64,000 bases of DNA, taken from contig NZ_QKSD01000003.1 in the NCBI RefSeq assembly GCF_003234085.1, positions 186,001-250,000 on the forward strand, written 5' to 3'. This document shows, in pieces, positions 1 to 64,000 of the stretch; within the stretch, counting starts at the first letter, position 1, and each line of letters starts with the position of its first letter. The translations under genes and the position numbers were made by a program. Source of the DNA: Curtobacterium sp. MCPF17_052. Its GTDB lineage: Bacteria > Actinomycetota > Actinomycetes > Actinomycetales > Microbacteriaceae. The notes below the pieces were generated by a model. That model did no database searches. It saw only the letters and a program-made list of their open reading frames with translations, and was not told where the DNA came from.

Positions 1-778
1 GGTTCAGCACCACGAAGAACGGCTTGTCGAACACCCACCGGTCGCCACCCAGGTCCGCCGGCGTGACGGTGCGGTACGTCGCGCCGTCGAGCGTCCAGCT
101 GATCGACCCCGGTCGCCAGTCCACCCCGTAGACGTGGAAGTCGTCGGCGAAGGCGCCGGTCGGCAGCGTCGCCGTGCCGCTGATGCCCTCCGTGCCCGAG
201 TACCCCGGGCCGTGCACGGTGCCGTGGACCGCTGCGGGCTCACGACCGATGTTCTCCATCACGTCGATCTCGCCGCACGCCGGCCAACCCACCTGCGGCA
301 GGTCCGCGCCGAGCATCCAGAACGCCGGCCAGATCCCCTGTCCGCGCGGGATCCTGATGCGCGCCTCGATCCGCCCGTACTGGGCGGTGTACGTGCCCTG
401 CGAGGTGAGCCGCGCAGACGTGTACGACCCGTCGGCCTCGCGCCGCGCGGTGATCACGAGGTTCCCGCTGCCGTCGAGCGCGGAGTTCCGCCGCGAGTCC
501 GTGTAGACCTCGAGCTCGCCGTTGCCCCAGCCGCCGCCACCCAGGTCGTACCGCCAGATCCCGGGGTTCGGAGCGCTGCCGGCGGGTCCGTCGAACTCGT
601 CGGCGGCCAGGAGGGTCGGGCTGGTCGCTGCGCTCGCTGCATCCGGACGGAGACCGGACGCTCCGACCGTCCCGACGGCCGCGGCGGCCCCGAGACCGAG
701 CGTCAGCAGGCGACGGCGGTCGATCCCGCCGGACCCGTCGTCCGGGTGGTCGGTCTGCTGCTGGTCGTCTCGCTGCAC
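1..778 (-). CDS. GH16 family beta-glucanase, Tat-exported, C-terminus beyond window
   Basis: Glycoside hydrolase family 16 proteins cut beta-1,3 or beta-1,3-1,4 glucans outside the cell. Translation from the GTG at 778 opens with a hydrophilic stretch, then a twin-arginine signal (RRRLLTLG, about residues 24-31) and an alanine-rich hydrophobic core ending near ASAA. The mature part starts LLAADEFDG and contains the family catalytic signature EIDVME at residues 170-175 (nucleophile E170, acid/base E175). The GTG was chosen because GGAGG lies four bases upstream. The gene runs off the left edge, so the C-terminal part, including any carbohydrate-binding module, is not visible. The exact substrate cannot be told from what is present. 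Confidence 0.88.
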   Translation of the reverse strand, partial: MQRDDQQQTDHPDDGSGGIDRRRLLTLGLGAAAAVGTVGASGLRPDAASAATSPTLLAADEFDGPAGSAPNPGIWRYDLGGGGWGNGELEVYTDSRRNSALDGSGNLVITARREADGSYTSARLTSQGTYTAQYGRIEARIRIPRGQGIWPAFWMLGADLPQVGWPACGEIDVMENIGREPAAVHGTVHGPGYSGTEGISGTATLPTGAFADDFHVYGVDWRPGSISWTLDGATYRTVTPADLGGDRWVFDKPFFVVLN

Positions 779-894
779 GGTTCCTCCATCGCGTGCGACG
801 GTTCCGCACGGAGGGACAGGTTCACCCGTCGCCGTCCGCGGCGCCAGTCCCCCGTCCGGGCGCACCGCGTCGAGCGGCCAGGACCGCACCCCGG

Positions 895-940
895 ACGGAC
901 GGGAGGCCCGTGGCGGATCCGCCACGGGCCTCCCGTCCGT
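895..940. repeat. 46-bp perfect palindrome, GGAGGC-arm family
   Basis: Perfect inverted repeat centred on GGATCC with arms ACGGACGGGAGGCCCGTGGC. It lies between the MFS gene and the GH16 gene, both on the minus strand, so it can serve as the terminator of the MFS gene. There is no long T-run. The same arm core recurs at many sites in this window. Confidence 0.75.
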
Positions 941-984
941 CGACCGGTCACCACCGCGACCAGCGACCGCAGTGCGGGTCACGG

Positions 985-2526
985 TCAGGCGTGCCCTGCC
1001 GACGCCTCGACGGTCTCCTCGAGCACCTCGGCGGGCGCGTGCGTCGAGCGGGTGCGGACGAAGACGGCGGCGAGGACCGCCACCACGACCGCGACCACCC
1101 CGGCCACGACGAAGGCGGTGTGCATGCCGCCGAGGAACGCGTCCCGGGCGACGGCCGACGCCGTGGCGTCCAGCCCGTCCGGCACGATCCCCTGTGCCAG
1201 GCCCTGACGAGCGGCGGTACCGAGTCCGAGGCTCGTCGTGCCGGAGAGCACCCCGGCGCTGACGACCGCGGACAGGACCGACGTGCCGAGTGCGCCGCCG
1301 AGCTGCAGTGCGGTCGCCTGGAACCCGCCCGCGACACCGGCGAGCTGGACCGGGGCCCCGCCGACCACGGCCTCCGCGCCGGCGGTCATCGTGAAGCCCG
1401 CACCCAGGGCGAAGACCACGAACGGGATCGCCATGCCGATGTACGGCGAGTCCTGGGTGGTGCCGGTGAGCAGGAACAGGGCGACGCCGACCATGAGCAG
1501 GCCGATGGTCAGGGTGCGGCGGATGCCGAGCTTGGCGACCAGGGCGGCCCCGATCGGCGACGCGATGATCGAGACGCCGCTCAGCGGGAGCTGCATGAGC
1601 CCCGCCTGCAGACCGGTCACCCCGCGCAGGTTGAGCATGTAGAGGGAGAGGAAGAACGTCACGCCGAGCATCGCGAAGAAGTTCGCCCCGACGGCCAGGC
1701 CACCGATCGACAGGGACGACGACCGGAAGAGCGACATCGGCAGCAGCGGGTCGGTGACGCGCAGTTCGACGACGACGAACACCACCAGGAGCGCGACGCC
1801 GGCGAGCAGCACGCCGAGGGTGAGCGGGCTCGTCCAGCCCCACGACTCGGACTGGACGACCGCGAGCACGATGCCGAAGAGGCCCAGGGCGAGCAGCACC
1901 ACGCCGGGCACGTCGAAGCGTCCGCGGTGCGGGGCGGTGGACTCGCGCAGGACGAGGCCGCCGAAGACCAGGCCGACGACGGCGATCGGGGCGTTCACGA
2001 AGAACACCGACTCCCAACCGAGCGAGGCCACGAGGACCCCGGCGACGATCGGTCCGGCGGCGATGGCGACCGAGGAGGCGCCACCCCAGACCCCGACGGC
2101 GACGCCGAACTTCTCCTTCGGGAAGGTCGCACGGAGCAGCGCCAGGGTCTGCGGCATGAGCAGTGCGGCGCTGAGGCCCTGCACGGCGCGGAACACGATG
2201 ACGCCGGTGGCGGTGCCGACCAGGCCGATCGCGACCGAGGACAGCGCGAACGCGACGACCCCGATGAGGTACATCCGACGACGGCCGAAGCGGTCTCCGA
2301 GCTTGCCACCGAGGATCAGGAACACGGCCAGGGCCAGCAGGTAGGCGTTGGTGATCCACTGCAGCTGCGTGAAGGTGGTGCCGAGGTCGGCGGCGATCGC
2401 GGGGTTCGCGATCGAGACGACGGTGGCGTCGAGGCCGACCATGAACAGGCCGAAGCACACGGCGACGAGGGTGGCGATCGGGTTGCCGCGCAGGCTGCGG
2501 CGGGTTCCGGGCATGGCTGTGCCCAC
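985..2526 (-). CDS. MFS drug exporter, DHA2 (EmrB/QacA) family
   Basis: Proton-coupled efflux protein of the inner membrane, about 513 residues with the 14-helix layout of the DHA2 family. Near the N-terminus it has the family motif LDATVVSIANPAIA in helix 1 and the loop 2-3 motif GGKLGDRFGRRR (motif A). The alternative ATG at 2514 is possible. GTG at 2526 was preferred because AAGGAG lies six bases before it. The gene stands alone on the minus strand, with an XRE regulator gene just upstream in the same direction. Substrate is unknown; family members export quaternary ammonium compounds, dyes or antibiotics. Confidence 0.87.
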   Translation of the reverse strand: MGTAMPGTRRSLRGNPIATLVAVCFGLFMVGLDATVVSIANPAIAADLGTTFTQLQWITNAYLLALAVFLILGGKLGDRFGRRRMYLIGVVAFALSSVAIGLVGTATGVIVFRAVQGLSAALLMPQTLALLRATFPKEKFGVAVGVWGGASSVAIAAGPIVAGVLVASLGWESVFFVNAPIAVVGLVFGGLVLRESTAPHRGRFDVPGVVLLALGLFGIVLAVVQSESWGWTSPLTLGVLLAGVALLVVFVVVELRVTDPLLPMSLFRSSSLSIGGLAVGANFFAMLGVTFFLSLYMLNLRGVTGLQAGLMQLPLSGVSIIASPIGAALVAKLGIRRTLTIGLLMVGVALFLLTGTTQDSPYIGMAIPFVVFALGAGFTMTAGAEAVVGGAPVQLAGVAGGFQATALQLGGALGTSVLSAVVSAGVLSGTTSLGLGTAARQGLAQGIVPDGLDATASAVARDAFLGGMHTAFVVAGVVAVVVAVLAAVFVRTRSTHAPAEVLEETVEASAGHA

Positions 2527-2656
2527 GGGGAGCTCCTTCGGACGACACGGATCGTGCTCCGACGGCTGGGCCGTGCGGCGAGGGGCACGAGGGGTGCGAA
2601 CCGAAGGACACGGGGGTGGCACCGACTGCGAGCGGTACACGAGCCGTCCGTCGACC

Positions 2657-2980
2657 TCACGCGACGGGCAGCCCCCTTGGTTCTGAAACCATAACGATAC
2701 CAGACGTGGGGTCGAGGTGGGCATCCGCTCCGGGCGTCCCGGTGTCGACCTCGGCCCACACGGCGTCGAGGGACAGTCCGAGCACGCCGGCGAGCGCCGC
2801 CACCGTGGAGAACGCGGGCGTGGCGATGCGGCCGGTCTCGATCTTCCGCAGCGTCTCGGGCGACAGCCCAGCGGCGAGCGCGACGTCGAGCATCGACCGG
2901 TCGCCCCGCGCTGATCGGAGCACTCGGCCCAGGCGGAGGCCGCGTTCGAGGTCGAGCGGCGTGAGCGGGAGTCGGACCAT
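2657..2980 (-). CDS. XRE-family helix-turn-helix regulator
   Basis: Small DNA-binding protein of about 107 residues. The N-terminal half is a Cro/C1-type HTH (ALAAGLSPETLRKIETGRI, roughly residues 38-57, followed by the helix TVAALAGVLGLSLDAVW). The rest is short and acidic. The ATG at 2980 is the first start compatible with the HTH. It lies five bases from a 24-bp palindrome that also covers the promoter of the divergent methionine aminopeptidase gene, so the protein probably controls itself and that gene. Whether it also controls the exporter gene downstream is open. Confidence 0.8.
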   Translation of the reverse strand: MVRLPLTPLDLERGLRLGRVLRSARGDRSMLDVALAAGLSPETLRKIETGRIATPAFSTVAALAGVLGLSLDAVWAEVDTGTPGADAHLDPTSGIVMVSEPRGLPVA

Positions 2981-2985
2981 GATCT

Positions 2986-3009
2986 GATAGTAATACCGGT
3001 ACAACTATC
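2986..3009. promoter_or_regulatory. 24-bp palindrome between XRE regulator and map, probable operator
   Basis: GATAGT-AA-TACCGGTA-CA-ACTATC. Outer and inner arms share one centre and 20 of 24 positions are symmetric. It sits in the short divergent promoter region, 5 bases before the regulator start and 19 before the map start. Operator function is inferred from position and symmetry. Confidence 0.55.
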
Positions 3010-3028
3010 CCGACGGAGGAAGCGCCGC

Positions 3029-3805
3029 ATGATCGAGATCCTCACCCCGGCCGAACTGCCCCGGGCGCGTGCCGCGGGCACGCTCGTCGCCGACATCCTG
3101 CACGCGCTCCGCACCCGGGCGATGGTCGGCACCAACCTGCTCGACCTCGACCGGTGGGCTGCCGAGATGATCCGCGCCGCCGGGGCGACCTCCTGCTACG
3201 TCGACTACGCGCCCTCGTTCGGGCGCGGTCCGTTCGGCCACCACATCTGCACGGCCGTGAACGACGCCGTGCTGCACGGCCTGCCGCACGACCGGGTCCT
3301 GGCCGACGGGGACCTGCTCACCCTCGACCTGGCCGTCGTGCACCACGGCTACGCGGCGGACTCCGCGATCAGCTTCATCGTCGGCACCAGTCGGCCGGCC
3401 GAGAGCGTCGCACTCATCGAGACGACCGAACGCGCCTTGGCCGCCGGCATCGCGGCAGCCCGGCCGGGCGCGAGACTCGGCGGCCTGTCACACGCGATCG
3501 GCACGGTGCTCGCCGAAGCGGGCTACCCGATCAACCTCGAGTTCGGCGGCCACGGCATCGGCTCCACGATGCACCAGGACCCGCACGTGGCGAACGACGG
3601 ACGACCGGGCCGTGGGTACGCGCTCCGCCCGGGGCTGCTCCTGGCCCTCGAGCCGTGGATCATGGTCGACACCGATGAACTCGTCACCGACCCGGACGGC
3701 TGGACGCTCCGCAGCGCGACGGGCAGCCGGACCGCGCACAGCGAGCACACCATCACGATCACCGAGGACGGGGCCGAGGTGCTGACGCTGCCGTCGCGCC
3801 CGTAG
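3029..3805 (+). CDS. map: type I methionine aminopeptidase
   Basis: Metallopeptidase that removes the initiator methionine from nascent proteins in the cytoplasm. At 258 residues it has the normal length of a bacterial type Ia enzyme. All expected metal ligands and the catalytic histidine are visible: H83, D100, D111, H175 (in GGHGIGS), E208 (in ALEPW) and E239 (in SEHT). The start is an ATG preceded by GGAGGA. Unlike the usual housekeeping map near secY and adk, this copy stands next to a divergent XRE regulator, which suggests a secondary, regulated paralogue. Whether another map exists in the genome cannot be seen here. Confidence 0.88.
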   Translation: MIEILTPAELPRARAAGTLVADILHALRTRAMVGTNLLDLDRWAAEMIRAAGATSCYVDYAPSFGRGPFGHHICTAVNDAVLHGLPHDRVLADGDLLTLDLAVVHHGYAADSAISFIVGTSRPAESVALIETTERALAAGIAAARPGARLGGLSHAIGTVLAEAGYPINLEFGGHGIGSTMHQDPHVANDGRPGRGYALRPGLLLALEPWIMVDTDELVTDPDGWTLRSATGSRTAHSEHTITITEDGAEVLTLPSRP

Positions 3806-3849
3806 CACCCACGCGTCGAGGACGGTGACACGGTCGGCGGTGCGCGATA

Positions 3850-3864
3850 GGTTGTTGAACAATC
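3850..3864. promoter_or_regulatory. TTGTT-G-AACAA palindrome upstream of pxpA
   Basis: The inverted repeat TTGTTGAACAA (3852-3862) lies about 20 bases before the pxpA start. The same sequence on the opposite strand overlaps the DUF969 start at 9439-9451, next to a GntR/FadR-type regulator gene. Short symmetric sites of this kind are typical of FadR-type GntR operators, so the protein encoded at 9525 is the likely binder. Confidence 0.6.
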
Positions 3865-3880
3865 CCGACAGGAGGTCCGC

Positions 3881-4651
3881 ATGCCCACGATCGACCTGAA
3901 CAGCGACCTCGGCGAGGGCTTCGGAGCCTGGACCGCAGGCGACGACCGCGCGGTGCTCGACCTCGTCTCCAGCGCGAACATCGCGTGCGGTGCCCACGCC
4001 GGCGACCCGACGATCATGCTCGACACCTGCCGGGCAGCAGCGGAGCGCGGTGTCGCGATCGGGGCGCACGTGGCCTACCGGGACCTCGCCGGCTTCGGCC
4101 GTCGGCCCGTGCACGTCACCCCGGATGAGCTGTACGCCGATGTCGTCCACCAGATCGGCGCCCTGGCCGCCGCCGCCCACGTCGCCGGCACCCGCGTGAC
4201 CTACGTCAAGCCGCACGGCGCCCTCTACAACACGGCCTGCGCCGACGCGGTGCAGGCCGAGGCCGTCGTCCGTGCGGTCGCTGACGTCGATCCCTCGCTG
4301 GCGGTCCTCGCACTGCCCGGGTCGGAACTGCTCCTCGCCGCGGAACGGCACGGCCTCCGTCCGGTGAGCGAGTCGTTCGCGGACCGCGCCTACGAACCGG
4401 ACGGCTCCCTGGTCGCGCGCAGCCGGCCGGGCTCGGTGCTGCACGACCCAGACCAGGTGGCGTCCCGCGTGCTCCGGATGGTGGCCGACGGCGTCGCCAC
4501 CGCGGTCGACGGCACCGAGATCAGCGTCCGTGCCGACTCGGTCTGCGTGCACGGCGACTCGCCGGACGCGGTCGCGATGGCCCGGGCGATCCGCACGCTG
4601 CTGGCCGAGCAGGGCGTCGACGTCACGGCGTTCGCGGTGCCCTCGGCATGA
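3881..4651 (+). CDS. pxpA: 5-oxoprolinase subunit PxpA (LamB/YcsF family)
   Basis: Subunit A of the prokaryotic ATP-dependent 5-oxoprolinase, which opens 5-oxoproline (pyroglutamate) to glutamate together with PxpB and PxpC. At 256 residues it has the usual length. Family signatures are visible near the N-terminus: [10 protein letters not shown] (6-15) and [10 protein letters not shown] (35-44). The start ATG follows AGGAGG at good spacing. The stop overlaps the pxpB start in ATGA, so the genes are translationally coupled. A palindrome shared with the DUF969 promoter lies just upstream. Confidence 0.95.
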
Positions 4652-5280
4652 CCCCCGACGTCCGGGCGGCCGGCGCCTCGGCGGTACTGGCGACGTTCGA
4701 CTCCCTGGCCGAGGTCGTGGCGTTCCGCGCCGGACTGGCGGAGGGCCTCCCGGCGGGTGTCACCGAGGTCGTCTCCGGCGCGCGGACGCTGCTCTTTCGG
4801 TTCGACCCCGCCGTGACCGACGCCGGACGGGTCCACTCCCTGCTGTCCGGGGTGCGGCCCTCCCGTCCGACCGACGACCGCCACGAGCGCGAGCCCATCG
4901 TCGTCCCCGTCACCTACGACGGCGCGGACCTCGACGCCGTCAGCAGCCTGACCGGCATGACCCGCGACGACCTCGTCGCCTGGCACACCGGGCAGGTGTG
5001 GACGAGCGCGTTCTGCGGCTTCGCCCCCGGTTTCAGCTACCTGACCGGTACCGCGGCGTCGCTCGACCTGCCCCGCCGAGACGCCTCGCGCACCGCCGTC
5101 CCGAGCGGCGCCGTCGCCCTGGCCGGCGAGTTCAGCGCCGTGTACCCGCGGACCTCGCCCGGCGGCTGGCAGTTGATCGGGCGGACCGAGGTGCCGATGT
5201 GGTCGCTGGACCGCACCCCGCCCGCGCTCGCCCCGGCCGGCGTCCGTTTGCGCTTCGTCGACGCCCAGGCACGCTCGTGA
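4648..5280 (+). CDS. pxpB: 5-oxoprolinase subunit PxpB
   Basis: Second subunit of the 5-oxoprolinase complex, related to the N-terminal half of allophanate/urea carboxylase-associated proteins (KipI type), 210 residues. The family motif [13 protein letters not shown] is present in the middle, followed by the conserved PRRD and PSGAVALAG blocks. It overlaps pxpA by four bases and pxpC by four bases (GTGA), so all three genes form one coupled operon. The order A-B-C matches the usual arrangement. Confidence 0.94.
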
Positions 5281-6188
5281 GCACCCTGACCGTCGTGCAG
5301 GTCGGGTACGGCGTGACGACGCAGGACCTCGGCCGTCCCGGGCTCAGCGACATGGGGCTCGGTGCCGCCGGTGCGGCGGACCGCGGATCAGCCGCACTGG
5401 CGAACCGGATGGTCGGCAACCGTCGGGACGCGGCCGTCCTGGAGGCCCTCCTCGGCTCCGTCACGCTCCGCACCGACGCGTACACGGTCGCCGCCGTCAC
5501 CGGTGCCCCGTGCCCGGTGTCGGTCGAACGGGCCGACGGCCGGGTGCGCGGCGCGGCCGCGTACGAGGTGCTGCTGCTCGAGCCGGGCGACACCCTGCGG
5601 GTCGGGCTGGCCGAGGACCGACTGCGTGCCTACGTCGCGGTCCGCGGGGGCATCGCCGTCGAGCAGGTGCTCGGCAGTCGGTCGTGGGACTCGCTCGCGC
5701 AACTCGGTCCCGCGCCGCTGTCGGTCGGGGAAGTCCTGCCGGTCGGGGACGCGTCGGACGGTGTCGGTGTCGGTGCCGGTGCCGGTGCCTGGCCGGTCGT
5801 CGACGCGGTGCCGCCGCCGCTCCTACCGTGGCCCGGGGACCCGGTGGTCCTCGACGTGGTGCCCGGACCCCGCGATGACTGGTTCACCCCGGAGTGGCGG
5901 ACGACCCTGACCGGCCAGGAGTTCCACGTCAGCCCGGACAGCGACCGGGTCGGGGTCCGCACCACCGCGTCCACGCCGCTGGTCCGAGCGGTCACCCGCG
6001 AGCTCCCCAGCGAGGGCGTCGAGACCGGGTCGTTGCAGGTCCCGCCCGCCGGGTTCCCGGTGCTGTTCCTGGCGGACCACCCGGTCACCGGCGGTTACCC
6101 GGTCGTGGCCGTCCTGACGCCGGAGTCGGTCGACCGTGCCGCACAGCTGCGCCCGGGCGACACGCTGCGCTTCCGGCTCGCCCGCTGA
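5277..6188 (+). CDS. pxpC: 5-oxoprolinase subunit PxpC
   Basis: Third subunit (KipA/biotin-dependent carboxylase-like domain), 303 residues. The family N-terminal motif QDLGRPGLSDMG is at residues 16-27, and the C-terminal part has the conserved YPVVAVLTPESVDRAAQLRPGD pattern. The GTG start at 5277 overlaps the pxpB stop and keeps the family N-terminus; no earlier start in this frame makes sense. A short low-complexity tract of Gly-Val and Gly-Ala repeats (about residues 161-170) comes from a small GGTGTC/GGTGCC DNA repeat and is a loop insertion. The gene closes the pxp operon. Confidence 0.93.
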   Translation: MSTLTVVQVGYGVTTQDLGRPGLSDMGLGAAGAADRGSAALANRMVGNRRDAAVLEALLGSVTLRTDAYTVAAVTGAPCPVSVERADGRVRGAAAYEVLLLEPGDTLRVGLAEDRLRAYVAVRGGIAVEQVLGSRSWDSLAQLGPAPLSVGEVLPVGDASDGVGVGAGAGAWPVVDAVPPPLLPWPGDPVVLDVVPGPRDDWFTPEWRTTLTGQEFHVSPDSDRVGVRTTASTPLVRAVTRELPSEGVETGSLQVPPAGFPVLFLADHPVTGGYPVVAVLTPESVDRAAQLRPGDTLRFRLAR

Positions 6189-6289
6189 GGGCACCGGGGT
6201 TCGCTGCGCCGGAACAACGCCCGGCCGGCCGTGGTTGGTGCCACCGGACACCGTCAGCGGACGGGGTCTGACGACGAAAGGTACGCACC

Positions 6290-6595
6290 ATGACGATGAC
6301 CGTCTTCCTCGAGGTACAGATCCGTGACGACGTCGCCGCAGACACGGTCGAGGCCGCGATCCGCGAGACCCTCGCCCAGACCGCAGCCCGCCAGGGCAAC
6401 GAGTCGCTCGAGGTCCTGGTCGACGACGAGGACCCCACGCGCCTGGTCGTGCTCGAGCGGTGGGCCACCGCCGAGGACCACGACGCCTACGTCGCCTGGC
6501 GCGCCACCCCCGAGGGCGCCGCGGAAGCGCTCGGCGCCGTCCTCGCCGCCCCGCCCGTCACGAAGACCTTCGGCCGCACGATCCCCCTGGTCTAG
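6290..6595 (+). CDS. antibiotic biosynthesis monooxygenase (ABM) domain protein
   Basis: A 101-residue dimeric alpha-beta barrel protein of the ABM/putative quinol monooxygenase type. It shows the usual pattern: an N-terminal strand (MTVFLEVQI), a central strand pair around LEVLVDDEDPTRLVVLERWATAEDHDAYVA, and a C-terminal strand ending TFGRTIPLV. The WATAEDHDAY block is typical of the family. It stands alone between pxpC and the convergent DUF2891 gene. The start ATG is preceded by CGAAAGG. Substrate unknown; many small ABM proteins act on quinones or reactive oxygen products. Confidence 0.8.
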   Translation: MTMTVFLEVQIRDDVAADTVEAAIRETLAQTAARQGNESLEVLVDDEDPTRLVVLERWATAEDHDAYVAWRATPEGAAEALGAVLAAPPVTKTFGRTIPLV

Positions 6596-6611
6596 CCTCC
6601 CCCGCAGAAGG

Positions 6612-7667
6612 TCAGCGGGCCGCGTGCTCGCGCGCCTCCATGGCGTCCCAGGCGAAGCTCGCCAGCCAGTGGGTGGAGTAGTACTCCTCGCCGACGCTCG
6701 CGGCGAGACCCGAGGCGAGCAGCCGGTCGGCCGCGCCGTCCAGCAGGTCCGCGAGCGTGGTGTCCTCGGCCTCGGCGGAGCGCAGGGCGTCCGCGATGCG
6801 GCGCGCTGCACCGGCCCGGGACAGGTCGAGCCCGAAGAGGTGCACTTGCTGCGGGTCGTTCTCGTCGCGGACGGTCGTCGACGTGAGGATCGCGTCCCCG
6901 GCGGAGACCTGGGCGAAGAACCTCCGCGCCCAGGGACCGAACTGGGCCGTCGGCAGCACCGCCCGCATCAGGTCCGCCTCGGCCAGCCCGGCGGACAGGA
7001 AGTCGTGCCCGCTCCGCTCCCACGCGAAGGGCCATCCGGCGTCGTCGCCGAACCACGCACGGGCAGCGCGCTCGACGGTCGCGGCGAGGTCGTGCCGCCC
7101 GAGCGACCGGGCGCCGTCGAGCACGAGCAGCAGCCCGAACGCCGAGTTCGAGTGCACCCCGTGCCGGACCGGGTGCGCGGCGCCGTCGACCCACCGGGTG
7201 ACGAGGTCCTCGAGCACCTCGACGACCGGAGCGAAGCCGGGGGTGAGCGCGCGGATCGCGGGCACCTCGGAGGCGGACACCTCGGCAGCCAGGCGCATCA
7301 ACCACGCCCAGCCGTACGGGCGCTCGTAGTGCGGGGTCTCGCGGAGGTACGCGGCCTCGGTGGCCAGGTGCTCCGTCGACAGGTGGGCCTGCAGGACCGA
7401 GGTGATCCGGGCCTCCAGGTCGGCCGGCACCCCGTACGCGACCAGGCGGGTCGCGAGCCAGTGCATGTGCACCGACGAGTGCCAGTCGTAGGACGTGGCG
7501 AAGGCGGGGTGCAGTTCGACCGGCAGCGCTCGGTCGTCCGGGCCCGACGTCGTGTGGTGCGCGGCGTACGGGTACTCGCGCGTGACGTTGTCGAGGGCGA
7601 CGGCGGCGAAGCCCGCAGCCCAGGCCGAGCGCCCGAGGGCCGTCGGTTCGGGGTCAGAATGCGACAA
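6612..7667 (-). CDS. DUF2891 family protein
   Basis: A 351-residue soluble protein rich in alpha helix, recognised as DUF2891 by its SYDWHSSVHMHWL and ETPHYERPYGWAWLMRLA blocks and the C-terminal STHWLASFA motif. No biochemical function is established for this family as far as I know. It overlaps the upstream DUF979 gene by 14 bases and is the last gene of the DUF969-DUF979-DUF2891 operon. The operon faces pxpABC and shares its candidate operator. Its conserved aromatic and histidine pattern suggests an enzyme, but that is inference. Confidence 0.8.
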   Translation of the reverse strand: MSHSDPEPTALGRSAWAAGFAAVALDNVTREYPYAAHHTTSGPDDRALPVELHPAFATSYDWHSSVHMHWLATRLVAYGVPADLEARITSVLQAHLSTEHLATEAAYLRETPHYERPYGWAWLMRLAAEVSASEVPAIRALTPGFAPVVEVLEDLVTRWVDGAAHPVRHGVHSNSAFGLLLVLDGARSLGRHDLAATVERAARAWFGDDAGWPFAWERSGHDFLSAGLAEADLMRAVLPTAQFGPWARRFFAQVSAGDAILTSTTVRDENDPQQVHLFGLDLSRAGAARRIADALRSAEAEDTTLADLLDGAADRLLASGLAASVGEEYYSTHWLASFAWDAMEAREHAAR

Positions 7668-8724
7668 GGTACATCACTCCCATGTTGACGACGAGCAGGA
7701 TCCCGGCGGTCGGGATCTGCGCCTTGATCGGGCCGTACTTGTCCCGCATCTCGAGCAGGGCAGCGGGCACGAGGTTGAAGTTCGCGGCCATCGGGGTCAC
7801 CAGCGTGCCGCAGAAGCCGGCGAGCATCCCGATCGCGAAGATCGGAGCCGGGTTGCCGTCGAAGCCCTGCACGAGCACCGGCCAGCCGATCGCCGCGGTC
7901 ATGATCGGGAAGGCGGCGAACGCGTTGCCCATGATGACCGTGAACAGGGCCATGCCGAGGCAGTAGACGATCACCGCGGCGAACAGCGACCCGTCCGGCA
8001 GGACCGCCTTGATGATCGTCCCGACGGCCGAACCGACGCCGGCCTGGGTGAAGACGATGCCGAGCGTGGAGAGCATCTGCGGCAGGAGCGCCGCCCAGCC
8101 GATCGCCTGCAGCAGCCGGGCACCTTCGCGGACGGGGGTGTCGAGCCGTGGCGGGCGGAGCACGAGCACCGCGACGACGACGGCGAGCACCGATCCGATG
8201 CCGAGCCCGGTCAGGGTCGCGCTCCCCTCGGCGAGGAGCGGCTCCCCACCGATCCGGACGAGCGGGCCGAGGGTCGCGACGAGCACCGCGACGACGGGGA
8301 TCACCAGCGCGGGGATGAAGAGCCGGTTGCCGAACCGTTGCGCGAAGCCCGCGCGCTCGTCCGGGCTCGTCGTGGCGAGGACGCTCGTGCTGGAGCTCGG
8401 CCGGGTGGTGACCGCGGTCGGTTCGGCCGGCCCGGTCGCCGAGCCGACTCCGGCACCGGGGACGCTCGCGACCCGGGTGCGGCTCGTGGTCCCCGTGAAC
8501 CCGAGTCCGGCGAGCGCCACCATCACCAGGACGGCGATCCCGAGCGCCCATGCGGGGATCGCGCCGGACACCACGAAGGTGCCGGCGAAGAAGGAGAGCC
8601 CGAGAATGCCCCAGAACGCCGCGTTGCCGAGACGCTTGGCGTGCGTGCGGTCGGTGACGATGAACACGGACACGGCGATGAAGAACGCGCCGATGAGCCA
8701 GTAGAGCCATTCGCTGGTGATCAT
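7654..8724 (-). CDS. DUF979 membrane protein, probable 5-oxoproline transporter component
   Basis: Integral membrane protein of 356 residues with about ten hydrophobic segments, matching the DUF979 family. A long Ser/Thr/Ala-rich cytoplasmic loop (about residues 83-115) interrupts the helices. DUF969 and DUF979 genes occur together and often lie beside 5-oxoprolinase or pyrrolidone-carboxyl peptidase genes, so a role in 5-oxoproline (or related) uptake is likely. The start overlaps the DUF969 stop in ATGA, and the stop lies inside the DUF2891 gene. Transport itself has not been shown by anything in the sequence. Confidence 0.82.
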   Translation of the reverse strand: MITSEWLYWLIGAFFIAVSVFIVTDRTHAKRLGNAAFWGILGLSFFAGTFVVSGAIPAWALGIAVLVMVALAGLGFTGTTSRTRVASVPGAGVGSATGPAEPTAVTTRPSSSTSVLATTSPDERAGFAQRFGNRLFIPALVIPVVAVLVATLGPLVRIGGEPLLAEGSATLTGLGIGSVLAVVVAVLVLRPPRLDTPVREGARLLQAIGWAALLPQMLSTLGIVFTQAGVGSAVGTIIKAVLPDGSLFAAVIVYCLGMALFTVIMGNAFAAFPIMTAAIGWPVLVQGFDGNPAPIFAIGMLAGFCGTLVTPMAANFNLVPAALLEMRDKYGPIKAQIPTAGILLVVNMGVMYLVAF

Positions 8725-9440
8725 GCTGCGACCCCCTGGGCCTGGTGGAGGTCGGCCGCCATCTTGTCGAGCCTGCGGTCGAGCAGCAGCAGCCGGGTGC
8801 CGTGCACGAGCAGTGCGGCGATGCCGGTGGGGATCGCCCACAGCGCCAGGTCGATCGGCTCGAGGGCGAGCCCGTAGGTGGTGTCGACGAAGGTCGTGAT
8901 GAGCAGGATCGACCCGACCGCGACGAAGACGTCCTCGCCGAAGAACACCCCGACGGTGTCCGACGAGGCCGAGAAGCCCTTGATCTTCTCGCGCATCCGC
9001 TCGTCGATCCGGCCGTACTTCTTGGTCGCGGCTCCCTCGGCCATCGGGTGCACGAGCGGGCGGACGGTCTGCGCCGGGCCACCGATGCTCGTCAGGCCGA
9101 CGGCGGCGGTGATCTGTCGCACCGCCAGGTACCCGGCGAGGATGCGCCCGGTCGTGAGCTTGTCGAGCTTCGCGATGAGGCGCTTCGCCTGGTCCTGCAG
9201 GCCGTAGCGCTCGATGAGGCCGATGACCGGCAGCACGAGCGCGAAGGTCGTCACGCTGCGGCTGGACGCGAAGCCGCTGCCGAACGCGGTGAGGATGCCG
9301 ACGGGGTCGATCCCGCCGATGGCTGCGGTGACGATGCCCGCCACGGTGACGACGAGCAGCGCGTTGACGCGCAACGCGAAGCCGATGATCACGACGGCGA
9401 CGCCGATGAGGACGAACATGCGGGACAGTCTGGCCCGCAT
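8721..9440 (-). CDS. DUF969 membrane protein, probable 5-oxoproline transporter component
   Basis: Membrane protein of 239 residues with about six hydrophobic helices, recognised as DUF969. It contains the conserved stretch VGLTSIGGPAQTVRPLVHPMAEGAA and later DTVGVFFGEDVFVA. It is the first gene of the minus-strand operon DUF969-DUF979-DUF2891. The ATG at 9440 overlaps a perfect 13-bp palindrome and has only a weak ribosome site; an internal ATG at 9419 is an alternative. If 9440 is right, the operator covers the start codon, so a bound regulator would block transcription directly. Confidence 0.8.
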   Translation of the reverse strand: MRARLSRMFVLIGVAVVIIGFALRVNALLVVTVAGIVTAAIGGIDPVGILTAFGSGFASSRSVTTFALVLPVIGLIERYGLQDQAKRLIAKLDKLTTGRILAGYLAVRQITAAVGLTSIGGPAQTVRPLVHPMAEGAATKKYGRIDERMREKIKGFSASSDTVGVFFGEDVFVAVGSILLITTFVDTTYGLALEPIDLALWAIPTGIAALLVHGTRLLLLDRRLDKMAADLHQAQGVAA

Positions 9441-9451
9441 TGTTCAACAAT
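9439..9451. promoter_or_regulatory. ATTGTT-C-AACAAT perfect palindrome at the DUF969 start
   Basis: Thirteen-base perfect palindrome overlapping the first codon of the DUF969 gene and 74 bases before the divergent GntR gene. It matches the site before pxpA (TTGTTGAACAA). Shared operator for a FadR-type regulator is the simplest reading. Confidence 0.62.
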
Positions 9452-9524
9452 CTCAAGACCCTGCCGTGATCTGTAACACGGCGGTCACACGGGCCGCGCT
9501 GTCGGGCTCTGCGAGGATCGGCGC

Positions 9525-10166
9525 ATGACCCGAACCGTCAGCGGCGCAGAGTCCACCGCGGCACGCCTGCGGTCCTCGATCGCGGACGGCGCCTTCATGC
9601 CGGGCACCCAGCTGTCTGAGGAGCGCCTGAGCGACCAGCTGGGCGTCTCGCGGAACACCCTGCGCGAGGCCTTCCGGCTGCTCGCCCGGGACCGACTCGT
9701 CGAGCACGTCTTCAACCGCGGTGTCTTCGTGCGGCGGCTCTCGGCGGCGGACGTCACCGACCTCTACGCCGCTCGTCGGGTGCTCGAAGAAGCCGGCCTC
9801 CGCGCCTGCACGCCGGATTCACCCGCCGTCGCCGCTGCTGCAGCCGCCGTCGCGGAGGCCCGGACGGCCGCAGCAGCGCACGACTGGCGAGCGGTGGGCA
9901 GCGCGGACATCCGCTTCCACGCCGAACTCGTCCGAGCCGTCCCGAGCACGCGGCTACACGGCCTGATGGACTCCCTGCTCGCCGAGATGCGGCTCGCGTT
10001 CCTCACGACGGACGACCCGGGGGCGTTCCACGGCGGGTTCGTCGAACGCAACGACGCCATCGTCGCAGCGCTCCGCACCGGGGACCGGGACGGCGCCTCG
10101 ACGCTGCTCGCCGACTACCTCGACGACGCGGAGCGGATCCTGCGGGCGGCGGCCGCCGCGTCCTGA
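9525..10166 (+). CDS. GntR-family regulator, FadR subfamily (FCD domain)
   Basis: Transcription factor of 213 residues. The N-terminal winged HTH is clear (PGTQLSEERLSDQLGVSRNTLREAFRLLARDRLVEH, about 26-61). The C-terminal two thirds are the all-helical FCD ligand-binding domain, with DLYAARRVLEEAGLR and the conserved D/H metal or ligand residues in DIRFHAELV. It lies divergent from the DUF969 operon, and the same palindrome is found there and before pxpA. It therefore most likely senses 5-oxoproline or a related acid and controls both operons. Ligand and sign of control are inferred. Confidence 0.87.
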   Translation: MTRTVSGAESTAARLRSSIADGAFMPGTQLSEERLSDQLGVSRNTLREAFRLLARDRLVEHVFNRGVFVRRLSAADVTDLYAARRVLEEAGLRACTPDSPAVAAAAAAVAEARTAAAAHDWRAVGSADIRFHAELVRAVPSTRLHGLMDSLLAEMRLAFLTTDDPGAFHGGFVERNDAIVAALRTGDRDGASTLLADYLDDAERILRAAAAAS

Positions 10167-10178
10167 CGGAGCCACGGC

Positions 10179-10212
10179 CGGGAGGCGCGGCGAGCGCCCG
10201 CCGCGTCCTCCC
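10179..10212. terminator. imperfect GGAGGC-type hairpin after the GntR gene
   Basis: CGGGAGGCGCGGCG pairs with CGCCGCG-TCCTCCCG across a short loop. It lies between the convergent GntR gene and the next minus-strand gene, a position fitting a bidirectional terminator. Confidence 0.5.
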
Positions 10213-10238
10213 GCACTCCTCCGGCGAGCAGCGCACGC

Positions 10239-10589
10239 TCACTCCGACGTCGGCGGCTCCGTGTCGTCGTCGCCCTCGGTGAGGTCCGACCGGGTGTCCG
10301 CGTGGATGACGGTGTCGTGCCCGAACGTCCGGGCAGCGGCGCGGAGCCGGGCGACGAACTCGTCGTTCTCGAGCTCGAGTTCGTCCTCTTCGGCGTCCTC
10401 CACCACGACTTCGCTCGTCGGGCCGATGAGGATCTTCGTGGTCGTCATCGTGCCGTCGTCGGCGACCGCGGGCACCGCCACGGTGTCGGCCCGGTCCCCG
10501 CCGGAGAGCGCTGCCGCGTACTCGATGACGGCGTCCGCGACGTCGTCGCTCGTGAGGATCGCGGTGTTGTCGTATCGGATGGTCTTCAT
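10239..10589 (-). CDS. small acidic hypothetical protein
   Basis: A 116-residue soluble, very acidic protein of no family I can name. It begins MKTIRYDNTAILTSDDVADAV and has a run of Asp/Glu (about residues 67-77). The ATG at 10589 was chosen because GGAAGGGGA lies at a sensible distance. An upstream ATG at 10616 would add nine residues. There are no membrane segments or signal peptide. It stands alone, divergent from the phospholipase D-like gene. Confidence 0.65.
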   Translation of the reverse strand: MKTIRYDNTAILTSDDVADAVIEYAAALSGGDRADTVAVPAVADDGTMTTTKILIGPTSEVVVEDAEEDELELENDEFVARLRAAARTFGHDTVIHADTRSDLTEGDDDTEPPTSE

Positions 10590-10690
10590 CGGTGGTGTTC
10601 CCCTTCCGCCCTTCATCCTGGCCCTCGCCGCCGACGGAGGGCTCAGTTGCTCCGGGAACCGCGAGTCGCTCCGGTGCCAGCCGTCGCACC

Positions 10691-10737
10691 GCCGGACGGG
10701 AGGCACGTGCGGACCCGGCCCGCGCCTCCCGTCCGGC
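10691..10737. repeat. GGAGGC-arm palindrome between divergent genes
   Basis: Arms GCCGGACGGGAGGC and GCCTCCCGTCCGGC (14 bp, perfect) with an 19-base GC-rich loop. It lies between two divergently transcribed genes, so it cannot be the terminator of either. Confidence 0.65.
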
Positions 10738-10806
10738 TGCTGAGGACCCCCACAGGCCCGGAGGGGCGGTCCTGCCCGAGGACGGGCGCGGCCCTATCCT
10801 TCGACC

Positions 10807-12378
10807 GTGCCCACTGATGCGCGTCACTGGTTCCTCACCCGCGACGAACGCGGCAACACCGCGACCGAGGTGCACGCCGGCACCGATGACGGCCCCGCGT
10901 GGTCCGACGGCAACCTCGTCCGCCCCCTGGTGCACGGGGCGCCGTACTTCGCGCGCATCGAGGCGGAGTTGTCGGCGCTGCGGCCCGGCGACCGTGTCTG
11001 GTTCACCGACTGGCGCGGCGACGCCGATGAGCGCCTGCTGCCGGACGGCCCGACCATCGGCGACCTGCTCGCCGACCGTGCCCGCGCCGGCGTGGAGGTC
11101 CGCGGGCTCATCTGGCGCTCCCACGGTGAGCGGATCTCGGCGTCGCTCAGCGCGAAGGCGAACGAGCTGCTCGGGCGGAGGATCAACGACGCTGGCGGTG
11201 AGGTCCTCCTCGACCAGCGCGTCCGGTTCTTCGGCTCGCACCACCAGAAGTTCTTCGTCATCCAGCACCGGGACGACCCGTCGCGCGACGTCGCCTACGT
11301 CGGCGGCATCGACCTGTGCCACAGCCGTCGGGACGACGCCGGGCACGAGGGCGACCCGCAGGCGATCTCGATGGACTCCCGGTACGGCGACCGCCCCGCG
11401 TGGCACGACGCGTCGATGGAGCTCCGCGGCCCGGTCGTCGCCGACGTGCTCGCCGTGTTCGCCGAGCGCTGGGACGACCCGCACCCGCTGGACCGCAGCC
11501 TGCCGTACCGGATGCTGCTGCAGCGCCTGGTCCGGATGCCGCGTCACCCGGAGCCGCTGCCGGAGCGGACTCCCCCGCCGCCGACCGCCGGGCAGCACGC
11601 CGTGCAGCTCCTCCGGACCTACGGGGTGAAGCGGCCGCCGTTCCCCTTCGCGCCGGAGGGCGAACGGAGCATCGCCCGTGCGTACGGCAAGGCGTTCCGC
11701 ACCGCGAGGTCCCTGATCTGCATCGAGGACCAGTACCTGTGGTCCCGCGAGGTGGCGACCGGCATCGCCGAGGCCCTCGAACAGAACCCGGAGCTCCGGG
11801 TCATCATCCTGGTGCCCCGGTACCCGAACTCGGACGGGGTGTTCAGCGGTCCGCCGAGCCGTCTCGGGCAGATCGACGCGATGGCGACCCTCCGGCGGAC
11901 GGCCCCGGACCGCGTCGGGGTGTTCGACCTGGAGCACGAGTCCGGCCGGCCGATCTACATCCACGCGAAGGTGTGCATCGTCGACGACGAGTGGTTCACC
12001 ATCGGGTCGGACAACTTCAACCGTCGCTCCTGGACGTCGGACAGCGAGCTGACCTGCGCGGTCGTCGACGCTGCCGACGGCTCACTCGCCCGCGACCTGC
12101 GACACGAACTGTGGGCCGAGCACCTCGCGACGACGCCGGACGACCCGCGGCTCGACGGCACGGGTGCCGAGCTCCTGGCCCTCTGGCGGTCGCATGCCCG
12201 GGCGCTCGACCACTGGCACGAGGACGGCCAGCCCGGCGCCCGGCCGCCGGGGCGGATCCGCCGGCACGAGCCGGAACCGGTGTCGGCACTGCAGCGGCTG
12301 TGGGCGGCGCCGGCGGCGAAGCTCGTGGTCGACCCCGACGGGCGGCCGCGCGCGTCACGGGGCACGACGCGGTTCTGA
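10807..12378 (+). CDS. phospholipase D superfamily protein
   Basis: A 523-residue protein with two HKD motifs, the signature of phospholipase D/cardiolipin synthase enzymes. The first is SHHQKFF (H146, K148); the second is IHAKVCIVDD (H386, K388, D393), followed by GSDNFNRRS. The two motifs together form one active site that transfers or hydrolyses a phosphatidyl group. There are no obvious N-terminal membrane helices as in classical cardiolipin synthase, so a soluble or peripheral phospholipase D-like enzyme is likely. GTG start at 10807. It stands alone. Substrate cannot be inferred. Confidence 0.87.
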   Translation: MPTDARHWFLTRDERGNTATEVHAGTDDGPAWSDGNLVRPLVHGAPYFARIEAELSALRPGDRVWFTDWRGDADERLLPDGPTIGDLLADRARAGVEVRGLIWRSHGERISASLSAKANELLGRRINDAGGEVLLDQRVRFFGSHHQKFFVIQHRDDPSRDVAYVGGIDLCHSRRDDAGHEGDPQAISMDSRYGDRPAWHDASMELRGPVVADVLAVFAERWDDPHPLDRSLPYRMLLQRLVRMPRHPEPLPERTPPPPTAGQHAVQLLRTYGVKRPPFPFAPEGERSIARAYGKAFRTARSLICIEDQYLWSREVATGIAEALEQNPELRVIILVPRYPNSDGVFSGPPSRLGQIDAMATLRRTAPDRVGVFDLEHESGRPIYIHAKVCIVDDEWFTIGSDNFNRRSWTSDSELTCAVVDAADGSLARDLRHELWAEHLATTPDDPRLDGTGAELLALWRSHARALDHWHEDGQPGARPPGRIRRHEPEPVSALQRLWAAPAAKLVVDPDGRPRASRGTTRF

Positions 12379-12409
12379 CGGACGACGCGGCAGACGGGCA
12401 GGGCGACCG

Positions 12410-13876
12410 TCAGACCGACGCCTCGGTTCCCCGCACCTTGCCGACGACGACGTCGACGATCCCGGCGAGCAGCGCGGCCCCGACGAAGCCGAGCGACACC
12501 GCGAGTCCGAGCGGCAGGCCCGTCGCGTAGTCACCGTGCGACGTCGCGAGCGTCGAGTAGAAAACACTGCCGACCGCGGCGATCCCGACCGCCGAACCGA
12601 CACGGGCACCGACCTGGATGAGCCCACCCGCCGAGCCGCCCTGTTCGACCGGCACCTCGGACAGCGTGAGGGTCTGGTTCGGGGAGATGGTCAGGCCGGA
12701 GCCGATGCCCGCGACGAGCAGCGGCAGGACGAGCCACCAGCCCAGGTCGGCCTCGAAGTGGTTCGCGACCACCCAGACCACGACGCCGAGGCCGATGAGC
12801 ACCAGGATCGTCCCGATGACGATGAGCTGCCGCCCGAACCGGTGCACGACGCGGCCGCCGACGGTGGAGGCGACACCGGACCCGATCGCGAACGGCACCG
12901 TCGACAGACCGGCCGTCAGCGCCGAGTAGTGCAGCCCGGACTGCAGGGCGAGCGTCAGGACGAAGAACAGCGGCGTGAAGCCGGCGAAGTAGACCGTCGC
13001 CAGACCGACACCCAGCGAGAACGACCGTCGGCGGAAGAGTCGCAGGTCGACCACGGGCTCCTTCGTCCGCTGGTAGTGCCGCTCCCACAGGACGAACAGC
13101 ACGCCGAACACGACGGCGACGACGATCAGCCACCACTTCGCGTTGCCCTTCCACACCTGCGACTGCACGAAGGGCAGCAGCAGAGCGACCACCGCCGCGC
13201 CCAGCAGCGCGATGCCGACCGGGTCGAAGTCGTGCTTCCTGCCCCGCTCGGCGCCCGAGGGCGCCGGCAGGTAGCGGAAGGCCAGGAGGATCGTGACGAG
13301 TCCCACGGGCAGGTTCACGAAGAAGACGAACCGCCACCCGTTCTCGGTGCCGAAGGCCGTGATGAGCAGGCCGCCGATCAGCGGACCGATCGCGGTCGCG
13401 ATGCCGACGGTCGCGCCGAAGAGCCCGAACGCGGTGCCACGCTCCTTGCCGCGGAACAGCTGCTGGATCAGCGCGGTGACCTGCGGGGTGAGCAGACCAC
13501 CGGCGAGGCCCTGCACCAGCCGGGCGATCACCAGGACCAGGCCGTTCGGGGCGAAACCGCAGAGCGCGCTGGCGAGCGTGAACAGGCCGACACCGATGAC
13601 GAACATCCGGCGGCGTCCGGTCGCGTCGCCGAGACGCCCGCCGGGGACGAGCAGCAGGCCGAACGACAGGGCGTACCCGGAGAGGATCCACTGCACGGCC
13701 TCCGGGGTCGTGCCCGGCAGCCCGGTCGAGATGGACTGCAGCGCGACGTTGACGATCGACACGTCGAGCAACACGATCCCACCGCCGAGCAGGCAGATGA
13801 CGAGCGCCTTCCAGCGGTTCGGGTCGGGCTGGGGAGCCGCATCGGGCTCGACGGGGGTGCGGTGTTCAGCTGTCAT
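12410..13876 (-). CDS. MFS drug exporter, DHA2 family
   Basis: A 488-residue membrane exporter with the 14-helix DHA2 layout. Helix 1 carries LLDVSIVNVALQSI (antiporter motif D1), and the loop 2-3 motif GGRLGDATGRRR follows. A short hydrophilic N-terminus of about 22 residues precedes helix 1. It is related to, but clearly different from, the exporter gene near 1-2.5 kb. No regulator gene is adjacent. Proton-driven drug efflux is expected from the family; substrate unknown. Confidence 0.88.
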   Translation of the reverse strand: MTAEHRTPVEPDAAPQPDPNRWKALVICLLGGGIVLLDVSIVNVALQSISTGLPGTTPEAVQWILSGYALSFGLLLVPGGRLGDATGRRRMFVIGVGLFTLASALCGFAPNGLVLVIARLVQGLAGGLLTPQVTALIQQLFRGKERGTAFGLFGATVGIATAIGPLIGGLLITAFGTENGWRFVFFVNLPVGLVTILLAFRYLPAPSGAERGRKHDFDPVGIALLGAAVVALLLPFVQSQVWKGNAKWWLIVVAVVFGVLFVLWERHYQRTKEPVVDLRLFRRRSFSLGVGLATVYFAGFTPLFFVLTLALQSGLHYSALTAGLSTVPFAIGSGVASTVGGRVVHRFGRQLIVIGTILVLIGLGVVVWVVANHFEADLGWWLVLPLLVAGIGSGLTISPNQTLTLSEVPVEQGGSAGGLIQVGARVGSAVGIAAVGSVFYSTLATSHGDYATGLPLGLAVSLGFVGAALLAGIVDVVVGKVRGTEASV

Positions 13877-14075
13877 GGCCGCTCCACGCTAGGCTCGCCG
13901 CCCCGGGGAGCCGGGCACGATCCTCCCGTCCCCGCACGGACGTGTGAAGGAACCCACAGGTGCAGCCGCTGTCCCGCGTTCTGGGGGCCGGTGAAGTGGA
14001 TGGTGCCCGTGTCCGCACTTCGGGGGACCAGTAGGTTCAGGGCATCCCGCGCCTCCCCGGACCGAACGGAACCCC

Positions 14076-14624
14076 GTGCGCTCGATCGTCACCGGCACCA
14101 TCGCCGCCGCCACCGGCATCACGTTGCTGCTCGGCGGCGCCGGCAGCTTCGCCCTCTGGAACGCGGACGCGAGCACCCGCTCGTCGACCGTGCACGCGGG
14201 GGACCTCGCCCTGACGGCGAACCCGGACGGCGTCTGGACGGACATCACGAACGGTCGCTCGGACCCGGTCGACATCTCCGCGGTCCGGATGGTTCCGGGG
14301 AACGCGTACCAGTTCCACCAGACGTTCGACGTCACGGCCACCGGCGACGACCTGTCGGCCGACCTGAGCTGGACGCCGCTGGACATCACCGGGGACGCCG
14401 AACTCCGGCAGGCCGTCACCAGTTCACTCGCCGTCACCTCCGACAGCGCGGCGCTCACCCCGGCCGGTCGGACCTCGTGGCTCGTGCGGCCCTCGGCGGG
14501 CGTCTCGGTCCTCGACGTCACCGCCACGATCGGGTTGTCGTCGGACGTCACCACGGGCGAGGACCAGACGATCGACCTCAGCGGCCTGACGTTCACCCTG
14601 ACGCAGAAGCCCATCGAGGACTGA
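14076..14624 (+). CDS. alternate signal-mediated exported protein (SipW-type)
   Basis: A 182-residue exported protein. The N-terminus (TGTIAAATGITLLLGGAG, then SFALWNAD at about residues 24-31) is the alternate signal peptide recognised in proteins processed by SipW-like signal peptidases (the RER_14450-type family). The rest is beta-rich, with the camelysin/TasA-like pattern HAGDLALTANPDGVWTD and regular beta strands. Such proteins usually sit beside a sipW gene and form fibres. Here no SipW or second exported gene is next to it, so it is an orphan. The GTG at 14076 is the start that gives the full signal. Confidence 0.78.
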   Translation: MRSIVTGTIAAATGITLLLGGAGSFALWNADASTRSSTVHAGDLALTANPDGVWTDITNGRSDPVDISAVRMVPGNAYQFHQTFDVTATGDDLSADLSWTPLDITGDAELRQAVTSSLAVTSDSAALTPAGRTSWLVRPSAGVSVLDVTATIGLSSDVTTGEDQTIDLSGLTFTLTQKPIED

Positions 14625-14633
14625 CGGCGACGG

Positions 14634-16100
14634 TCACCACGAGCTCGGGGCGTAGTCCTTCAGGAAGACACCGAACAGGTCCTCGCCCGCCTCGCCGCGC
14701 ACGATCGGGTCGTACACGCGGGCGGCTCCGTCGACCAGGTCGAGCGGGGCGTGGAAGCCCTCCTCCGCCAGCCGGACCTTCGTGGGGTGCGGGCGTTCGT
14801 CGGTGATCCAGCCGGTGTCGACGCTCGTCATGAGGATGCCGTCGGTCTCGAACACCTCCTGCGCGCTCGTCCGCGTGAGCATGTTGACGGCGGCCTTCGC
14901 CATGTTCGTGTGCGGATGCCCCGGCCCCTTGTAGGCACGACCGAACACCCCCTCCATGGCACTCACGTTGACGATGTACGTGCGCCGCGCAGCGCTCGCC
15001 GCCATCGCGGGACGCAGCTTCGAGATGAGGATGAACGGGGCCGTCGTGTTGGCGAGCTGGACCTCGAGCATCTCGAGCGGGTCGACCTCGTCGACGCGCT
15101 GCGTCCAGGAGTTCTCGTCGTGCAGGTCCGGCACGAGCCCACCGGCGTCGATCGCGGTGCCCGCGGCGTGCCGCTCGAGCGAACTCGAGCCCGGCGCCAT
15201 CGCCTGCTCGGTGAGCTCGTCCGCACGGGCTGCGGCGGCGGCGAGGATCGGGTGCGCCGTGACCGAGCGTGCGAGGGCCTGGGGGTGCCGGTCGTTCGTG
15301 TGACCGAAGGTGACCAGCTCCGGCAGCGGGCCGTCCGGGAGCGGTGCCAGTTCGGCGTCGACGAGGGGCTGGTACGCCCCGGTCGAGCGGCGCACCGTCT
15401 GCGTGGCGTTGTTGATCAGGATGTCGAGCGGGCCGGCCGCGGCGACGTCCTCGGCGAGCCCGATGACCTGGGCGGGATCACGCAGGTCGATGCCGACCAC
15501 CTTCAGGCGCGACATCCACTCGGCGGAGTCGGGCAGGCTCGCGAACCGGCGCACCGCGTCGCGGGGGAACCGCGTGGTGATGGTGGTGTGCGCCCCGTCG
15601 CGCAGCAGCCGGAGCGCGATGTACATGCCGATCTTCGCGCGTCCGCCGGTGAGCAGCGCCCGCTTGCCGGTCAGGTCGGTCCGGGCGTCGCGCTTGGCGT
15701 GGCTCATCGCAGCGCAGCGGGGGCACAGCTGGTGGTAGAACGCGTCGACCAGCGTGTAGTGCTGCTTGCAGATGTAGCAGGGGCGGGACTTCAGCAGGGT
15801 GCCGGCGGTGGACGACCCGGACGAGGTGCTGATCGGGATGCCGCGGGTCTCGTCGTCGATGCGGTCGGACGCACCGGTCGCGGTGGCGGCGATGACGCGA
15901 CGATCCGCGTCGGCGACGACGGCCCGCTTCTCGAGACGGTGGGCGCGCTTCACGGCCTTGAACATCTTCGCCGTCGCCTGACGCACGCGGACGAAGTCAG
16001 CGTGCGTCTCGTCGATGTCGGTGAGCTGCTCGAGGACCCGGAGCGTGACGCTCAGGTCCGCCGGGTCGATGCCGCTGGGTTCGAGACGCTCGGAGATCAC
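14634..16100 (-). CDS. SDR-family oxidoreductase with central zinc ribbon
   Basis: A 488-residue protein with three parts: a helical N-terminus (1-105), a CxxC...CxxC zinc ribbon (CYICKQHY to LCPRC, about 107-128), and a Rossmann short-chain dehydrogenase domain starting at the nucleotide motif LLTGGRAKIG. The SDR catalytic Ser is present in NVSAMEG. However, the position of the catalytic Tyr in YxxxK is occupied by Thr (HTNMAKAAV). The enzyme may work differently from classical SDRs or have another role. The gene is the second of a possible pair with the MOSC gene 37 bases upstream. Substrate unknown. Confidence 0.78.
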   Translation of the reverse strand: MISERLEPSGIDPADLSVTLRVLEQLTDIDETHADFVRVRQATAKMFKAVKRAHRLEKRAVVADADRRVIAATATGASDRIDDETRGIPISTSSGSSTAGTLLKSRPCYICKQHYTLVDAFYHQLCPRCAAMSHAKRDARTDLTGKRALLTGGRAKIGMYIALRLLRDGAHTTITTRFPRDAVRRFASLPDSAEWMSRLKVVGIDLRDPAQVIGLAEDVAAAGPLDILINNATQTVRRSTGAYQPLVDAELAPLPDGPLPELVTFGHTNDRHPQALARSVTAHPILAAAAARADELTEQAMAPGSSSLERHAAGTAIDAGGLVPDLHDENSWTQRVDEVDPLEMLEVQLANTTAPFILISKLRPAMAASAARRTYIVNVSAMEGVFGRAYKGPGHPHTNMAKAAVNMLTRTSAQEVFETDGILMTSVDTGWITDERPHPTKVRLAEEGFHAPLDLVDGAARVYDPIVRGEAGEDLFGVFLKDYAPSSW

Positions 16101-16137
16101 ACGGGATTCTACGGCGGACCGGGCACCGCTGCCGTCG

Positions 16138-16698
16138 TCACACCGGACTGAGCGGCTGGAGGTCGCCCTCGGGCAGCTCGACCCGCACCCCGTCGCCCGG
16201 CCGGACGACTCCCCCGGTCACGACGACGCTCATCACTCCACCCCTGCGCGAGACGGACCCGTCCTCGGCCCGGCCGAGCACCTGGCGGAGCAGCCCCGGC
16301 TCGAACCCGTTGATCTGCTGGCACGGGTTCCGGAGGCCCGTGACCCGCACGCACGCGTCGTCGCCCAGGTGGAGCAGCGCTCCGGTGGGCAGCCCGAGCA
16401 GGTCGACCCCGCGGGTGGTGACGTTCTCGCCGAGTTGACCGGGCTCGACGACGTAGCCCGACGCGTCGAGCTCGTCGAACAGCTCGGCGTGGATCAGGTG
16501 CACCTGGCGCAGGTTCGGTTGCGAGGGGTCCCGAGCGACGCGGGACCGGTGCTGCACGGTCGTCCCGGCGTGTGCATCGCCCTCGATGCCCCACCCCTCG
16601 ACGAGCGTCACCTCGTCCACGACGGGCTTGCTGAACCGGTGGTCGTGGTCGCGGCTGACGGCCACGACCTCTGATCGGCCTGTTCCCTCGTTCCCCAT
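16138..16698 (-). CDS. MOSC domain protein
   Basis: A 186-residue protein consisting of a MOSC (molybdenum cofactor sulfurase C-terminal) beta-barrel domain. The typical opening VVDEVTLVEGWGIEGDAHAG and the family cysteine in TGLRNPCQQIN are present. Stand-alone MOSC proteins are thought to bind molybdopterin or carry sulfur to molybdenum enzymes, or help detoxify N-hydroxylated compounds (YiiM type). The ATG at 16698 gives a normal-length protein. It is followed after 37 bases by the zinc-ribbon SDR gene on the same strand. Confidence 0.84.
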   Translation of the reverse strand: MGNEGTGRSEVVAVSRDHDHRFSKPVVDEVTLVEGWGIEGDAHAGTTVQHRSRVARDPSQPNLRQVHLIHAELFDELDASGYVVEPGQLGENVTTRGVDLLGLPTGALLHLGDDACVRVTGLRNPCQQINGFEPGLLRQVLGRAEDGSVSRRGGVMSVVVTGGVVRPGDGVRVELPEGDLQPLSPV

Positions 16699-16817
16699 GC
16701 CCCGAGTCTCGCGCACCGCGCCCGCCGTGGGCAACGGGCAGCGCTCCCGACACATGCCTAGGCTGACGGAGTGGTCCTGCCCAGCACGTCGTCCGCCCGC
16801 TTCCACCGGCTCGCGTC

Positions 16818-17495
16818 GTGACCGCGCGGGCTCAGCTCGCGGCGGCCGTCGCGCCCGGCGCCGCACCTCTGGTCAGCGGGATGCCGTCGGCACCGGACCC
16901 ACGGCAGGCTGCGGTGCTCATGCTGTTCGGCCTGCTCGACCGTGTGCCGAGCGAGCGACCGGCACGAGCGGCCGAGGTCTCGCGGGACCTGGACGTCCTC
17001 CTCCTCGCCCGTGCCAGCACCCTGCGCTCCCACGCCGGCGAGGTGGCCTTCCCCGGCGGACGCGTCGACCCCGGTGACACCGACGTCGTGGCTGCCGCAC
17101 TCCGGGAGGCACGTGAGGAGACCGGCCTCGACGTCACGGGCGTCGACGTGCTCGGGTCGGCTGCACCCGTGCCGCTGGCGCACTCCCGGCACCTGGTCAC
17201 GCCGGTGCTCGGCTGGTGGCGCGCGCCGTCCCCGATCCGCGTGGTGGACGAAGCCGAATCCGCCGCTGTCTTCCGCACCCCGGTCGCCGACCTGCTCGAC
17301 CCGGCGAACCGCGGCACCACCGTGTTCCGCCGGGCGGGTCGCACCTGGCGCGGGCCGGCGTTCATCGTCCACGCCGACTCCGGGTCGTACGTCGTGTGGG
17401 GCTTCACCGCGACACTGCTGGACGGCCTGTTCAACCGGGTCGGGTGGACCGAGCCCTGGGACCACGAGCGGATCGTCGCGATCCCCGGGCAGTGA
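16818..17495 (+). CDS. Nudix hydrolase, CoA pyrophosphatase type
   Basis: A 225-residue Nudix hydrolase. The Nudix box runs from GGRVDPGD to REAREETGL (80-104). The CoA-pyrophosphatase signature (LRSHAGEVAFPGG, 69-81) lies directly before it, so the enzyme probably splits CoA or its derivatives into 4'-phosphopantetheine and 3',5'-ADP. GTG start at 16818. It is divergent from the MOSC gene. In actinobacteria this gene is often near other housekeeping genes; no operon partner is visible here. Confidence 0.88.
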   Translation: MTARAQLAAAVAPGAAPLVSGMPSAPDPRQAAVLMLFGLLDRVPSERPARAAEVSRDLDVLLLARASTLRSHAGEVAFPGGRVDPGDTDVVAAALREAREETGLDVTGVDVLGSAAPVPLAHSRHLVTPVLGWWRAPSPIRVVDEAESAAVFRTPVADLLDPANRGTTVFRRAGRTWRGPAFIVHADSGSYVVWGFTATLLDGLFNRVGWTEPWDHERIVAIPGQ

Positions 17496-17555
17496 GCGGT
17501 CCTCCTGCTGGTGGTGCACCACGGCCGTCGACGTGACGGACGGGAGCCGGCCTGG

Positions 17556-18098
17556 TCAGCGACGCCACTTGTCGAGGATGCCGGCCTTCGAACGCTGCTG
17601 CTCGCCCTGCTGCGCGCCCATCACCAGCAGCACACCGGTCAGGACCGGCGTGGCCCACTGCAGGATCTTCTGCTGCCCCTGCGCCGCCTTGAGCGCGTCC
17701 GACGCGTTCGCGTTCGGCTCGGTCGTGCCCGTGGCGCCCTCCCGGGCGTGCTCGGCCATCTTCTTGCCGACCGCAGCCGACCAGAACGTCGTGACCAGGG
17801 CGGCCCCGGTCAGCGCCAGCTTCAGGCCCGTGTTCGTGCGTGCGCCCTGCTGGACACCGAGACGGTCGCGGTTGGCGATGATCAGCCCGATCCCACCGAC
17901 GCCGTGGACCGCGAGCGCCGCGAGCTGCACCGGCGCCCACTTCGCCCACCCGACGGACGACAGGGTGAGGCGCTCGACAGGGTCCTTCGCCCCGGCCGCG
18001 GCACCGTTGAGGCCGATCGCGCCCATGAGCTGACCTCCGAACCAGGCCGCGAGGCCGAGGTCGTGCATGCTGCGGATGACGGTGTTCTTCTCGGACAT
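17556..18098 (-). CDS. hypothetical membrane protein
   Basis: A 180-residue protein with four hydrophobic segments (about residues 14-33, 54-77, 92-110 and 148-163) and a charged C-terminal tail ending SKAGILDKWRR. I do not recognise a family by name; similar small actinobacterial integral membrane proteins are common. It lies downstream of the ECF sigma/membrane-partner operon on the same strand but is separated from it by a strong hairpin terminator, so it is probably transcribed on its own. Confidence 0.68.
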   Translation of the reverse strand: MSEKNTVIRSMHDLGLAAWFGGQLMGAIGLNGAAAGAKDPVERLTLSSVGWAKWAPVQLAALAVHGVGGIGLIIANRDRLGVQQGARTNTGLKLALTGAALVTTFWSAAVGKKMAEHAREGATGTTEPNANASDALKAAQGQQKILQWATPVLTGVLLVMGAQQGEQQRSKAGILDKWRR

Positions 18099-18185
18099 GA
18101 GGTGACTCCCTGGGTCGGTGACGTGGTGCGCGGGACGCTACGCGGACGCAGGATCGGGACGGCCCAGGACCCGCGTGATCTGCGC

Positions 18186-18227
18186 GACGGGCGGGAAGCA
18201 CCCCCCAATGGCTGCTTCCCGCCCGTC
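18186..18227. terminator. strong hairpin after the sigma-factor operon
   Basis: Perfect 15-bp arms GACGGGCGGGAAGCA and TGCTTCCCGCCCGTC with a C-rich 12-base loop. It lies 36 bases beyond the stop of the minus-strand membrane-partner gene. Confidence 0.65.
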
Positions 18228-18262
18228 GTCGCCCTCGCGACCTCGGCCTTCCCCCGGCACCG

Positions 18263-19027
18263 CTACCCCCAGACCTCCTGCTGGATCGCGGGGAGCAGAC
18301 CGTTCGTGGGGAAGTTGGTCTGGCGGATGAGCAACCAGGTCGATCCCTCCGAGTAGAAGGTGAACGTGGTGTCGACCGGGTATACCTCGTCCGCCCGCGT
18401 CATCCGGCACAGCCGACCAGCGCCGCTGTCCGAGCAGGTGTACCCGGTCCGCACGAGGAGGCTCTCGTAGTCCGCGATCGTCTCGGCGGTGTCGGAGCCG
18501 AGGTCGACGCTGAGCCCGCTGACGTCCGCACGCGGGTCCCGCCAGATGCACGAGAGGTCCACGGTCGGCTGGTGGTCTCCGTCACTGCCCGCCTCGCTGC
18601 CGGCAGGGTTCTGGAGCGGCGTCGAACCGAACAGCCGGTCGTACTCGGACGCCGGGACGAGCGCCCGGCAGTCCGTCGGCAGCGTGCCCGCACGCGCCAC
18701 GGGTGTCGGCGTGGGGGTCGGTGTCGGCACGGGGTCCGGCGTCTCCTGGACCGGTGCGGACGCCGGGGTGCTGGGCATCGCCGGTTCGGAAGGGCTCGGG
18801 GCAGGAGCCGGTGCCGATGCAGTGAAGGGCTGCGGGATCATCCCGAGGGCCACACCGCCGCTCGTGGCACCGAGGCCGAGCAGGGCGATCACGCCGATGG
18901 CGATGCCGGCACGGCGGCCTCGTCGGTGCGGTGCAGGGCGACGGTCCTCGGCGCGGTCGAGGACGGTCTGCTTCATCGAGACGAGCATCCGCTGCAGGTC
19001 GTCTCCGGTGGGGGGCTCAGTGTTCAT
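18263..19027 (-). CDS. membrane-anchored partner of the ECF sigma factor, extracellular sensor-like
   Basis: A 254-residue single-pass membrane protein: a charged cytoplasmic N-terminus of about 40 residues, one helix (GIAIGVIALLGLGATSGGVAL, about 41-61), a Pro/Thr/Ser linker with PTPTPTPTP, and an extracellular domain with several cysteines. It overlaps the ECF sigma gene by 11 bases, so the two are translated together. The layout is that of an anti-sigma factor, but the zinc-binding HxxxCxxC motif of the classical anti-sigma domain is absent. Its role as regulator is inferred from position and topology. Confidence 0.68.
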   Translation of the reverse strand: MNTEPPTGDDLQRMLVSMKQTVLDRAEDRRPAPHRRGRRAGIAIGVIALLGLGATSGGVALGMIPQPFTASAPAPAPSPSEPAMPSTPASAPVQETPDPVPTPTPTPTPVARAGTLPTDCRALVPASEYDRLFGSTPLQNPAGSEAGSDGDHQPTVDLSCIWRDPRADVSGLSVDLGSDTAETIADYESLLVRTGYTCSDSGAGRLCRMTRADEVYPVDTTFTFYSEGSTWLLIRQTNFPTNGLLPAIQQEVWG

Positions 19028-19556
19028 CGTGCATCACCGCCTTCTTCAGTCGTGCGCGCGAGCGGGAGACCCGCTGGGTGACGGCCCCGACGCTGAGGCC
19101 GAGCATCTGCGCAGCCTCCGCGTACGAGTGCCCCTCGAGCAGGCAGAGTTCGCAGATGCGCTGGTCCGTCGGGGCCAGGGTCGCGATCTCGTCGCGGACC
19201 CAGCGCAGGCGTTCGCGGGCCTCGTCGGCGTCGGGCGGCGTCGGCAGGTCCTCGGGGAGCTCGTCAGCGGCCCCCTTCGCGAGGCGCCGGGACTGGTTGC
19301 GTGCGTGGTTCCGGCACACGACCAGCAACCACGGCAGCAGTGCGCTCGTCGCGAGGTCGAGTTCGCCGCCCTTCTGCCAGAGCGTCAGGAACGTGTCCTG
19401 CACGAGCTCCTCGACGTCCTGCCTGCTGCCGGCCAGTGCCCACGCGTACCGGGTCAGTGTCGGCGCGAACCGGTCGAACGCGTCGGCCAACGCCGTCCGT
19501 TCCCCGCTCGCGAGCCGACGAGTCAATGCTGCGTCGGCTTCGGTGTCCTCTTCCAC
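19017..19556 (-). CDS. ECF-type RNA polymerase sigma factor
   Basis: A 179-residue sigma-70 family protein of the ECF type with only two domains. Region 2 is at about 22-85 (FAPTLTRYAWALAGSRQDVEELVQDTFLTLW). Region 4 is at about 118-170, with the HTH SYAEAAQMLGLSVGAVTQRVSRSRARLK. The downstream, overlapping gene encodes a membrane protein that may hold it inactive until a cell-surface signal arrives. No binding sites were identified for it in the window. Confidence 0.88.
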   Translation of the reverse strand: MEEDTEADAALTRRLASGERTALADAFDRFAPTLTRYAWALAGSRQDVEELVQDTFLTLWQKGGELDLATSALLPWLLVVCRNHARNQSRRLAKGAADELPEDLPTPPDADEARERLRWVRDEIATLAPTDQRICELCLLEGHSYAEAAQMLGLSVGAVTQRVSRSRARLKKAVMHDEH

Positions 19557-19909
19557 GGATGCCCCCTCTCACTACAGAAGTGTCGGGTGCGGGGCGATCC
19601 TGACGAGGACTCCACGAATCGGTGTGTCGAGGTCACGGGCTCCCCCGGCGCCGGCGGTGGCTTCGGGCACGACGGCGTCCTCCGCGGAGCAGCCATGCGC
19701 TCGGTCGCCCTCGCTGTCGCATGAGGCGGTGCGTCTCGACGCCGGGCGGTCGGTGTGACGGACGGGAGGCACGGTGTCAGCTGGCACCGTGCCTCCCGTC
19801 CGTCGCTCGTCGCAGACCGTTCCTGGACTGCGGCCGGGGTCCGCCGGGCAGGATCGGCACCGGCGCGGCAGCAGCTGCGCAGCGTTCACCACCCGACAGG
19901 AGCCGCATC
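19557..19909. other. divergent intergenic region, no gene seen
   Basis: The 353 bases between the sigma factor gene and the PRISE reductase gene contain no convincing coding sequence. Its only notable structure is the long palindrome at 19757-19804. Both flanking promoters must lie here, but I cannot place them. Confidence 0.5.
19757..19804. repeat. 48-bp GGAGGC-arm palindrome in a divergent intergenic region
   Basis: Perfect 20-bp arms beginning GACGGACGGGAGGCACGGTG, with an 8-base loop TCAGCTGG. The flanking genes are divergent, so this is not the terminator of either annotated gene. Confidence 0.7.
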
Positions 19910-21013
19910 ATGACCGACGGATCGCCCGCCGCAGGGACACCAGCAGACAGCAGCGACGTGGTCCTCGTCGTCGGAGCCGGTGGTGTCGTCGGGCGCAGCG
20001 TCGTCGAGCACTTCGCCCGCCGTGGTGTCCGCACCCGTGGGGCCAGCCGTCGCGCTCCGCAGGGGCCCGTGTCCGGGTGGGACCACCTGCCGGTCGACCT
20101 GTCCGACGCCGAGGCGGCGGTCGACGGACTGCGCCCGGCTGCCGACACGACGCGTCTCGCGTTCGCCGCGTACGTGGAGCACGCGGACCTCGCCGAGCAG
20201 ATCGCCCCGAACGTCGCCCTCCTCGAGAACACGCTCGACGCCCTCGACCGTCTCGGCGCTCCGCTCCGGCACGTCACCCTCTACCAGGGGATGAAGTACT
20301 ACGGGGCGCACCTCGGGCGCTTCAGGACGCCGGCGAAGGAGGACGACCCGCGCCTGATGGTGCCGAACTTCTACTACGACCAGGAGGACCTGCTCCGCGA
20401 GCGCGCCGCCTCCCGAGGCTTCGCGATGACCGTGCTCCGGCCCGAGGCCGTGATCGGGTACGCGCAGGGCACGCCCATGAACCTGCTCATGGCGATCGGG
20501 ACGTACGTGAGCATGACGAAGGAGCTCGGGCTGCCGCTGCGGTTCCCCGGCGCCCGCACCACGTACGACGGCATCTTCTACCAGATGACGGACGCGGAGC
20601 TCCTCGCACGTGCCACCGACTGGGCCGGCACGACGCCGGCTGCAGCCGGGCAGGCGTTCAACCTCACGAACGGCGACGTGGTGCGGTGGAGCCACCTGTT
20701 CGAACGCCTCGCCGACCACCACGGCCTCGACCTCGCCGAACCCCAGTCGATGGAACTCGCGCAGGTGATGCCCTCTCGAGAGGGCCTGTGGCAGCGGATG
20801 GTCGAACGGCACGGGTTGGTCGCCACCGCGTACGCGGACCTCGTCGACTGGCGGTTCGCGGACATGATCCTGAACTCGACGTGGGACAACGTCTCGTCGC
20901 TGATCAAGATCCGGCAGGCGGGGTTCGCGGAGTGCCACGACTCGGCGGACCGGCTCGTGGAGCTCCTCGACGACCTCGGTCGGCGGCGGATCCTGCCCGT
21001 TCCCGCGAGGTAG
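19910..21013 (+). CDS. PRISE-family (progesterone 5-beta-reductase/iridoid synthase-like) SDR
   Basis: A 367-residue extended short-chain dehydrogenase. The nucleotide motif VGAGGVVGRSV is at about 21-31. The QGMKYYGAHLG block (about 134-144) holds the lysine characteristic of PRISE enzymes, which reduce activated C=C bonds with NADPH. A second conserved tyrosine lies in VPNFYYDQEDLL. ATG start with ACAGGAG upstream. It stands alone and its stop almost touches the convergent LysR gene. Physiological substrate unknown; plant and bacterial relatives accept enones. Confidence 0.8.
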   Translation: MTDGSPAAGTPADSSDVVLVVGAGGVVGRSVVEHFARRGVRTRGASRRAPQGPVSGWDHLPVDLSDAEAAVDGLRPAADTTRLAFAAYVEHADLAEQIAPNVALLENTLDALDRLGAPLRHVTLYQGMKYYGAHLGRFRTPAKEDDPRLMVPNFYYDQEDLLRERAASRGFAMTVLRPEAVIGYAQGTPMNLLMAIGTYVSMTKELGLPLRFPGARTTYDGIFYQMTDAELLARATDWAGTTPAAAGQAFNLTNGDVVRWSHLFERLADHHGLDLAEPQSMELAQVMPSREGLWQRMVERHGLVATAYADLVDWRFADMILNSTWDNVSSLIKIRQAGFAECHDSADRLVELLDDLGRRRILPVPAR

Positions 21014-21021
21014 CGGCCCGC

Positions 21022-21963
21022 CTACCCGAGCGGCTCGACGCCGTAGCCGATGACCACCGCTCGCAGCTCGTCCAGGTAGGCCTGCGCCTGCACGGTCAGG
21101 GGCACCGAGGCGTGGGCGATCCACCCGATCTCGATGCGTTCGTCGACGTCGAGCGGGATGGCGACGATCTCCGGGTCGAGGTCGTCACTGATGAGGCCGG
21201 TCGAGATCGTGTACCCGCCCAGGCCGATCATGAGGTTGAAGATCGTCGCCCGGTCCGAGACGCGGATCTCTCGCTTGCTCGACATCGTCGACAGGATCTC
21301 CTCCGCCAGGTAGAAGGAGTTGTTCGCGCCCTGGTCGAACGTCAGCCGTGGCAGGTCGGCGAGGTCGGCGAGGGTCGCGCGCTCCCGTGACGCGAGCGGA
21401 TTCCGCCGGGCGACGAAGATGTGTGGTTGGGCGACGAAGAGCGGGGTGAACACGACGCCGGCGTCACGCATCAGCTTGCCGAGGACCTGGCGGTTGAAGT
21501 CGTTGCGGTAGAGGATGCCCACCTCGCTGCGCAGCGTGCGGACGTCCTCGATGATGTCCCACGTGCGCGTCTCACGGAGCGAGAACTCGTACTCGTCCGC
21601 CGCCGCCGCCTCGACCATCCGGACGAAGGCCTCCACGGCGAACGAGTAGTGCTGCGCCGACACCCCGAGCAGCCGACGCGACGGTTGCCCGCCGACGTAG
21701 CGCTGCTCGAGGAGGGAGACCTGCTCGACGACCTGTCGTGCGTAGCCGAGGAACTCAACGCCGTCGACGGTGAGCACGACCCCCCGGGCCGAGCGGGTGA
21801 AGAGCGGGCGTCCGATCCGCGTCTCGAGGTCCTTCATCGCCGCGGACAGCGTCGGCTGCGCGACGTAGAGCAAGTCGGCTGCCGCGCTGATCGAGCCCTC
21901 CGTTGCGACCTCAATGAAGTACCGGAGCTGTTGCAGGGTGATGTCGTTCGAGACCCGGGCCAT
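21022..21963 (-). CDS. LysR-family regulator, likely controlling mesXD
   Basis: A 313-residue LysR-type transcription factor. The N-terminal HTH is LQQLRYFIEVATEGSISAAADLLYVAQPTLSAAMKDLE (about 10-47), and the rest is the periplasmic-binding-protein-like effector domain. It is divergent from mesX with only 118 bases between the starts. The classical LysR arrangement suggests it regulates mesX-mesD and itself, perhaps in response to a methionine-pathway metabolite such as homocysteine. That link is inferred from position only. Confidence 0.85.
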   Translation of the reverse strand: MARVSNDITLQQLRYFIEVATEGSISAAADLLYVAQPTLSAAMKDLETRIGRPLFTRSARGVVLTVDGVEFLGYARQVVEQVSLLEQRYVGGQPSRRLLGVSAQHYSFAVEAFVRMVEAAAADEYEFSLRETRTWDIIEDVRTLRSEVGILYRNDFNRQVLGKLMRDAGVVFTPLFVAQPHIFVARRNPLASRERATLADLADLPRLTFDQGANNSFYLAEEILSTMSSKREIRVSDRATIFNLMIGLGGYTISTGLISDDLDPEIVAIPLDVDERIEIGWIAHASVPLTVQAQAYLDELRAVVIGYGVEPLG

Positions 21964-21972
21964 AGGCGCAGG

Positions 21973-21988
21973 CTATACCGGCGCATAG
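21973..21988. promoter_or_regulatory. possible LysR box, CTAT-N8-ATAG
   Basis: Dyad CTATACCGGCGCATAG in the lysR-mesX intergenic region, ten bases upstream of the regulator start. It fits the T-N11-A type of LysR site. Proposed from position and symmetry only. Confidence 0.35.
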
Positions 21989-22081
21989 CGCCTCGGTATT
22001 ACCTGATGACCCGCGCCTGCAGTCATGATCGTGGGACACCTTCCCCGAGCCCCCGGGCACTCGACGTACGGACTGCCGACC

Positions 22082-23074
22082 ATGGCGAACGACCTCACCT
22101 TCAGCATCACCAGGACACGGTTCGACGAGGACTACTCCCCATCGGACAGCTCCCGGCTGACCACGAACTTCGCCAACCTGGCGCGCGGCGAGCACCGCCA
22201 GCAGAACCTCCGCACCGCCCTCGACATGATCGACCGGCGCTGCAACGACCTCGCTGCCTCGGCCGGCTCGGCCGGCTCGGCCGGTGATCGATACCGCGTC
22301 GAGCTCGACATCGTCTCGGCCACGGCGCTCTTCGTCGACCAGGGTTCGTCCGGCGAGTTCCCCCTGCTCGAGATGCTCGACGTCACGATCGTCGATCAGC
22401 ACACCGGCGAGCGCCACCAGGGGATCCTGGGGAACAACTTCTCCTCGTACCTGCGCGACTACGACTTCGCCGTGCTGCTGCCGTCGCTCGACAAGAGCGC
22501 TGGCATCCCTTCGGACTTCGGCGAGCTGCACGGGCAGCTCTTCCAGCGCTTCCTCGAGTCCGATGCCTTCCGGTCGCAGTTCGATGCCGAGCCCGTGGTC
22601 TGCATCAGCGTCTCCACGAGCCAGACCTACCGGCAGACGGAGTACGTCCACCCGGTCCTCGGGGCCGAGTACGACCACGAGCACTCGTCGCTCACCGACG
22701 ACTACTTCGGTCGGATGGGCATGCAGGTTCGGTACTTCATGCCCGCTGGCGGGAAGGCGCCGCTCGCCTTCTACACGCGCGGCGACCTGGTCAACGACTA
22801 CTCGGACCTGCAGCTCATCGGCACGATCAGCACCATGGAGACGTTCCAGAAGATCTACCGACCGGAGATCTACAACGCGAACACGGCCGCGCCGAGCACC
22901 TACCGCCCGAGCCTCGCGCACACGGACTACTCGGTGCCCTCCGTCTCCTACGACCGCGAGGAACGGAGCCGCCTCGCGATCACCCAGGGCCGGTACACCG
23001 AGGAGCACCTCGTCACGCCGCACCGAGCACTCCTCGAGCGTTGGGCCACCCGCGCCGCCGTCCCTTCCCTCTGA
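22082..23074 (+). CDS. mesX: MesX, oxidative partner of methionine synthase MesD (DUF1852)
   Basis: A 330-residue soluble protein of the DUF1852 family. In published work on folate-independent methionine synthases, this protein (MesX) is needed with MesD for methionine synthesis without methyl-folate and in the presence of oxygen. The family blocks SFSITRTRFDEDY-like N-terminus, LGNNFSSYLRDYDFAVLLPSLDKS and GAEYDHEHSSLTDDYFGRMG are present. A small Ala-Gly-Ser repeat (about 60-68) arises from a tandem GGCTCGGCC repeat. ATG at 22082 chosen over an upstream ATG because the family N-terminus begins here. mesD follows after 32 bases. Confidence 0.88.
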   Translation: MANDLTFSITRTRFDEDYSPSDSSRLTTNFANLARGEHRQQNLRTALDMIDRRCNDLAASAGSAGSAGDRYRVELDIVSATALFVDQGSSGEFPLLEMLDVTIVDQHTGERHQGILGNNFSSYLRDYDFAVLLPSLDKSAGIPSDFGELHGQLFQRFLESDAFRSQFDAEPVVCISVSTSQTYRQTEYVHPVLGAEYDHEHSSLTDDYFGRMGMQVRYFMPAGGKAPLAFYTRGDLVNDYSDLQLIGTISTMETFQKIYRPEIYNANTAAPSTYRPSLAHTDYSVPSVSYDREERSRLAITQGRYTEEHLVTPHRALLERWATRAAVPSL

Positions 23075-23106
23075 CCGACACCCCACCCGACAGGAACCAC
23101 CTGCAC

Positions 23107-24156
23107 ATGAGCACCCTCCTGCCCACCGCGATCGTCGGCAGCCTGCCGAAACCCTCGTGGCTCGCCGAGCCCGAGCGACTCTGGTCCCCCTGGCTGCTCG
23201 AGGGGGCAGCACTGACCGAGGGCAAGCAGGACGCACTCCGAGCCGCTGTCCATGAGCAGGAGCGGCACGGCCTCGACATCGTCAGCGACGGCGAGCAGAC
23301 GCGCCAGCACTTCGTCACGACGTTCATCGAGCACCTGGACGGCGTTGACCTCGAGCGCAAGGAGACCGTCCGCATCCGTGACCGGTACGACGCGGCCGTC
23401 CCCACCGTCGTCGGTGCCGTCAGCCGCCGGGCGCCCGTGTTCGTGGACGACGCTCGCTTCCTGCGCGCCCAGACCGACCGCCCGATCAAGTGGGCGCTCC
23501 CCGGCCCGATGACCATGATCGACACGCTCTCTGACCAGCACTACAAGAGCCGCGAGAAGCTGGCGTGGGAGTTCGCCACGATCTTGAACCAAGAAGCCCG
23601 GGAGCTCGAAGCCGCCGGCGTCGACGTCATCCAGTTCGACGAGCCTGCCTTCACCGTCTTCCACGACGAGGTGCAGGACTGGGGCGTGGCCGCACTCGAA
23701 CGCGCCGCCGAGGGCCTCCGCGCGCAGACCGCCGTGCACATCTGTTACGGCTACGGGATCGAAGCCAACAACAACTGGAAGGCGACGCTCGGGGCGGAGT
23801 GGCGGCAGTACGAGCAGTCGTTCCCGCTCCTGCAGCAGTCATCCATCGACATCATCTCGCTCGAGAGCATCCACTCCAAGGTCCCGCTCGAGCTCGTCGA
23901 GCTGATCCGCGGGAAGAAGGTCATGCTCGGGGCCATCGACGTCGCGACCGAGACCGTGGAGACCCCGGAGGAGGTCGCGGAGGTCCTCCGTCGTGCCCTG
24001 GAGTTCGTCGACGCGGACAAGCTCATCCCGAGCTCCAACTGCGGAATGGCTCCCCTGGCGCGGGGTGCCGCGCTGGACAAGCTCGGCGCGCTGGCGGCGG
24101 GGGCGGCCATCGTCCGAGCTGAGCTCGTCGGCACCGCCGTCCCGTCCGAGCGCTAG
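23107..24156 (+). CDS. mesD: MesD, core-MetE folate-independent methionine synthase
   Basis: A 349-residue protein equal to the C-terminal catalytic barrel of cobalamin-independent MetE, without the N-terminal folate domain. The zinc ligands are visible: H211 and C213 in HICYGYG, and C312 in SSNCGMAP. With MesX it transfers a methyl group to homocysteine from a donor other than methyl-folate. ATG at 23107 preceded by ACAGGAACC. A hairpin terminator follows 14 bases after the stop. The 3' part of this gene has been copied at least five times further downstream. Confidence 0.9.
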   Translation: MSTLLPTAIVGSLPKPSWLAEPERLWSPWLLEGAALTEGKQDALRAAVHEQERHGLDIVSDGEQTRQHFVTTFIEHLDGVDLERKETVRIRDRYDAAVPTVVGAVSRRAPVFVDDARFLRAQTDRPIKWALPGPMTMIDTLSDQHYKSREKLAWEFATILNQEARELEAAGVDVIQFDEPAFTVFHDEVQDWGVAALERAAEGLRAQTAVHICYGYGIEANNNWKATLGAEWRQYEQSFPLLQQSSIDIISLESIHSKVPLELVELIRGKKVMLGAIDVATETVETPEEVAEVLRRALEFVDADKLIPSSNCGMAPLARGAALDKLGALAAGAAIVRAELVGTAVPSER

Positions 24157-24170
24157 ACGACACCAGCTGC

Positions 24171-24206
24171 AGGGCGGCTCACCTCCGGAAGGAGGCGAGC
24201 CGCCCT
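24171..24206 (+). terminator. mesD terminator hairpin
   Basis: Arms AGGGCGGCTCACCTCC and GGAGGCGAGCCGCCCT (one mismatch) around a GGAA loop, 14 bases past mesD. The same hairpin, diverged, follows the mesD fragment at 28043-28080. Confidence 0.7.
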
Positions 24207-24357
24207 GTTCGTCGCGTCCGCAAGGTGCTCGGCACTTGATCCGGCCTGGAGGCTCGGCTGCCGTCCGACCGACAGGTCGCCTTGGTACCGGCGTCACTCG
24301 TCTACTGAATGCTGACCGACGGACCGACAGGGCCAGCAGCGTGGAGCACGAAGCTGC

Positions 24358-24672
24358 CTACCGAATTGCTCGATGCGCAGCGGCGACGCTCCAGAACGCT
24401 CCCGCAAGCAGCACGGCGGCGCAGAGGATCACCGCGGACACGTCGTTCGTCCGCCCCGTCACAGCTGCGGCCATCCCGAGCGCGATGACGCCGCCGGCAG
24501 CAACACTGGTGGGCAGCACAGCAGCCTGATGCCCTCGGCGCCAGGTTGCCGCGTCGTGCATCGTCGCTCGCGTCCGAACACCGACGAACGAATTCCGGCC
24601 GATCACACCGCGCGCGGGCAACACGGCGAAGGCGATGGTCAACACCGCAGCAACCATCTCGACGAAAACCAT
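24358..24672 (-). CDS. SdpI-like membrane protein, candidate immunity protein
   Basis: A 104-residue protein with three hydrophobic segments and the SdpI-family signature RGVIGRNSFVGVRTRATM followed by TWRRGH (about 21-47). In Bacillus, SdpI protects the producer from the SdpC peptide toxin. Here it is the last gene of a minus-strand operon whose first genes encode a small exported peptide, a DUF5819 protein and an HTTM/SdpB-like protein, so an immunity role fits well. The start ATG at 24672 has only a weak ribosome site. A longer paralogue is found at 35363. Confidence 0.72.
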   Translation of the reverse strand: MVFVEMVAAVLTIAFAVLPARGVIGRNSFVGVRTRATMHDAATWRRGHQAAVLPTSVAAGGVIALGMAAAVTGRTNDVSAVILCAAVLLAGAFWSVAAAHRAIR

Positions 24673-24725
24673 TTGCTGTCTCACTTTCTCATGGGGGAAG
24701 GAACCAGTACGGAACTGGCGGGACT

Positions 24726-25559
24726 TCACCGCCGCGCCTCCTGCTCGATGAGCGCCGTGGCGATCGTGTCGGCCGCATGGGGAGCCTTGGCGAGCGTGTG
24801 GACCGCGGCGGTGACTCCCGCAGCGTTGGCGATGACCGCTCCTGCCGCCCGCACCTCGCCGTTGATCCAGGTCGATGCCCCTTCTCGCTGCCAGCTCACC
24901 GTACGAGCGGGCCCAGCACCAGGCTCGAGCGCCCAGTCGGCATAGCGACAGAGATCGTCGAACGTGGACCAGACGCCCCCAGCAGCCGCGAACGACGATT
25001 CCCCGAGCACCCACGGCTTGATCGGACGACCGAAGAGCCTCGGCACCACGCGCTCTGACAGAGCAGGCACGAGCGCCGCCGTGCTGACCCCCGCCGGTTC
25101 GAGAACCTGCTGGCGCACGGCGGCGAACCAGTCGCCGTGAACGGCGTCGAGCACGGCGCCGAGGAGCGCGTACCCGAGGTTCGAGTACACGAACCGGCCG
25201 CGGGGTGCGACTGGTACCGCGGCCGCCAGCTCCAGGGGAACGCCGACGGCCTTTCGGTACGGGTCGCGAAACAGGCTGTCGCGGATCGCGGCCGGAAGCC
25301 GCGGCAACCCGGAGGTGTGGTGGACGAGGTCAGCAACGGTCATCTCGGCGTCGGGCACACCGGGGAGGTAGTGCACGACCGGCCGCTCGACCTCGAGGGT
25401 GAGCCAGGCCGTCGTGCCCACGAGTCCTTTCGTGATGCTCCCCCACTCGAGCAGCGAAGCGGTGGCGTACGGCCCGCGGGGCTCACGGAGCGTTTTCCAG
25501 CCATCGCCGGCGCGAAGACTTGCGCGCCAGTGCCCAGAGCTCTCAAGCGGATTCCGCAC
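24726..25559 (-). CDS. serine hydrolase of the beta-lactamase (class C/esterase) family
   Basis: A 277-residue serine hydrolase with the beta-lactamase/penicillin-binding fold. The SxxK motif is in WGSITKGL (about 41-45), the HTSGLP motif of the class C-like esterases is at about 81-86, and the YxN motif is in VYSNLGYALLG. No clear signal peptide is seen, so it may act inside the cell or leave by another route. Its start overlaps the HTTM gene by 17 bases and the SdpI-like gene follows, placing it inside the Sdp-like operon. A role in processing or destroying the peptide is possible but unproved. Confidence 0.78.
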   Translation of the reverse strand: MRNPLESSGHWRASLRAGDGWKTLREPRGPYATASLLEWGSITKGLVGTTAWLTLEVERPVVHYLPGVPDAEMTVADLVHHTSGLPRLPAAIRDSLFRDPYRKAVGVPLELAAAVPVAPRGRFVYSNLGYALLGAVLDAVHGDWFAAVRQQVLEPAGVSTAALVPALSERVVPRLFGRPIKPWVLGESSFAAAGGVWSTFDDLCRYADWALEPGAGPARTVSWQREGASTWINGEVRAAGAVIANAAGVTAAVHTLAKAPHAADTIATALIEQEARR

Positions 25560-26526
25560 TGTGTCCCTCTCTCTGCAGACGGGCCGAGATGCGGGCGGCA
25601 GCGCCGTCCCACAACGACCGAGCGCGGCGCTGGAGACCGACGACGTGGGCGTTCACGAAGAGCAGATCAAACGCGGCCATCACGAGGGCGAACGACGTCA
25701 GCCCCATGAGCAGGGCAATCGCCAGGTGGAAAGTGAGCATCGCCGTCACTGCGACGGGCCTCCCTGCACGGAAGAAGACGAGGACGGGGAAGAACACCGA
25801 AGTGAGGACAGTGACGTACGCACCGATGACCATCAGCCAATCGGACTGCACGAGCAACGGGGTGATCCCCGGGAGGAAGAACTCCGGCACGTTGAGGATG
25901 TAGTACAGGGCCGTGCCGTCTTGCCAGAGCTCACCCTGCACCTTGTACAACCCAGCCATGAGGTAGACGACCGTCACCTGGGTCACCAGGAGCAGGAGTC
26001 CCGTGTTGTTGAGGACCGACGCGAACGGGCCTGCCTCACGATTTCGACGTCCTTTGACGATGGTGAACGCCGAGTAGCACCTGGTCAGCAAGAGGAAGAG
26101 CACTGCTGACGCGGCCAAGGCATCGCCACCGTCCATGAACGCCGGGTTCGCCATGTAGAGCGACCAGAGGAGCACGTAGTGCGCAGCGAGGACCGGACGG
26201 CCACCCACGCCGAGCGTGACAAGCAGCGCGACCACCAGGCCGATGTGAAAGACGACCTCGAAGAACACCGCCGACTCCGACGCTGCGTAGAGGCTCCAGG
26301 TCCCGATACCGGCCGTGTAATCGCGGATGCCTTCGAGTCCGTAGACACCGTCCGGACCGAAGAACGTTGATCGCCCCGCGTACTGCCTGATGTACAGCGC
26401 CGCCGACACCACACCGATGACCGCCCTGAGCAGGCTCAGGGCGGTGGTCGCACGAGGCGCGTCCACCATCCAGTCGGCAACGGCACGGATTCGGGAACCA
26501 AGCGTGCGGGTCACAAGGGGATCCAT
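25543..26526 (-). CDS. HTTM-domain membrane protein, SdpB-like
   Basis: A 327-residue membrane protein with about eight hydrophobic helices, matching the HTTM (horizontally transferred transmembrane) fold shared by SdpB and vitamin K-dependent gamma-carboxylase. Diagnostic stretches are RSTFFGPDGVYG, the ANPAFMDGGDALAASAVLFL region, and VYLMAGLYKVQGELWQDGTALYY. In Bacillus, SdpB with SdpA matures the SdpC toxin. The start overlaps the upstream DUF5819 gene by 16 bases, and the stop overlaps the hydrolase gene. ATG at 26526 is preferred over an upstream one because of the operon overlap. Confidence 0.75.
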   Translation of the reverse strand: MDPLVTRTLGSRIRAVADWMVDAPRATTALSLLRAVIGVVSAALYIRQYAGRSTFFGPDGVYGLEGIRDYTAGIGTWSLYAASESAVFFEVVFHIGLVVALLVTLGVGGRPVLAAHYVLLWSLYMANPAFMDGGDALAASAVLFLLLTRCYSAFTIVKGRRNREAGPFASVLNNTGLLLLVTQVTVVYLMAGLYKVQGELWQDGTALYYILNVPEFFLPGITPLLVQSDWLMVIGAYVTVLTSVFFPVLVFFRAGRPVAVTAMLTFHLAIALLMGLTSFALVMAAFDLLFVNAHVVGLQRRARSLWDGAAARISARLQREGHSAESA

Positions 26527-27110
26527 TCCGAGTCCGTGATGCGAGGCTCTGCGCGGGCTGCATCGTCGCTGCGCTTCGACCACGGCGGGAGCGATTGGAC
26601 GACGTACCGAAGTTGCACGGCAGAGGGCTGGTCATCAGCGTTCATCGCAGATGGGCACAGCACCCGCAGTGCCGCGTAGCGAGCCAGGACGCGCTCTGCT
26701 CGTCGCTCGGTCCCGACGTCGGAGGGCACGAGGTCTTCCTTGCCCCTGGTCTCGAGTCGTTTGCTGATGTCGTCCTGTGCAAAGCGCTCGACGAGAGCAT
26801 TGCTGACGATCCGGCTCTCACGATCCGGGAAGAACCTCGACGATTGGGTCCGCGCGATGGCGGACGAAGAGATGTCGGTCCAATCCGTCGCCTCGCCTTG
26901 GCACCGCACGCGAGCAACCACACCGCGCTCATCGCTGATGGGATCCGGCGCGAAGAGCTGCCAGTTCTGGGAGAGGTGTGGATTCAGCAGGGACGTCACC
27001 GGGGCAACGTCGAACTTGATCGGCGTGACCGGACCAGCCAGCACCAGGGCGCAAGCACCGAACGTTCCCGCGACTGCCACTCCAGTGGCTGCAAGCAAGG
27101 ACTTCTGCAT
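26511..27110 (-). CDS. DUF5819-like membrane-anchored protein, SdpA-like position
   Basis: A 199-residue protein with one N-terminal membrane helix (about 4-26) and a globular extracytoplasmic domain. The motif LSQNWQLFAPDP (46-57) is typical of DUF5819 and resembles the Q-x-W-x-F-x-x-x-P block of SdpA. Together with the HTTM protein encoded by the overlapping next gene it should form a maturation pair for the exported peptide. ATG at 27110 with GGAGAACC directly before it. A GC-rich hairpin separates this gene from the peptide gene upstream. Confidence 0.68.
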   Translation of the reverse strand: MQKSLLAATGVAVAGTFGACALVLAGPVTPIKFDVAPVTSLLNPHLSQNWQLFAPDPISDERGVVARVRCQGEATDWTDISSSAIARTQSSRFFPDRESRIVSNALVERFAQDDISKRLETRGKEDLVPSDVGTERRAERVLARYAALRVLCPSAMNADDQPSAVQLRYVVQSLPPWSKRSDDAARAEPRITDSEWIPL

Positions 27111-27125
27111 GGTTCTCCAGGAGGA

Positions 27126-27153
27126 AGGGGCCCGCCCACTGGGACGGGCCCCT
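27126..27153. terminator. hairpin between the peptide gene and its processing genes
   Basis: Perfect arms AGGGGCCCG and CGGGCCCCT with a further CCC/GGG pairing inside. It lies between the stop of the small exported peptide (27162) and the start of the DUF5819 gene (27110). Such an internal hairpin would make the peptide mRNA more abundant than the enzyme mRNA. Confidence 0.55.
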
Positions 27154-27161
27154 CGTACTCG

Positions 27162-27494
27162 TCAGCGATCGAAGTAGGCGGACTCGAGCTGTGCCGACGG
27201 CTGCCTTGCCTCCGCGGCGAAACCGAGGATGCTCGCGAGACGAGCGACGTTCCCCGCCGCCCGCGGCGCATTGGCCGCCTTGAACCCTGCTGCCAAAGCC
27301 TTCGCGACACCCACCACTCCGCGCTGCTCTGGCTCAGAGGCCATCGACGAGGCACCGTGGTTCGCGACGACCTCTGCCATCGCGCTGGACTGCTCGTAGG
27401 ACCCCTGAGCAGCCTGAGCCGGCGCAGCCAGCAGGAACGTGCCTCCGACCGCGACTACAGCAGCGGAAGCGATGAGCTTCGTTCTGAACTTCAT
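27162..27494 (-). CDS. small exported cationic peptide, candidate Sdp-like toxin precursor
   Basis: A 110-residue protein with a clear Sec signal peptide (charged start MKFRTK, hydrophobic core, cleavage after AQA near residue 28). After a hydrophilic stretch comes a glycine/alanine-rich, cationic amphipathic segment (RGVVGVAKALAAGFKAANAP, 58-77, continuing to about 97). It has no cysteine, unlike SdpC. It is the first gene of the operon that continues with DUF5819, HTTM, hydrolase and SdpI-like genes. I recognise no homologue by name; a toxin precursor role is inferred from size, export signal and neighbours. Confidence 0.65.
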   Translation of the reverse strand: MKFRTKLIASAAVVAVGGTFLLAAPAQAAQGSYEQSSAMAEVVANHGASSMASEPEQRGVVGVAKALAAGFKAANAPRAAGNVARLASILGFAAEARQPSAQLESAYFDR

Positions 27495-27575
27495 CTTCGA
27501 ACTCCAATCTGTTGTTTGGAGTACCTGTGTATCAGTTGCAGACCGACGGGTCTACCTGTCAGACGCGATGCAATT

Positions 27576-28011
27576 GGAGCTCGAAGCCGCGGGCGTCGAC
27601 ATCATCCAGTTCGACGAGCCCGCGTTCACCGTCTTCCACGACGAGGTGCAGGACTGGGGCGTGGCCGCACTCGAACGCGCAGCGGAGGGCCTCCGCGCGC
27701 AGACCGCCGTGCACATCTGTTACGGCTACGGGATCGAGGCCAACAACAACTGGAAGGCGACGCTCGGGCCGGAGTGGCGGCAGTACGAGCAGTCGTTCCC
27801 GCTCCTGCAGCAGTCATCCATCGACATCATCTCGCTCGAGAGCATCCACTCAAAGGTGCCGCTCGAGCTCGTCGAGCTCATCCCGAGCTCCAACTGCGGG
27901 ATGGCTCCCCTGGCGTGGGGTGCTGCGCTGGACAAGCTCGGCGCGCTGGCGGCGGGTGCGGCCATCGTGCGAAGCGAACTCACCGGCACTGCCGCGCCGG
28001 CAGCGAGCTAG
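27576..28011 (+). pseudogene. mesD 3' fragment with internal deletion
   Basis: This stretch matches the mesD gene from codon 167 to the end with few differences, lacks the first 166 codons, and has lost 40 codons in frame (between LVEL and IPSS). The deletion ends are short repeats of GAGCT-ATCC type. It keeps H211 and C213 equivalents and the SSNCGMAP cysteine, but cannot form a full barrel. It lies directly upstream of the toxin peptide gene in the opposite direction. The mesD terminator and the sequence behind it were copied as well. Confidence 0.85.
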
Positions 28012-28042
28012 CGGCTCGGCTCCGCAGGGCGGCTCAGCTCCA

Positions 28043-28080
28043 CAGGACGGCTTGCCTCAGCAACGAGGCGAGCCGTCCTG
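28043..28080. terminator. copied mesD terminator hairpin
   Basis: CAGGACGGCTTGCCTC pairs with GAGGCGAGCCGTCCTG. It corresponds to the hairpin behind intact mesD at 24171-24206, showing that the duplication extends past the gene. Confidence 0.6.
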
Positions 28081-28205
28081 CACGTCGCGTCCGCGAGGCG
28101 CCTGGCTCGCGGTCCGGCCTGGAGGCGCGGCTCGGCTCCGGCCAGCAGCTCAGGTTGGCCGAGCGCTCCGTTCTTCGGGCCTGACCGTCGGTCAGCTCCG
28201 CTTCG

Positions 28206-28703
28206 TCACTCCTGGCTGTCGAGAACCATCTTGTCGAAGTCACCCGCAATGCACTGCGAGCTGCCGTCGATCGTGTACCCCCGGGGATCGGCGCGGAAGT
28301 CCGAAGAACTCACCGGACCGCCCCTGCCCCGCACTCCGAGGATGGGGTCCTCCCCGCCGGTCTGGTAGCGCTCCGTCGTGACCCCGAGGTCCTTCCAGTG
28401 ACGCTCCACCGCAACGACATCCGCCTTCGGGTCAGCGCTCGCAGAACGGACCATCGCGTAAACGTACTGGACGCCGCCTTGCCCCATGCCGAGACCGCAC
28501 TTCCCGAGTCGCGGGCCGTCACTGGGCTCCCACCCGCTACCGACCACGCTGGTCGATCCGTCGACGAACTTGACGATGGACTGTCTCGCTTCTTTCGCGT
28601 TCATGCCAGATCCTTCGCTGCAACCAGTGAGAAGGGCGACGGTGAGCAGGGCTGCTCCTGTTGCCCAGAGGACGGTGACGGCTTTCCGCCGAGGTGGTTT
28701 CAT
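28206..28703 (-). CDS. lipoprotein, candidate immunity protein for the DUF1023 toxin
   Basis: A 165-residue lipoprotein: positively charged start, hydrophobic segment, lipobox LLTGC (about 24-28), then a globular domain with one more pair of cysteines. It follows the DUF1023 hydrolase gene by 46 bases on the same strand. Many toxins of polymorphic type are followed by a membrane or lipoprotein immunity gene, and the RHS gene in this window also has a lipoprotein directly behind it. A broken second copy (34080-34411) and a small third remnant (30722-30818) are present. Function as immunity is inferred. Confidence 0.68.
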   Translation of the reverse strand: MKPPRRKAVTVLWATGAALLTVALLTGCSEGSGMNAKEARQSIVKFVDGSTSVVGSGWEPSDGPRLGKCGLGMGQGGVQYVYAMVRSASADPKADVVAVERHWKDLGVTTERYQTGGEDPILGVRGRGGPVSSSDFRADPRGYTIDGSSQCIAGDFDKMVLDSQE

Positions 28704-28749
28704 CTGGCAGTTCCTTCCAGATCGGCTCGCTTCAGCGAGATCGGCGTGA

Positions 28750-30636
28750 TCACTTCGTCAACAGTTCTGGCTGGCCGGTCGTGGCGTACCCGACGTTCTG
28801 CAGCGACTGCGTGTTCTCGTCGAGGTACCCGCCGCCGTACCAGGTGTGCACCCCGTGATCACGGACAGGTTTGAGGCCCGGCGCCCCGTCAGCGCCGAAG
28901 CTCGTCGCGCCGAACTCCGGAGCAGTCGGATCTTGATGATGGTCAGAGCTGAAGTCACGCCCGACCGCCGCCCATTCGTCGCCACTCCAGTGCTCGATGA
29001 TCGGCTTCACCACTTCTGCCTGCCCCGCGTAGACCGCATCCGCATGAATCTCGTCTGCCCCGTGGATGCTGTCCGGGATGCCTGCCGACGCGATCGCGGT
29101 GAACGAATCGACGTGCACACCCTCGGTCGTGAGGGCATAGGACGCAGTCGTCGTGCCGTAGGAGTGCCCGAGGACGTTGACCGTGGGAATCGTACCGGCC
29201 CTCGTCGCATCGAGGCCCGTGATCGACGCAGCCAGCTTCTCTCCACCGGCTTTCGCGAAGTCGCTGCCGAACACGGCGGCACTCGCCGGCGGGACCGGCG
29301 GCGCCTCGTACCCCATCCACGCGACGACGGCGTTCGTGGTGCCGCGACCCGCGGGGACCGCCTTGGCTTGCTCGCTGTAGACGTTCTGAGCGGCATCCGT
29401 CCAATCGGTCATGCTGCCCGTGCTCGATCCCATCCCCGGCACCGCCCAGGTGACGTTGGCGGCTTCGTCGAGATCGCCGATGGAGACCGCTGCCAGGGGC
29501 GGATGGTCCGCGCTGAGCACCGTGAGCGTGCGCGGTGCACTCGGACCGCCGGAGCTGAGAGAAGACTTGATCGATTCGAGTGCGGAGAGGTCTTCGGCGT
29601 TCTTGCGCGCTTCAGCGCTGTAGACGCGGTCCGGACGATCGAGGTCGTCGAGGAACTGTTTCGCGGACGCGATCCGGCGATCGAGCACGGCGACGTTCGC
29701 AGCGCTGCGTGCCCAGTACGGTGCCCCTTCGAGATTCCCCAACACGGTCAGCACCGAGGTCGGAAGCAGAGCGAGGTCCGTAGCGTCTTCCCTCGTGAGA
29801 CCGAGGTCCGTCCACACCGCGGCGACCTCGGTCGGGGTCAGTCCCGTCGTGAAGAGCCGCTGAACGTCTCGGACGAGCTCGTCGTCGGTCACCCTGTCGA
29901 TCGCGGCATTCGTCAGTGATCCGACGCCCCCCGCCTGCTCGAACGCGTCGGCGATGCGGTCGATCCACGCAGCATCGGCTCGGTTCTCCTCGAGGAACCG
30001 TTCGAACCCCGTCACGAAGGTGCACCCGTCGATCGTCACCCAGGAGCACGACGCGGTGAAGGTCTTCCACGAGCTGGCGAGCGTCGAGGCCTTCGCTGCT
30101 ACAGCAGCATCGTTCGCCCGGCTGACCGTGCTGAAGTCGCGTAGCCGTGCCGGGTCTGCCGAGCTCCGCCCCTGACCCGTGCCGCCCCCGGACCGCCTGC
30201 GTTCCCGGGGTGCGAACGCCGCATGGATCAACGGCGGTCGCACCGCAACCTCCGACGGTTTCGGTGCCAGGATCACGACCGGGGGCAGGGTGCTCGTGGC
30301 GATCAGCGACGTCGCCGCAGCGTGCTGGCGTCTGCGATCGGCTTCGTTCCACGCGTCGAGGGCGTCCAGCCGGTCTTCCTCGGCTTCCGCAGCGGTCTTT
30401 GCGTCGCGCACCTGACCGACGAGGTCGTCGAGGACGGACGCCAACTTGCCCCGGTCGGTCGACTCAGTCGAGGCAGACTCGGTGAATCGGTCCGCGTAGG
30501 CTCCGGAAAAGTCAGCCGCTGCTTCCTCGACGGCGGACCGACGAGCCCCCGACTGAGCGCGAAGCTCGTCCTTCGCCGACGTGGCCGCTCTGATGACGGC
30601 GTCTGCCGCCGCCTCGTCGAACTCGATCTTTCCCAT
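28750..30636 (-). CDS. DUF1023 alpha/beta hydrolase with WXG-like N-terminus, toxin candidate
   Basis: A 628-residue protein in two parts. Residues 1-110 are helical and charged like the WXG100/ESX-type N-termini of type VII-linked proteins; a linker with a cysteine pair follows (CSWVTIDGC, about 200). The C-terminal 270 residues form a DUF1023 alpha/beta hydrolase with the nucleophile elbow GHSYG (490-494) and a late histidine in DHGVHTWYGGGYL. The middle stretch AWIDRIADAFEQAGG resembles VDWANTVAAAFEAAG of the RHS protein at 38272. A lipoprotein gene follows. Secretion and toxicity are inferred. Confidence 0.75.
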   Translation of the reverse strand: MGKIEFDEAAADAVIRAATSAKDELRAQSGARRSAVEEAAADFSGAYADRFTESASTESTDRGKLASVLDDLVGQVRDAKTAAEAEEDRLDALDAWNEADRRRQHAAATSLIATSTLPPVVILAPKPSEVAVRPPLIHAAFAPRERRRSGGGTGQGRSSADPARLRDFSTVSRANDAAVAAKASTLASSWKTFTASCSWVTIDGCTFVTGFERFLEENRADAAWIDRIADAFEQAGGVGSLTNAAIDRVTDDELVRDVQRLFTTGLTPTEVAAVWTDLGLTREDATDLALLPTSVLTVLGNLEGAPYWARSAANVAVLDRRIASAKQFLDDLDRPDRVYSAEARKNAEDLSALESIKSSLSSGGPSAPRTLTVLSADHPPLAAVSIGDLDEAANVTWAVPGMGSSTGSMTDWTDAAQNVYSEQAKAVPAGRGTTNAVVAWMGYEAPPVPPASAAVFGSDFAKAGGEKLAASITGLDATRAGTIPTVNVLGHSYGTTTASYALTTEGVHVDSFTAIASAGIPDSIHGADEIHADAVYAGQAEVVKPIIEHWSGDEWAAVGRDFSSDHHQDPTAPEFGATSFGADGAPGLKPVRDHGVHTWYGGGYLDENTQSLQNVGYATTGQPELLTK

Positions 30637-30721
30637 GACGTCCCCCTCCGGCGCACCCCGGTCCGGGTTCCGACCCTAGCGTGAAGCTCCCCCTGAAGTC
30701 ACGTATTCCACATGCCAGTTT

Positions 30722-30818
30722 TCGATCGGGCGGCTGTCCGAGCTGCAGGTCATCACTGGCCTCCCACTCGTCGCCGACCGTGCTGGACGATCCGTCGACG
30801 AACGTGACGATGCACTGT
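30722..30818 (-). pseudogene. remnant of the lipoprotein gene family
   Basis: On the minus strand this stretch reads IVTFVDGSSSTVGDEWEASD, corresponding to SIVKFVDGSTSVVGSGWEPSD of the lipoprotein at 28206 and to the broken copy at 34080. A stop codon (TGA) precedes it in frame, and the C-terminal half is missing. It lies just upstream of the DUF1023 gene on the same strand. Confidence 0.6.
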
Positions 30819-30943
30819 CATGCGGGAGCTCCACCCAGACCGCTGCGCTGTAGCAACATCTCCACGATCATCTCGTGAGGCGCTCGAGCCGGCCGCGCGG
30901 GCGCTGACACAAACGGGTCAGGCCTGGGGCGTTGACTACACGC

Positions 30944-31369
30944 ATGATCACCAAGAGCATGATCTACGAGGTCAAAAACGCGCCAGTTCGAGATCGCGAC
31001 GGCGCATCGGTCGGCAAGGTCGCGCAGGTCTTCCCCTCCGACGAGGACGGCAGCGCTGCGTTCGTCAGCGTCGCGACAGGACTCTTCGGAGGCCACTCCG
31101 CGCTCGTCCCGGTCGAAGACGCCACCTTCGACGGAACGGATCTGCACGTCGGGTACGCGAAGAGCGCGATCAAGGGTGCACCCTCCCCCGGAGCCGGAAA
31201 CACCGTGTCCGCCACTGAGGCGAACGCCGTCCGCAAGCACTTCGGGCTGTCCCCCATTGGCAGAGCGACCGGCGACATGGGTGATCCGCACGAGAACCTC
31301 GATCAGGCCGGTACAGGTCCTGCGGGAGCAGACGACAATGAGGGTGCAGGTACGACGCCTCCGGCATGA
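30944..31369 (+). CDS. PRC-barrel-like protein, copy 1
   Basis: A 141-residue soluble protein. The first 75 residues look like a PRC-barrel beta domain (VRDRDGASVGKVAQVFPS, then SALVPVEDATFDGTDLHVGY). The C-terminal tail is Gly/Ala/Pro-rich and disordered. PRC-barrel domains occur in RNA-processing and photosynthesis proteins; many stand-alone actinobacterial ones are stress-linked. ATG at 30944 chosen; an in-frame TTG lies twelve bases upstream. It is about 80 percent identical to the gene at 34529, and even the upstream sequences match, so the pair arose by segment duplication. Confidence 0.72.
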   Translation: MITKSMIYEVKNAPVRDRDGASVGKVAQVFPSDEDGSAAFVSVATGLFGGHSALVPVEDATFDGTDLHVGYAKSAIKGAPSPGAGNTVSATEANAVRKHFGLSPIGRATGDMGDPHENLDQAGTGPAGADDNEGAGTTPPA

Positions 31370-31428
31370 GCAGCGCCAGTGACCCGAGGAAGCGCGGGAG
31401 CGCGGGGGCCGCCAGCGCGGCGCGAACT

Positions 31429-31453
31429 GACATCTTCCGAGGCGAGCTGTCGG
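31429..31453 (+). pseudogene. short mesD 3'-end remnant
   Basis: GACATCTTCCGAGGCGAGCT corresponds to the last codons of mesD (GADIVRAEL). The sequence behind it continues parallel to that behind the remnant at 33041, including the palindrome and the next gene end, so the two belong to one duplicated block. Confidence 0.5.
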
Positions 31454-31485
31454 GGCGGAGCTGACGGTACTGCTCCATCTCCTCG

Positions 31486-31525
31486 GACTGGAGGCACGGT
31501 GCCAGCTGGCACCGCGCCTCCAGTC
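31486..31525. repeat. 40-bp GGAGGC-arm palindrome
   Basis: Arms GACTGGAGGCACGGTGCCAG and CTGGCACCGCGCCTCCAGTC, 19 of 20 paired and no loop to speak of. It lies between convergent genes, so it may act as terminator for the PRC-like gene. Confidence 0.65.
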
Positions 31526-31564
31526 AGGCACAGGGTCGCGGACACGCGGACGGCGGGGTGCCCC

Positions 31565-31640
31565 TCACATGTCGGCGATGAGCCGGAGCGTGTAGCCGTC
31601 GGGGACCGTCTGGTGTTCGACGTAGTGCATGGACACCGGC
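31565..31640 (-). pseudogene. 3'-end fragment of the gene at 33182
   Basis: The 76 bases match the last codons of the hypothetical gene at 33182-33637 (minus strand, ending TLRLIADM) almost exactly, then change abruptly into a mesD 3' fragment at 31641. The junction shows that two unrelated gene ends were joined. Confidence 0.7.
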
Positions 31641-31704
31641 GTAGCGCTCGACAAGCTCGGCGCGCTGGCGGCGGGAGCGGACATCGTCCGGAACGAGCTT
31701 GTCG
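31641..31704 (+). pseudogene. mesD 3'-end remnant
   Basis: Reads ALDKLGALAAGADIVRNEL, the C-terminus of MesD (residues about 322-340). It begins exactly where the fragment of the gene at 33182 ends. The sequence then runs on to a new stop before the MFS pseudogene. Confidence 0.7.
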
Positions 31705-31788
31705 CCCCCGACGGCAAGTTGGATCACTGGCCGCTGGGAGCCCCGGCCGCACCCTGAGACGAAGCAACCTCACCCCTAGACTCGCCAG

Positions 31789-33004
31789 ATGCTCGAAAGC
31801 CGTCGCCTTCCACTGTGGGCGGGTCGCACGGCCGCGCTGCTGGGCATCGTGCTCGTGGCGTTCACCCTTCGCCAAGCGGTCGCTGCGGTCTCGCCGATCA
31901 TCGGCGACATTCGGACCGACTTCCCCGTCTCGAACCTCGACGTCAGCCTGCTCGGCACCCTGCCGCCGCTGCTGTTCGCGATCTCGGGGTTCACGGCACC
32001 GCGCGTCGCACGGCGCATCGGGCTCGACGGCGGGATCGTCCTCGCGCTGGTCCTCATCACCGTCGGCCATCTCGTCCGTGCGGTCGCACCCGGCGTCGCG
32101 ATGTTGCTCGTCGGCAGCATCGTGGCGTTCGCCCGGACCGGTGTCGGGAACGTGTTGCTGCCGTCCGTCGTGCGTCGTTACTTCCCCGACCGGGTGGCCC
32201 TGCTGACCGCGGTGTACGCGTGCATCGTAGGGGTCAGCACCGCGGTCCCGGCTGCCCTGGCTGCACCGATCGCGCAGTACTCCGGGTGGCGGACCTCGCT
32301 CGCCGTCTGCGCAGTGACCTCAACGGCAGCACTCGTCCCCTGGCACGTCGTCCTCACACAGCAGCGCCGACTGCCTCACGGACGCCGGTCTCGTCAGTCC
32401 CGCACCCACCGAGGTCGTCACTCGCCTGTGGCGATCACGCGCCGCACTGTCGATCACCGCGCTCTTCTCCTCGAGCGCGATCTGCACCTACGCGGCCTTC
32501 GCCTGGCTACCCGAGATCCTGCAGGACGTCGCCAGATCGACCCCGACCGAGGCGGGCGTGCTCCCCGCCATCACTGGCCTCATCAGTGTTCCCGGCGCGC
32601 TGATCGCTCCCTTGCTCGTGCCTCGACTCCGCAACGTCGGCTGGCTGATAGCTGGCGTCCTGAGCTTCGCACTCGGGTACCTCGCCCTGCTGCTCGCGCC
32701 GGCGCCGCTCACCCTGCTGTGGGTGCTCCTGATCGGCTGCGGCTCGATCCTGTTCCCCGTCTGCCTCGTACTGATCCACGTCCGCACCCGGACACACAGC
32801 GGAACCGTCGCGTTGAGCGGATTCGCCCAGGGCACCGCATACGCTCTCGGCGCGCTCGGCCCGCTGCTCGTCGGGCTGCTCCACGACGCCAGTGGCGGCT
32901 GGACACTGCCGCTACTGTTCCTCCTCGCCGTCACGCTCGCGGCAGCGATCCCGGCGATCACACTCGGCCGTCCGACGTTCGTCGAGGACGAGCTCAGCCG
33001 GTAG
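31789..33004 (+). pseudogene. CynX/NimT-like MFS transporter with frameshift
   Basis: The first 190 codons encode the start of a 12-helix transporter of the CynX/NimT type (LRQAVAAVSPIIGDIRTDFPVS, then RRIGLDGGIVLALVLITVGH). Around base 32350-32390 the frame changes by one, and the rest of the transporter, from RLWRSRAALSITALFSS to FVEDELSR, continues in the next frame to the stop at 33004. The two halves add up to a normal 400-residue protein. A single-base change in the genome or a sequencing error are both possible. Confidence 0.78.
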
Positions 33005-33040
33005 CGGATGCGACCGACGCGGTCCATGCGATCAGCTTGA

Positions 33041-33068
33041 GCGGACATAGTCCGAAACGAGCTGTCGG
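33041..33068 (+). pseudogene. short mesD 3'-end remnant
   Basis: GCGGACATAGTCCGAAACGA resembles the mesD end at 31674-31704. It is followed, as at 31429, by a GGAGGC-type palindrome and the gene read on the minus strand from 33637. Confidence 0.5.
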
Positions 33069-33105
33069 CAGGCAGCTGAGTGCGCTGCTCCGTCTGGTCG
33101 GCCTA

Positions 33106-33135
33106 GAGGCTCGGTGCCGACTGGTACCGAGCCTC
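33106..33135. repeat. GGAGGC-type palindrome, diverged
   Basis: GAGGCTCGGTGCC pairs with GGTACCGAGCCTC (one mismatch). It lies between the convergent MFS pseudogene and the gene at 33182, and matches the position of the palindrome at 31486 in the duplicated block. Confidence 0.55.
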
Positions 33136-33181
33136 CCGTCCGGATCAGGGTCACAGACACGCGGCGGCTGCGCCCCACCCC

Positions 33182-33637
33182 TCACATGTCGGCGATGAGA
33201 CGGAGCGTGTAGCCGTCGGGGACCGTCTGGTGTTCGACGTAGTGCACGAACACCGGCGCTGCCTGGTCGGCCGTGAAGAGCTCTGACGGGTGCCGCGGCT
33301 CGTGAGCAGCCTGCACGTCGATGGTCTCGGTGAGCGGTTCGGCGAGGTCGTGGTCACGGCCGATCACGTAGAACCGGTACTCGCCGTCGTCCTCACGACG
33401 GCGGAGCTCGACGCTCATCTTCTCCGCGGTGCCCCCGGCCTGGAGGTAGGAGTTGCCGTACTCGTCAATGACCGACTGCGGACCGGCGCGCCAGGTCTGA
33501 TCGTCGATCGGTGCGGAGAAGACGAGCCACGCGAAGTGGTCGCCGTTGTCGAGCAGGCCAAGGCTGCGGCGGATCTGGTCAGGGATCGGGCGGAACGTGT
33601 CGTTCAGGACGCTGCTGACAGAACCGTTGGTCTTCAT
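33182..33637 (-). CDS. hypothetical protein, source of the 31565 fragment
   Basis: A 151-residue soluble protein I cannot assign. It reads like a compact alpha/beta protein with many charged residues; there is no signal peptide or membrane segment. ATG at 33637 is taken as start; a TTG-type start nine bases upstream in frame is possible. The end of this gene has been copied to 31565-31640. Its neighbours on both sides are remnants of mesD, so it belongs to the repeatedly duplicated segment. Confidence 0.6.
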   Translation of the reverse strand: MKTNGSVSSVLNDTFRPIPDQIRRSLGLLDNGDHFAWLVFSAPIDDQTWRAGPQSVIDEYGNSYLQAGGTAEKMSVELRRREDDGEYRFYVIGRDHDLAEPLTETIDVQAAHEPRHPSELFTADQAAPVFVHYVEHQTVPDGYTLRLIADM

Positions 33638-33712
33638 GATGATCAAGGCGGGCTACTCCACGTGCTCGTAGGCGACAGAGGTGATCTTGATGCGCTCCCC
33701 ACGCAGCGTGGC

Positions 33713-33827
33713 TTACGCAGGCTTGTCATAGGAAACGCCGTTGTCAAACGCGACTTCGACGCCACGCTGCTCCTCGTACTGCTTGAGGCCCTGTGCCTCC
33801 TTCTGCGCGGAGTCGGCACGCGCCTGG
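33713..33827 (-). pseudogene. C-terminal remnant of an unknown gene
   Basis: On the minus strand this reads a protein-like end, SAQKEAQGLKQYEEQRGVEV then AFDNGVSYDKPA and a stop. Upstream of it (from 33828) the frame runs antisense through a mesD fragment, so the gene has lost its front at that junction. The family is not recognised. Confidence 0.45.
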
Positions 33828-34019
33828 CCGGAGGAGGTCGCGGAGGTGCTCCGTCGGGCGCTCGAGTTCGTCGACGCGGACAAGCTCATCCCCAGCTCGA
33901 ACTGCGGCATGGCACCGCTGGCACGCGGCGCGGCACTGCAGAAGCTCGGCGCGCTGCCCGCGGGTGCAGACATCGTGCGAGCCGAGCTCGCGAGCGTCGC
34001 GGTGCCGGCAGCACGGTAG
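33828..34019 (+). pseudogene. mesD 3' fragment
   Basis: Matches mesD from PEEVAEVLRRALEFVDADKL (residue 287) to the stop with a few changes (for example GAALQKLGALPAGADIV). The front part of mesD is missing. A GGAGGC-type half element and a broken lipoprotein gene follow, in the same order as behind the fragment at 27576. Confidence 0.82.
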
Positions 34020-34079
34020 CGGCGCGGCTCCAGACCGGTCTGGAGGCACGGCTCGGTCCCGGCGGACAGGTCCCGTCCG

Positions 34080-34411
34080 TCAGTCCTGGCTGTCGAGGCT
34101 CATCTTGTCGAAGTCGCCCGCGACGCACAGCGAGCCGCCGTCGATCGTGTACCCGCGGGGGTCCGCGCGGAAGTCGGATGAGCCCACCGGGCCGCCCCTG
34201 CCTCGAACGTCGAGGATGAGGTCCTCGCCGCCCAGCCGTCGCCGACCACATCGGTCGATCCCTCGACGAACGTGACGATCGACTGCTTCGCCTGCTTCGG
34301 GCTCTTCCCCATCCCGACGCTGCAGCCGGCGAGGACGACCACCGTGAGCAGCGCCGCCGCAGTCGCTCCGATACCGGCGAGGGTCCCGCGCCGGGTCAGG
34401 TTCACACGCAT
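34080..34411 (-). pseudogene. lipoprotein gene with internal deletion and frameshift
   Basis: The first 60 codons encode a lipoprotein start (MRVNLTRRGTLAG, lipobox VLAGC) like the protein at 28206. After VVGDGW about 60 codons are missing, and the sequence resumes, shifted by two bases, at GGEDLILDVRGRGGPVGSSD and runs to the family end LDSQD. The protein can therefore not be made as such. It is best read as a displaced, decayed immunity gene. Confidence 0.8.
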
Positions 34412-34528
34412 CTCCCCCCCCAGGTAGACGTCCTGCATCGACCTTGCCACGAGCAAGTCTCGCAGCGCTCGGGCCCGTCGCGCGACGACTGACACAAGCA
34501 GGTCAGGCTGGGAGCGTTGACTACGCCC

Positions 34529-34954
34529 ATGATCACCAAGAGCACGATCCACGAGGTCGAGAACGCGCCCGTCAAGGACCGCGACGGCGCATCCGTCGGC
34601 AAGGTCGCGCAGGTGTTCCCCTCCACCGAGGACGGCAGTGCCGCGTTCGTCAGCGTCGCGATCGGACTCCTCGGGGGTCACACCGTGCTCGTCCCGGTCG
34701 AGGACGCCACGTTCGACGGCACCGACCTGCACGTCGGCTACTCGAAGAGCGCGATCAAGGATGCCCCTTCCCCGGGAGCCGGGAACACCGTGACCGACAC
34801 CCAGGCGAATGCCGTCCGCAAGCACTTCGGGCTGTCCCCAGCGGGCAAGGCGACCGGCGACATGGGCGACCCGCACGAGAACCTCGACCAGGCCGGTACC
34901 AGTCCGGCGGGCGCTGACGACACCGAGGGCGCGGGAGCGACGCCGCCGGCGTGA
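34529..34954 (+). CDS. PRC-barrel-like protein, copy 2
   Basis: A 141-residue paralogue of the protein encoded at 30944, with the same PRC-barrel-like start (VKDRDGASVGKVAQVFPSTE) and the same disordered tail (GAGATPPA). The order broken lipoprotein gene, then this gene, repeats the order lipoprotein remnant, then PRC gene at 30.7-31.4 kb. ATG at 34529; an in-frame TTG is twelve bases upstream. Its stop overlaps the GTG of a broken RES-like reading frame (GTGA). Confidence 0.72.
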   Translation: MITKSTIHEVENAPVKDRDGASVGKVAQVFPSTEDGSAAFVSVAIGLLGGHTVLVPVEDATFDGTDLHVGYSKSAIKDAPSPGAGNTVTDTQANAVRKHFGLSPAGKATGDMGDPHENLDQAGTSPAGADDTEGAGATPPA

Positions 34955-35244
34955 GCCGCACCAGGCTGAGCGACGACCGAGACGTCTTCGCACCGGAGGC
35001 GCAAGGCACCTTCTTCCGCGCGGTGGATCCACTCTTCCGCCCATCCGCCATCGCAGGGTCACGGTCCGCAGGTCGGTACTGACGCCCTGACGAGCCCACG
35101 CTGTACCTCAGCTCGTCCGTCGAGGGTGTGGAGGCAGCGCTCGTGGCGCATCCGGACACGCGCGCCACGGAGCCGGTGATCGTCGAGGTGGACGTGGTGG
35201 CGTCCCGGCCTCTGGCACCTCGTGTTGTTCCGCTGGAACGCTGA
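34951..35244 (+). pseudogene. RES-like domain reading frame broken by TGA
   Basis: Starting at the GTG overlapping the PRC gene stop, the frame reads GTFFRAVDPLFRPSAIAGSR then SAGRY, a TGA at 35080, and continues RPDEPTLYLSSSVEGVEAAL and EPVIVEVDVVASRPLAP to a stop at 35244. The GRY-x-RP...LYLSSS pattern resembles RES toxin domains (NAD+ phosphorylases of RES-Xre systems). The TGA replaces what is usually Ser or a similar residue, and the C-terminal half is short. A decayed RES-like gene is the best reading; assignment is moderate. Confidence 0.5.
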
Positions 35245-35362
35245 CGGTGCGCCGCAGGTCCGCTTTCGGGCAGGGGCCCACTGAGACCGATGCCGGGTAC
35301 GACGACACGCAGGTGACACTGATACTTCGCCATTCTCCGCCGGGGGCGCTAGCGTCGTCGGC

Positions 35363-35878
35363 ATGGACGGTGCGGTGGTGTTCCCGATGGCCCTCGAGAT
35401 CGGGGCCGCTGCTCTGGTCACGTGGCTGACGTGGCGGGCCGCCAACGGCTCCCTGCCACGGAACAGCCTCGCCGGCGTCCGGACGTCGGTCACGATGTCC
35501 AGCGAGGCGACCTGGCGGATCGGCCATCGTGCAGCGCTGTGCCCGACGATCACCTCAGGCCTCCTCGTGACGGCGTGGTGCACGATCAGCATCGGAGTTC
35601 CAGCACTCCGCACACCTGCCGCCGTCCTCGTAGCCGCTGGTCTCCTCGTCGGCGGAGCACTCCTGTCCGTCCCGGCCGCCCACCGCGCCGTACGCCGAGC
35701 ATTGCCCGAGGCTGGGGGCGACGGCTCTCACTCCGATGGCTTCCCCGCGACCCCGCCGTCGTCGAGCATCACCGACGTCGACCCGCGAGCTGTCCGCCGG
35801 TACCGCGAAGACCGCCCGGGAACCACCACCACGCAGGCCGCGGAGGCCGTCGCCCGTCTCGAACGAGAGGGGCACTGA
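35363..35878 (+). CDS. SdpI-family membrane protein
   Basis: A 171-residue protein with three hydrophobic segments in its first 115 residues and an unstructured charged tail. The SdpI-type signature is present: LPRNSLAGVRTSVTM followed by TWRIGHRAA (about 32-59). It resembles the SdpI-like protein encoded at 24358 but has the extra C-terminal tail. It stands away from the peptide operon and may be a second immunity protein or serve signalling, as SdpI does in Bacillus. Confidence 0.7.
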   Translation: MDGAVVFPMALEIGAAALVTWLTWRAANGSLPRNSLAGVRTSVTMSSEATWRIGHRAALCPTITSGLLVTAWCTISIGVPALRTPAAVLVAAGLLVGGALLSVPAAHRAVRRALPEAGGDGSHSDGFPATPPSSSITDVDPRAVRRYREDRPGTTTTQAAEAVARLEREGH

Positions 35879-35899
35879 CGACGCCGGTACGGTCGAACG

Positions 35900-36457
35900 A
35901 TGCTGTGCACGTGGGTGTCCCATCCCGAGGTGACCGTCGACCCGACCGTCCGGATCCAGGACTGGGGTCTGTCGCCGGTCGGACTGGCCCGCGCCGCACG
36001 CATCGCGACGCTGTTCCCCCAGCCCCTCCGCATCGTCAGCAGCAGCGAGCGGAAGGCCCTGGACACCGCCGAGATCATCGCCGGACAGTGGGGCTCGGAG
36101 TTCGAGATCGCTGAGGACCTCGGCGAGATGGACCGCAGCGCGACCGGCTACCTCGACCCGAGCGAGTTCGAACCGACCGTCGACGCGTTCTTCGCCGAAC
36201 CGCACCGGTCCGTCCGTGGTTGGGAACCAGCCATCCACGCCCAGAGCCGTGTGCAGCGCGCGGTCCGACGCATCGCGGCCCGGACGCCCGAGCGGGGCAT
36301 CGCGTTCATCGCCCACGGCGGGGTCGGCGCGCTCCTGCTGGCGAGCCTCCGACGCGAGCCCATCAGCCGCGCACTCGACCAGCCCGCGATGGGCAGCTCC
36401 TTCACCTTCGACCCGCAGGACTGGACGGCGCTGTCGTCGTGGGAGCACATCGGCTGA
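35900..36457 (+). CDS. histidine phosphatase superfamily protein
   Basis: A 185-residue enzyme of the phosphoglycerate-mutase-like histidine phosphatase family. The catalytic histidine lies in WVSHPEV (H8), a variant of the usual RHG motif. The second histidine is in IAFIAHGG (about 139), and the SSSERKALDTAEII block binds phosphate. The substitution of RHG by SHP is seen in a subfamily of small bacterial members, whose substrates are unknown. It follows the SdpI-family gene by 22 bases and may be cotranscribed. Confidence 0.78.
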   Translation: MLCTWVSHPEVTVDPTVRIQDWGLSPVGLARAARIATLFPQPLRIVSSSERKALDTAEIIAGQWGSEFEIAEDLGEMDRSATGYLDPSEFEPTVDAFFAEPHRSVRGWEPAIHAQSRVQRAVRRIAARTPERGIAFIAHGGVGALLLASLRREPISRALDQPAMGSSFTFDPQDWTALSSWEHIG

Positions 36458-36617
36458 AGCGGGAGGCGGGGGCAGGTCCGGCGGCGGCAGATCAGGCCGA
36501 GAGCAGTACGCTGCCCTCAGGGGAACGCGAGGGGGAACCGTGACCACTGATCTTCGAGAACGATCGACGGCCGGGCAGCTCGAGTGGCCCGCCGTGTCCT
36601 GGCCGAGCCTGCCGTAG

Positions 36618-37025
36618 ATGGACGACCAGGACACGCGCGCAGGCCTCGCGTACGGCTCATGGCCGGAGTCGGAGGTCGACGACCAGCGCACCATCGCCCA
36701 GGTCAACAGCAGCCGGAAGGCATTCCGCATCACGGCCAGGACCGGCTTCATCATCGCGCCGGCGATGTTCCTCCTCCCGCTCGTTTACCCGCTGCTCGGC
36801 CTCGGGTGGCACTTCCTGCCGATCATCTGCATGACGGCGGCGTGGGCCGTCCTCGTATCCGCGTGCTCGTTCGCTGCGATGACCACCACGGAGCCAGCAG
36901 GTCGCCCCTGGGTGCACCAGGTGTGGGCGGTACCCGCGGCCGTCCTCGCGATGTTCCCCGGCGGCATCGCCGCCTTCGCGCTGTACGGGTCGATCGTCGC
37001 AACGGTCTACCAGGCAACGAAGTGA
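36618..37025 (+). CDS. hypothetical membrane protein, source of the 43577 remnant
   Basis: A 135-residue protein with a polar N-terminus of about 40 residues and three hydrophobic helices. Typical stretches are GFIIAPAMFLLPLVYPLLG and HFLPIICMTAAWAVLVSACS, then PWVHQVWAVPAAVLAMFPGG. I cannot name the family. The C-terminal two thirds, together with about 60 bases behind the gene, are repeated at 43577-43935 on the other side of the RHS locus. Confidence 0.66.
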   Translation: MDDQDTRAGLAYGSWPESEVDDQRTIAQVNSSRKAFRITARTGFIIAPAMFLLPLVYPLLGLGWHFLPIICMTAAWAVLVSACSFAAMTTTEPAGRPWVHQVWAVPAAVLAMFPGGIAAFALYGSIVATVYQATK

Positions 37026-37054
37026 CGGGCGGGCGCCCCTGCACCCGCAGGACC

Positions 37055-37083
37055 CGCGCCTCCCGGCCCGGAACGGAGGCGCG
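37055..37083. repeat. GGAGGC-type inverted repeat behind the membrane protein gene
   Basis: CGCGCCTCC and GGAGGCGCG around an 11-base spacer. It has a counterpart at 43901-43927 behind the second copy of the same segment. Terminator function is likely. Confidence 0.5.
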
Positions 37084-37399
37084 CGAGCGCCGCTGAGCCG
37101 AACGGCGTGCGGTACCAGCCGTTGCTGGGGCGACGTGGACGGTGCTAGCGTTCGTCGGTCTGGTCCGACGACGGGGAAGGTGGCGACGATGCCGCTCAGT
37201 GCCCCTCGCGGGACTGTTCCCCACGAAACCCGCGCCCGAGCTCGTCGGACCGCGGCCCGTCCCTCCCGGAGTCATGGCAACGCAGCACTGAGCTGACCGA
37301 CACAGCCAGCCCTCCTCGCCGCGAGCGTTCTGCTCGCGTGCTCCTGCACGCCCGCGCCGCCGCTCGGCGGCGGTGCGACGACCTCACGGGAACACCTTC
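37084..37399. other. intergenic stretch, no gene seen
   Basis: About 316 bases without a credible coding sequence, promoter or repeat that I can name. It is GC-rich like the surrounding host DNA. Confidence 0.4.
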
Positions 37400-37650
37400 A
37401 TGCGCTTCACCCCTGCCCGGTTCCGGGCTCCACTCGCGAGCCTCCACGAGCACCGCTTCGTCACGTCCGCGGTCCTGACCGACACCATCGGCGCCGGCCT
37501 CACGCTGCCGCTGACCATCGTCTACTTCACGATCACCACCGACGTGTCCTGGCGGTGATCGGTGTCCTCTCCACCGTCGCATCGCTGTGGGTCGGAGCAG
37601 GGGTGTGGTTGTGGCGCTTCGCGATCCGCAGGTCGGCTGGCGGCCGGTAG
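37400..37650 (+). pseudogene. N-terminal remnant of an MFS transporter
   Basis: The frame opens MRFTPARFRAPLASLHEHRF and continues TSAVLTDTIGAGLTLPLTIVYF, a typical first helix of a major-facilitator protein. After TTDVS the frame shifts, and LAVIGVLSTVASLWVGAG (part of helix 2) follows in another frame, then a stop. Everything beyond helix 2 is missing. Confidence 0.6.
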
Positions 37651-37837
37651 GCAAGCCTCCAGTTCGTGGCAACCTGCTGATCCGAGCTGCCCAGTCCGTC
37701 TCATCGAAGTCACCTTCGACACCCAGTGAACCCCCACCGGCAGGGCATCCTGCAGATCCGCGCCGCCACGACTCCCCGATCGTCGTCGCGGTCCCCGTCG
37801 GGACGGTCACCGGACAGGCTGTGGGAGAGGCTTCCGG

Positions 37838-38275
37838 TCAGTCCGACGACGAACGGACGAAGAGGTAGTCGGGACGTGGTACATCGAGTGATCCGCTGTA
37901 GAAACCGAGTGCTCCGTTGGTCGGGTAGCCCTGGCGCACGAAGTGGTCATCGAAGTAGAACCGGATGCCGGTCGAGTCACCGTCGGCCACCTTCCATCGT
38001 CCGGAGAAGCTCGCCGAGTCCTCGCCCTTCGCACAACCCGGAGGGCTCGTCGCGGCGTTGCCGGTTCGGCACGCGAGGTCGATCGGGATGTTGCGCGCTG
38101 TGTACGTCCGGTCCGCCGACACGGTGAACTCCGTCGCTCGGTCGCCGTCCGCACCCTCGAGCACCCAGGTGCCGGTGTAGTCCTCCGGCTCGGGCTGTGC
38201 CGTGACGGCGCAACCGGTCAACAACAGCGTCAGCACCGCGATCGACGTCGCGATGCCCGCCGAGTGTCTCGTCAC
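37838..38275 (-). CDS. lipoprotein, candidate immunity protein of the RHS toxin
   Basis: A 145-residue lipoprotein with lipobox LLLTGC and a small beta-rich domain (YTGTWVLEGADGDRATEFTV; SFSGRWKVADGDSTGIRFYF), resembling lipocalin-like or META-type folds. The GTG at 38275 overlaps the RHS stop (GTGA), so the two genes are translationally coupled; a GTG at 38296 inside the RHS end is the alternative. Position directly behind a polymorphic toxin gene is the classical place of an immunity gene. Its specific target, the RHS tip, is inferred. Confidence 0.72.
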   Translation of the reverse strand: MTRHSAGIATSIAVLTLLLTGCAVTAQPEPEDYTGTWVLEGADGDRATEFTVSADRTYTARNIPIDLACRTGNAATSPPGCAKGEDSASFSGRWKVADGDSTGIRFYFDDHFVRQGYPTNGALGFYSGSLDVPRPDYLFVRSSSD

Positions 38276-41200
38276 CACTTCACCTTCTCCTTCCACGTGA
38301 ACCGCTCTGTCACCCGCGAGAATGGACCGTGGTCTCCAGCGGCTCGGTTCAACGCGTCGTAGTCGAGCCCGGGGATCCGCAGGGCCGATCCGAGCGTGGT
38401 CTCGTTCGTCGCCGTGTACTCGACCACGGCGGTTCCGTCGTCGCCCTTCGACACGACCCTCGCATCCACGTCGTACGTCCCGAGGGCAAGGAGAGTTCGG
38501 TCCCGTTCGGACGCCACCGGCCAGGTGACGACTGTGCGGATGTCTCGCAGGAGGTTCTGGTTCGTCAACGACGCGGGTCCCGCCTGGTAGCCGTACCCGG
38601 TCGCGACGCCTGTCTCCTTCAAGTCGTCGAGGATGTCCCTGCGCTGGTCACCCGGCAGCTCGTTCTTCACGACCTGCGTCATCTTGCTGTCCGATCCGTA
38701 GAGCAATGTCCGGGGTGACGTACCAGTCGCCCACCCGAACAGCATCTCGCCCTGCCCACTCGTCAGGACGGTCCCGGCGTAGAAGTCCGCCGCCATGCCG
38801 ACGGGGATGCCGACCATCGGGAGCGGACTGAGCGCGCCGAGGACGACGCCGGGACCTGGCCTGCGTGGGTCGAGGAGTGACATGCCGAGCAGCCATGACA
38901 ATGCGTGTGAGGCGTGCAGGTCCCCGTCCATGGAGAAGGCGCCGTTGTTCGACCAGTGGTACGAGATCCCGAGCAAGCCCTGCCGGCCAGCTCCGTACGC
39001 CGCGAGTTCAGCGTCCGTGATCGGTCGGAGTCCGGACGGGTCGGTCTGGTTGACCGGATCGTTACCAGCGAAGGCGTACGGGTTGTCGGCCCAGGCCGCA
39101 CCTGCCACCGGGGGCAGGGGATCTGGGGACAGGAACGCCCGTGCCGACGGGTCGTACGCTCGTGCTCCGCTCAGTTCGAGCCCAGCGACCATGACGGTGC
39201 CGGTCGGGCTGACCCCGATGCCGTCTGGGAGGCTCGGTGACGTCGCGACGTCGGCCGAGGACCACGGGTCTTGCATCTGCGCAGAGCGCGCCTGGCGCCA
39301 GCCTGAAGTCGCCCAGATCCCGTCGACGCCGAGCATCCCCGGCGCGGAGACGATCGGAACCTCACCGATCGACAGCAGGGTGGGCACGGGCGCCGTCGGG
39401 TCCCAGCAGAACGTCGTTCCGTCGACCTCGGCGAGTTCACCGAGAGCGTTCACCCATAGGTCGAAGCGCTTCACGCCTGCCCCGTCTTCACGCACGACGG
39501 CGCGGAGCTGACCGAGCTCGTCCCACTCGTACGTCGTGGTGCCGTCGTCGGTTGCGGCGAGGACACGCCTGCCCGAGCCGTCGTACTCGAATCGGACGAC
39601 CGCGGTCCCATCGCCACGACGTTCGGCCTGCAGGAGCGCTCCGGCAGGATCGTGCAGGTACGAGGTGTCCCCGGACGCGCTTCGCTCCTCGATCATCCGG
39701 CCGGACCGGTCGTAGGTCCAGGTCGACGCAGTCGTCCCGGTCGCGGCCACCAACTGCGACGCCTCGTCGTACTCGTACGTCACGGTCTTGCCGTCTGGAT
39801 CCAGCACGGACGTGACACGCCCTCGGCTGTCGCGCTCGAGCGTGGTCGTCCCCCCGCCTGACGTGTGCCCGACGACGAAGCCATCGCGGTACTGCCACGA
39901 CTGACCTACGGACCCGGCGACGACCTCGGTCAGTCGGCCATCACCGTCGTGTCGGAACGAGGCGTCGGGGAAGTCGGGTCGCCTGATGCCGGTCAGGATG
40001 CCCGCACGACCGCGGTCGTACTCGGTCCTGACTCCGTCTGGCGTGGTCATCGCGCGCTGATTGCCAGCGGCGTCGTACTCCCATCGGGTCGTCGTGCTCC
40101 GCCCGGCACGACTCGTCGTGCGCCGGACCAACTCCTGCCGGGCGCCGTACTCCAGCCGGTGCACGGTCTGCTCACCGTCGGGGTGGGTCATGTCGGTGAT
40201 CGTGACCGATCGGCCGGACTCGTCCCGCGCGACTGCCGCAACGAGTCGGCCGTCCTGACGGACCTCGGACAGCCGCCCAGCTGGGTCGTGGCCCCAGGTG
40301 GTCGTGTGGCCATCGGGATCCCTACGGGCTGTCGGCCGGCCGGCTGCATCCCGCGTCCACGCCATGGCGCGGCTCATCGAGTCGGTCGAGGATGACACGT
40401 CACCGCGCCCGGTCCAGGTGGTCAGCGTGCGCCCGCCGGAGGGGCTGACCACCTGCGTCACCCGCCCGAGGACGTCTCGGTGAAAGGTCGTGGAGTGCCC
40501 GAGCGCGTCGTCGACCGCGACCGCCTGACCGGCAACGTCCCGGGTGATCGTCCGTCGACCGTTGGATGGGTCGTCGACAGTGACCAGACGTCCGGCAGGA
40601 TCGTGACCGTACCGCGTCGTCCCGATGCCGGGCACTCGTTCCGCAACCAGCCGTGAACAGGCGTCGTACTCGAACGTCGTGACGGCTCCTGAGGGCTCAA
40701 TGCGTTCCACGATCCGCGAGTCCGCATCGTATCCGAGCATCGTCCGGCCACCATCTGAGTCGGTCCACGCCAAGAGCCGACCACAGACGTCGTACTCGAT
40801 GGTCGCACGCTCACCGAGCGGCGAGGTCCCGGCGACGACGCGGCCCGCGAGGTCGAAGTCCAAGAACGGTACTGACGCAGGACGGTCTGGCTGCTCGACG
40901 ACGGAACGGACACCGGTGGGATCGATCCGGGCCGTGGGGCGCGCAACGGCGTCGTACTCCCGGAGCCATCGCCCACCTTCCGGGTCCGTCACCTCGCGTA
41001 GTCGCGAGAGCCCATCGTGGAGCATCGTCCAGCGGGTACCGTCTGGCTGGAGGAGTTCGTGCAGGTTACCCAGACGGTCGTACCGGATGTCGCTCGCCCG
41101 TCCGAGCGGATCCGTGGCGCGCGTGAGGCTTCCACTCGCTCCGTACTCGAAGGTCGTCTGCCCACCAACCGGATCGACGACCGAGGTGACACGACCACCA

Positions 41201-43452
41201 GCGTCGCGTTCAAGCTCCCACACGGAACCGTCCGGGGCCTCACATGAGGTCACGCGGCCGGCGGGGTCACGCTCGAAGCGCGTTCGGTGTCCCATGGGTG
41301 TGGTGGTCGTGACGACGTGACCAGCGTCGTCCCGCGTGTACCGAGTCGTCGCGCCCAGCGCGTCCCGGACGGCAACGAGATCACCCGAACGGTCGTACTC
41401 GTACGTCAGCACGACACCTGCCGGGTCCTCGACGCGGACGAGCAGGTCGTCCACCCATGCCAACGTGAAGCGGGCACCCCGTTCGTCGACGACGAGCGAG
41501 GGCGACGTCGCAGAAGAGTCGGCGTACTCGAACGAAACCGTTCGCCCGTGGCGCTCGACGCGGTGCACGCGGTCGTGATCGTCGTGGGCCACGAGCGTGT
41601 CGGTCCCGTCCGCGGCCAGGGTCCGAGTGAGGCGTCCACGGTCGTCGTACTTGTGGACCGTGACTGACCCGTCACGCGCGGTCGAGGCCACCAGGTTCCC
41701 GTGCTCGTCGTGGCTCAACGATTGTCGTCGACCATCTGAGTCGGTGATCGAGACCACACGACCGTGCCGATCGGATGTCCATGTGTTCGACTGTGTGCCG
41801 TCCTCGTCGGCGACCGATGTGACCCGTCCGGGAAGGTACGCGAACCGGATCGTGCGCTCCTGCGGAGTCGTCTGCAGGACCACCCGACCGTGCTGGTCGT
41901 AGGTGTTCGCACACTCGACGACGCCGTCCGCAGCGGTCACCCGCTCGATCCGACCGTCGACGTCCCACGAGTACGTCCGTGTTCCACCGGGACCCGTCAC
42001 CGTTCTGAGTGCACCGTCGTCGGCGTACTCGTACGTGACCGTGCGGCCGTCGGAAGAGCGCGCCGAACGGACCAGCCCGTCGAGGTGCAGGAGGTCGATG
42101 AACCGTCCGCGTCGGTGCTGGAGCCGCACGAGCCTCTCGTCGCCGTCCCGCACGGCCCTGGTGGTCGCCGCGGTCCCGGTACCGGTCGCTATCCACAGCC
42201 CGCTGGTCGTGAACGACCACCAGGAGCCGGCATTGTCGCGGACGACGAGGACCACCCCACGGTCGGCCGTCGAACCCGCCGAAGGATCGGGTTCTGGTGC
42301 CAGCCACAGGTTCTCTCCGACGGCACGGACCGCTGTGTCGCCCCGGGTCGGGAACGTGCTCCGTCGTCCGTCGTCGTGTACCAACTCGACGTGGTCGGCG
42401 AGGACTTCGAGGCGCTGGTCGAGGACGGAGGACCATCCGCGGCCGAAGGGCCCACCGACGACGTCGAACGAGTTGTACATCCGCGTGAGCTCGAAGCCCT
42501 CAGCGCCTCCGGCGAAGGAGAGGTCACGCTCCAGCTCGACGAAGTTGCCGGTCGCCGTGTTCACGGGGTCGGCTGCGAAGCCACTGGTGGGGACCGCGCC
42601 GAGCAACGAGGGCGTGCCGAAGTCGAGGTCGGTCCTCGTCCTGCCCACCCCTGCCGCCAGGAGCGCGGCCAGGAGCGAACTGTCGTTCAGCGAGACGACA
42701 TCGCCGCTCGCCCCGGCTGCCTCGAAGGCGGCTGCGACCGTGTTCGCCCAGTCCACGTCGCCTTCGTTCGCGGCCAACCAGGCCCGGAAGCCCGCGAGGA
42801 GCGGCGACAGGTCGACGCGGCCGAAGTCGCACCTCTGGGCGAAGCCCGCCAGGGCAGCCGCTATCCGCCCCGGCAGCGCCTGCACGCTGCCGTTGAGGGA
42901 GGTGGTTCCGGAGGCGAACGATCGGAGATGGTCCGGTCGCGCAGACGAGACACTGCCCCCGGTACCCGGACCGGCGCCCGGCGGCGGCGTGCTCCTCGTG
43001 CGCGCCGTGTAGCTCGTACTCGGGAAGGCCGGAACGTCGACCCTGCCACTGCTCGGCGGGGGTTCCTCACCGAAGATCTGGTCCCATGTGCTGTCGACGA
43101 TGTCGGTCCGGCGAGCCATCACGCGATCCCGCCAGGCACGGGCCTCGCGACGACGGGTGTTCTCGGCGCGCGCGGCATCGCTCAGCGCACCGATGCCGCT
43201 CGCGACCTCGCCGAGCTTCGTGGTGAGCTCGCGCGCATCCTCCTGGGCGATCTCCGCGTTCGACCGGAACGTCTCTGCGAAACCGCCTGCGAAGTCGGTG
43301 CCGGCCAGCATGACGAGCGCCGCGCGCGACGGAGACTGGAGCTCCACCGTTGTCTTCGCCAGGTCGCACTGCCGTGCGAGGTCGTCGGCCGCGGCGAAGT
43401 CGTACGTCAGGTCCGGTAGCGCGTACGCGGTCAGGTCTGTCGGTCCAGTCAC
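38272..43452 (-). CDS. RHS/YD-repeat polymorphic toxin with type VII-like N-terminus
   Basis: A 1726-residue protein. Residues 1-130 form helices like WXG/ESX substrates, and a related segment (VDWANTVAAAFEAAGASGD, about 230) is shared with the DUF1023 protein. A DUF6531 domain follows (FVELERDLSFAGGAEGFELT). Then come about 1000 residues of YD repeats that build the RHS shell, closed by the core motif YDPSARAFLSPDPL and DPSGL near 1473. The last 249 residues (encoded at about 38272-39021) are a variable tip with a Gly-rich hydrophobic stretch and no family I recognise; this is the likely toxin. GTG start. A lipoprotein gene overlaps its stop. Confidence 0.85.
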   Translation of the reverse strand: MTGPTDLTAYALPDLTYDFAAADDLARQCDLAKTTVELQSPSRAALVMLAGTDFAGGFAETFRSNAEIAQEDARELTTKLGEVASGIGALSDAARAENTRRREARAWRDRVMARRTDIVDSTWDQIFGEEPPPSSGRVDVPAFPSTSYTARTRSTPPPGAGPGTGGSVSSARPDHLRSFASGTTSLNGSVQALPGRIAAALAGFAQRCDFGRVDLSPLLAGFRAWLAANEGDVDWANTVAAAFEAAGASGDVVSLNDSSLLAALLAAGVGRTRTDLDFGTPSLLGAVPTSGFAADPVNTATGNFVELERDLSFAGGAEGFELTRMYNSFDVVGGPFGRGWSSVLDQRLEVLADHVELVHDDGRRSTFPTRGDTAVRAVGENLWLAPEPDPSAGSTADRGVVLVVRDNAGSWWSFTTSGLWIATGTGTAATTRAVRDGDERLVRLQHRRGRFIDLLHLDGLVRSARSSDGRTVTYEYADDGALRTVTGPGGTRTYSWDVDGRIERVTAADGVVECANTYDQHGRVVLQTTPQERTIRFAYLPGRVTSVADEDGTQSNTWTSDRHGRVVSITDSDGRRQSLSHDEHGNLVASTARDGSVTVHKYDDRGRLTRTLAADGTDTLVAHDDHDRVHRVERHGRTVSFEYADSSATSPSLVVDERGARFTLAWVDDLLVRVEDPAGVVLTYEYDRSGDLVAVRDALGATTRYTRDDAGHVVTTTTPMGHRTRFERDPAGRVTSCEAPDGSVWELERDAGGRVTSVVDPVGGQTTFEYGASGSLTRATDPLGRASDIRYDRLGNLHELLQPDGTRWTMLHDGLSRLREVTDPEGGRWLREYDAVARPTARIDPTGVRSVVEQPDRPASVPFLDFDLAGRVVAGTSPLGERATIEYDVCGRLLAWTDSDGGRTMLGYDADSRIVERIEPSGAVTTFEYDACSRLVAERVPGIGTTRYGHDPAGRLVTVDDPSNGRRTITRDVAGQAVAVDDALGHSTTFHRDVLGRVTQVVSPSGGRTLTTWTGRGDVSSSTDSMSRAMAWTRDAAGRPTARRDPDGHTTTWGHDPAGRLSEVRQDGRLVAAVARDESGRSVTITDMTHPDGEQTVHRLEYGARQELVRRTTSRAGRSTTTRWEYDAAGNQRAMTTPDGVRTEYDRGRAGILTGIRRPDFPDASFRHDGDGRLTEVVAGSVGQSWQYRDGFVVGHTSGGGTTTLERDSRGRVTSVLDPDGKTVTYEYDEASQLVAATGTTASTWTYDRSGRMIEERSASGDTSYLHDPAGALLQAERRGDGTAVVRFEYDGSGRRVLAATDDGTTTYEWDELGQLRAVVREDGAGVKRFDLWVNALGELAEVDGTTFCWDPTAPVPTLLSIGEVPIVSAPGMLGVDGIWATSGWRQARSAQMQDPWSSADVATSPSLPDGIGVSPTGTVMVAGLELSGARAYDPSARAFLSPDPLPPVAGAAWADNPYAFAGNDPVNQTDPSGLRPITDAELAAYGAGRQGLLGISYHWSNNGAFSMDGDLHASHALSWLLGMSLLDPRRPGPGVVLGALSPLPMVGIPVGMAADFYAGTVLTSGQGEMLFGWATGTSPRTLLYGSDSKMTQVVKNELPGDQRRDILDDLKETGVATGYGYQAGPASLTNQNLLRDIRTVVTWPVASERDRTLLALGTYDVDARVVSKGDDGTAVVEYTATNETTLGSALRIPGLDYDALNRAAGDHGPFSRVTERFTWKEKVKW

Positions 43453-43576
43453 CGTTGTGTCCCCCCATGGAATGCGGTGTTGTATCAGTCGAACCTAACG
43501 CAGGCTTGTCGCCCGTGCCGCTGATCCTCGAGGGAACCGGCCCGATGGACTGGAACACGCAACTGCGGTGCTCGCA

Positions 43577-43857
43577 TCGTGGCGAGTACCGGCTTCATCG
43601 TCGGAACGGTGATGGTCCTCCTCCCGCTCGCCAACGCCCTGCTCGACCGCGGGTGGAACTTCCTGCCGATCGTGTCCATGATGGCGGCAAGCGCCGTGCT
43701 TGCGTCCGCGTCCTCGTTCGCCGCGGTGGCAGCCACGAAGCCGGGCGGCCATCCCTGGGTGCACCAGCTGTGGGTCGTCCCCGTCGCGATCATCGCGATG
43801 GTCCCCGGCGCCGTGATCGCACTCCTGGTCTACGGGTCGCTCGCATCGGTGGTCTAG
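43577..43857 (+). pseudogene. truncated copy of the membrane protein gene at 36618
   Basis: Reads ASTGFIVGTVMVLLPLANAL and continues NFLPIVSMMAASAVLASASS to a stop, matching residues from about 42 onward of the protein at 36618. The polar N-terminus and start region are missing. The bases after the stop also match those behind the first copy. The two copies enclose the RHS and immunity genes. Confidence 0.7.
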
Positions 43858-43900
43858 CGCAACCACGTGACGGGCGGGTGCCGTCGCGCCCGCGGGATGC

Positions 43901-43927
43901 ACGCCTCCAGACCCGGACTGGAGGCGT
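43901..43927. repeat. inverted repeat ACGCCTCCAG / CTGGAGGCGT
   Basis: Ten-base arms with a seven-base loop, the counterpart of the repeat at 37055 in the duplicated segment. Confidence 0.55.
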
Positions 43928-43964
43928 GGCGGCGGCCCGCCCCGCCGCTCGCGTCGGCGCGGGA

Positions 43965-44516
43965 TCACCTTGGGACAGGGCGACGCTCAGTCCCAGGGAC
44001 CGTCCGCGGTTCCGAGATGCTCTGCACCCAGCGGTGTGATCGGCAGTGCCGCGAGGCTCGCGATCCCCACCTGCAGGAGCGCCGCTCGTGAGGTCCCGAC
44101 GCGTCCGATCGCCCCCATCCCCTCGATGCCGCGCAGAAGTAGGTGCCGAGCGCCTCGGCGTCGGCGTCCGCCTCGACCTCGCCGGCCGCCTGCGCGTCCA
44201 CGATGCAGGCCGTGTAACCCGAACGGATGGTGTCGAACACCCCGGTCACGGTGGCGGCCACCTCGGGGTCCCGAGCCGACAGCGCCACCGCCGCGCAGAG
44301 CAGCAGTGACGGCGGGCCCTGCGCCGCCCCGTGCTCGACCGCAGCGGAGACCAGCTGCGTCCGGATCCGCGCAATCGGGCGGTCGGCGCTCCGCAGGACG
44401 GACTGCACGACCTCGACGACGTCGGCGGTGTCGCTGAGGAACGCGCATGAAGAGTTCCTTGTTGACGCCGAACGTGTTGTACAGGCTCTGCCGACCGAGC
44501 CCCGTCGCCGTCGCCG
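43965..44516 (-). pseudogene. TetR-family regulator, frameshifted and truncated
   Basis: Pieces of a TetR regulator appear in different frames of the minus strand: TGLGRQSLYNTFGVNKELFM (end of the HTH), then RPIARIRTQLVSAAVEHGAA with DPEVAATVTGVFDTIRSGYT, then IEGMGAIGRVGTSRAALLQV. At least two frameshifts separate them, and the first helices of the HTH are missing where an SDR fragment on the other strand begins. The gene is dead. Confidence 0.72.
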
Positions 44517-44521
44517 TCAGC

Positions 44522-44629
44522 GACGGCCTGGAGGAGGTCGCTGCAACGGTGCTCTTCCTCCTGGCCGAGCAAAGCTCTGGAATGACCGGGAGGCAACACT
44601 TCGTCGACGGCAGCAGCAATACCACCTGA
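44522..44629 (+). pseudogene. C-terminal remnant of a short-chain dehydrogenase
   Basis: The plus-strand frame reads DGLEEVAATVLFLLAEQSSG then MTGRQHFVDGSSNTT and a stop. This is the usual C-terminus of an SDR (substrate loop and the final strand xSGMTGxxxxVDGG). The rest of the gene is absent; the sequence before it belongs to the TetR remnant on the other strand. Confidence 0.6.
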
Positions 44630-46053
44630 TTTACCGGCCTGACTGGTCTCGCCCTCCTGCCTATCGTGGTCGGCGCTCCGGCGGTCGGCTGGGTTGAAGA
44701 GCGACGTGACCAGTCCACCGGAGCTCGTCGCCTTCGATGCCCTACCGCAGTTCCTCCCGCTACCGGCGCCTGCGGACGCCGCTAGCGCGGCCCCCTGAGG
44801 ACGAACACGCCCGGCCCGTCAGCGCTTCTCCCGGCACGGGATGTTCACCGAGCGGGAGGGAGGCGACGCCGCGCTCGACCGTCGTACCTTCAACACCGAG
44901 GCAAAGTTCGTGCGAGCGGGCTTGTGCGCGCACTTGCTCGGAGGACTAGCTCAAGCAGCACCCTGAGGAGTGCCGGCGGTACTCGTCAGGAGTTCGCTTG
45001 CCTCGCGCCGGAAAGAGAACGGCTGTCCGCGGGGACACCTTGAGGGGCCGATCGCGCGTTAATGCGATGAAGGCATCGGTCAGCAGACTTGTCGAGATTC
45101 GGTATCTGCGCCACCTCGTGCGAATGTAGTTTGCGACCGTATGATTCTTCAGCCTCTGACTGCCGCAAACATGGGGCCCATCACTGCCCGTTGGCCCTGA
45201 GACACCCGCGTCTGGCTGTACGCATCGTTCGGGTGCTTGCCCTTCCAGGAGAGGATTATAGGCAGGGCCGAATGGGCGATGCTCCACGTGCTGGACGAGT
45301 TGTCGCCGTTGCTGTCAGGATCGCGGACCGAAGCACATCAGTATCCCCATCGTGGTCAAAGACGAGGTCGTTGACACGTACCGAACCTTGGTCTGGCATG
45401 ACCGCGAGCATCTTCTGGTCAGCGGCACGAGCGGACCACCGAAACGAACGATGCCGGAGTTGGTTGAGTCCGGTGAGCACCACGAGAACATCGTCCAACG
45501 TGAAACCGGCGAGGTCACGCGCTGTTCAGGCATCTGTGATGTGGACGCCCGCCCACCCGCTTCCAGATCTACAGCCGATCTGTTGAAGTATCGCGGAGTC
45601 ACGTTCGATGGCTCGCACCGACAACTCGAATGCGTCTGCGAGTCGACGCGGGATGTCAGACGTGGCAGACGGCTCGTATCTGCTCCACAAGTATGTAGCG
45701 CCAATCGATCGGGCCAACCACCCGCCATTCGGCACCTCGCGGCTCAACGCGCCGAACGAAGGGCTGCGTGGGTCGCAGCAGTACGACCGTCCCAACGCAG
45801 CCTTCTCAAGCGAGCTTGACCGTCTCGTGGTACACGGCGCCCTGCCACAACTTAAGCGATGACCAACGCCATCGGCGGCGAGCGTTTAGGGCAGCTCGAC
45901 AAAAGATGCCTCCTGGATCTGGCGTCGCAGGCACGGCGTCTATAAACTGCAACATCCAACAACGAAGCTTTCGCACCTGCTCCTTGCTTCACCCGGCGCC
46001 GCCCAGTAGCGTAATCAGCACACCCGAGGTGCCGATCCGGCTAGGAAGCGAAA
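44630..46053. other. left part of low-GC island, no certain gene
   Basis: A stretch of 1.4 kb with many stops in all frames and a base composition falling steadily below that of the flanks. I see no intact gene. The only frame that looks protein-like is on the minus strand at 45256-45795 and is interrupted. This is probably the worn edge of the island carrying the KptA fusion gene. Confidence 0.5.
45256..45795 (-). pseudogene. unrecognised reading frame interrupted by one TGA
   Basis: One minus-strand frame stays open over 540 bases except for a single TGA. Before the stop it reads SDIPRRLADAFELSVRAIER then DSAILQQIGC. After it, ARDLAGFTLDDVLVVLTGL and RVNDLVFDHDGDTDVLRSAI. Both halves look like ordinary protein, and I recognise no family. 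It could be a dead gene or two short ones; confidence is low. Confidence 0.35.
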
Positions 46054-49038
46054 TTGAACGAGCCAAAGATGCCGAGCAAGTTCTCCCCGTCCGATCTGCA
46101 CGATCTCCACCGGGGCGAAATCAGGCCCGATCGGGAACAAGCGGAGCAGCTACTCGCTTTCTGGCGACAGCTGGGGATCCGACCAACTCTCGTCCCAGCA
46201 GGAGCGACGAGACAGGCTGGTGACGTGACTTCACCGTCGCTGCTCAGGCGGGAAGCGAAGGCAGCGGAGTTGGCAGCCCTTTGGATTGACGTCTTAGCGG
46301 AGCGACACGAGCCAACCTTGGCCGATCTCATATTGATTGAATATTGGTTCTCGGTGGGAGCCGCGTTTCTCCCGCGGCACATGCCAGCGAGAATGTCCTA
46401 CACCAAGACTCTTCTCACCATTCGACAGCGCGTCGCGATAGCCATCCATGACTACGCTAGAGAGGTGAACTGGCGGCGCCCAGTACTCTTTGTCACAGCA
46501 TTAAAGATCGCCCGCGCGTACTTGCGCGATGCAGTCGGACACGAGGAGGCCCTACGCCCCGACCTACGGAAAAATTTCACTGGCCGCCTCGGTGTAGCGA
46601 CAGTGCTAATCTCCCGCTTTGAGAACGTCACCCAAGAAGACGCCAAAGAAGCCATCGGGGCGTTAGAACGATCAATATCGCAGGGCAACACAGACGGTTC
46701 AGCTTTTGCCTACCTACTAGAAGCACACGCAGTTTACCTAGACCTTTGCCCCGATCCACATCTTCTTGAGCATGCACTCGATGTAGCAAGAAAGCGAGCC
46801 TCAACCGACCCGTCCTTCATCTTGGCGCAGATCGACCTTTTATTGCGTAGGGCGACGCACCTTGGCTTCACGTCGCCAGATCCAGGAGTGCTACGCGAGG
46901 CAGGAAATCTCGCTGACGCATGCCGGCCAACTCTCGGCGAAGATAGAGTGCGTCAGGCGATGGCGAAGGCGATCATCAAATATCTTCAGTCGGGTGACGT
47001 CGAGCGCGAGGATCTTATGCACGCTCGGCTTCCCTTCGGCCTACGAGTCGAAGGCGAGCCCAATCAACTACTGGTGCAATCGGCACGTTTTCTTATCGGC
47101 CCACTCCGTCAGCTAGCCAAATCTGGCGAACCGACAGCACGAGGGCTTTTAGCCGACTATCTAGTGCAGGCGACCGAAGCTCTCGAAATCACGGAGATTG
47201 ACGCACTCAAGGAAAGCATTTTACTCCGGGGTGGCGAGCGTTTCTTGGAAGATGAACGAAGCCAGCTATTGAAGCGTCGTGACCAGTTGCGGCTTGCAGC
47301 CCTGACCTCCGATAACTTCCTTCGCGTCAACACTCTAGTAGAACTCGCGGCCCTCATCGACGCTAACCACGCGTCGCCAGCCCCACTTGTTCTCCTAGCC
47401 CGAGACGTTGAGGATTACGGGCCCCAACCGGTGCCGATAGCTCCCGGGACAGGTGCCTTCGTACGAGCTGTCCTGCGCGACATTTCTAAAGGCAACGCGG
47501 ACGCCTTATACGGAAAGGCCGGAGAGGCTGCATTGAACAGTCCCGACCTCTCTGTCCTCAGCCTGGGCGGGCGAAGCGGAGTGACCTCCGTCGCCGACTA
47601 TTACGGGCTGAGTAGCGAGACTTTCGTCTTCAAGAATATGGCGAAAGTCGCAGTTGGGCAGGAGAGGGATCGCGCAGACATCATCGCTCGCCACCTCCGA
47701 AGCACGGCGCAGGCTGACCGGTTCGGGGTCTCGCACCTGTTGGCTACTTACGACCGAGAAGGGAATGGCGAAAAAACCGTAACCGCGGCGCGACCCTACA
47801 TACGGGGCCGGCCGCTATATGCCGCGGTCGAGGCGGCCGATGCAGCACAGCGCCAAGTTCTACTGGGGAATGCCGCAAGTTTCCTCGGCATTATCAATAG
47901 ATGTGAAGAAGGCGAAGCCCTGAATCAGGGCCGTCGCGAAGTAAAAACAAAGGAATTTGGGCGTTGGTTGAAGGCCTGCGGGCTAGTTGACCTTAACGAC
48001 ATATTCGACCGCTGGTGGGACTGTGTGAAGGACGCGGATCTTCTGCGCAGGCGTGACGCCCACCTCCACAATTGGCTCATCACAGAGGAAGCAAAGATAT
48101 ATGCAATTGATCTCGAGGCGCAGGGCTGGAGGCCAGCAGGCTACGAGTTAGCTCAGCTCAGCGACGATCATGCGTTTCTTCCCGCCGGGGACTGGCAGAC
48201 CCGGAGAGCACTTTTCGAGATATGGCGGGCGTCTCGGAATGCCAGTCCTGCGGGAGAGCGCGTGGAGTGGCTTTCGTACCAAGCATCAGTACTAGCAAGA
48301 ATCGTGTGGGGACTGACCGGTACCGCTGATAGCCCCTTTCCCTCAGGCCTGGCAGAGGAACGACTGTCTCTATACATAGAGTCTGTCACAGACAAACGGT
48401 TGAGCAACCTGGGAGGCGAAATACTCAGGGGCTGGCTATCGACGCGTGGTCTTTCACGACTGCCCCTTTCAGACCCGGCTGCAGAAGGCGCTGGCCGCGT
48501 CAGGACGAGCAAAAGCATCGCCTTTCACCTTCGCCACGACGAACTACTGGTCCGAGATGCCGGCGGCTGGGTGCTTCTCGAAGACCTTCAACAACGTCTA
48601 GCACCTAGGCTCCGGGTTGACGTACTAGCGGCTGTAGCAACAGATAAAGATGAGCGTCGGTTTGAGATTCGAGGCGGGAAGATTCGCGCTAAGTACGGCC
48701 ATAGTATCGCCGCCGAACTTGATTACGATCCCCCGAAGGCCGCAGTTCGTCTCTACCATGCCTCCCCATGGGCATCTGCGCACCAAATTATCGACGATGG
48801 AGCGGGTATTCTTCCGATGAATCGGCAATTTGTTCACCTCAGCGCGGATATTGAGGAAGCGGTTGCCAACGGAATTCGCACGGGCCAACCGCTTGTATAC
48901 AGCATCTCGTCGAACTCTGGTGCGGACATTCTTCAGGCTCACGGCAGCACCTACCTCTCAAGAGCGGTTCCAACGAGCGAACTTAGCGTGGTGCCCGTGT
49001 CCTGCTTCTGGGCTCAAGTTCCGCCTTTCAAGCATTGA
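46054..49038 (+). CDS. giant KptA/Tpt1 fusion: unknown N-terminal region plus RNA 2'-phosphotransferase domain
   Basis: A 994-residue protein encoded in DNA of clearly lower GC than the host. Residues 819-994 are a complete KptA/Tpt1 domain: R827-H828 in FHLRHDEL, R878 in KIRAKYGHS, H902 in LYHAS, then FVHLSADIEEAVANGIRTG with R942. These are the four catalytic residues (Arg-His-Arg-Arg) of the enzyme that removes an RNA 2'-phosphate using NAD+, and that can ADP-ribosylate nucleic acid ends. Bacterial KptA is normally about 180 residues. Residues 1-818 are mostly helical, perhaps repeat-like, and I recognise no domain. TTG start at 46054 with AGGAAG five bases before it; ATG at 46069 is the alternative. 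No partner gene is intact nearby. Confidence 0.82.
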   Translation: MNEPKMPSKFSPSDLHDLHRGEIRPDREQAEQLLAFWRQLGIRPTLVPAGATRQAGDVTSPSLLRREAKAAELAALWIDVLAERHEPTLADLILIEYWFSVGAAFLPRHMPARMSYTKTLLTIRQRVAIAIHDYAREVNWRRPVLFVTALKIARAYLRDAVGHEEALRPDLRKNFTGRLGVATVLISRFENVTQEDAKEAIGALERSISQGNTDGSAFAYLLEAHAVYLDLCPDPHLLEHALDVARKRASTDPSFILAQIDLLLRRATHLGFTSPDPGVLREAGNLADACRPTLGEDRVRQAMAKAIIKYLQSGDVEREDLMHARLPFGLRVEGEPNQLLVQSARFLIGPLRQLAKSGEPTARGLLADYLVQATEALEITEIDALKESILLRGGERFLEDERSQLLKRRDQLRLAALTSDNFLRVNTLVELAALIDANHASPAPLVLLARDVEDYGPQPVPIAPGTGAFVRAVLRDISKGNADALYGKAGEAALNSPDLSVLSLGGRSGVTSVADYYGLSSETFVFKNMAKVAVGQERDRADIIARHLRSTAQADRFGVSHLLATYDREGNGEKTVTAARPYIRGRPLYAAVEAADAAQRQVLLGNAASFLGIINRCEEGEALNQGRREVKTKEFGRWLKACGLVDLNDIFDRWWDCVKDADLLRRRDAHLHNWLITEEAKIYAIDLEAQGWRPAGYELAQLSDDHAFLPAGDWQTRRALFEIWRASRNASPAGERVEWLSYQASVLARIVWGLTGTADSPFPSGLAEERLSLYIESVTDKRLSNLGGEILRGWLSTRGLSRLPLSDPAAEGAGRVRTSKSIAFHLRHDELLVRDAGGWVLLEDLQQRLAPRLRVDVLAAVATDKDERRFEIRGGKIRAKYGHSIAAELDYDPPKAAVRLYHASPWASAHQIIDDGAGILPMNRQFVHLSADIEEAVANGIRTGQPLVYSISSNSGADILQAHGSTYLSRAVPTSELSVVPVSCFWAQVPPFKH

Positions 49039-49087
49039 CCAACATGAAGGAGAGCCTTGCGTTACTTACGGCAGTCGCTTCCGACTA

Positions 49088-50207
<1,120 letters not shown>

Positions 50208-50238
50208 GAACGGGCGCCAGCATCGCTGACGCCCGTTC
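50208..50238 (-). terminator. hairpin terminator of the small gene at 50275
   Basis: GAACGGGCGTCAGC / GCTGGCGCCCGTTC arms (one mismatch) followed on the minus strand by CCCCTTT. It lies 37 bases behind the stop of the minus-strand gene. Confidence 0.62.
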
Positions 50239-50274
50239 GGTATTCAATTGAGGCTGTTGCAGCAGCCTTGGTTA

Positions 50275-50451
50275 CTATGCGACCAGGCGACGGAACGCGC
50301 ACTCGCCCTTGCGGTCGATGCACGGCGGGAACGTGTGCCCCACGGCGAAGCGCGTCACGTCTCCGTACTGGTCAGCCCAGTAGCCATCGATTGGCACCCG
50401 CTGGCCCGTCTTCCACGAGTCATCAGGCCCGAGCGGGAAATGAGTGGTCAC
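50275..50451 (-). CDS. small YjzC-like hypothetical protein
   Basis: A 58-residue protein reading TTHFPLGPDDSWKTGQRVPI and then YWADQYGDVTRFAVGHTFPP-CIDRKGECAFRRLV. The pattern (proline-rich start, GQRVPxDGYWxDQYG, TFPPC...GEC) resembles YjzC-like small proteins found widely in bacteria. The two cysteines may bind metal. GTG at 50451 is the start because AGGAGG lies seven bases before it. It has its own terminator and lies between the truncated and the intact nrdF. Confidence 0.65.
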   Translation of the reverse strand: MTTHFPLGPDDSWKTGQRVPIDGYWADQYGDVTRFAVGHTFPPCIDRKGECAFRRLVA

Positions 50452-50539
50452 CAGGTGACCTCCTAACTTCGGGGGGAGAGCCCCGCCTCCTCGGCTCAAG
50501 CGAGCAGAGTCCAATCCGGGTACGCCCGGTGATCAAGAT

Positions 50540-50563
50540 GGGGCCCTCGTCATCGAGGGCCCC
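50540..50563 (-). terminator. nrdF terminator hairpin
   Basis: Perfect arms GGGGCCCTCG and CGAGGGCCCC with a TCAT loop, nine bases behind the nrdF stop. It ends the nrdHIEF operon. Confidence 0.75.
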
Positions 50564-50571
50564 GCACGAAT

Positions 50572-53833
<3,262 letters not shown>

Positions 53834-54336
53834 AATGCTTCCAATCCTGAGTTGACCGCCACCACGTCGTCGGGGGTCCCGAAGACTTCGAAGCGGTAGA
53901 GAACGGGGACTCCGCACTTGCGCGCGACGATGTCCCCGGCGAGACCGAACGCCTCGCCGAAGTTGGTGTTCCCGCCGACGATGACGCCCCGGATCAGTGC
54001 CCGGTTGTGTTCGTCGTTGAGGAACTTGATGACCTGCTTGGGGACCGCTCCGTGTCCGTTGCCGCCACCGTAGGTGGGGAGGACCAGGACGTACGGGCCG
54101 TCCGCCCGCAGGGGCGGCTCACTCGCGTGCAGCGGGATCCGGTCGGCGTCCTGGCCGAGCTTCTCCACGAACCGGGCGGTGTTGCCCGAGACACTCGAGA
54201 AGTAGACGAGGCGGCTCATGGTGCGCTCCCTGACGAAGGTGCGGACTGCGGACCGGAGGGGTGTGGTGGGCGTTGGACGAGCCTCCTGGCCGTCCACCCG
54301 CCACCGGGCGTCGCGGGCCGAGTGGCCCGCGAGGCG

Positions 54337-54570
54337 TCAGGCCAGTTCGGCGCTGAGGGTGGCGATCTTGTCGGGGCGGAAGCCCGACCAGTGGTCGTCG
54401 TCGGTCACGACGACTGGGGCCTGCATGTAGCCCAGGCTCTTGACGTGCTCGAGGGCGGCTTCGTCCGTGGAGACGTCGTGCACTTCGTACTCGATGCCCT
54501 TGTTGTCGAGGGCGCGGTACGTCGCAGTGCACTGGACGCAAGACGGCTTGGTGTACACGGTGACGGCCAT
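54337..54570 (-). CDS. nrdH: glutaredoxin-like NrdH
   Basis: Redox protein of 77 residues with the CVQC motif (C11, C14) and the typical end WSGFRPDKIATL. It feeds electrons from thioredoxin reductase to NrdE. First gene of the nrdHIEF operon; two NrdR boxes lie 64-111 bases upstream. The nrdH-nrdI gap is 117 bases. Confidence 0.95.
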   Translation of the reverse strand: MAVTVYTKPSCVQCTATYRALDNKGIEYEVHDVSTDEAALEHVKSLGYMQAPVVVTDDDHWSGFRPDKIATLSAELA

Positions 54571-54633
54571 GATCTCCCCTGGTTCTGGGCCCGGTTGGAG
54601 GCCCGTCGTTCTGGTGCTGTGTTGTCGATGACG

Positions 54634-54649
54634 CTACTACATGTAGTGC
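54634..54649. promoter_or_regulatory. NrdR box 1
   Basis: CTACTACATGTAGTGC matches the palindromic NrdR consensus (ACACTATATATAGTGT type) with the core ACTACATGTAGT. It lies upstream of nrdH. NrdR represses ribonucleotide reductase genes when dATP is high. Confidence 0.75.
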
Positions 54650-54665
54650 CCGATGGGCGGGTGGA

Positions 54666-54681
54666 CCACTAGAGGAAGTGT
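54666..54681. promoter_or_regulatory. NrdR box 2
   Basis: CCACTAGAGGAAGTGT, a weaker NrdR site starting 32 bases from box 1. This is the three-helical-turn spacing usual for pairs of NrdR boxes. Confidence 0.65.
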
Positions 54682-54705
54682 TACACCCCTGTAGTTTCCA
54701 CAACG

Positions 54706-54895
54706 TCATCCACAGTCTGTGGATTCCCGTGAGGCCCGGTTTTCCGCCACTCTGCCACCGCCCACCGACACTTCCCACACCCCGTCGGGGGGCCTTGTCC
54801 ACGGGTGTGGAAACCTCCCGCTCGGCGTGTCTGAGAGCGCTGCGCGGACACCGCCCCGAGCGCCGTCCCCCGCACGGGTGGCACGGTTCTCCACA
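54706..54895. promoter_or_regulatory. four DnaA-box-like sequences upstream of nrdH
   Basis: TCATCCACA (54706), TGTGGATTC (54718, reverse), TTGTCCACG (54795) and TTCTCCACA (54887) each differ by one or two bases from TT[AG]TCCACA. DnaA is known to control nrd genes in E. coli. No dnaA or dnaN gene is near, so this is not the replication origin. Significance depends on how often such 9-mers occur by chance. Confidence 0.35.
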
Positions 54896-54935
54896 GCCGC
54901 CACAACGCGGTCCGTCCGGTCCGTACACTCGTCTC

Positions 54936-56141
54936 GTGAGCGCGTACGGGTCCCTGCTGAAGACGCCCGGGGTCGGCCGGGTCATCGCCGCGCAACTCAC
55001 CGCGCGGTTCCCGTTCGGCATGCTGTCGCTGGCGTACCTGCTGCACGTCGAGCACATCTTCGACTCGTACGGCGCAGCCGGACTCGTCCTGGCGACCACG
55101 AGCATCGGCCAGGCCCTCGCCGGTCCGCTCACCAGCCGCTGGATGGGCCGCTGGGGCATGCGCCCCGTCCTCATCCTGACGAGCATCGTGGCGCTGGTGA
55201 CGATGGGCGTCATCGCCTTCTTCGTGATGCCGCTCTGGGCCTACGTCGTGATCGGCTTCGTCGGCGGTCTGGCGGTTCCGCCGGTGCAGCCCGCCGTCCG
55301 CACCATCTACCCGAAGATGGTCACGTCCTCGCAGCTCACCCCGCTCTTCTCCCTCGACGCCAGCGCGCAGGAGCTCATCTGGGTCGCCGGCCCGGTCATC
55401 ACCACGTTCGTCGCGACGCAGATCGGCACGGTCCAGGCGATCGTCGTCGCGATGGTGTTCCTGCTCATCGGTGGCGCCTGGTTCATCGCCTCCCCCGAGC
55501 TCGGCCGGGTCCGCATCCCCCGCTCGAAGCGCGCGTTCGGGGTCGTCATGAAGCGGCCGTCGGTCGTGGTCGCCACCGTCACCGGCCTGCTGCTCATCGG
55601 CGCGTGTGCCGCGGTGGAGGCCAGCGTCACCAGCGTCTTCGGCGAGGGCAGCCCGAACGCCGGCATCGTCCTCGCCGTGTTCGCGGTCGGGTCGCTCGTC
55701 GGCGGTCTCGCGCTGGGGCACCTCCCGATCTCGCCGAACGCCCTCTGGTTGCGCATGACGATCGTCTTCGTCGGACTCGTGCTCGCGGTCGGCAACCCGA
55801 CCTTCTGGTGGCTTTGCATCTCGCTGGTCATCGCCGGCGCCGGCATCGCCCCGGCGCTGACGGTGATGTTCGGCTCGGTCTCCGCCACCGTCAAGTTCTC
55901 CGACACGGCCGAGGCCTACGGCTGGATGGGCACCGGCCAGCTCATCGGTGCCGCCGGCGGCTCCGCGGTCGCGGGCTTCCTGATCGACAGCAACGGCCCG
56001 AGCGGCGGGCTGATGGTCGGAGCCGTGATGGCGGCGGCCGGTGTCGTCTTCCCCCTGGTCGTGCGTCGGTGGTTGCCCGACCTGCGTGGTCGTGACGCCA
56101 GCCCGCTGCCCGACACCGAGCCGGTCCACCTCCCCACCTGA
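54936..56141 (+). CDS. MFS transporter
   Basis: A 401-residue membrane protein with twelve helices of the major facilitator superfamily. It starts VSAYGSLLKTPGVGRVIAAQ, a pattern common in actinobacterial MFS proteins, and has the loop motif GPLTSRWMGRWGMRPVL. The GTG at 54936 is chosen because the family N-terminus begins here, although the frame is open much further upstream. It is divergent from nrdH and stands alone. Substrate unknown. Confidence 0.84.
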   Translation: MSAYGSLLKTPGVGRVIAAQLTARFPFGMLSLAYLLHVEHIFDSYGAAGLVLATTSIGQALAGPLTSRWMGRWGMRPVLILTSIVALVTMGVIAFFVMPLWAYVVIGFVGGLAVPPVQPAVRTIYPKMVTSSQLTPLFSLDASAQELIWVAGPVITTFVATQIGTVQAIVVAMVFLLIGGAWFIASPELGRVRIPRSKRAFGVVMKRPSVVVATVTGLLLIGACAAVEASVTSVFGEGSPNAGIVLAVFAVGSLVGGLALGHLPISPNALWLRMTIVFVGLVLAVGNPTFWWLCISLVIAGAGIAPALTVMFGSVSATVKFSDTAEAYGWMGTGQLIGAAGGSAVAGFLIDSNGPSGGLMVGAVMAAAGVVFPLVVRRWLPDLRGRDASPLPDTEPVHLPT

Positions 56142-56217
56142 TCCGTCGGTCCGGGAGTTCTCCACAGGACGTCCTGGAGGCACGGCTCGCCCCCGTCACG
56201 GCGGGCAGGATGGGTGC

Positions 56218-57036
56218 ATGGTCACCTCCACCCCCCTCCGCGACGGCCGGAGCATCCCCACCATCGGCTTCGGTGTCTACAAGGTCGACGACGCCCAGGC
56301 CGCGACAGCGGTCGGACTCGCGCTGGCGGCCGGGTACCGGCACGTCGACACGGCCGAGATGTACGGCAACGAGCGTGGCGTCGGGCAGGCGATCCGGGCC
56401 TCCCGGCTGGAGCGCGATGACGTGTTCGTGACCACGAAGGTGTGGAACGACCACCAGGGGCGTGACGGGACGCTGCGGGCGTTCGACGCCAGTCTCGAGC
56501 GGTTGGGGCTCGACGCGGTCGACCTGTACCTGATCCACTGGCCGGCGGCGGCGAACGACCGCTACGTCGAGACCTGGCGCACCCTCGTCGAGCTCCGCGA
56601 GTCCGGGCGAGCGCGCAGTGTCGGCGTCTCGAACTTCCAGGTGCCGCACCTCGAACGGATCATCGACGAGACCGGCGAGGTCCCCGCCGTCAACCAGGTC
56701 GAACGGCACCCGTGGTTGCCGCAGCGCGAACTGATGGCGTTCCACGAGCAGCACGGCATCGTCATGGCCGCGTGGTCCCCGCTCGGCCGCGGACGACTGA
56801 TCGAGGATCCGGTCCTCGTCGGCATCGCCGCCGCGCACGACGTCAGCGTCGCCCAGGTACTGGTCCGGTGGAACGTGCAGCAGGGCGTCGTCGTCCTGCC
56901 GAAGTCCGTGACACCGTCACGCATCCGCTCGAACCTCGACGTCGATGGCTTCGTCCTGGCGGACGACGAACTCTCCGCGATCGCCGGCCTCGAGTCCGGC
57001 CAGCGCACGGGCTCGCACCCCGACGCCGTCGCCTGA
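56218..57036 (+). CDS. aldo/keto reductase
   Basis: A 272-residue NADPH-dependent reductase of the aldo/keto reductase superfamily (2,5-diketo-gluconate reductase type). The catalytic tetrad is D44, Y49, K74 and H107. The coenzyme-binding end LPKSVTPSRIRSNLDV is present. ATG at 56218. It lies 76 bases behind the MFS gene, in the same direction. Substrate unknown; related enzymes reduce aldehydes and ketones. Confidence 0.9.
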   Translation: MVTSTPLRDGRSIPTIGFGVYKVDDAQAATAVGLALAAGYRHVDTAEMYGNERGVGQAIRASRLERDDVFVTTKVWNDHQGRDGTLRAFDASLERLGLDAVDLYLIHWPAAANDRYVETWRTLVELRESGRARSVGVSNFQVPHLERIIDETGEVPAVNQVERHPWLPQRELMAFHEQHGIVMAAWSPLGRGRLIEDPVLVGIAAAHDVSVAQVLVRWNVQQGVVVLPKSVTPSRIRSNLDVDGFVLADDELSAIAGLESGQRTGSHPDAVA

Positions 57037-57078
57037 GCGGGCCGGCAATCGCGCCCGCCTGCCGCGTCCGCCGCGGAA

Positions 57079-57138
57079 CACCGGTGTTCGTCAGTCGCGC
57101 CGCGGAACCGCGCGGCGTCACCGACGAACACCGGTGTC
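57079..57138. terminator. long hairpin between convergent genes
   Basis: Outer arms ACACCGGTGTTCGTC and GACGAACACCGGTGT, inner arms around CGCCGCGGAACCGCGCGGCG. It lies between the reductase gene and the convergent acidic protein gene: a bidirectional terminator. Confidence 0.65.
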
Positions 57139-57172
57139 TTGTCGAAGCCCGGAGCCCGAGGCCCAGAGGGGC

Positions 57173-57502
57173 TCAGCCCTGGCGGTCCTCCTCGGACTGC
57201 CACGGCAGGTGCAGGTCGCCCGGCTCGGGCTCGACGTCACCGGCATCGTCCGCGCCACCGGTCCCCGGGGCTGCGACGATGCGCGAGGGGTCGATGCCGT
57301 CCTCCCGCAGGTCGTCGTCGTCGCGCTGCTTCGTCTGGGACGCGTCCATCTCCCGCTCACTCGACGGGCTGTACGACGTGTCGGCGGCCCGCTGCTCGCG
57401 CCCGCTCACCCCGTCGACGTCGTCACTGTGTGCTGCCGAGGTCAGGGCGTCGGAGCGGTCCCGGTCGTCAGAGTGCTCGGGGCCTGCGATGTCGTTGCTC
57501 AT
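57173..57502 (-). CDS. acidic disordered hypothetical protein
   Basis: A 109-residue protein, very rich in Asp, Glu, Ser and Arg, with no hydrophobic core (SDDRDRSDALTSAAHSDDVD; DDDDLREDGIDPSR). It is probably unstructured. ATG at 57502 with a purine-rich site upstream. Similar short acidic proteins are common in Microbacteriaceae; function unknown. It converges on the reductase gene. Confidence 0.6.
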   Translation of the reverse strand: MSNDIAGPEHSDDRDRSDALTSAAHSDDVDGVSGREQRAADTSYSPSSEREMDASQTKQRDDDDLREDGIDPSRIVAAPGTGGADDAGDVEPEPGDLHLPWQSEEDRQG

Positions 57503-57616
57503 GCTGTTTCCTCCCGTTTCCCCGAACGCTAGGCGGCGGACGGCGTCGAGCTCCCAGGCCGTCCATCCGATCGGGGCACAACCGGCTCCCGCACGCACCA
57601 GTACGGTCGAAGCGTG

Positions 57617-58195
57617 ATGGATCCTCGCGCCCTGGCCACCGACGAGCTCCGACCCGGGGAGCGCCTGCTGTGGGTCGGGAAGAGCGATCCCGCACGGCTG
57701 TTCACCGGACGCGACGGCTTCCTCGTGCCGTTCAGCATCCTGTGGGGCGGCTTCGCGATCTTCTGGGAGGTCGGCGTCGTCACCACCGGAGCACCGTGGT
57801 TCTTCGCCCTCTTCGGGAGCGTCTTCGTCCTCATCGGGCTTCACCTGATCGTCGGCCGGTTCTTCGTGAAGCGCCACCGGAAGCGCACGGAGGCTTTCGC
57901 CGTGACCGACCGGCGAGCGTTCATCACGAACGGGCGCAGCAGCCGCGAGACCGATGTCAGCCGGACGGACCGGGACATCAACTGGACCCGCGGTCGAACC
58001 CAATGCTCAGTCGAGTGGGGTGGCAGCTCCGGGCGAGGAGTGTTCGGCGGCGGCGGGTTCGGCGCTCCCAACCTCCAGCACCTCTACGCCAACACGGGCC
58101 TCGACGGGTTCTTCGGTCCTCGTCCGATGGCGTTCTACGACGTCTCGGACGGCAAGGCCCTGGTCCAGGCACTCGATGACGCAGCCCGACGCTGA
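57617..58195 (+). CDS. membrane protein with PH-like domain, copy 1
   Basis: A 192-residue protein starting with RPGERLLWVGKSDPARLFTG, two hydrophobic helices (about 37-58 and 63-82), and a C-terminal beta domain with VKRHRKRTEAFAVTDRRAFI. The pattern of GE-x-LLW, two helices, then yAVTdRR is that of bacterial membrane-anchored PH-like proteins. Function unknown. The gene is directly followed by, and overlaps for 20 bases, a paralogue, so they arose by tandem duplication. Confidence 0.7.
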   Translation: MDPRALATDELRPGERLLWVGKSDPARLFTGRDGFLVPFSILWGGFAIFWEVGVVTTGAPWFFALFGSVFVLIGLHLIVGRFFVKRHRKRTEAFAVTDRRAFITNGRSSRETDVSRTDRDINWTRGRTQCSVEWGGSSGRGVFGGGGFGAPNLQHLYANTGLDGFFGPRPMAFYDVSDGKALVQALDDAARR

Positions 58196-58790
58196 CGACT
58201 CCTGCCCTACCGGGTCGGCGAACCCCGAGCAACGGGCCCTCGTCGACGGACAACTCCGCCCGGGTGAGCATCTCCTCTGGGTCGGCCACAGTGACCCGCA
58301 GCGGATGTTCGTCGATGCTGACCGGTACCTGATCCCCTTCAGCGCCTTCTTCCTCGTCATCGTGACGAGCTTCCTCCTGGCGGCCGCCCGCTCGCACGCG
58401 AACCCGGCGGTCCTCGTCCGGTTGTCCGCCCTCGTCCTGGTCGGCCTGTACATGGGCGTCGGCCGGTTCCTCGTCAAGCGCCACCGCAAGCGCACTGACG
58501 TCTACGCCGTGACAACGGAGCGGGCACTCGTCACGAACGGCCGGCGGACCCGCGAGACCGACGCCCACCGCCCCGACTGGTACGTGGACCGGACGGCGGA
58601 GCACGTCACCGTGCAGTGGGACGACGTCAGCGACCTCGACACGCTCTTCTGGGGTGGCAGCGCTGCTGCCCAGCAGTACGCGAACACGGGCCTCGACGGC
58701 CTGCCCGGGGCGCGGGAGAACTTCGCCATGTACGACGTCACGGACGGCGACGGACTCGTCGCGGCGCTCCGCCACACCTCCGGCCGCTGA
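58176..58790 (+). CDS. membrane protein with PH-like domain, copy 2
   Basis: A 204-residue paralogue of the preceding gene with the same layout: RPGEHLLWVGHSDPQRMFVD, two helices, then VKRHRKRTDVYAVTTERALV. The C-terminal parts also match (QYANTGLDGLPGAREN against LYANTGLDGFFGPRPM). The ATG lies inside the end of copy 1, so both should be translated together and may form a hetero-oligomer. Function unknown. Confidence 0.7.
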   Translation: MTQPDADDSCPTGSANPEQRALVDGQLRPGEHLLWVGHSDPQRMFVDADRYLIPFSAFFLVIVTSFLLAAARSHANPAVLVRLSALVLVGLYMGVGRFLVKRHRKRTDVYAVTTERALVTNGRRTRETDAHRPDWYVDRTAEHVTVQWDDVSDLDTLFWGGSAAAQQYANTGLDGLPGARENFAMYDVTDGDGLVAALRHTSGR

Positions 58791-58866
58791 CCCGGCCGGG
58801 AGGCACGGCTCACCCCGCAGGTCCGTTACGCTCGTCGGGCACTCGCCACCACCAGGAGGTCCCACC

Positions 58867-59388
58867 GTGACGATCGTCGCCGCCGCTGACGGCTCAGCCC
58901 TCGGCAACCCCGGCCCTGCCGGCTGGGCCTGGTACGTGGACGACGACCGCTGGGCTGCCGGCGGCTGGCCCCGCGGCACCAACAACCAGGGCGAGCTGAC
59001 CGCCGTCCTGCAGCTCCTCAAGGCCACGAAGGACACGGGGGAACCGCTGCACATCCTCTGCGACAGTCAGTACGCGATCAAGGCCTGCACCGAGTGGCTC
59101 GCCGGCTGGAAGCGCAAGGGCTGGCGGAAGGCCGACGGCAAGCCGGTGCTCAACGTGGAGATCATCCAGGAGCTCGACGCCGAGCTGCAGGGCCGCAAGG
59201 TGACGTTCGAGTGGGTCCGTGGGCACATGGGCCACGAGATGAACGAGGCCGCCGACGTCCGTGCCCGTGGTGCGGCGACGGCGTACCAGAACCGCACCGA
59301 GGTCCCGACCGGACCGGGCTGGCCGGGCGTCGACGTTCCGGAGCCGGCGGCGATCCCCGAGGTCGCTCCCCCCGCGACGCTCTTCTAG
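58867..59388 (+). CDS. rnhA: ribonuclease HI
   Basis: Enzyme that removes RNA from RNA-DNA hybrids, 173 residues. The four acidic active-site residues are visible: D8 (AADGSAL), E43 (NNQGELTA), D66 (LCDSQYA) and D130 (NEAADV), with H120 in RGHMGH. A C-terminal extension of about 35 residues rich in Pro and Ala follows the domain. GTG start with AGGAGG upstream. A strong terminator follows the gene. Confidence 0.92.
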   Translation: MTIVAAADGSALGNPGPAGWAWYVDDDRWAAGGWPRGTNNQGELTAVLQLLKATKDTGEPLHILCDSQYAIKACTEWLAGWKRKGWRKADGKPVLNVEIIQELDAELQGRKVTFEWVRGHMGHEMNEAADVRARGAATAYQNRTEVPTGPGWPGVDVPEPAAIPEVAPPATLF

Positions 59389-59410
59389 ACCGCAGGACCG
59401 ACAGCCACAC

Positions 59411-59458
59411 GACAGACAGCGAGGGCGGGACCGTTCGGTCCCGCCCTCGCTGTCTGTC
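59411..59458. terminator. bidirectional terminator behind rnhA
   Basis: Perfect 22-bp arms starting GACAGACAGCGAGGGCGGGA around a GTTC loop, between rnhA and the convergent DUF6458 gene. Confidence 0.8.
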
Positions 59459-59467
59459 GTCCTGGAC

Positions 59468-59719
59468 TCAGTAGGTGCCGTCGCGGCGGTCCTGCCGGGT
59501 GATCTGCTCGCCGGAGGCCGGGTCGACCCCGGAGCGCGTGGTGGTGGTCGTCCGACGTCCGCCGAAGCCGACCGCCAGGCTGATGATGAGCAGGATGACG
59601 CCGGCGGCCATCAGGATGTAGCCGATGAGGCGCAGGTCGATGCCGGCGACCTGGTAGTCGACCGCGAACGCGACGATGGCGCCGATCACGATCAAGGCGA
59701 TGCTGGAGCCGATTCGCAT
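59468..59719 (-). CDS. DUF6458 family small membrane protein
   Basis: An 83-residue protein with two hydrophobic helices (SSIALIVIGAIVAFAVDYQV, about 5-24, and LIGYILMAAGVILLIISLAV, 31-50) and a short Thr/Arg/Gly-rich tail. The spacing and sequence match the DUF6458 family of actinobacterial membrane proteins. Function unknown. ATG at 59719. Confidence 0.78.
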   Translation of the reverse strand: MRIGSSIALIVIGAIVAFAVDYQVAGIDLRLIGYILMAAGVILLIISLAVGFGGRRTTTTTRSGVDPASGEQITRQDRRDGTY

Positions 59720-59779
59720 GGGGGTTCCTTCCGTGGGCTGCGGCTGACCGTACCCGGTCGGCAGCCCGCGTGTTCTGGC

Positions 59780-62335
59780 TCAGTCGACGTCGACCTCGGC
59801 CCACCCGTCGAAGCGTCCGATCTCGGTGACGCGGACCACGGCCTCGCCGGCGTCGTCGGAGGCGTCGAGGTCGATGGTCGCCGAGAACCCGAAGTCCTTG
59901 TCGCCCGCCGGGTCGGCGAAGATCTGCCGTGCACGCCAGGAGCGGCCCTGTTCGGAGAGCACGAGGTACTGCATGGACCGGGCTTCGGCGTCGATGCCGA
60001 TCGTGTCGTGCTCGTCGTAGTACTCCTCGAGCACGTTGTCCCACGCGTGCTGGTCGAACCCGGCGGTGGCGTCGAGTTCGCCGAGTCCTTCGATGTCGTC
60101 CCGGGCGGCCAGCAGCACCCGCTGGAAGAGGGCGTTGCGCACGAGGACCCGGAAGGCCCGGACGTTGCCGGTCAGGCGGGCGGGCTGCGGCGGCGCGATC
60201 TCCTCGTGCTCCGCTTCGGCGAGCGCGATGTCCCCGTTCATCAGCGCTTCCCACTCGTCGACGAGCGAGGAGTCGACCTGGCGGACGAGCTCGCCGAGCC
60301 ACTCGATGATGTCGTCGAGCTCCTGGGTGCGGTGTTCGTCCGCGATGGTCTGCCGCATGGTGCGGTAGGCGTCCGACAGGTACCGCAGCACCAGGCCCTC
60401 GGAGCGCGTGAGCTGGTAGAAGCGCACGTAGTCGCCGAAGGTCATCGCCCGCTCGTACATGTCGCGGACGACGGACTTCGGGGAGAGCGAGAAGTCGAGC
60501 ACCCAGGGCTGTTCGTCGGCGTAGCTCTCGTACGCGGCGGTCAGGAGTTCGTCGAGTGGTTTCGGCCAGGTGACCTCTTCGAGGAGCTCCATCCGCTCGT
60601 CGTACTCGATGCCCTCCTGTTTCATCCGGGCGACCGCTTCGCCGCGTTCCTTGAACTGCTGCTGCGACAGGATCGCGCGCGGGTCGTCGAGGGTCGCTTC
60701 GACGATGGACACCATGTCGAGAGCGAAGGTCGGCGACTCCGGGTCGAGCAGTTCGAACGCGGCGAGCGCGAACGGTGACAGTGGCTGGTTGAGCGCGAAG
60801 TTCGCCTGCAGGTCGACGGTCAGTCGGTAGGTGCCGTCGACCTTCTCGATGACACGGGCGTTGATCAGCGTCCGCGCGATCGTCAGCGCCCGACGTGCCA
60901 TCGCGAGCTGGCGGGCACGCGGTTCGTGGTTGTCGTAGACGAGGGAGCGGACGTCCTCGAACGCGTCCCCGCCGCGGGCGACGACGGACAGCACCATGGC
61001 GTGCGTGATCCGCATCCGGGACACCATCGGTTCAGGCTCGGCGGCGATCAGGCGTTCGAACGACGCCTGACCCCAGGACACGAAGCCCTCGGGTGCCTTC
61101 TTCCGCTTGATCTTGTTCTTCTTCTTCGGGTCGTCGCCGGCCTTGGCGACCGCGCGGGCGTTCTCGATGTCGTGCTCGGGTGCCTCGGCGACGACGTCGC
61201 CCTCGGTGTCGTACCCGGCACGTCCGGCACGTCCGGCGATCTGGTGGAACTCGCGTGCGGAGAGCTGGCGCATCTTGGTGCCGTCGAACTTCGTCAGACC
61301 GGTGAACAGGACGGCGCGGATCGGGACGTTGATGCCGACGCCGAGGGTGTCGGTGCCGCAGATGACGGGCAGCAGGCCACGCTGGGCGAGCTGTTCGACC
61401 AGCCGCCGGTACTTCGGCAGCATGCCGGCGTGGTGGACGCCGATGCCCGCCCGGATCAGGCGTGACAGGGTCTGCCCGAACCCGGCGCTGAAGCGGAAGC
61501 CGGCGATGGCCTCGGCGATCTGGTCCCGGCGTTCGCGGGAGGCGACCTTCGCGGACATGAGCGCCTGGGCCCGCTCGAGTGCCGCGGCCTGGGCGAAGTG
61601 CACGATGTAGACCGGTGCCTTGCCCTCGTCGAGCAGCCGTTCGACGGTCTCCTGCACGGGGGTCATCACGTACTCGTACTCGAGCGGCACGGGGCGCGAG
61701 ACCCCGGTGACCCGTGCGGTCGACCGACCGGTACGCCGGGAGAGGTCGTCGGCGATGGTCGTGACGTCCCCGAGGGTGGCGGACATCAGCAGGAACTGCG
61801 CCTTCTCGAGCACGAGCAGCGGCACCTGCCACGCCCACCCCCGGTCGGCGTCACCGTAGAAGTGGAACTCGTCCATGACCACGACGTCGACGTCCGCGTC
61901 GGGACCCTGGCGGAGCGCGAGGTTCGCGAGGATCTCGGCGGTGCAGCAGACGATCGGGGCGTCGGCGTTCACGGCGGAGTCGCCCGTGACCATGCCGACG
62001 TTCTGGGCGCCGAACAGGTCGACGAGCTGGAAGAACTTCTCGGACACCAGGGCCTTGATCGGCGCGGTGTAGTAGCTGCGCTTGCCCTCCGCGAGCGCGG
62101 CGAAGTGCGCACCGGCGGCGACGAGGGACTTGCCGGTGCCGGTCGGGGTGCTCAGGACGACGTTGGCGCCGGAGACGAGTTCGATGAGGGCTTCGTCCTG
62201 CGCCGGGTAGAGCGGACGTCCGCCGGAGGCCGCCCACTCGGCGAAGGCGAGGTAGACGGCGTCCGGATCGACGACACCGCCCTCGGCCGCCGGCAGTGCG
62301 GCGACGAGCGGAGGGGCGGTGGTGACGTCGGTCAT
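59780..62335 (-). CDS. DEAD/DEAH-box RNA helicase, DUF3516 family
   Basis: An 851-residue superfamily 2 helicase related to Ski2/Mtr4-type proteins. Motif I is STPTGTGKS (62-70), motif II is DEFH (156-159), SAT follows (about 184), and motif VI is HQIAGRAGRAG. A Lys/Arg-rich insertion (DPKKKNKIKRKK) lies behind the helicase core, and the last 400 residues are the DUF3516 domain. Such proteins probably unwind structured RNA for decay or processing. ATG at 62335. Single gene, divergent from the flavin oxidoreductase gene. Confidence 0.9.
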   Translation of the reverse strand: MTDVTTAPPLVAALPAAEGGVVDPDAVYLAFAEWAASGGRPLYPAQDEALIELVSGANVVLSTPTGTGKSLVAAGAHFAALAEGKRSYYTAPIKALVSEKFFQLVDLFGAQNVGMVTGDSAVNADAPIVCCTAEILANLALRQGPDADVDVVVMDEFHFYGDADRGWAWQVPLLVLEKAQFLLMSATLGDVTTIADDLSRRTGRSTARVTGVSRPVPLEYEYVMTPVQETVERLLDEGKAPVYIVHFAQAAALERAQALMSAKVASRERRDQIAEAIAGFRFSAGFGQTLSRLIRAGIGVHHAGMLPKYRRLVEQLAQRGLLPVICGTDTLGVGINVPIRAVLFTGLTKFDGTKMRQLSAREFHQIAGRAGRAGYDTEGDVVAEAPEHDIENARAVAKAGDDPKKKNKIKRKKAPEGFVSWGQASFERLIAAEPEPMVSRMRITHAMVLSVVARGGDAFEDVRSLVYDNHEPRARQLAMARRALTIARTLINARVIEKVDGTYRLTVDLQANFALNQPLSPFALAAFELLDPESPTFALDMVSIVEATLDDPRAILSQQQFKERGEAVARMKQEGIEYDERMELLEEVTWPKPLDELLTAAYESYADEQPWVLDFSLSPKSVVRDMYERAMTFGDYVRFYQLTRSEGLVLRYLSDAYRTMRQTIADEHRTQELDDIIEWLGELVRQVDSSLVDEWEALMNGDIALAEAEHEEIAPPQPARLTGNVRAFRVLVRNALFQRVLLAARDDIEGLGELDATAGFDQHAWDNVLEEYYDEHDTIGIDAEARSMQYLVLSEQGRSWRARQIFADPAGDKDFGFSATIDLDASDDAGEAVVRVTEIGRFDGWAEVDVD

Positions 62336-62411
62336 GTGCCCATCCTCCCAGCCCCACGCCTGACACGGCCCGCACCTCCCGCAGATACATGCGCCCGCAT
62401 AGACTCGCCGT

Positions 62412-63425
62412 GTGCGTGAACTCGGATTCCTCTCCTTCGTCCCGAACCACGGCGGTGCTCCCGGTGCCGCGAGCGCTCTGGAGGACGGGCTGCGGCTCTT
62501 CCAGACCGCCGAAGCCCTGGGCTACGGCACCGGCTGGGTGCGCGGCCGGCACTTCGAGCCCTTCCTCACCAGCCCGATGACGTTCTTCGCCGCCGCAGCC
62601 CAGCGGACCAGCACGATCGGCTTCGGCACCGCGGTGCTCGGCATGCGCTACGAGGACCCGGTGCGCCTGGCCGAGGACGCCAGCACCGTCGACCTGCTCA
62701 GCGGCGGCCGGGTCCAGCTCGGCATCAGCACGGGCATCGCCGGCTACGGCCCGATCCTGGACCCGGTGTTCGGCGGCTCCGAGCGGTCCTTCCGCGACGA
62801 AGCCGAGGCACGCGCGGCCCGGCTGCTCGAGGTCCTGCACGGCGACGCCCTCGGCTCGGCCGGCAAGGGCTACGAGAGCATCCCCGCCGACGCCGAACTG
62901 ACCCTGCAGCCGCAGAGCCCCGGCCTGCTCGACCGCGTCTGGTGGGGCGGCGGCAGCATGGGCACCGCGGTCCGCACGGCCGAGAAGGGCCTGCTGCTGC
63001 ACTGCTCGACGCTGAACACCGAGGACACCGGCGCACCGTTCGCCGAAGCGCAGGCCGACCAGATCGCCGCGTACCGCTCCCGGTTCGCCGAACTGCACCC
63101 GGACCGACAGTCGAAGGTCGCCGTCGGCCGGATCATCGTCCCGCTGCTCGACGAGCACGACCGCGACGTCCACCGGGAGTTCCTCGCCGGGTACGCGTCC
63201 GGCATGGACGACGAGGGTCGACCGCTGTCGGGTCCGCCGTTCCGCTTCAGCAGGGTCCTGTCCGGCGAGCCGGCAGCCATCGTCGACGCCCTGCGCGCCG
63301 ACCCGGCCGTGGCGGCGACCGACGAGCTGGTCGTGACCCTGCCCGCCAACGGTGACAGCGCCTCCCACGAGCGGATCCTGCGCATCGTCGCCGAGGAGAT
63401 CGAACCGGCGGTCCGCGCCGTCTGA
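62412..63425 (+). CDS. LLM class flavin-dependent oxidoreductase
   Basis: A 337-residue luciferase-like monooxygenase. It has the typical barrel strands LGFLSFVPNHGGAPG, GTGWVRGRHFEPF, IGFGTAVLGMRYEDPVRLAE and LLSGGRVQLGISTG. It uses FMN or F420 from a partner; substrate unknown. GTG start at 62412. Divergent from the helicase gene and without an operon partner. Confidence 0.87.
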   Translation: MRELGFLSFVPNHGGAPGAASALEDGLRLFQTAEALGYGTGWVRGRHFEPFLTSPMTFFAAAAQRTSTIGFGTAVLGMRYEDPVRLAEDASTVDLLSGGRVQLGISTGIAGYGPILDPVFGGSERSFRDEAEARAARLLEVLHGDALGSAGKGYESIPADAELTLQPQSPGLLDRVWWGGGSMGTAVRTAEKGLLLHCSTLNTEDTGAPFAEAQADQIAAYRSRFAELHPDRQSKVAVGRIIVPLLDEHDRDVHREFLAGYASGMDDEGRPLSGPPFRFSRVLSGEPAAIVDALRADPAVAATDELVVTLPANGDSASHERILRIVAEEIEPAVRAV

Positions 63426-63682
63426 CCGCACACGAGCGGCACCGGCGCCCGGCCCCGCCACCGACCCCGGCGCCGGGGCTCCGTCCGGCCTCAGCGTCCA
63501 GCGGGGCCCACGGGCCGGTGAGTTCCGTGGGCTGCACCGCCGGACGACCATCGGCGTTCCTGATCCGAACGCGATGGTGCACTCATCGTTCCACCTGCGC
63601 ACCTTTTTGTCACCCGTGACGAATCCGCTCCGCACGACCACGGTGCCGCCGCGAGAACGAGGCCGTGCCGCCCGGGAACGAG

Positions 63683-63715
63683 GATGCGCCCCCGCAACGA
63701 GTGCGGGGGCGCATC
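63683..63715. terminator. GATGCGCCCCCGCA hairpin
   Basis: Arms GATGCGCCCCCGCA and TGCGGGGGCGCATC with a five-base loop, about 260 bases behind the flavin oxidoreductase gene. Possible terminator. Confidence 0.5.
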
Positions 63716-63752
63716 AGGACGCATCAGGACCACCGGGGCGTCATCGGCCGGA

Positions 63753-63971
63753 TCAGGAGGCCGCGACACTCGCTCGGCAGTCCTTGTTCGATGCGTGCGC
63801 CGACGGTAACCAGCCGACTGGCGCACCCCCGATCGTACCGATGCGACCGGGCACGGTGCGGAAAGTGGACGGAATCACAGCCTCCTGGCGCGCTCCAGTC
63901 CGAGGGTCACGGACGTCGTCTGCCCACCTCCAGCCCGGCCGGTACCGCCCGTACCTGGCTGCGTCCACCAC
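63753..63971 (-). pseudogene. possible cupin-like fragment
   Basis: A short minus-strand frame contains GRYRPGWRWADDVRDPRTG, which resembles the opening strand pattern of cupin-fold proteins (FxPGWRWSEHVKP). The following residues do not continue the fold, and the frame ends soon after. It may be a decayed gene or chance; low confidence. Confidence 0.25.
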
Positions 63972-64000
63972 CGGCAGGGCAGGATGGGCGTGACCCGACC

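Follow-up and report, generated by a model that had tools for sequence, protein, structure and literature searches.

A single gene at 46054..49038 on the forward strand of the window, the 64,000-nucleotide stretch of Curtobacterium sp. MCPF17_052 DNA analysed here, encodes a 994-amino-acid protein (from a TTG start, with a later start possible) that joins a TPR-like repeat array, a kinase and a KptA/Tpt1 RNA 2'-phosphotransferase domain, and it is proposed, with a probability of about 0.4, to be a single-polypeptide writer and eraser of RNA 2'-phosphate. The all-helical array is at 46231..47502 (residues about 60-483), the kinase, of predicted APH/choline-kinase fold, at 47503..48408 (about 484-785), and the KptA domain at 48487..48993 (about 812-980), all on the plus strand. 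The kinase domain would use ATP to phosphorylate a ribose 2'-OH in RNA, most likely tRNA, the KptA domain would erase the 2'-phosphate that the kinase writes, and the TPR-like part, probably regulatory or ligand-binding, may bind a signal or the substrate and set the prevailing activity. With the kinase on the same chain as KptA and both active sites kept, a kinase that writes what KptA erases is the simplest model.

Bacterial KptA has no settled substrate. The source of its RNA 2'-phosphate is described as a longstanding conundrum, and a kinase phosphorylating an internal 2'-OH as one possible source of the E. coli KptA substrate, in excerpts of PMC6333775. ArkI later supplied a 2'-OH kinase for archaea and some bacteria, where homologues with tRNA-phosphorylating activity occur too, and in archaea ArkI and KptA share one 2'-phosphate of RNA as their target (PMC9095486, in excerpt). 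Here a kinase of another fold shares a chain with KptA, and both sites have been retained across deep divergence; the fusion points directly, on genetic grounds, to a further kinase of this sort, is a concrete candidate for the origin of the unexplained bacterial 2'-phosphate, and narrows the question to one enzyme assay. If the proposal is true, actinobacteria would have RNA phosphorylation as a mark that can be switched, its writer and eraser sharing a polypeptide. A kinase-KptA fusion was not found in open-licence PMC full text, a prior mention being possible and the 2016 work on RNA repair systems lying outside that coverage, nor is one mentioned in the available portions of PMC9503650, PMC9095486, PMC11833690 and PMC6333775.

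Pfam detects KptA as the sole domain of the window's protein (PF01885, 60.4 bits against a gathering cut-off of 26), and so residues 1-818 had seemed blank. The KptA domain with R827, H828, R878 and R942 that the earlier note had recognised (codons at 48532-48537 for R827-H828, 48685-48687 and 48877-48879, plus strand) is upheld by the Pfam score, by retention of the tetrad in homologues and, through the structure prediction that the note had suggested as a check, by a predicted KptA fold of the C-terminal part. PF01885 matches 46/46 members of the homologue set (E up to 1); R827, H828 and R878 are kept in 58/58 fused KptA domains and R942 in 57, the one exception having Lys, with all four present in each of 19 stand-alone KptA proteins. 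In studied Tpt1 this Arg-His-Arg-Arg tetrad is essential, and binds the 2'-phosphate and adjacent 3'-phosphate of RNA (PMC6333775, in excerpt). The domain shares fold, tetrad and a score above the Pfam cut-off with KptA/Tpt1, but is here the C-terminal domain of a 994-residue protein and lies apart from the 19 stand-alone KptA in the tree. Against the NCBIfam KptA equivalogs it is below all four cut-offs (best NF002013, 97.1 bits versus 231). The annotated names of homologues, where given, are RNA 2'-phosphotransferase, a TPT1/KptA name or hypothetical protein. What may speak against a writer and eraser of RNA 2'-phosphate is that the described HGT motif of the NAD+ pocket reads HAS in the window's KptA; among the 58 fused domains H902 is invariant, the Gly position holds Ala 48 times and Cys and Gly 5 times each, and the third position is Thr in 43, Ser in 13 and Ala in 2.

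Upstream of KptA, a kinase-like motif order is visible by eye in residues 505-705 (FVFK, RRRDAHLHNW, AIDLE). K527 (47632-47634), D668 (48055-48057), N673 (48070-48072) and D686 (48109-48111; all plus strand) are invariant in 53/53 sequences of one alignment and in 65/65 rows of a larger one, and from the motif order are taken to be the kinase Lys, the catalytic Asp and Asn, and the metal-binding Asp. PF01636 matches 5 of the 46 homologue-set members (best 6.4e-10), and the predicted structure of the domain has an APH/choline-kinase-like fold. Since the window's protein (P0001) is without a Pfam kinase match and the kinase profile, run against PDB sequences, hit nothing but one unrelated entry (E 0.36), it is relatives, motif order and predicted fold that carry the assignment. 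On the Pfam matches of relatives and the predicted structure, a helical sensor without known domain was rejected. The earlier statement that about 818 residues hold no recognisable domain therefore falls, as the TPR-like array and a complete kinase, its catalytic residues invariant, lie within them, and the plan of a large helical sensor with an NAD+ effector gives way to what is likely a two-enzyme protein.

Like ArkI with KptA, the archaeal writer and eraser of tRNA Up47, the fusion pairs a kinase with KptA around a proposed reversible RNA 2'-phosphate; ArkI, however, stands alone as an ePK-like protein and has the motifs HGQ and DFE (PMC9095486, in excerpt), whereas the fusion kinase, found mainly in actinobacteria, has an APH/choline-kinase fold by prediction, is joined to KptA and TPR, and carries the catalytic loop R-R-D-A-H-L-x-N (R-D-x4-N) and the metal motif DLE. 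DLE resembles DFE, but the HGQ catalytic-loop motif of ArkI (COG2112) is absent, and by that difference the kinase was rejected as an ArkI relative; ArkI structures 7VNV-7VNX are not among the 50 fold matches listed, and a tie, if there is one, would be distant. Just past the metal-binding D686, R693 and Y697 are both present in 59/59 KptA-linked kinases (58 with a KptA domain plus the fragment P0061), versus 0/6 and 1/6 respectively in KptA-less kinases, a split between the clades that is a possible specificity change, as if the kinase substrate were tied to the KptA link.

The nearest folds among the 50 matches listed are corramycin, aminopropanol, N-acetylhexosamine, choline and methylthioribose kinases and the LxmKY kinase. 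Identity to the APH/choline-kinase-like kinases (PF01636; corramycin phosphotransferase 8agy, 3csv) is 13-14%, with the kinase here being joined to TPR and KptA. In the lexapeptide dehydratase complex (9dk3) the LxmK kinase phosphorylates a peptide and a partner enzyme then removes the phosphate, a peptide substrate and another partner enzyme being the points of difference. That the predicted fold is nearest to small-molecule and peptide kinases, not to ArkI, would tell against an RNA 2'-phosphate writer, and is what sustains the first alternative, unlikely though it seems, of a non-RNA substrate: the kinase would phosphorylate a hydroxyl of a metabolite, peptide or protein, and KptA would process that phosphate with NAD+, by removal or as a stable phospho-ADP-ribose adduct. 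Room for a non-RNA phospho-substrate is left by PMC6333775, in the excerpts of which the tetrad kept here is nevertheless described as contacting the 2'- and adjacent 3'-phosphate of RNA. Also at odds with a non-RNA substrate, no neighbour gene or cluster is common to more than two of 18 fusion loci, which rules out a conserved partner gene.

Named carriers of the fusion in the genome collection include Nocardioides, Haloactinopolyspora, Promicromonospora, Actinoplanes, Streptomyces, Micromonospora, Nocardiopsis, Cryobacterium, Rathayibacter, Leifsonia and Demequina, together with MAGs labelled Acidimicrobiaceae and Thermobaculum. The kinase is in 1 of the 66 genus genomes searched, that of the window itself, in 4/249 of the family sample (one weak) and 9/394 of the class sample (three weak), and with up to 33, 8 and 5 candidates scored per genome, respectively, absence is not proof. 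In the class sample the kinase match lies in an open frame of 1018 aa in G528 and of 1070 aa in G580; two of the weak class-level matches look like other kinases (G715, and G524, by eye an ordinary 365-aa phosphotransferase-like ORF). In the order sample 15/297 match the full profile, 12 of the 15 through the KptA end alone. One copy (G153) is interrupted by stops in the N-terminal part and another (L019) is split into two ORFs, as expected of a dispensable gene. GC3 of the window's fusion gene is 0.589, versus 0.93 for nrdE and nrdF, and its foreign base composition, read earlier from the DNA, is borne out. Carriage as phage or plasmid cargo was discarded for want of a near-full-length match in viral, plasmid and phage records: 16 stretches of viral contigs matched a pattern and none encodes a relative, while 29 plasmid and 37 phage records match, none over 80% of the query. 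The 20 plasmid and 20 phage matches listed are all in the KptA end, the one starting at residue 724 being a Curtobacterium plasmid with a separate 193-aa KptA gene. Given its patchiness the fusion gene appears to be a horizontally moving accessory trait, perhaps for stress or phage response.

A strong defence gene adjoins the fusion gene in 2/17 neighbourhoods. In Promicromonospora (L005) it is AbiU (1.9e-113), upstream on the same strand with a 64-aa ORF alone between; in L018 a type IIG restriction-methylation gene (12898-16332; 2e-264) starts 32 bases downstream, again on the same strand. In two further loci, L006 and L019, a neighbour 5-6 kb off carries a C5-methylase motif, the 723-aa neighbour in L006 yielding no Pfam domain other than an ATPase; L019 also has a weak Ppl match (9.9e-13) in a single-protein scan. 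For the remaining loci no strong defence gene was located, 29/106 neighbours being scanned singly; in the pooled 106, REase_II, MTase_II and DrmMII models match. The neighbour set was hand-picked from a longer table, small ORFs and some others being left out, and the controls are 108 of 183 control ORFs, from 12 of 18 control regions, both sets coming from a crude ORF caller. At E up to 1e-75, PADLOC gives six families in the neighbours (restriction, methylase, AbiU) versus five in the controls (DpdF and PsyrT, taken for ordinary helicases), counted as families and not proteins; at 1e-10 it gives 72 versus 60, hence no clear excess. There is no clean enrichment for defence genes in the surroundings, and the fusion protein itself has no match to any PADLOC family at E up to 10. 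Of the defence role raised in the earlier note, the adjoining defence genes and the two C5-methylase motifs leave something suggestive, while the lack of a PADLOC model and the nearly as many strong families among controls weigh against it. On other neighbours, L003 has an integrase, a TrwC relaxase domain occurs in 2/106 (probably of L015 and L018, by size and helicase matches), and L005:4406-9440, upstream of the fusion gene, spans a gene with weak HerA/mad8 matches and then AbiU.

Adjoining AbiU and restriction genes, and a patchy, foreign-looking gene, are also what a kinase/KptA cycle run by both enzymes of one chain could draw on, and such a cycle needs the two together as they are here. 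It is nonetheless improbable, in that KptA is not known to act as a fast NADase, no gene able to process a cyclic product is common to the neighbourhoods, and short forms without the TPR array are listed. These short forms, four in number and of 536-569 aa, consist of kinase and KptA; one (P0057) is on a 1.06 Mb contig, and contigs of 1.7-3.3 kb carry the remaining three, which may be cut.

To return to the proposed writer and eraser of RNA 2'-phosphate, homologues with as little as 25% identity still have both active sites. In a tree of 64 kinase domains, the KptA-bearing kinases are on one side of a branch and six KptA-less ones on the other; in a tree of 77 KptA domains, the 58 fused are split from the 19 stand-alone, with support of 100/100 in each case. 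The two trees have 34/55 splits in common among 58 shared rows, and the strongly supported splits in conflict are four, three of them involving P0038, P0039 and P0043; the two domains have therefore mostly travelled together, and one fusion event, which both trees fit, would be the simplest account. Far from always carrying only one half, homologues thus repeat the fusion, though six sister kinases are without KptA. These six are P0060 (Actinophytocola) and P0064-P0068. P0064 is a protein of genome G407 (100% identity), in which a search for KptA found none, and the Actinophytocola genome has one separate KptA outside the stretch with the kinase (locus L020). The kinase is accordingly a module of its own and, as would tell against the proposal, does not need a KptA eraser everywhere. 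A TPR-kinase protein without KptA is encoded at L105:7978-11730 (minus strand) in a Frankiaceae MAG, and there are four further KptA-less TPR-kinase proteins, none with a precomputed Pfam domain.

A kinase that is its own module would also suit a single-chain toxin-antitoxin, in which it would be a toxic blocker of translation (by tRNA or protein modification), KptA the built-in antidote and TPR the part that tips the balance; a kinase-kinase-phosphatase module in phage defence has been published (PMC11341870, in excerpt). The KptA-less sisters persist in their hosts, leaving this a very improbable reading. Slimmest of all is the chance of RNA-end healing, in which kinase and KptA would each work on a different end of cut RNA ahead of a ligase from elsewhere, as known polynucleotide 5'-kinases have a fold other than the fusion kinase's and no gene, hence no ligase or nuclease, is common to more than two of the 18 neighbourhoods. 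In its favour, excerpts of PMC9503650 assign KptA to RNA repair alongside 2H domains and RNA ligases.

The truncated nrdF reported beside the gene is a partial copy (Pfam PF00268; the 3' part and little beyond) at 49148..49871 on the minus strand, outside the proposed function. Its 49185-49871 has 93.6% DNA identity to 50565-51250 of the intact nrdF, and it is 92-95% identical to six same-genus nrdF loci, in alignments that begin between 49148 and 49206; the intact nrdF protein has 98% identity to that of a same-genus relative (G317). The partial copy is, on this sequence evidence, a probable mark of insertion beside nrdF, and the region 49148-50572 points to a donor's nrdF end that may have arrived with the island. 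The six same-genus loci, of 13-14 kb, yielded no fusion gene; past nrdF their sequence is unlike the window's and unlike each other's, which suggests a variable site at the nrdF flank. Rfam gave nothing at gathering scores in 43000-52000. Short overlapping ORFs at 44946-45795 are worn remnants, four of which were scanned with Pfam and gave no match. Farther out, 38272-43452 (minus strand) encodes a 1726-aa protein with RHS repeats (PF05593). In a relative (L089) a portion of the C-terminal end of this protein lies beside nrdF together with the gene that follows it, so RHS genes are also among those at the nrdF flank.
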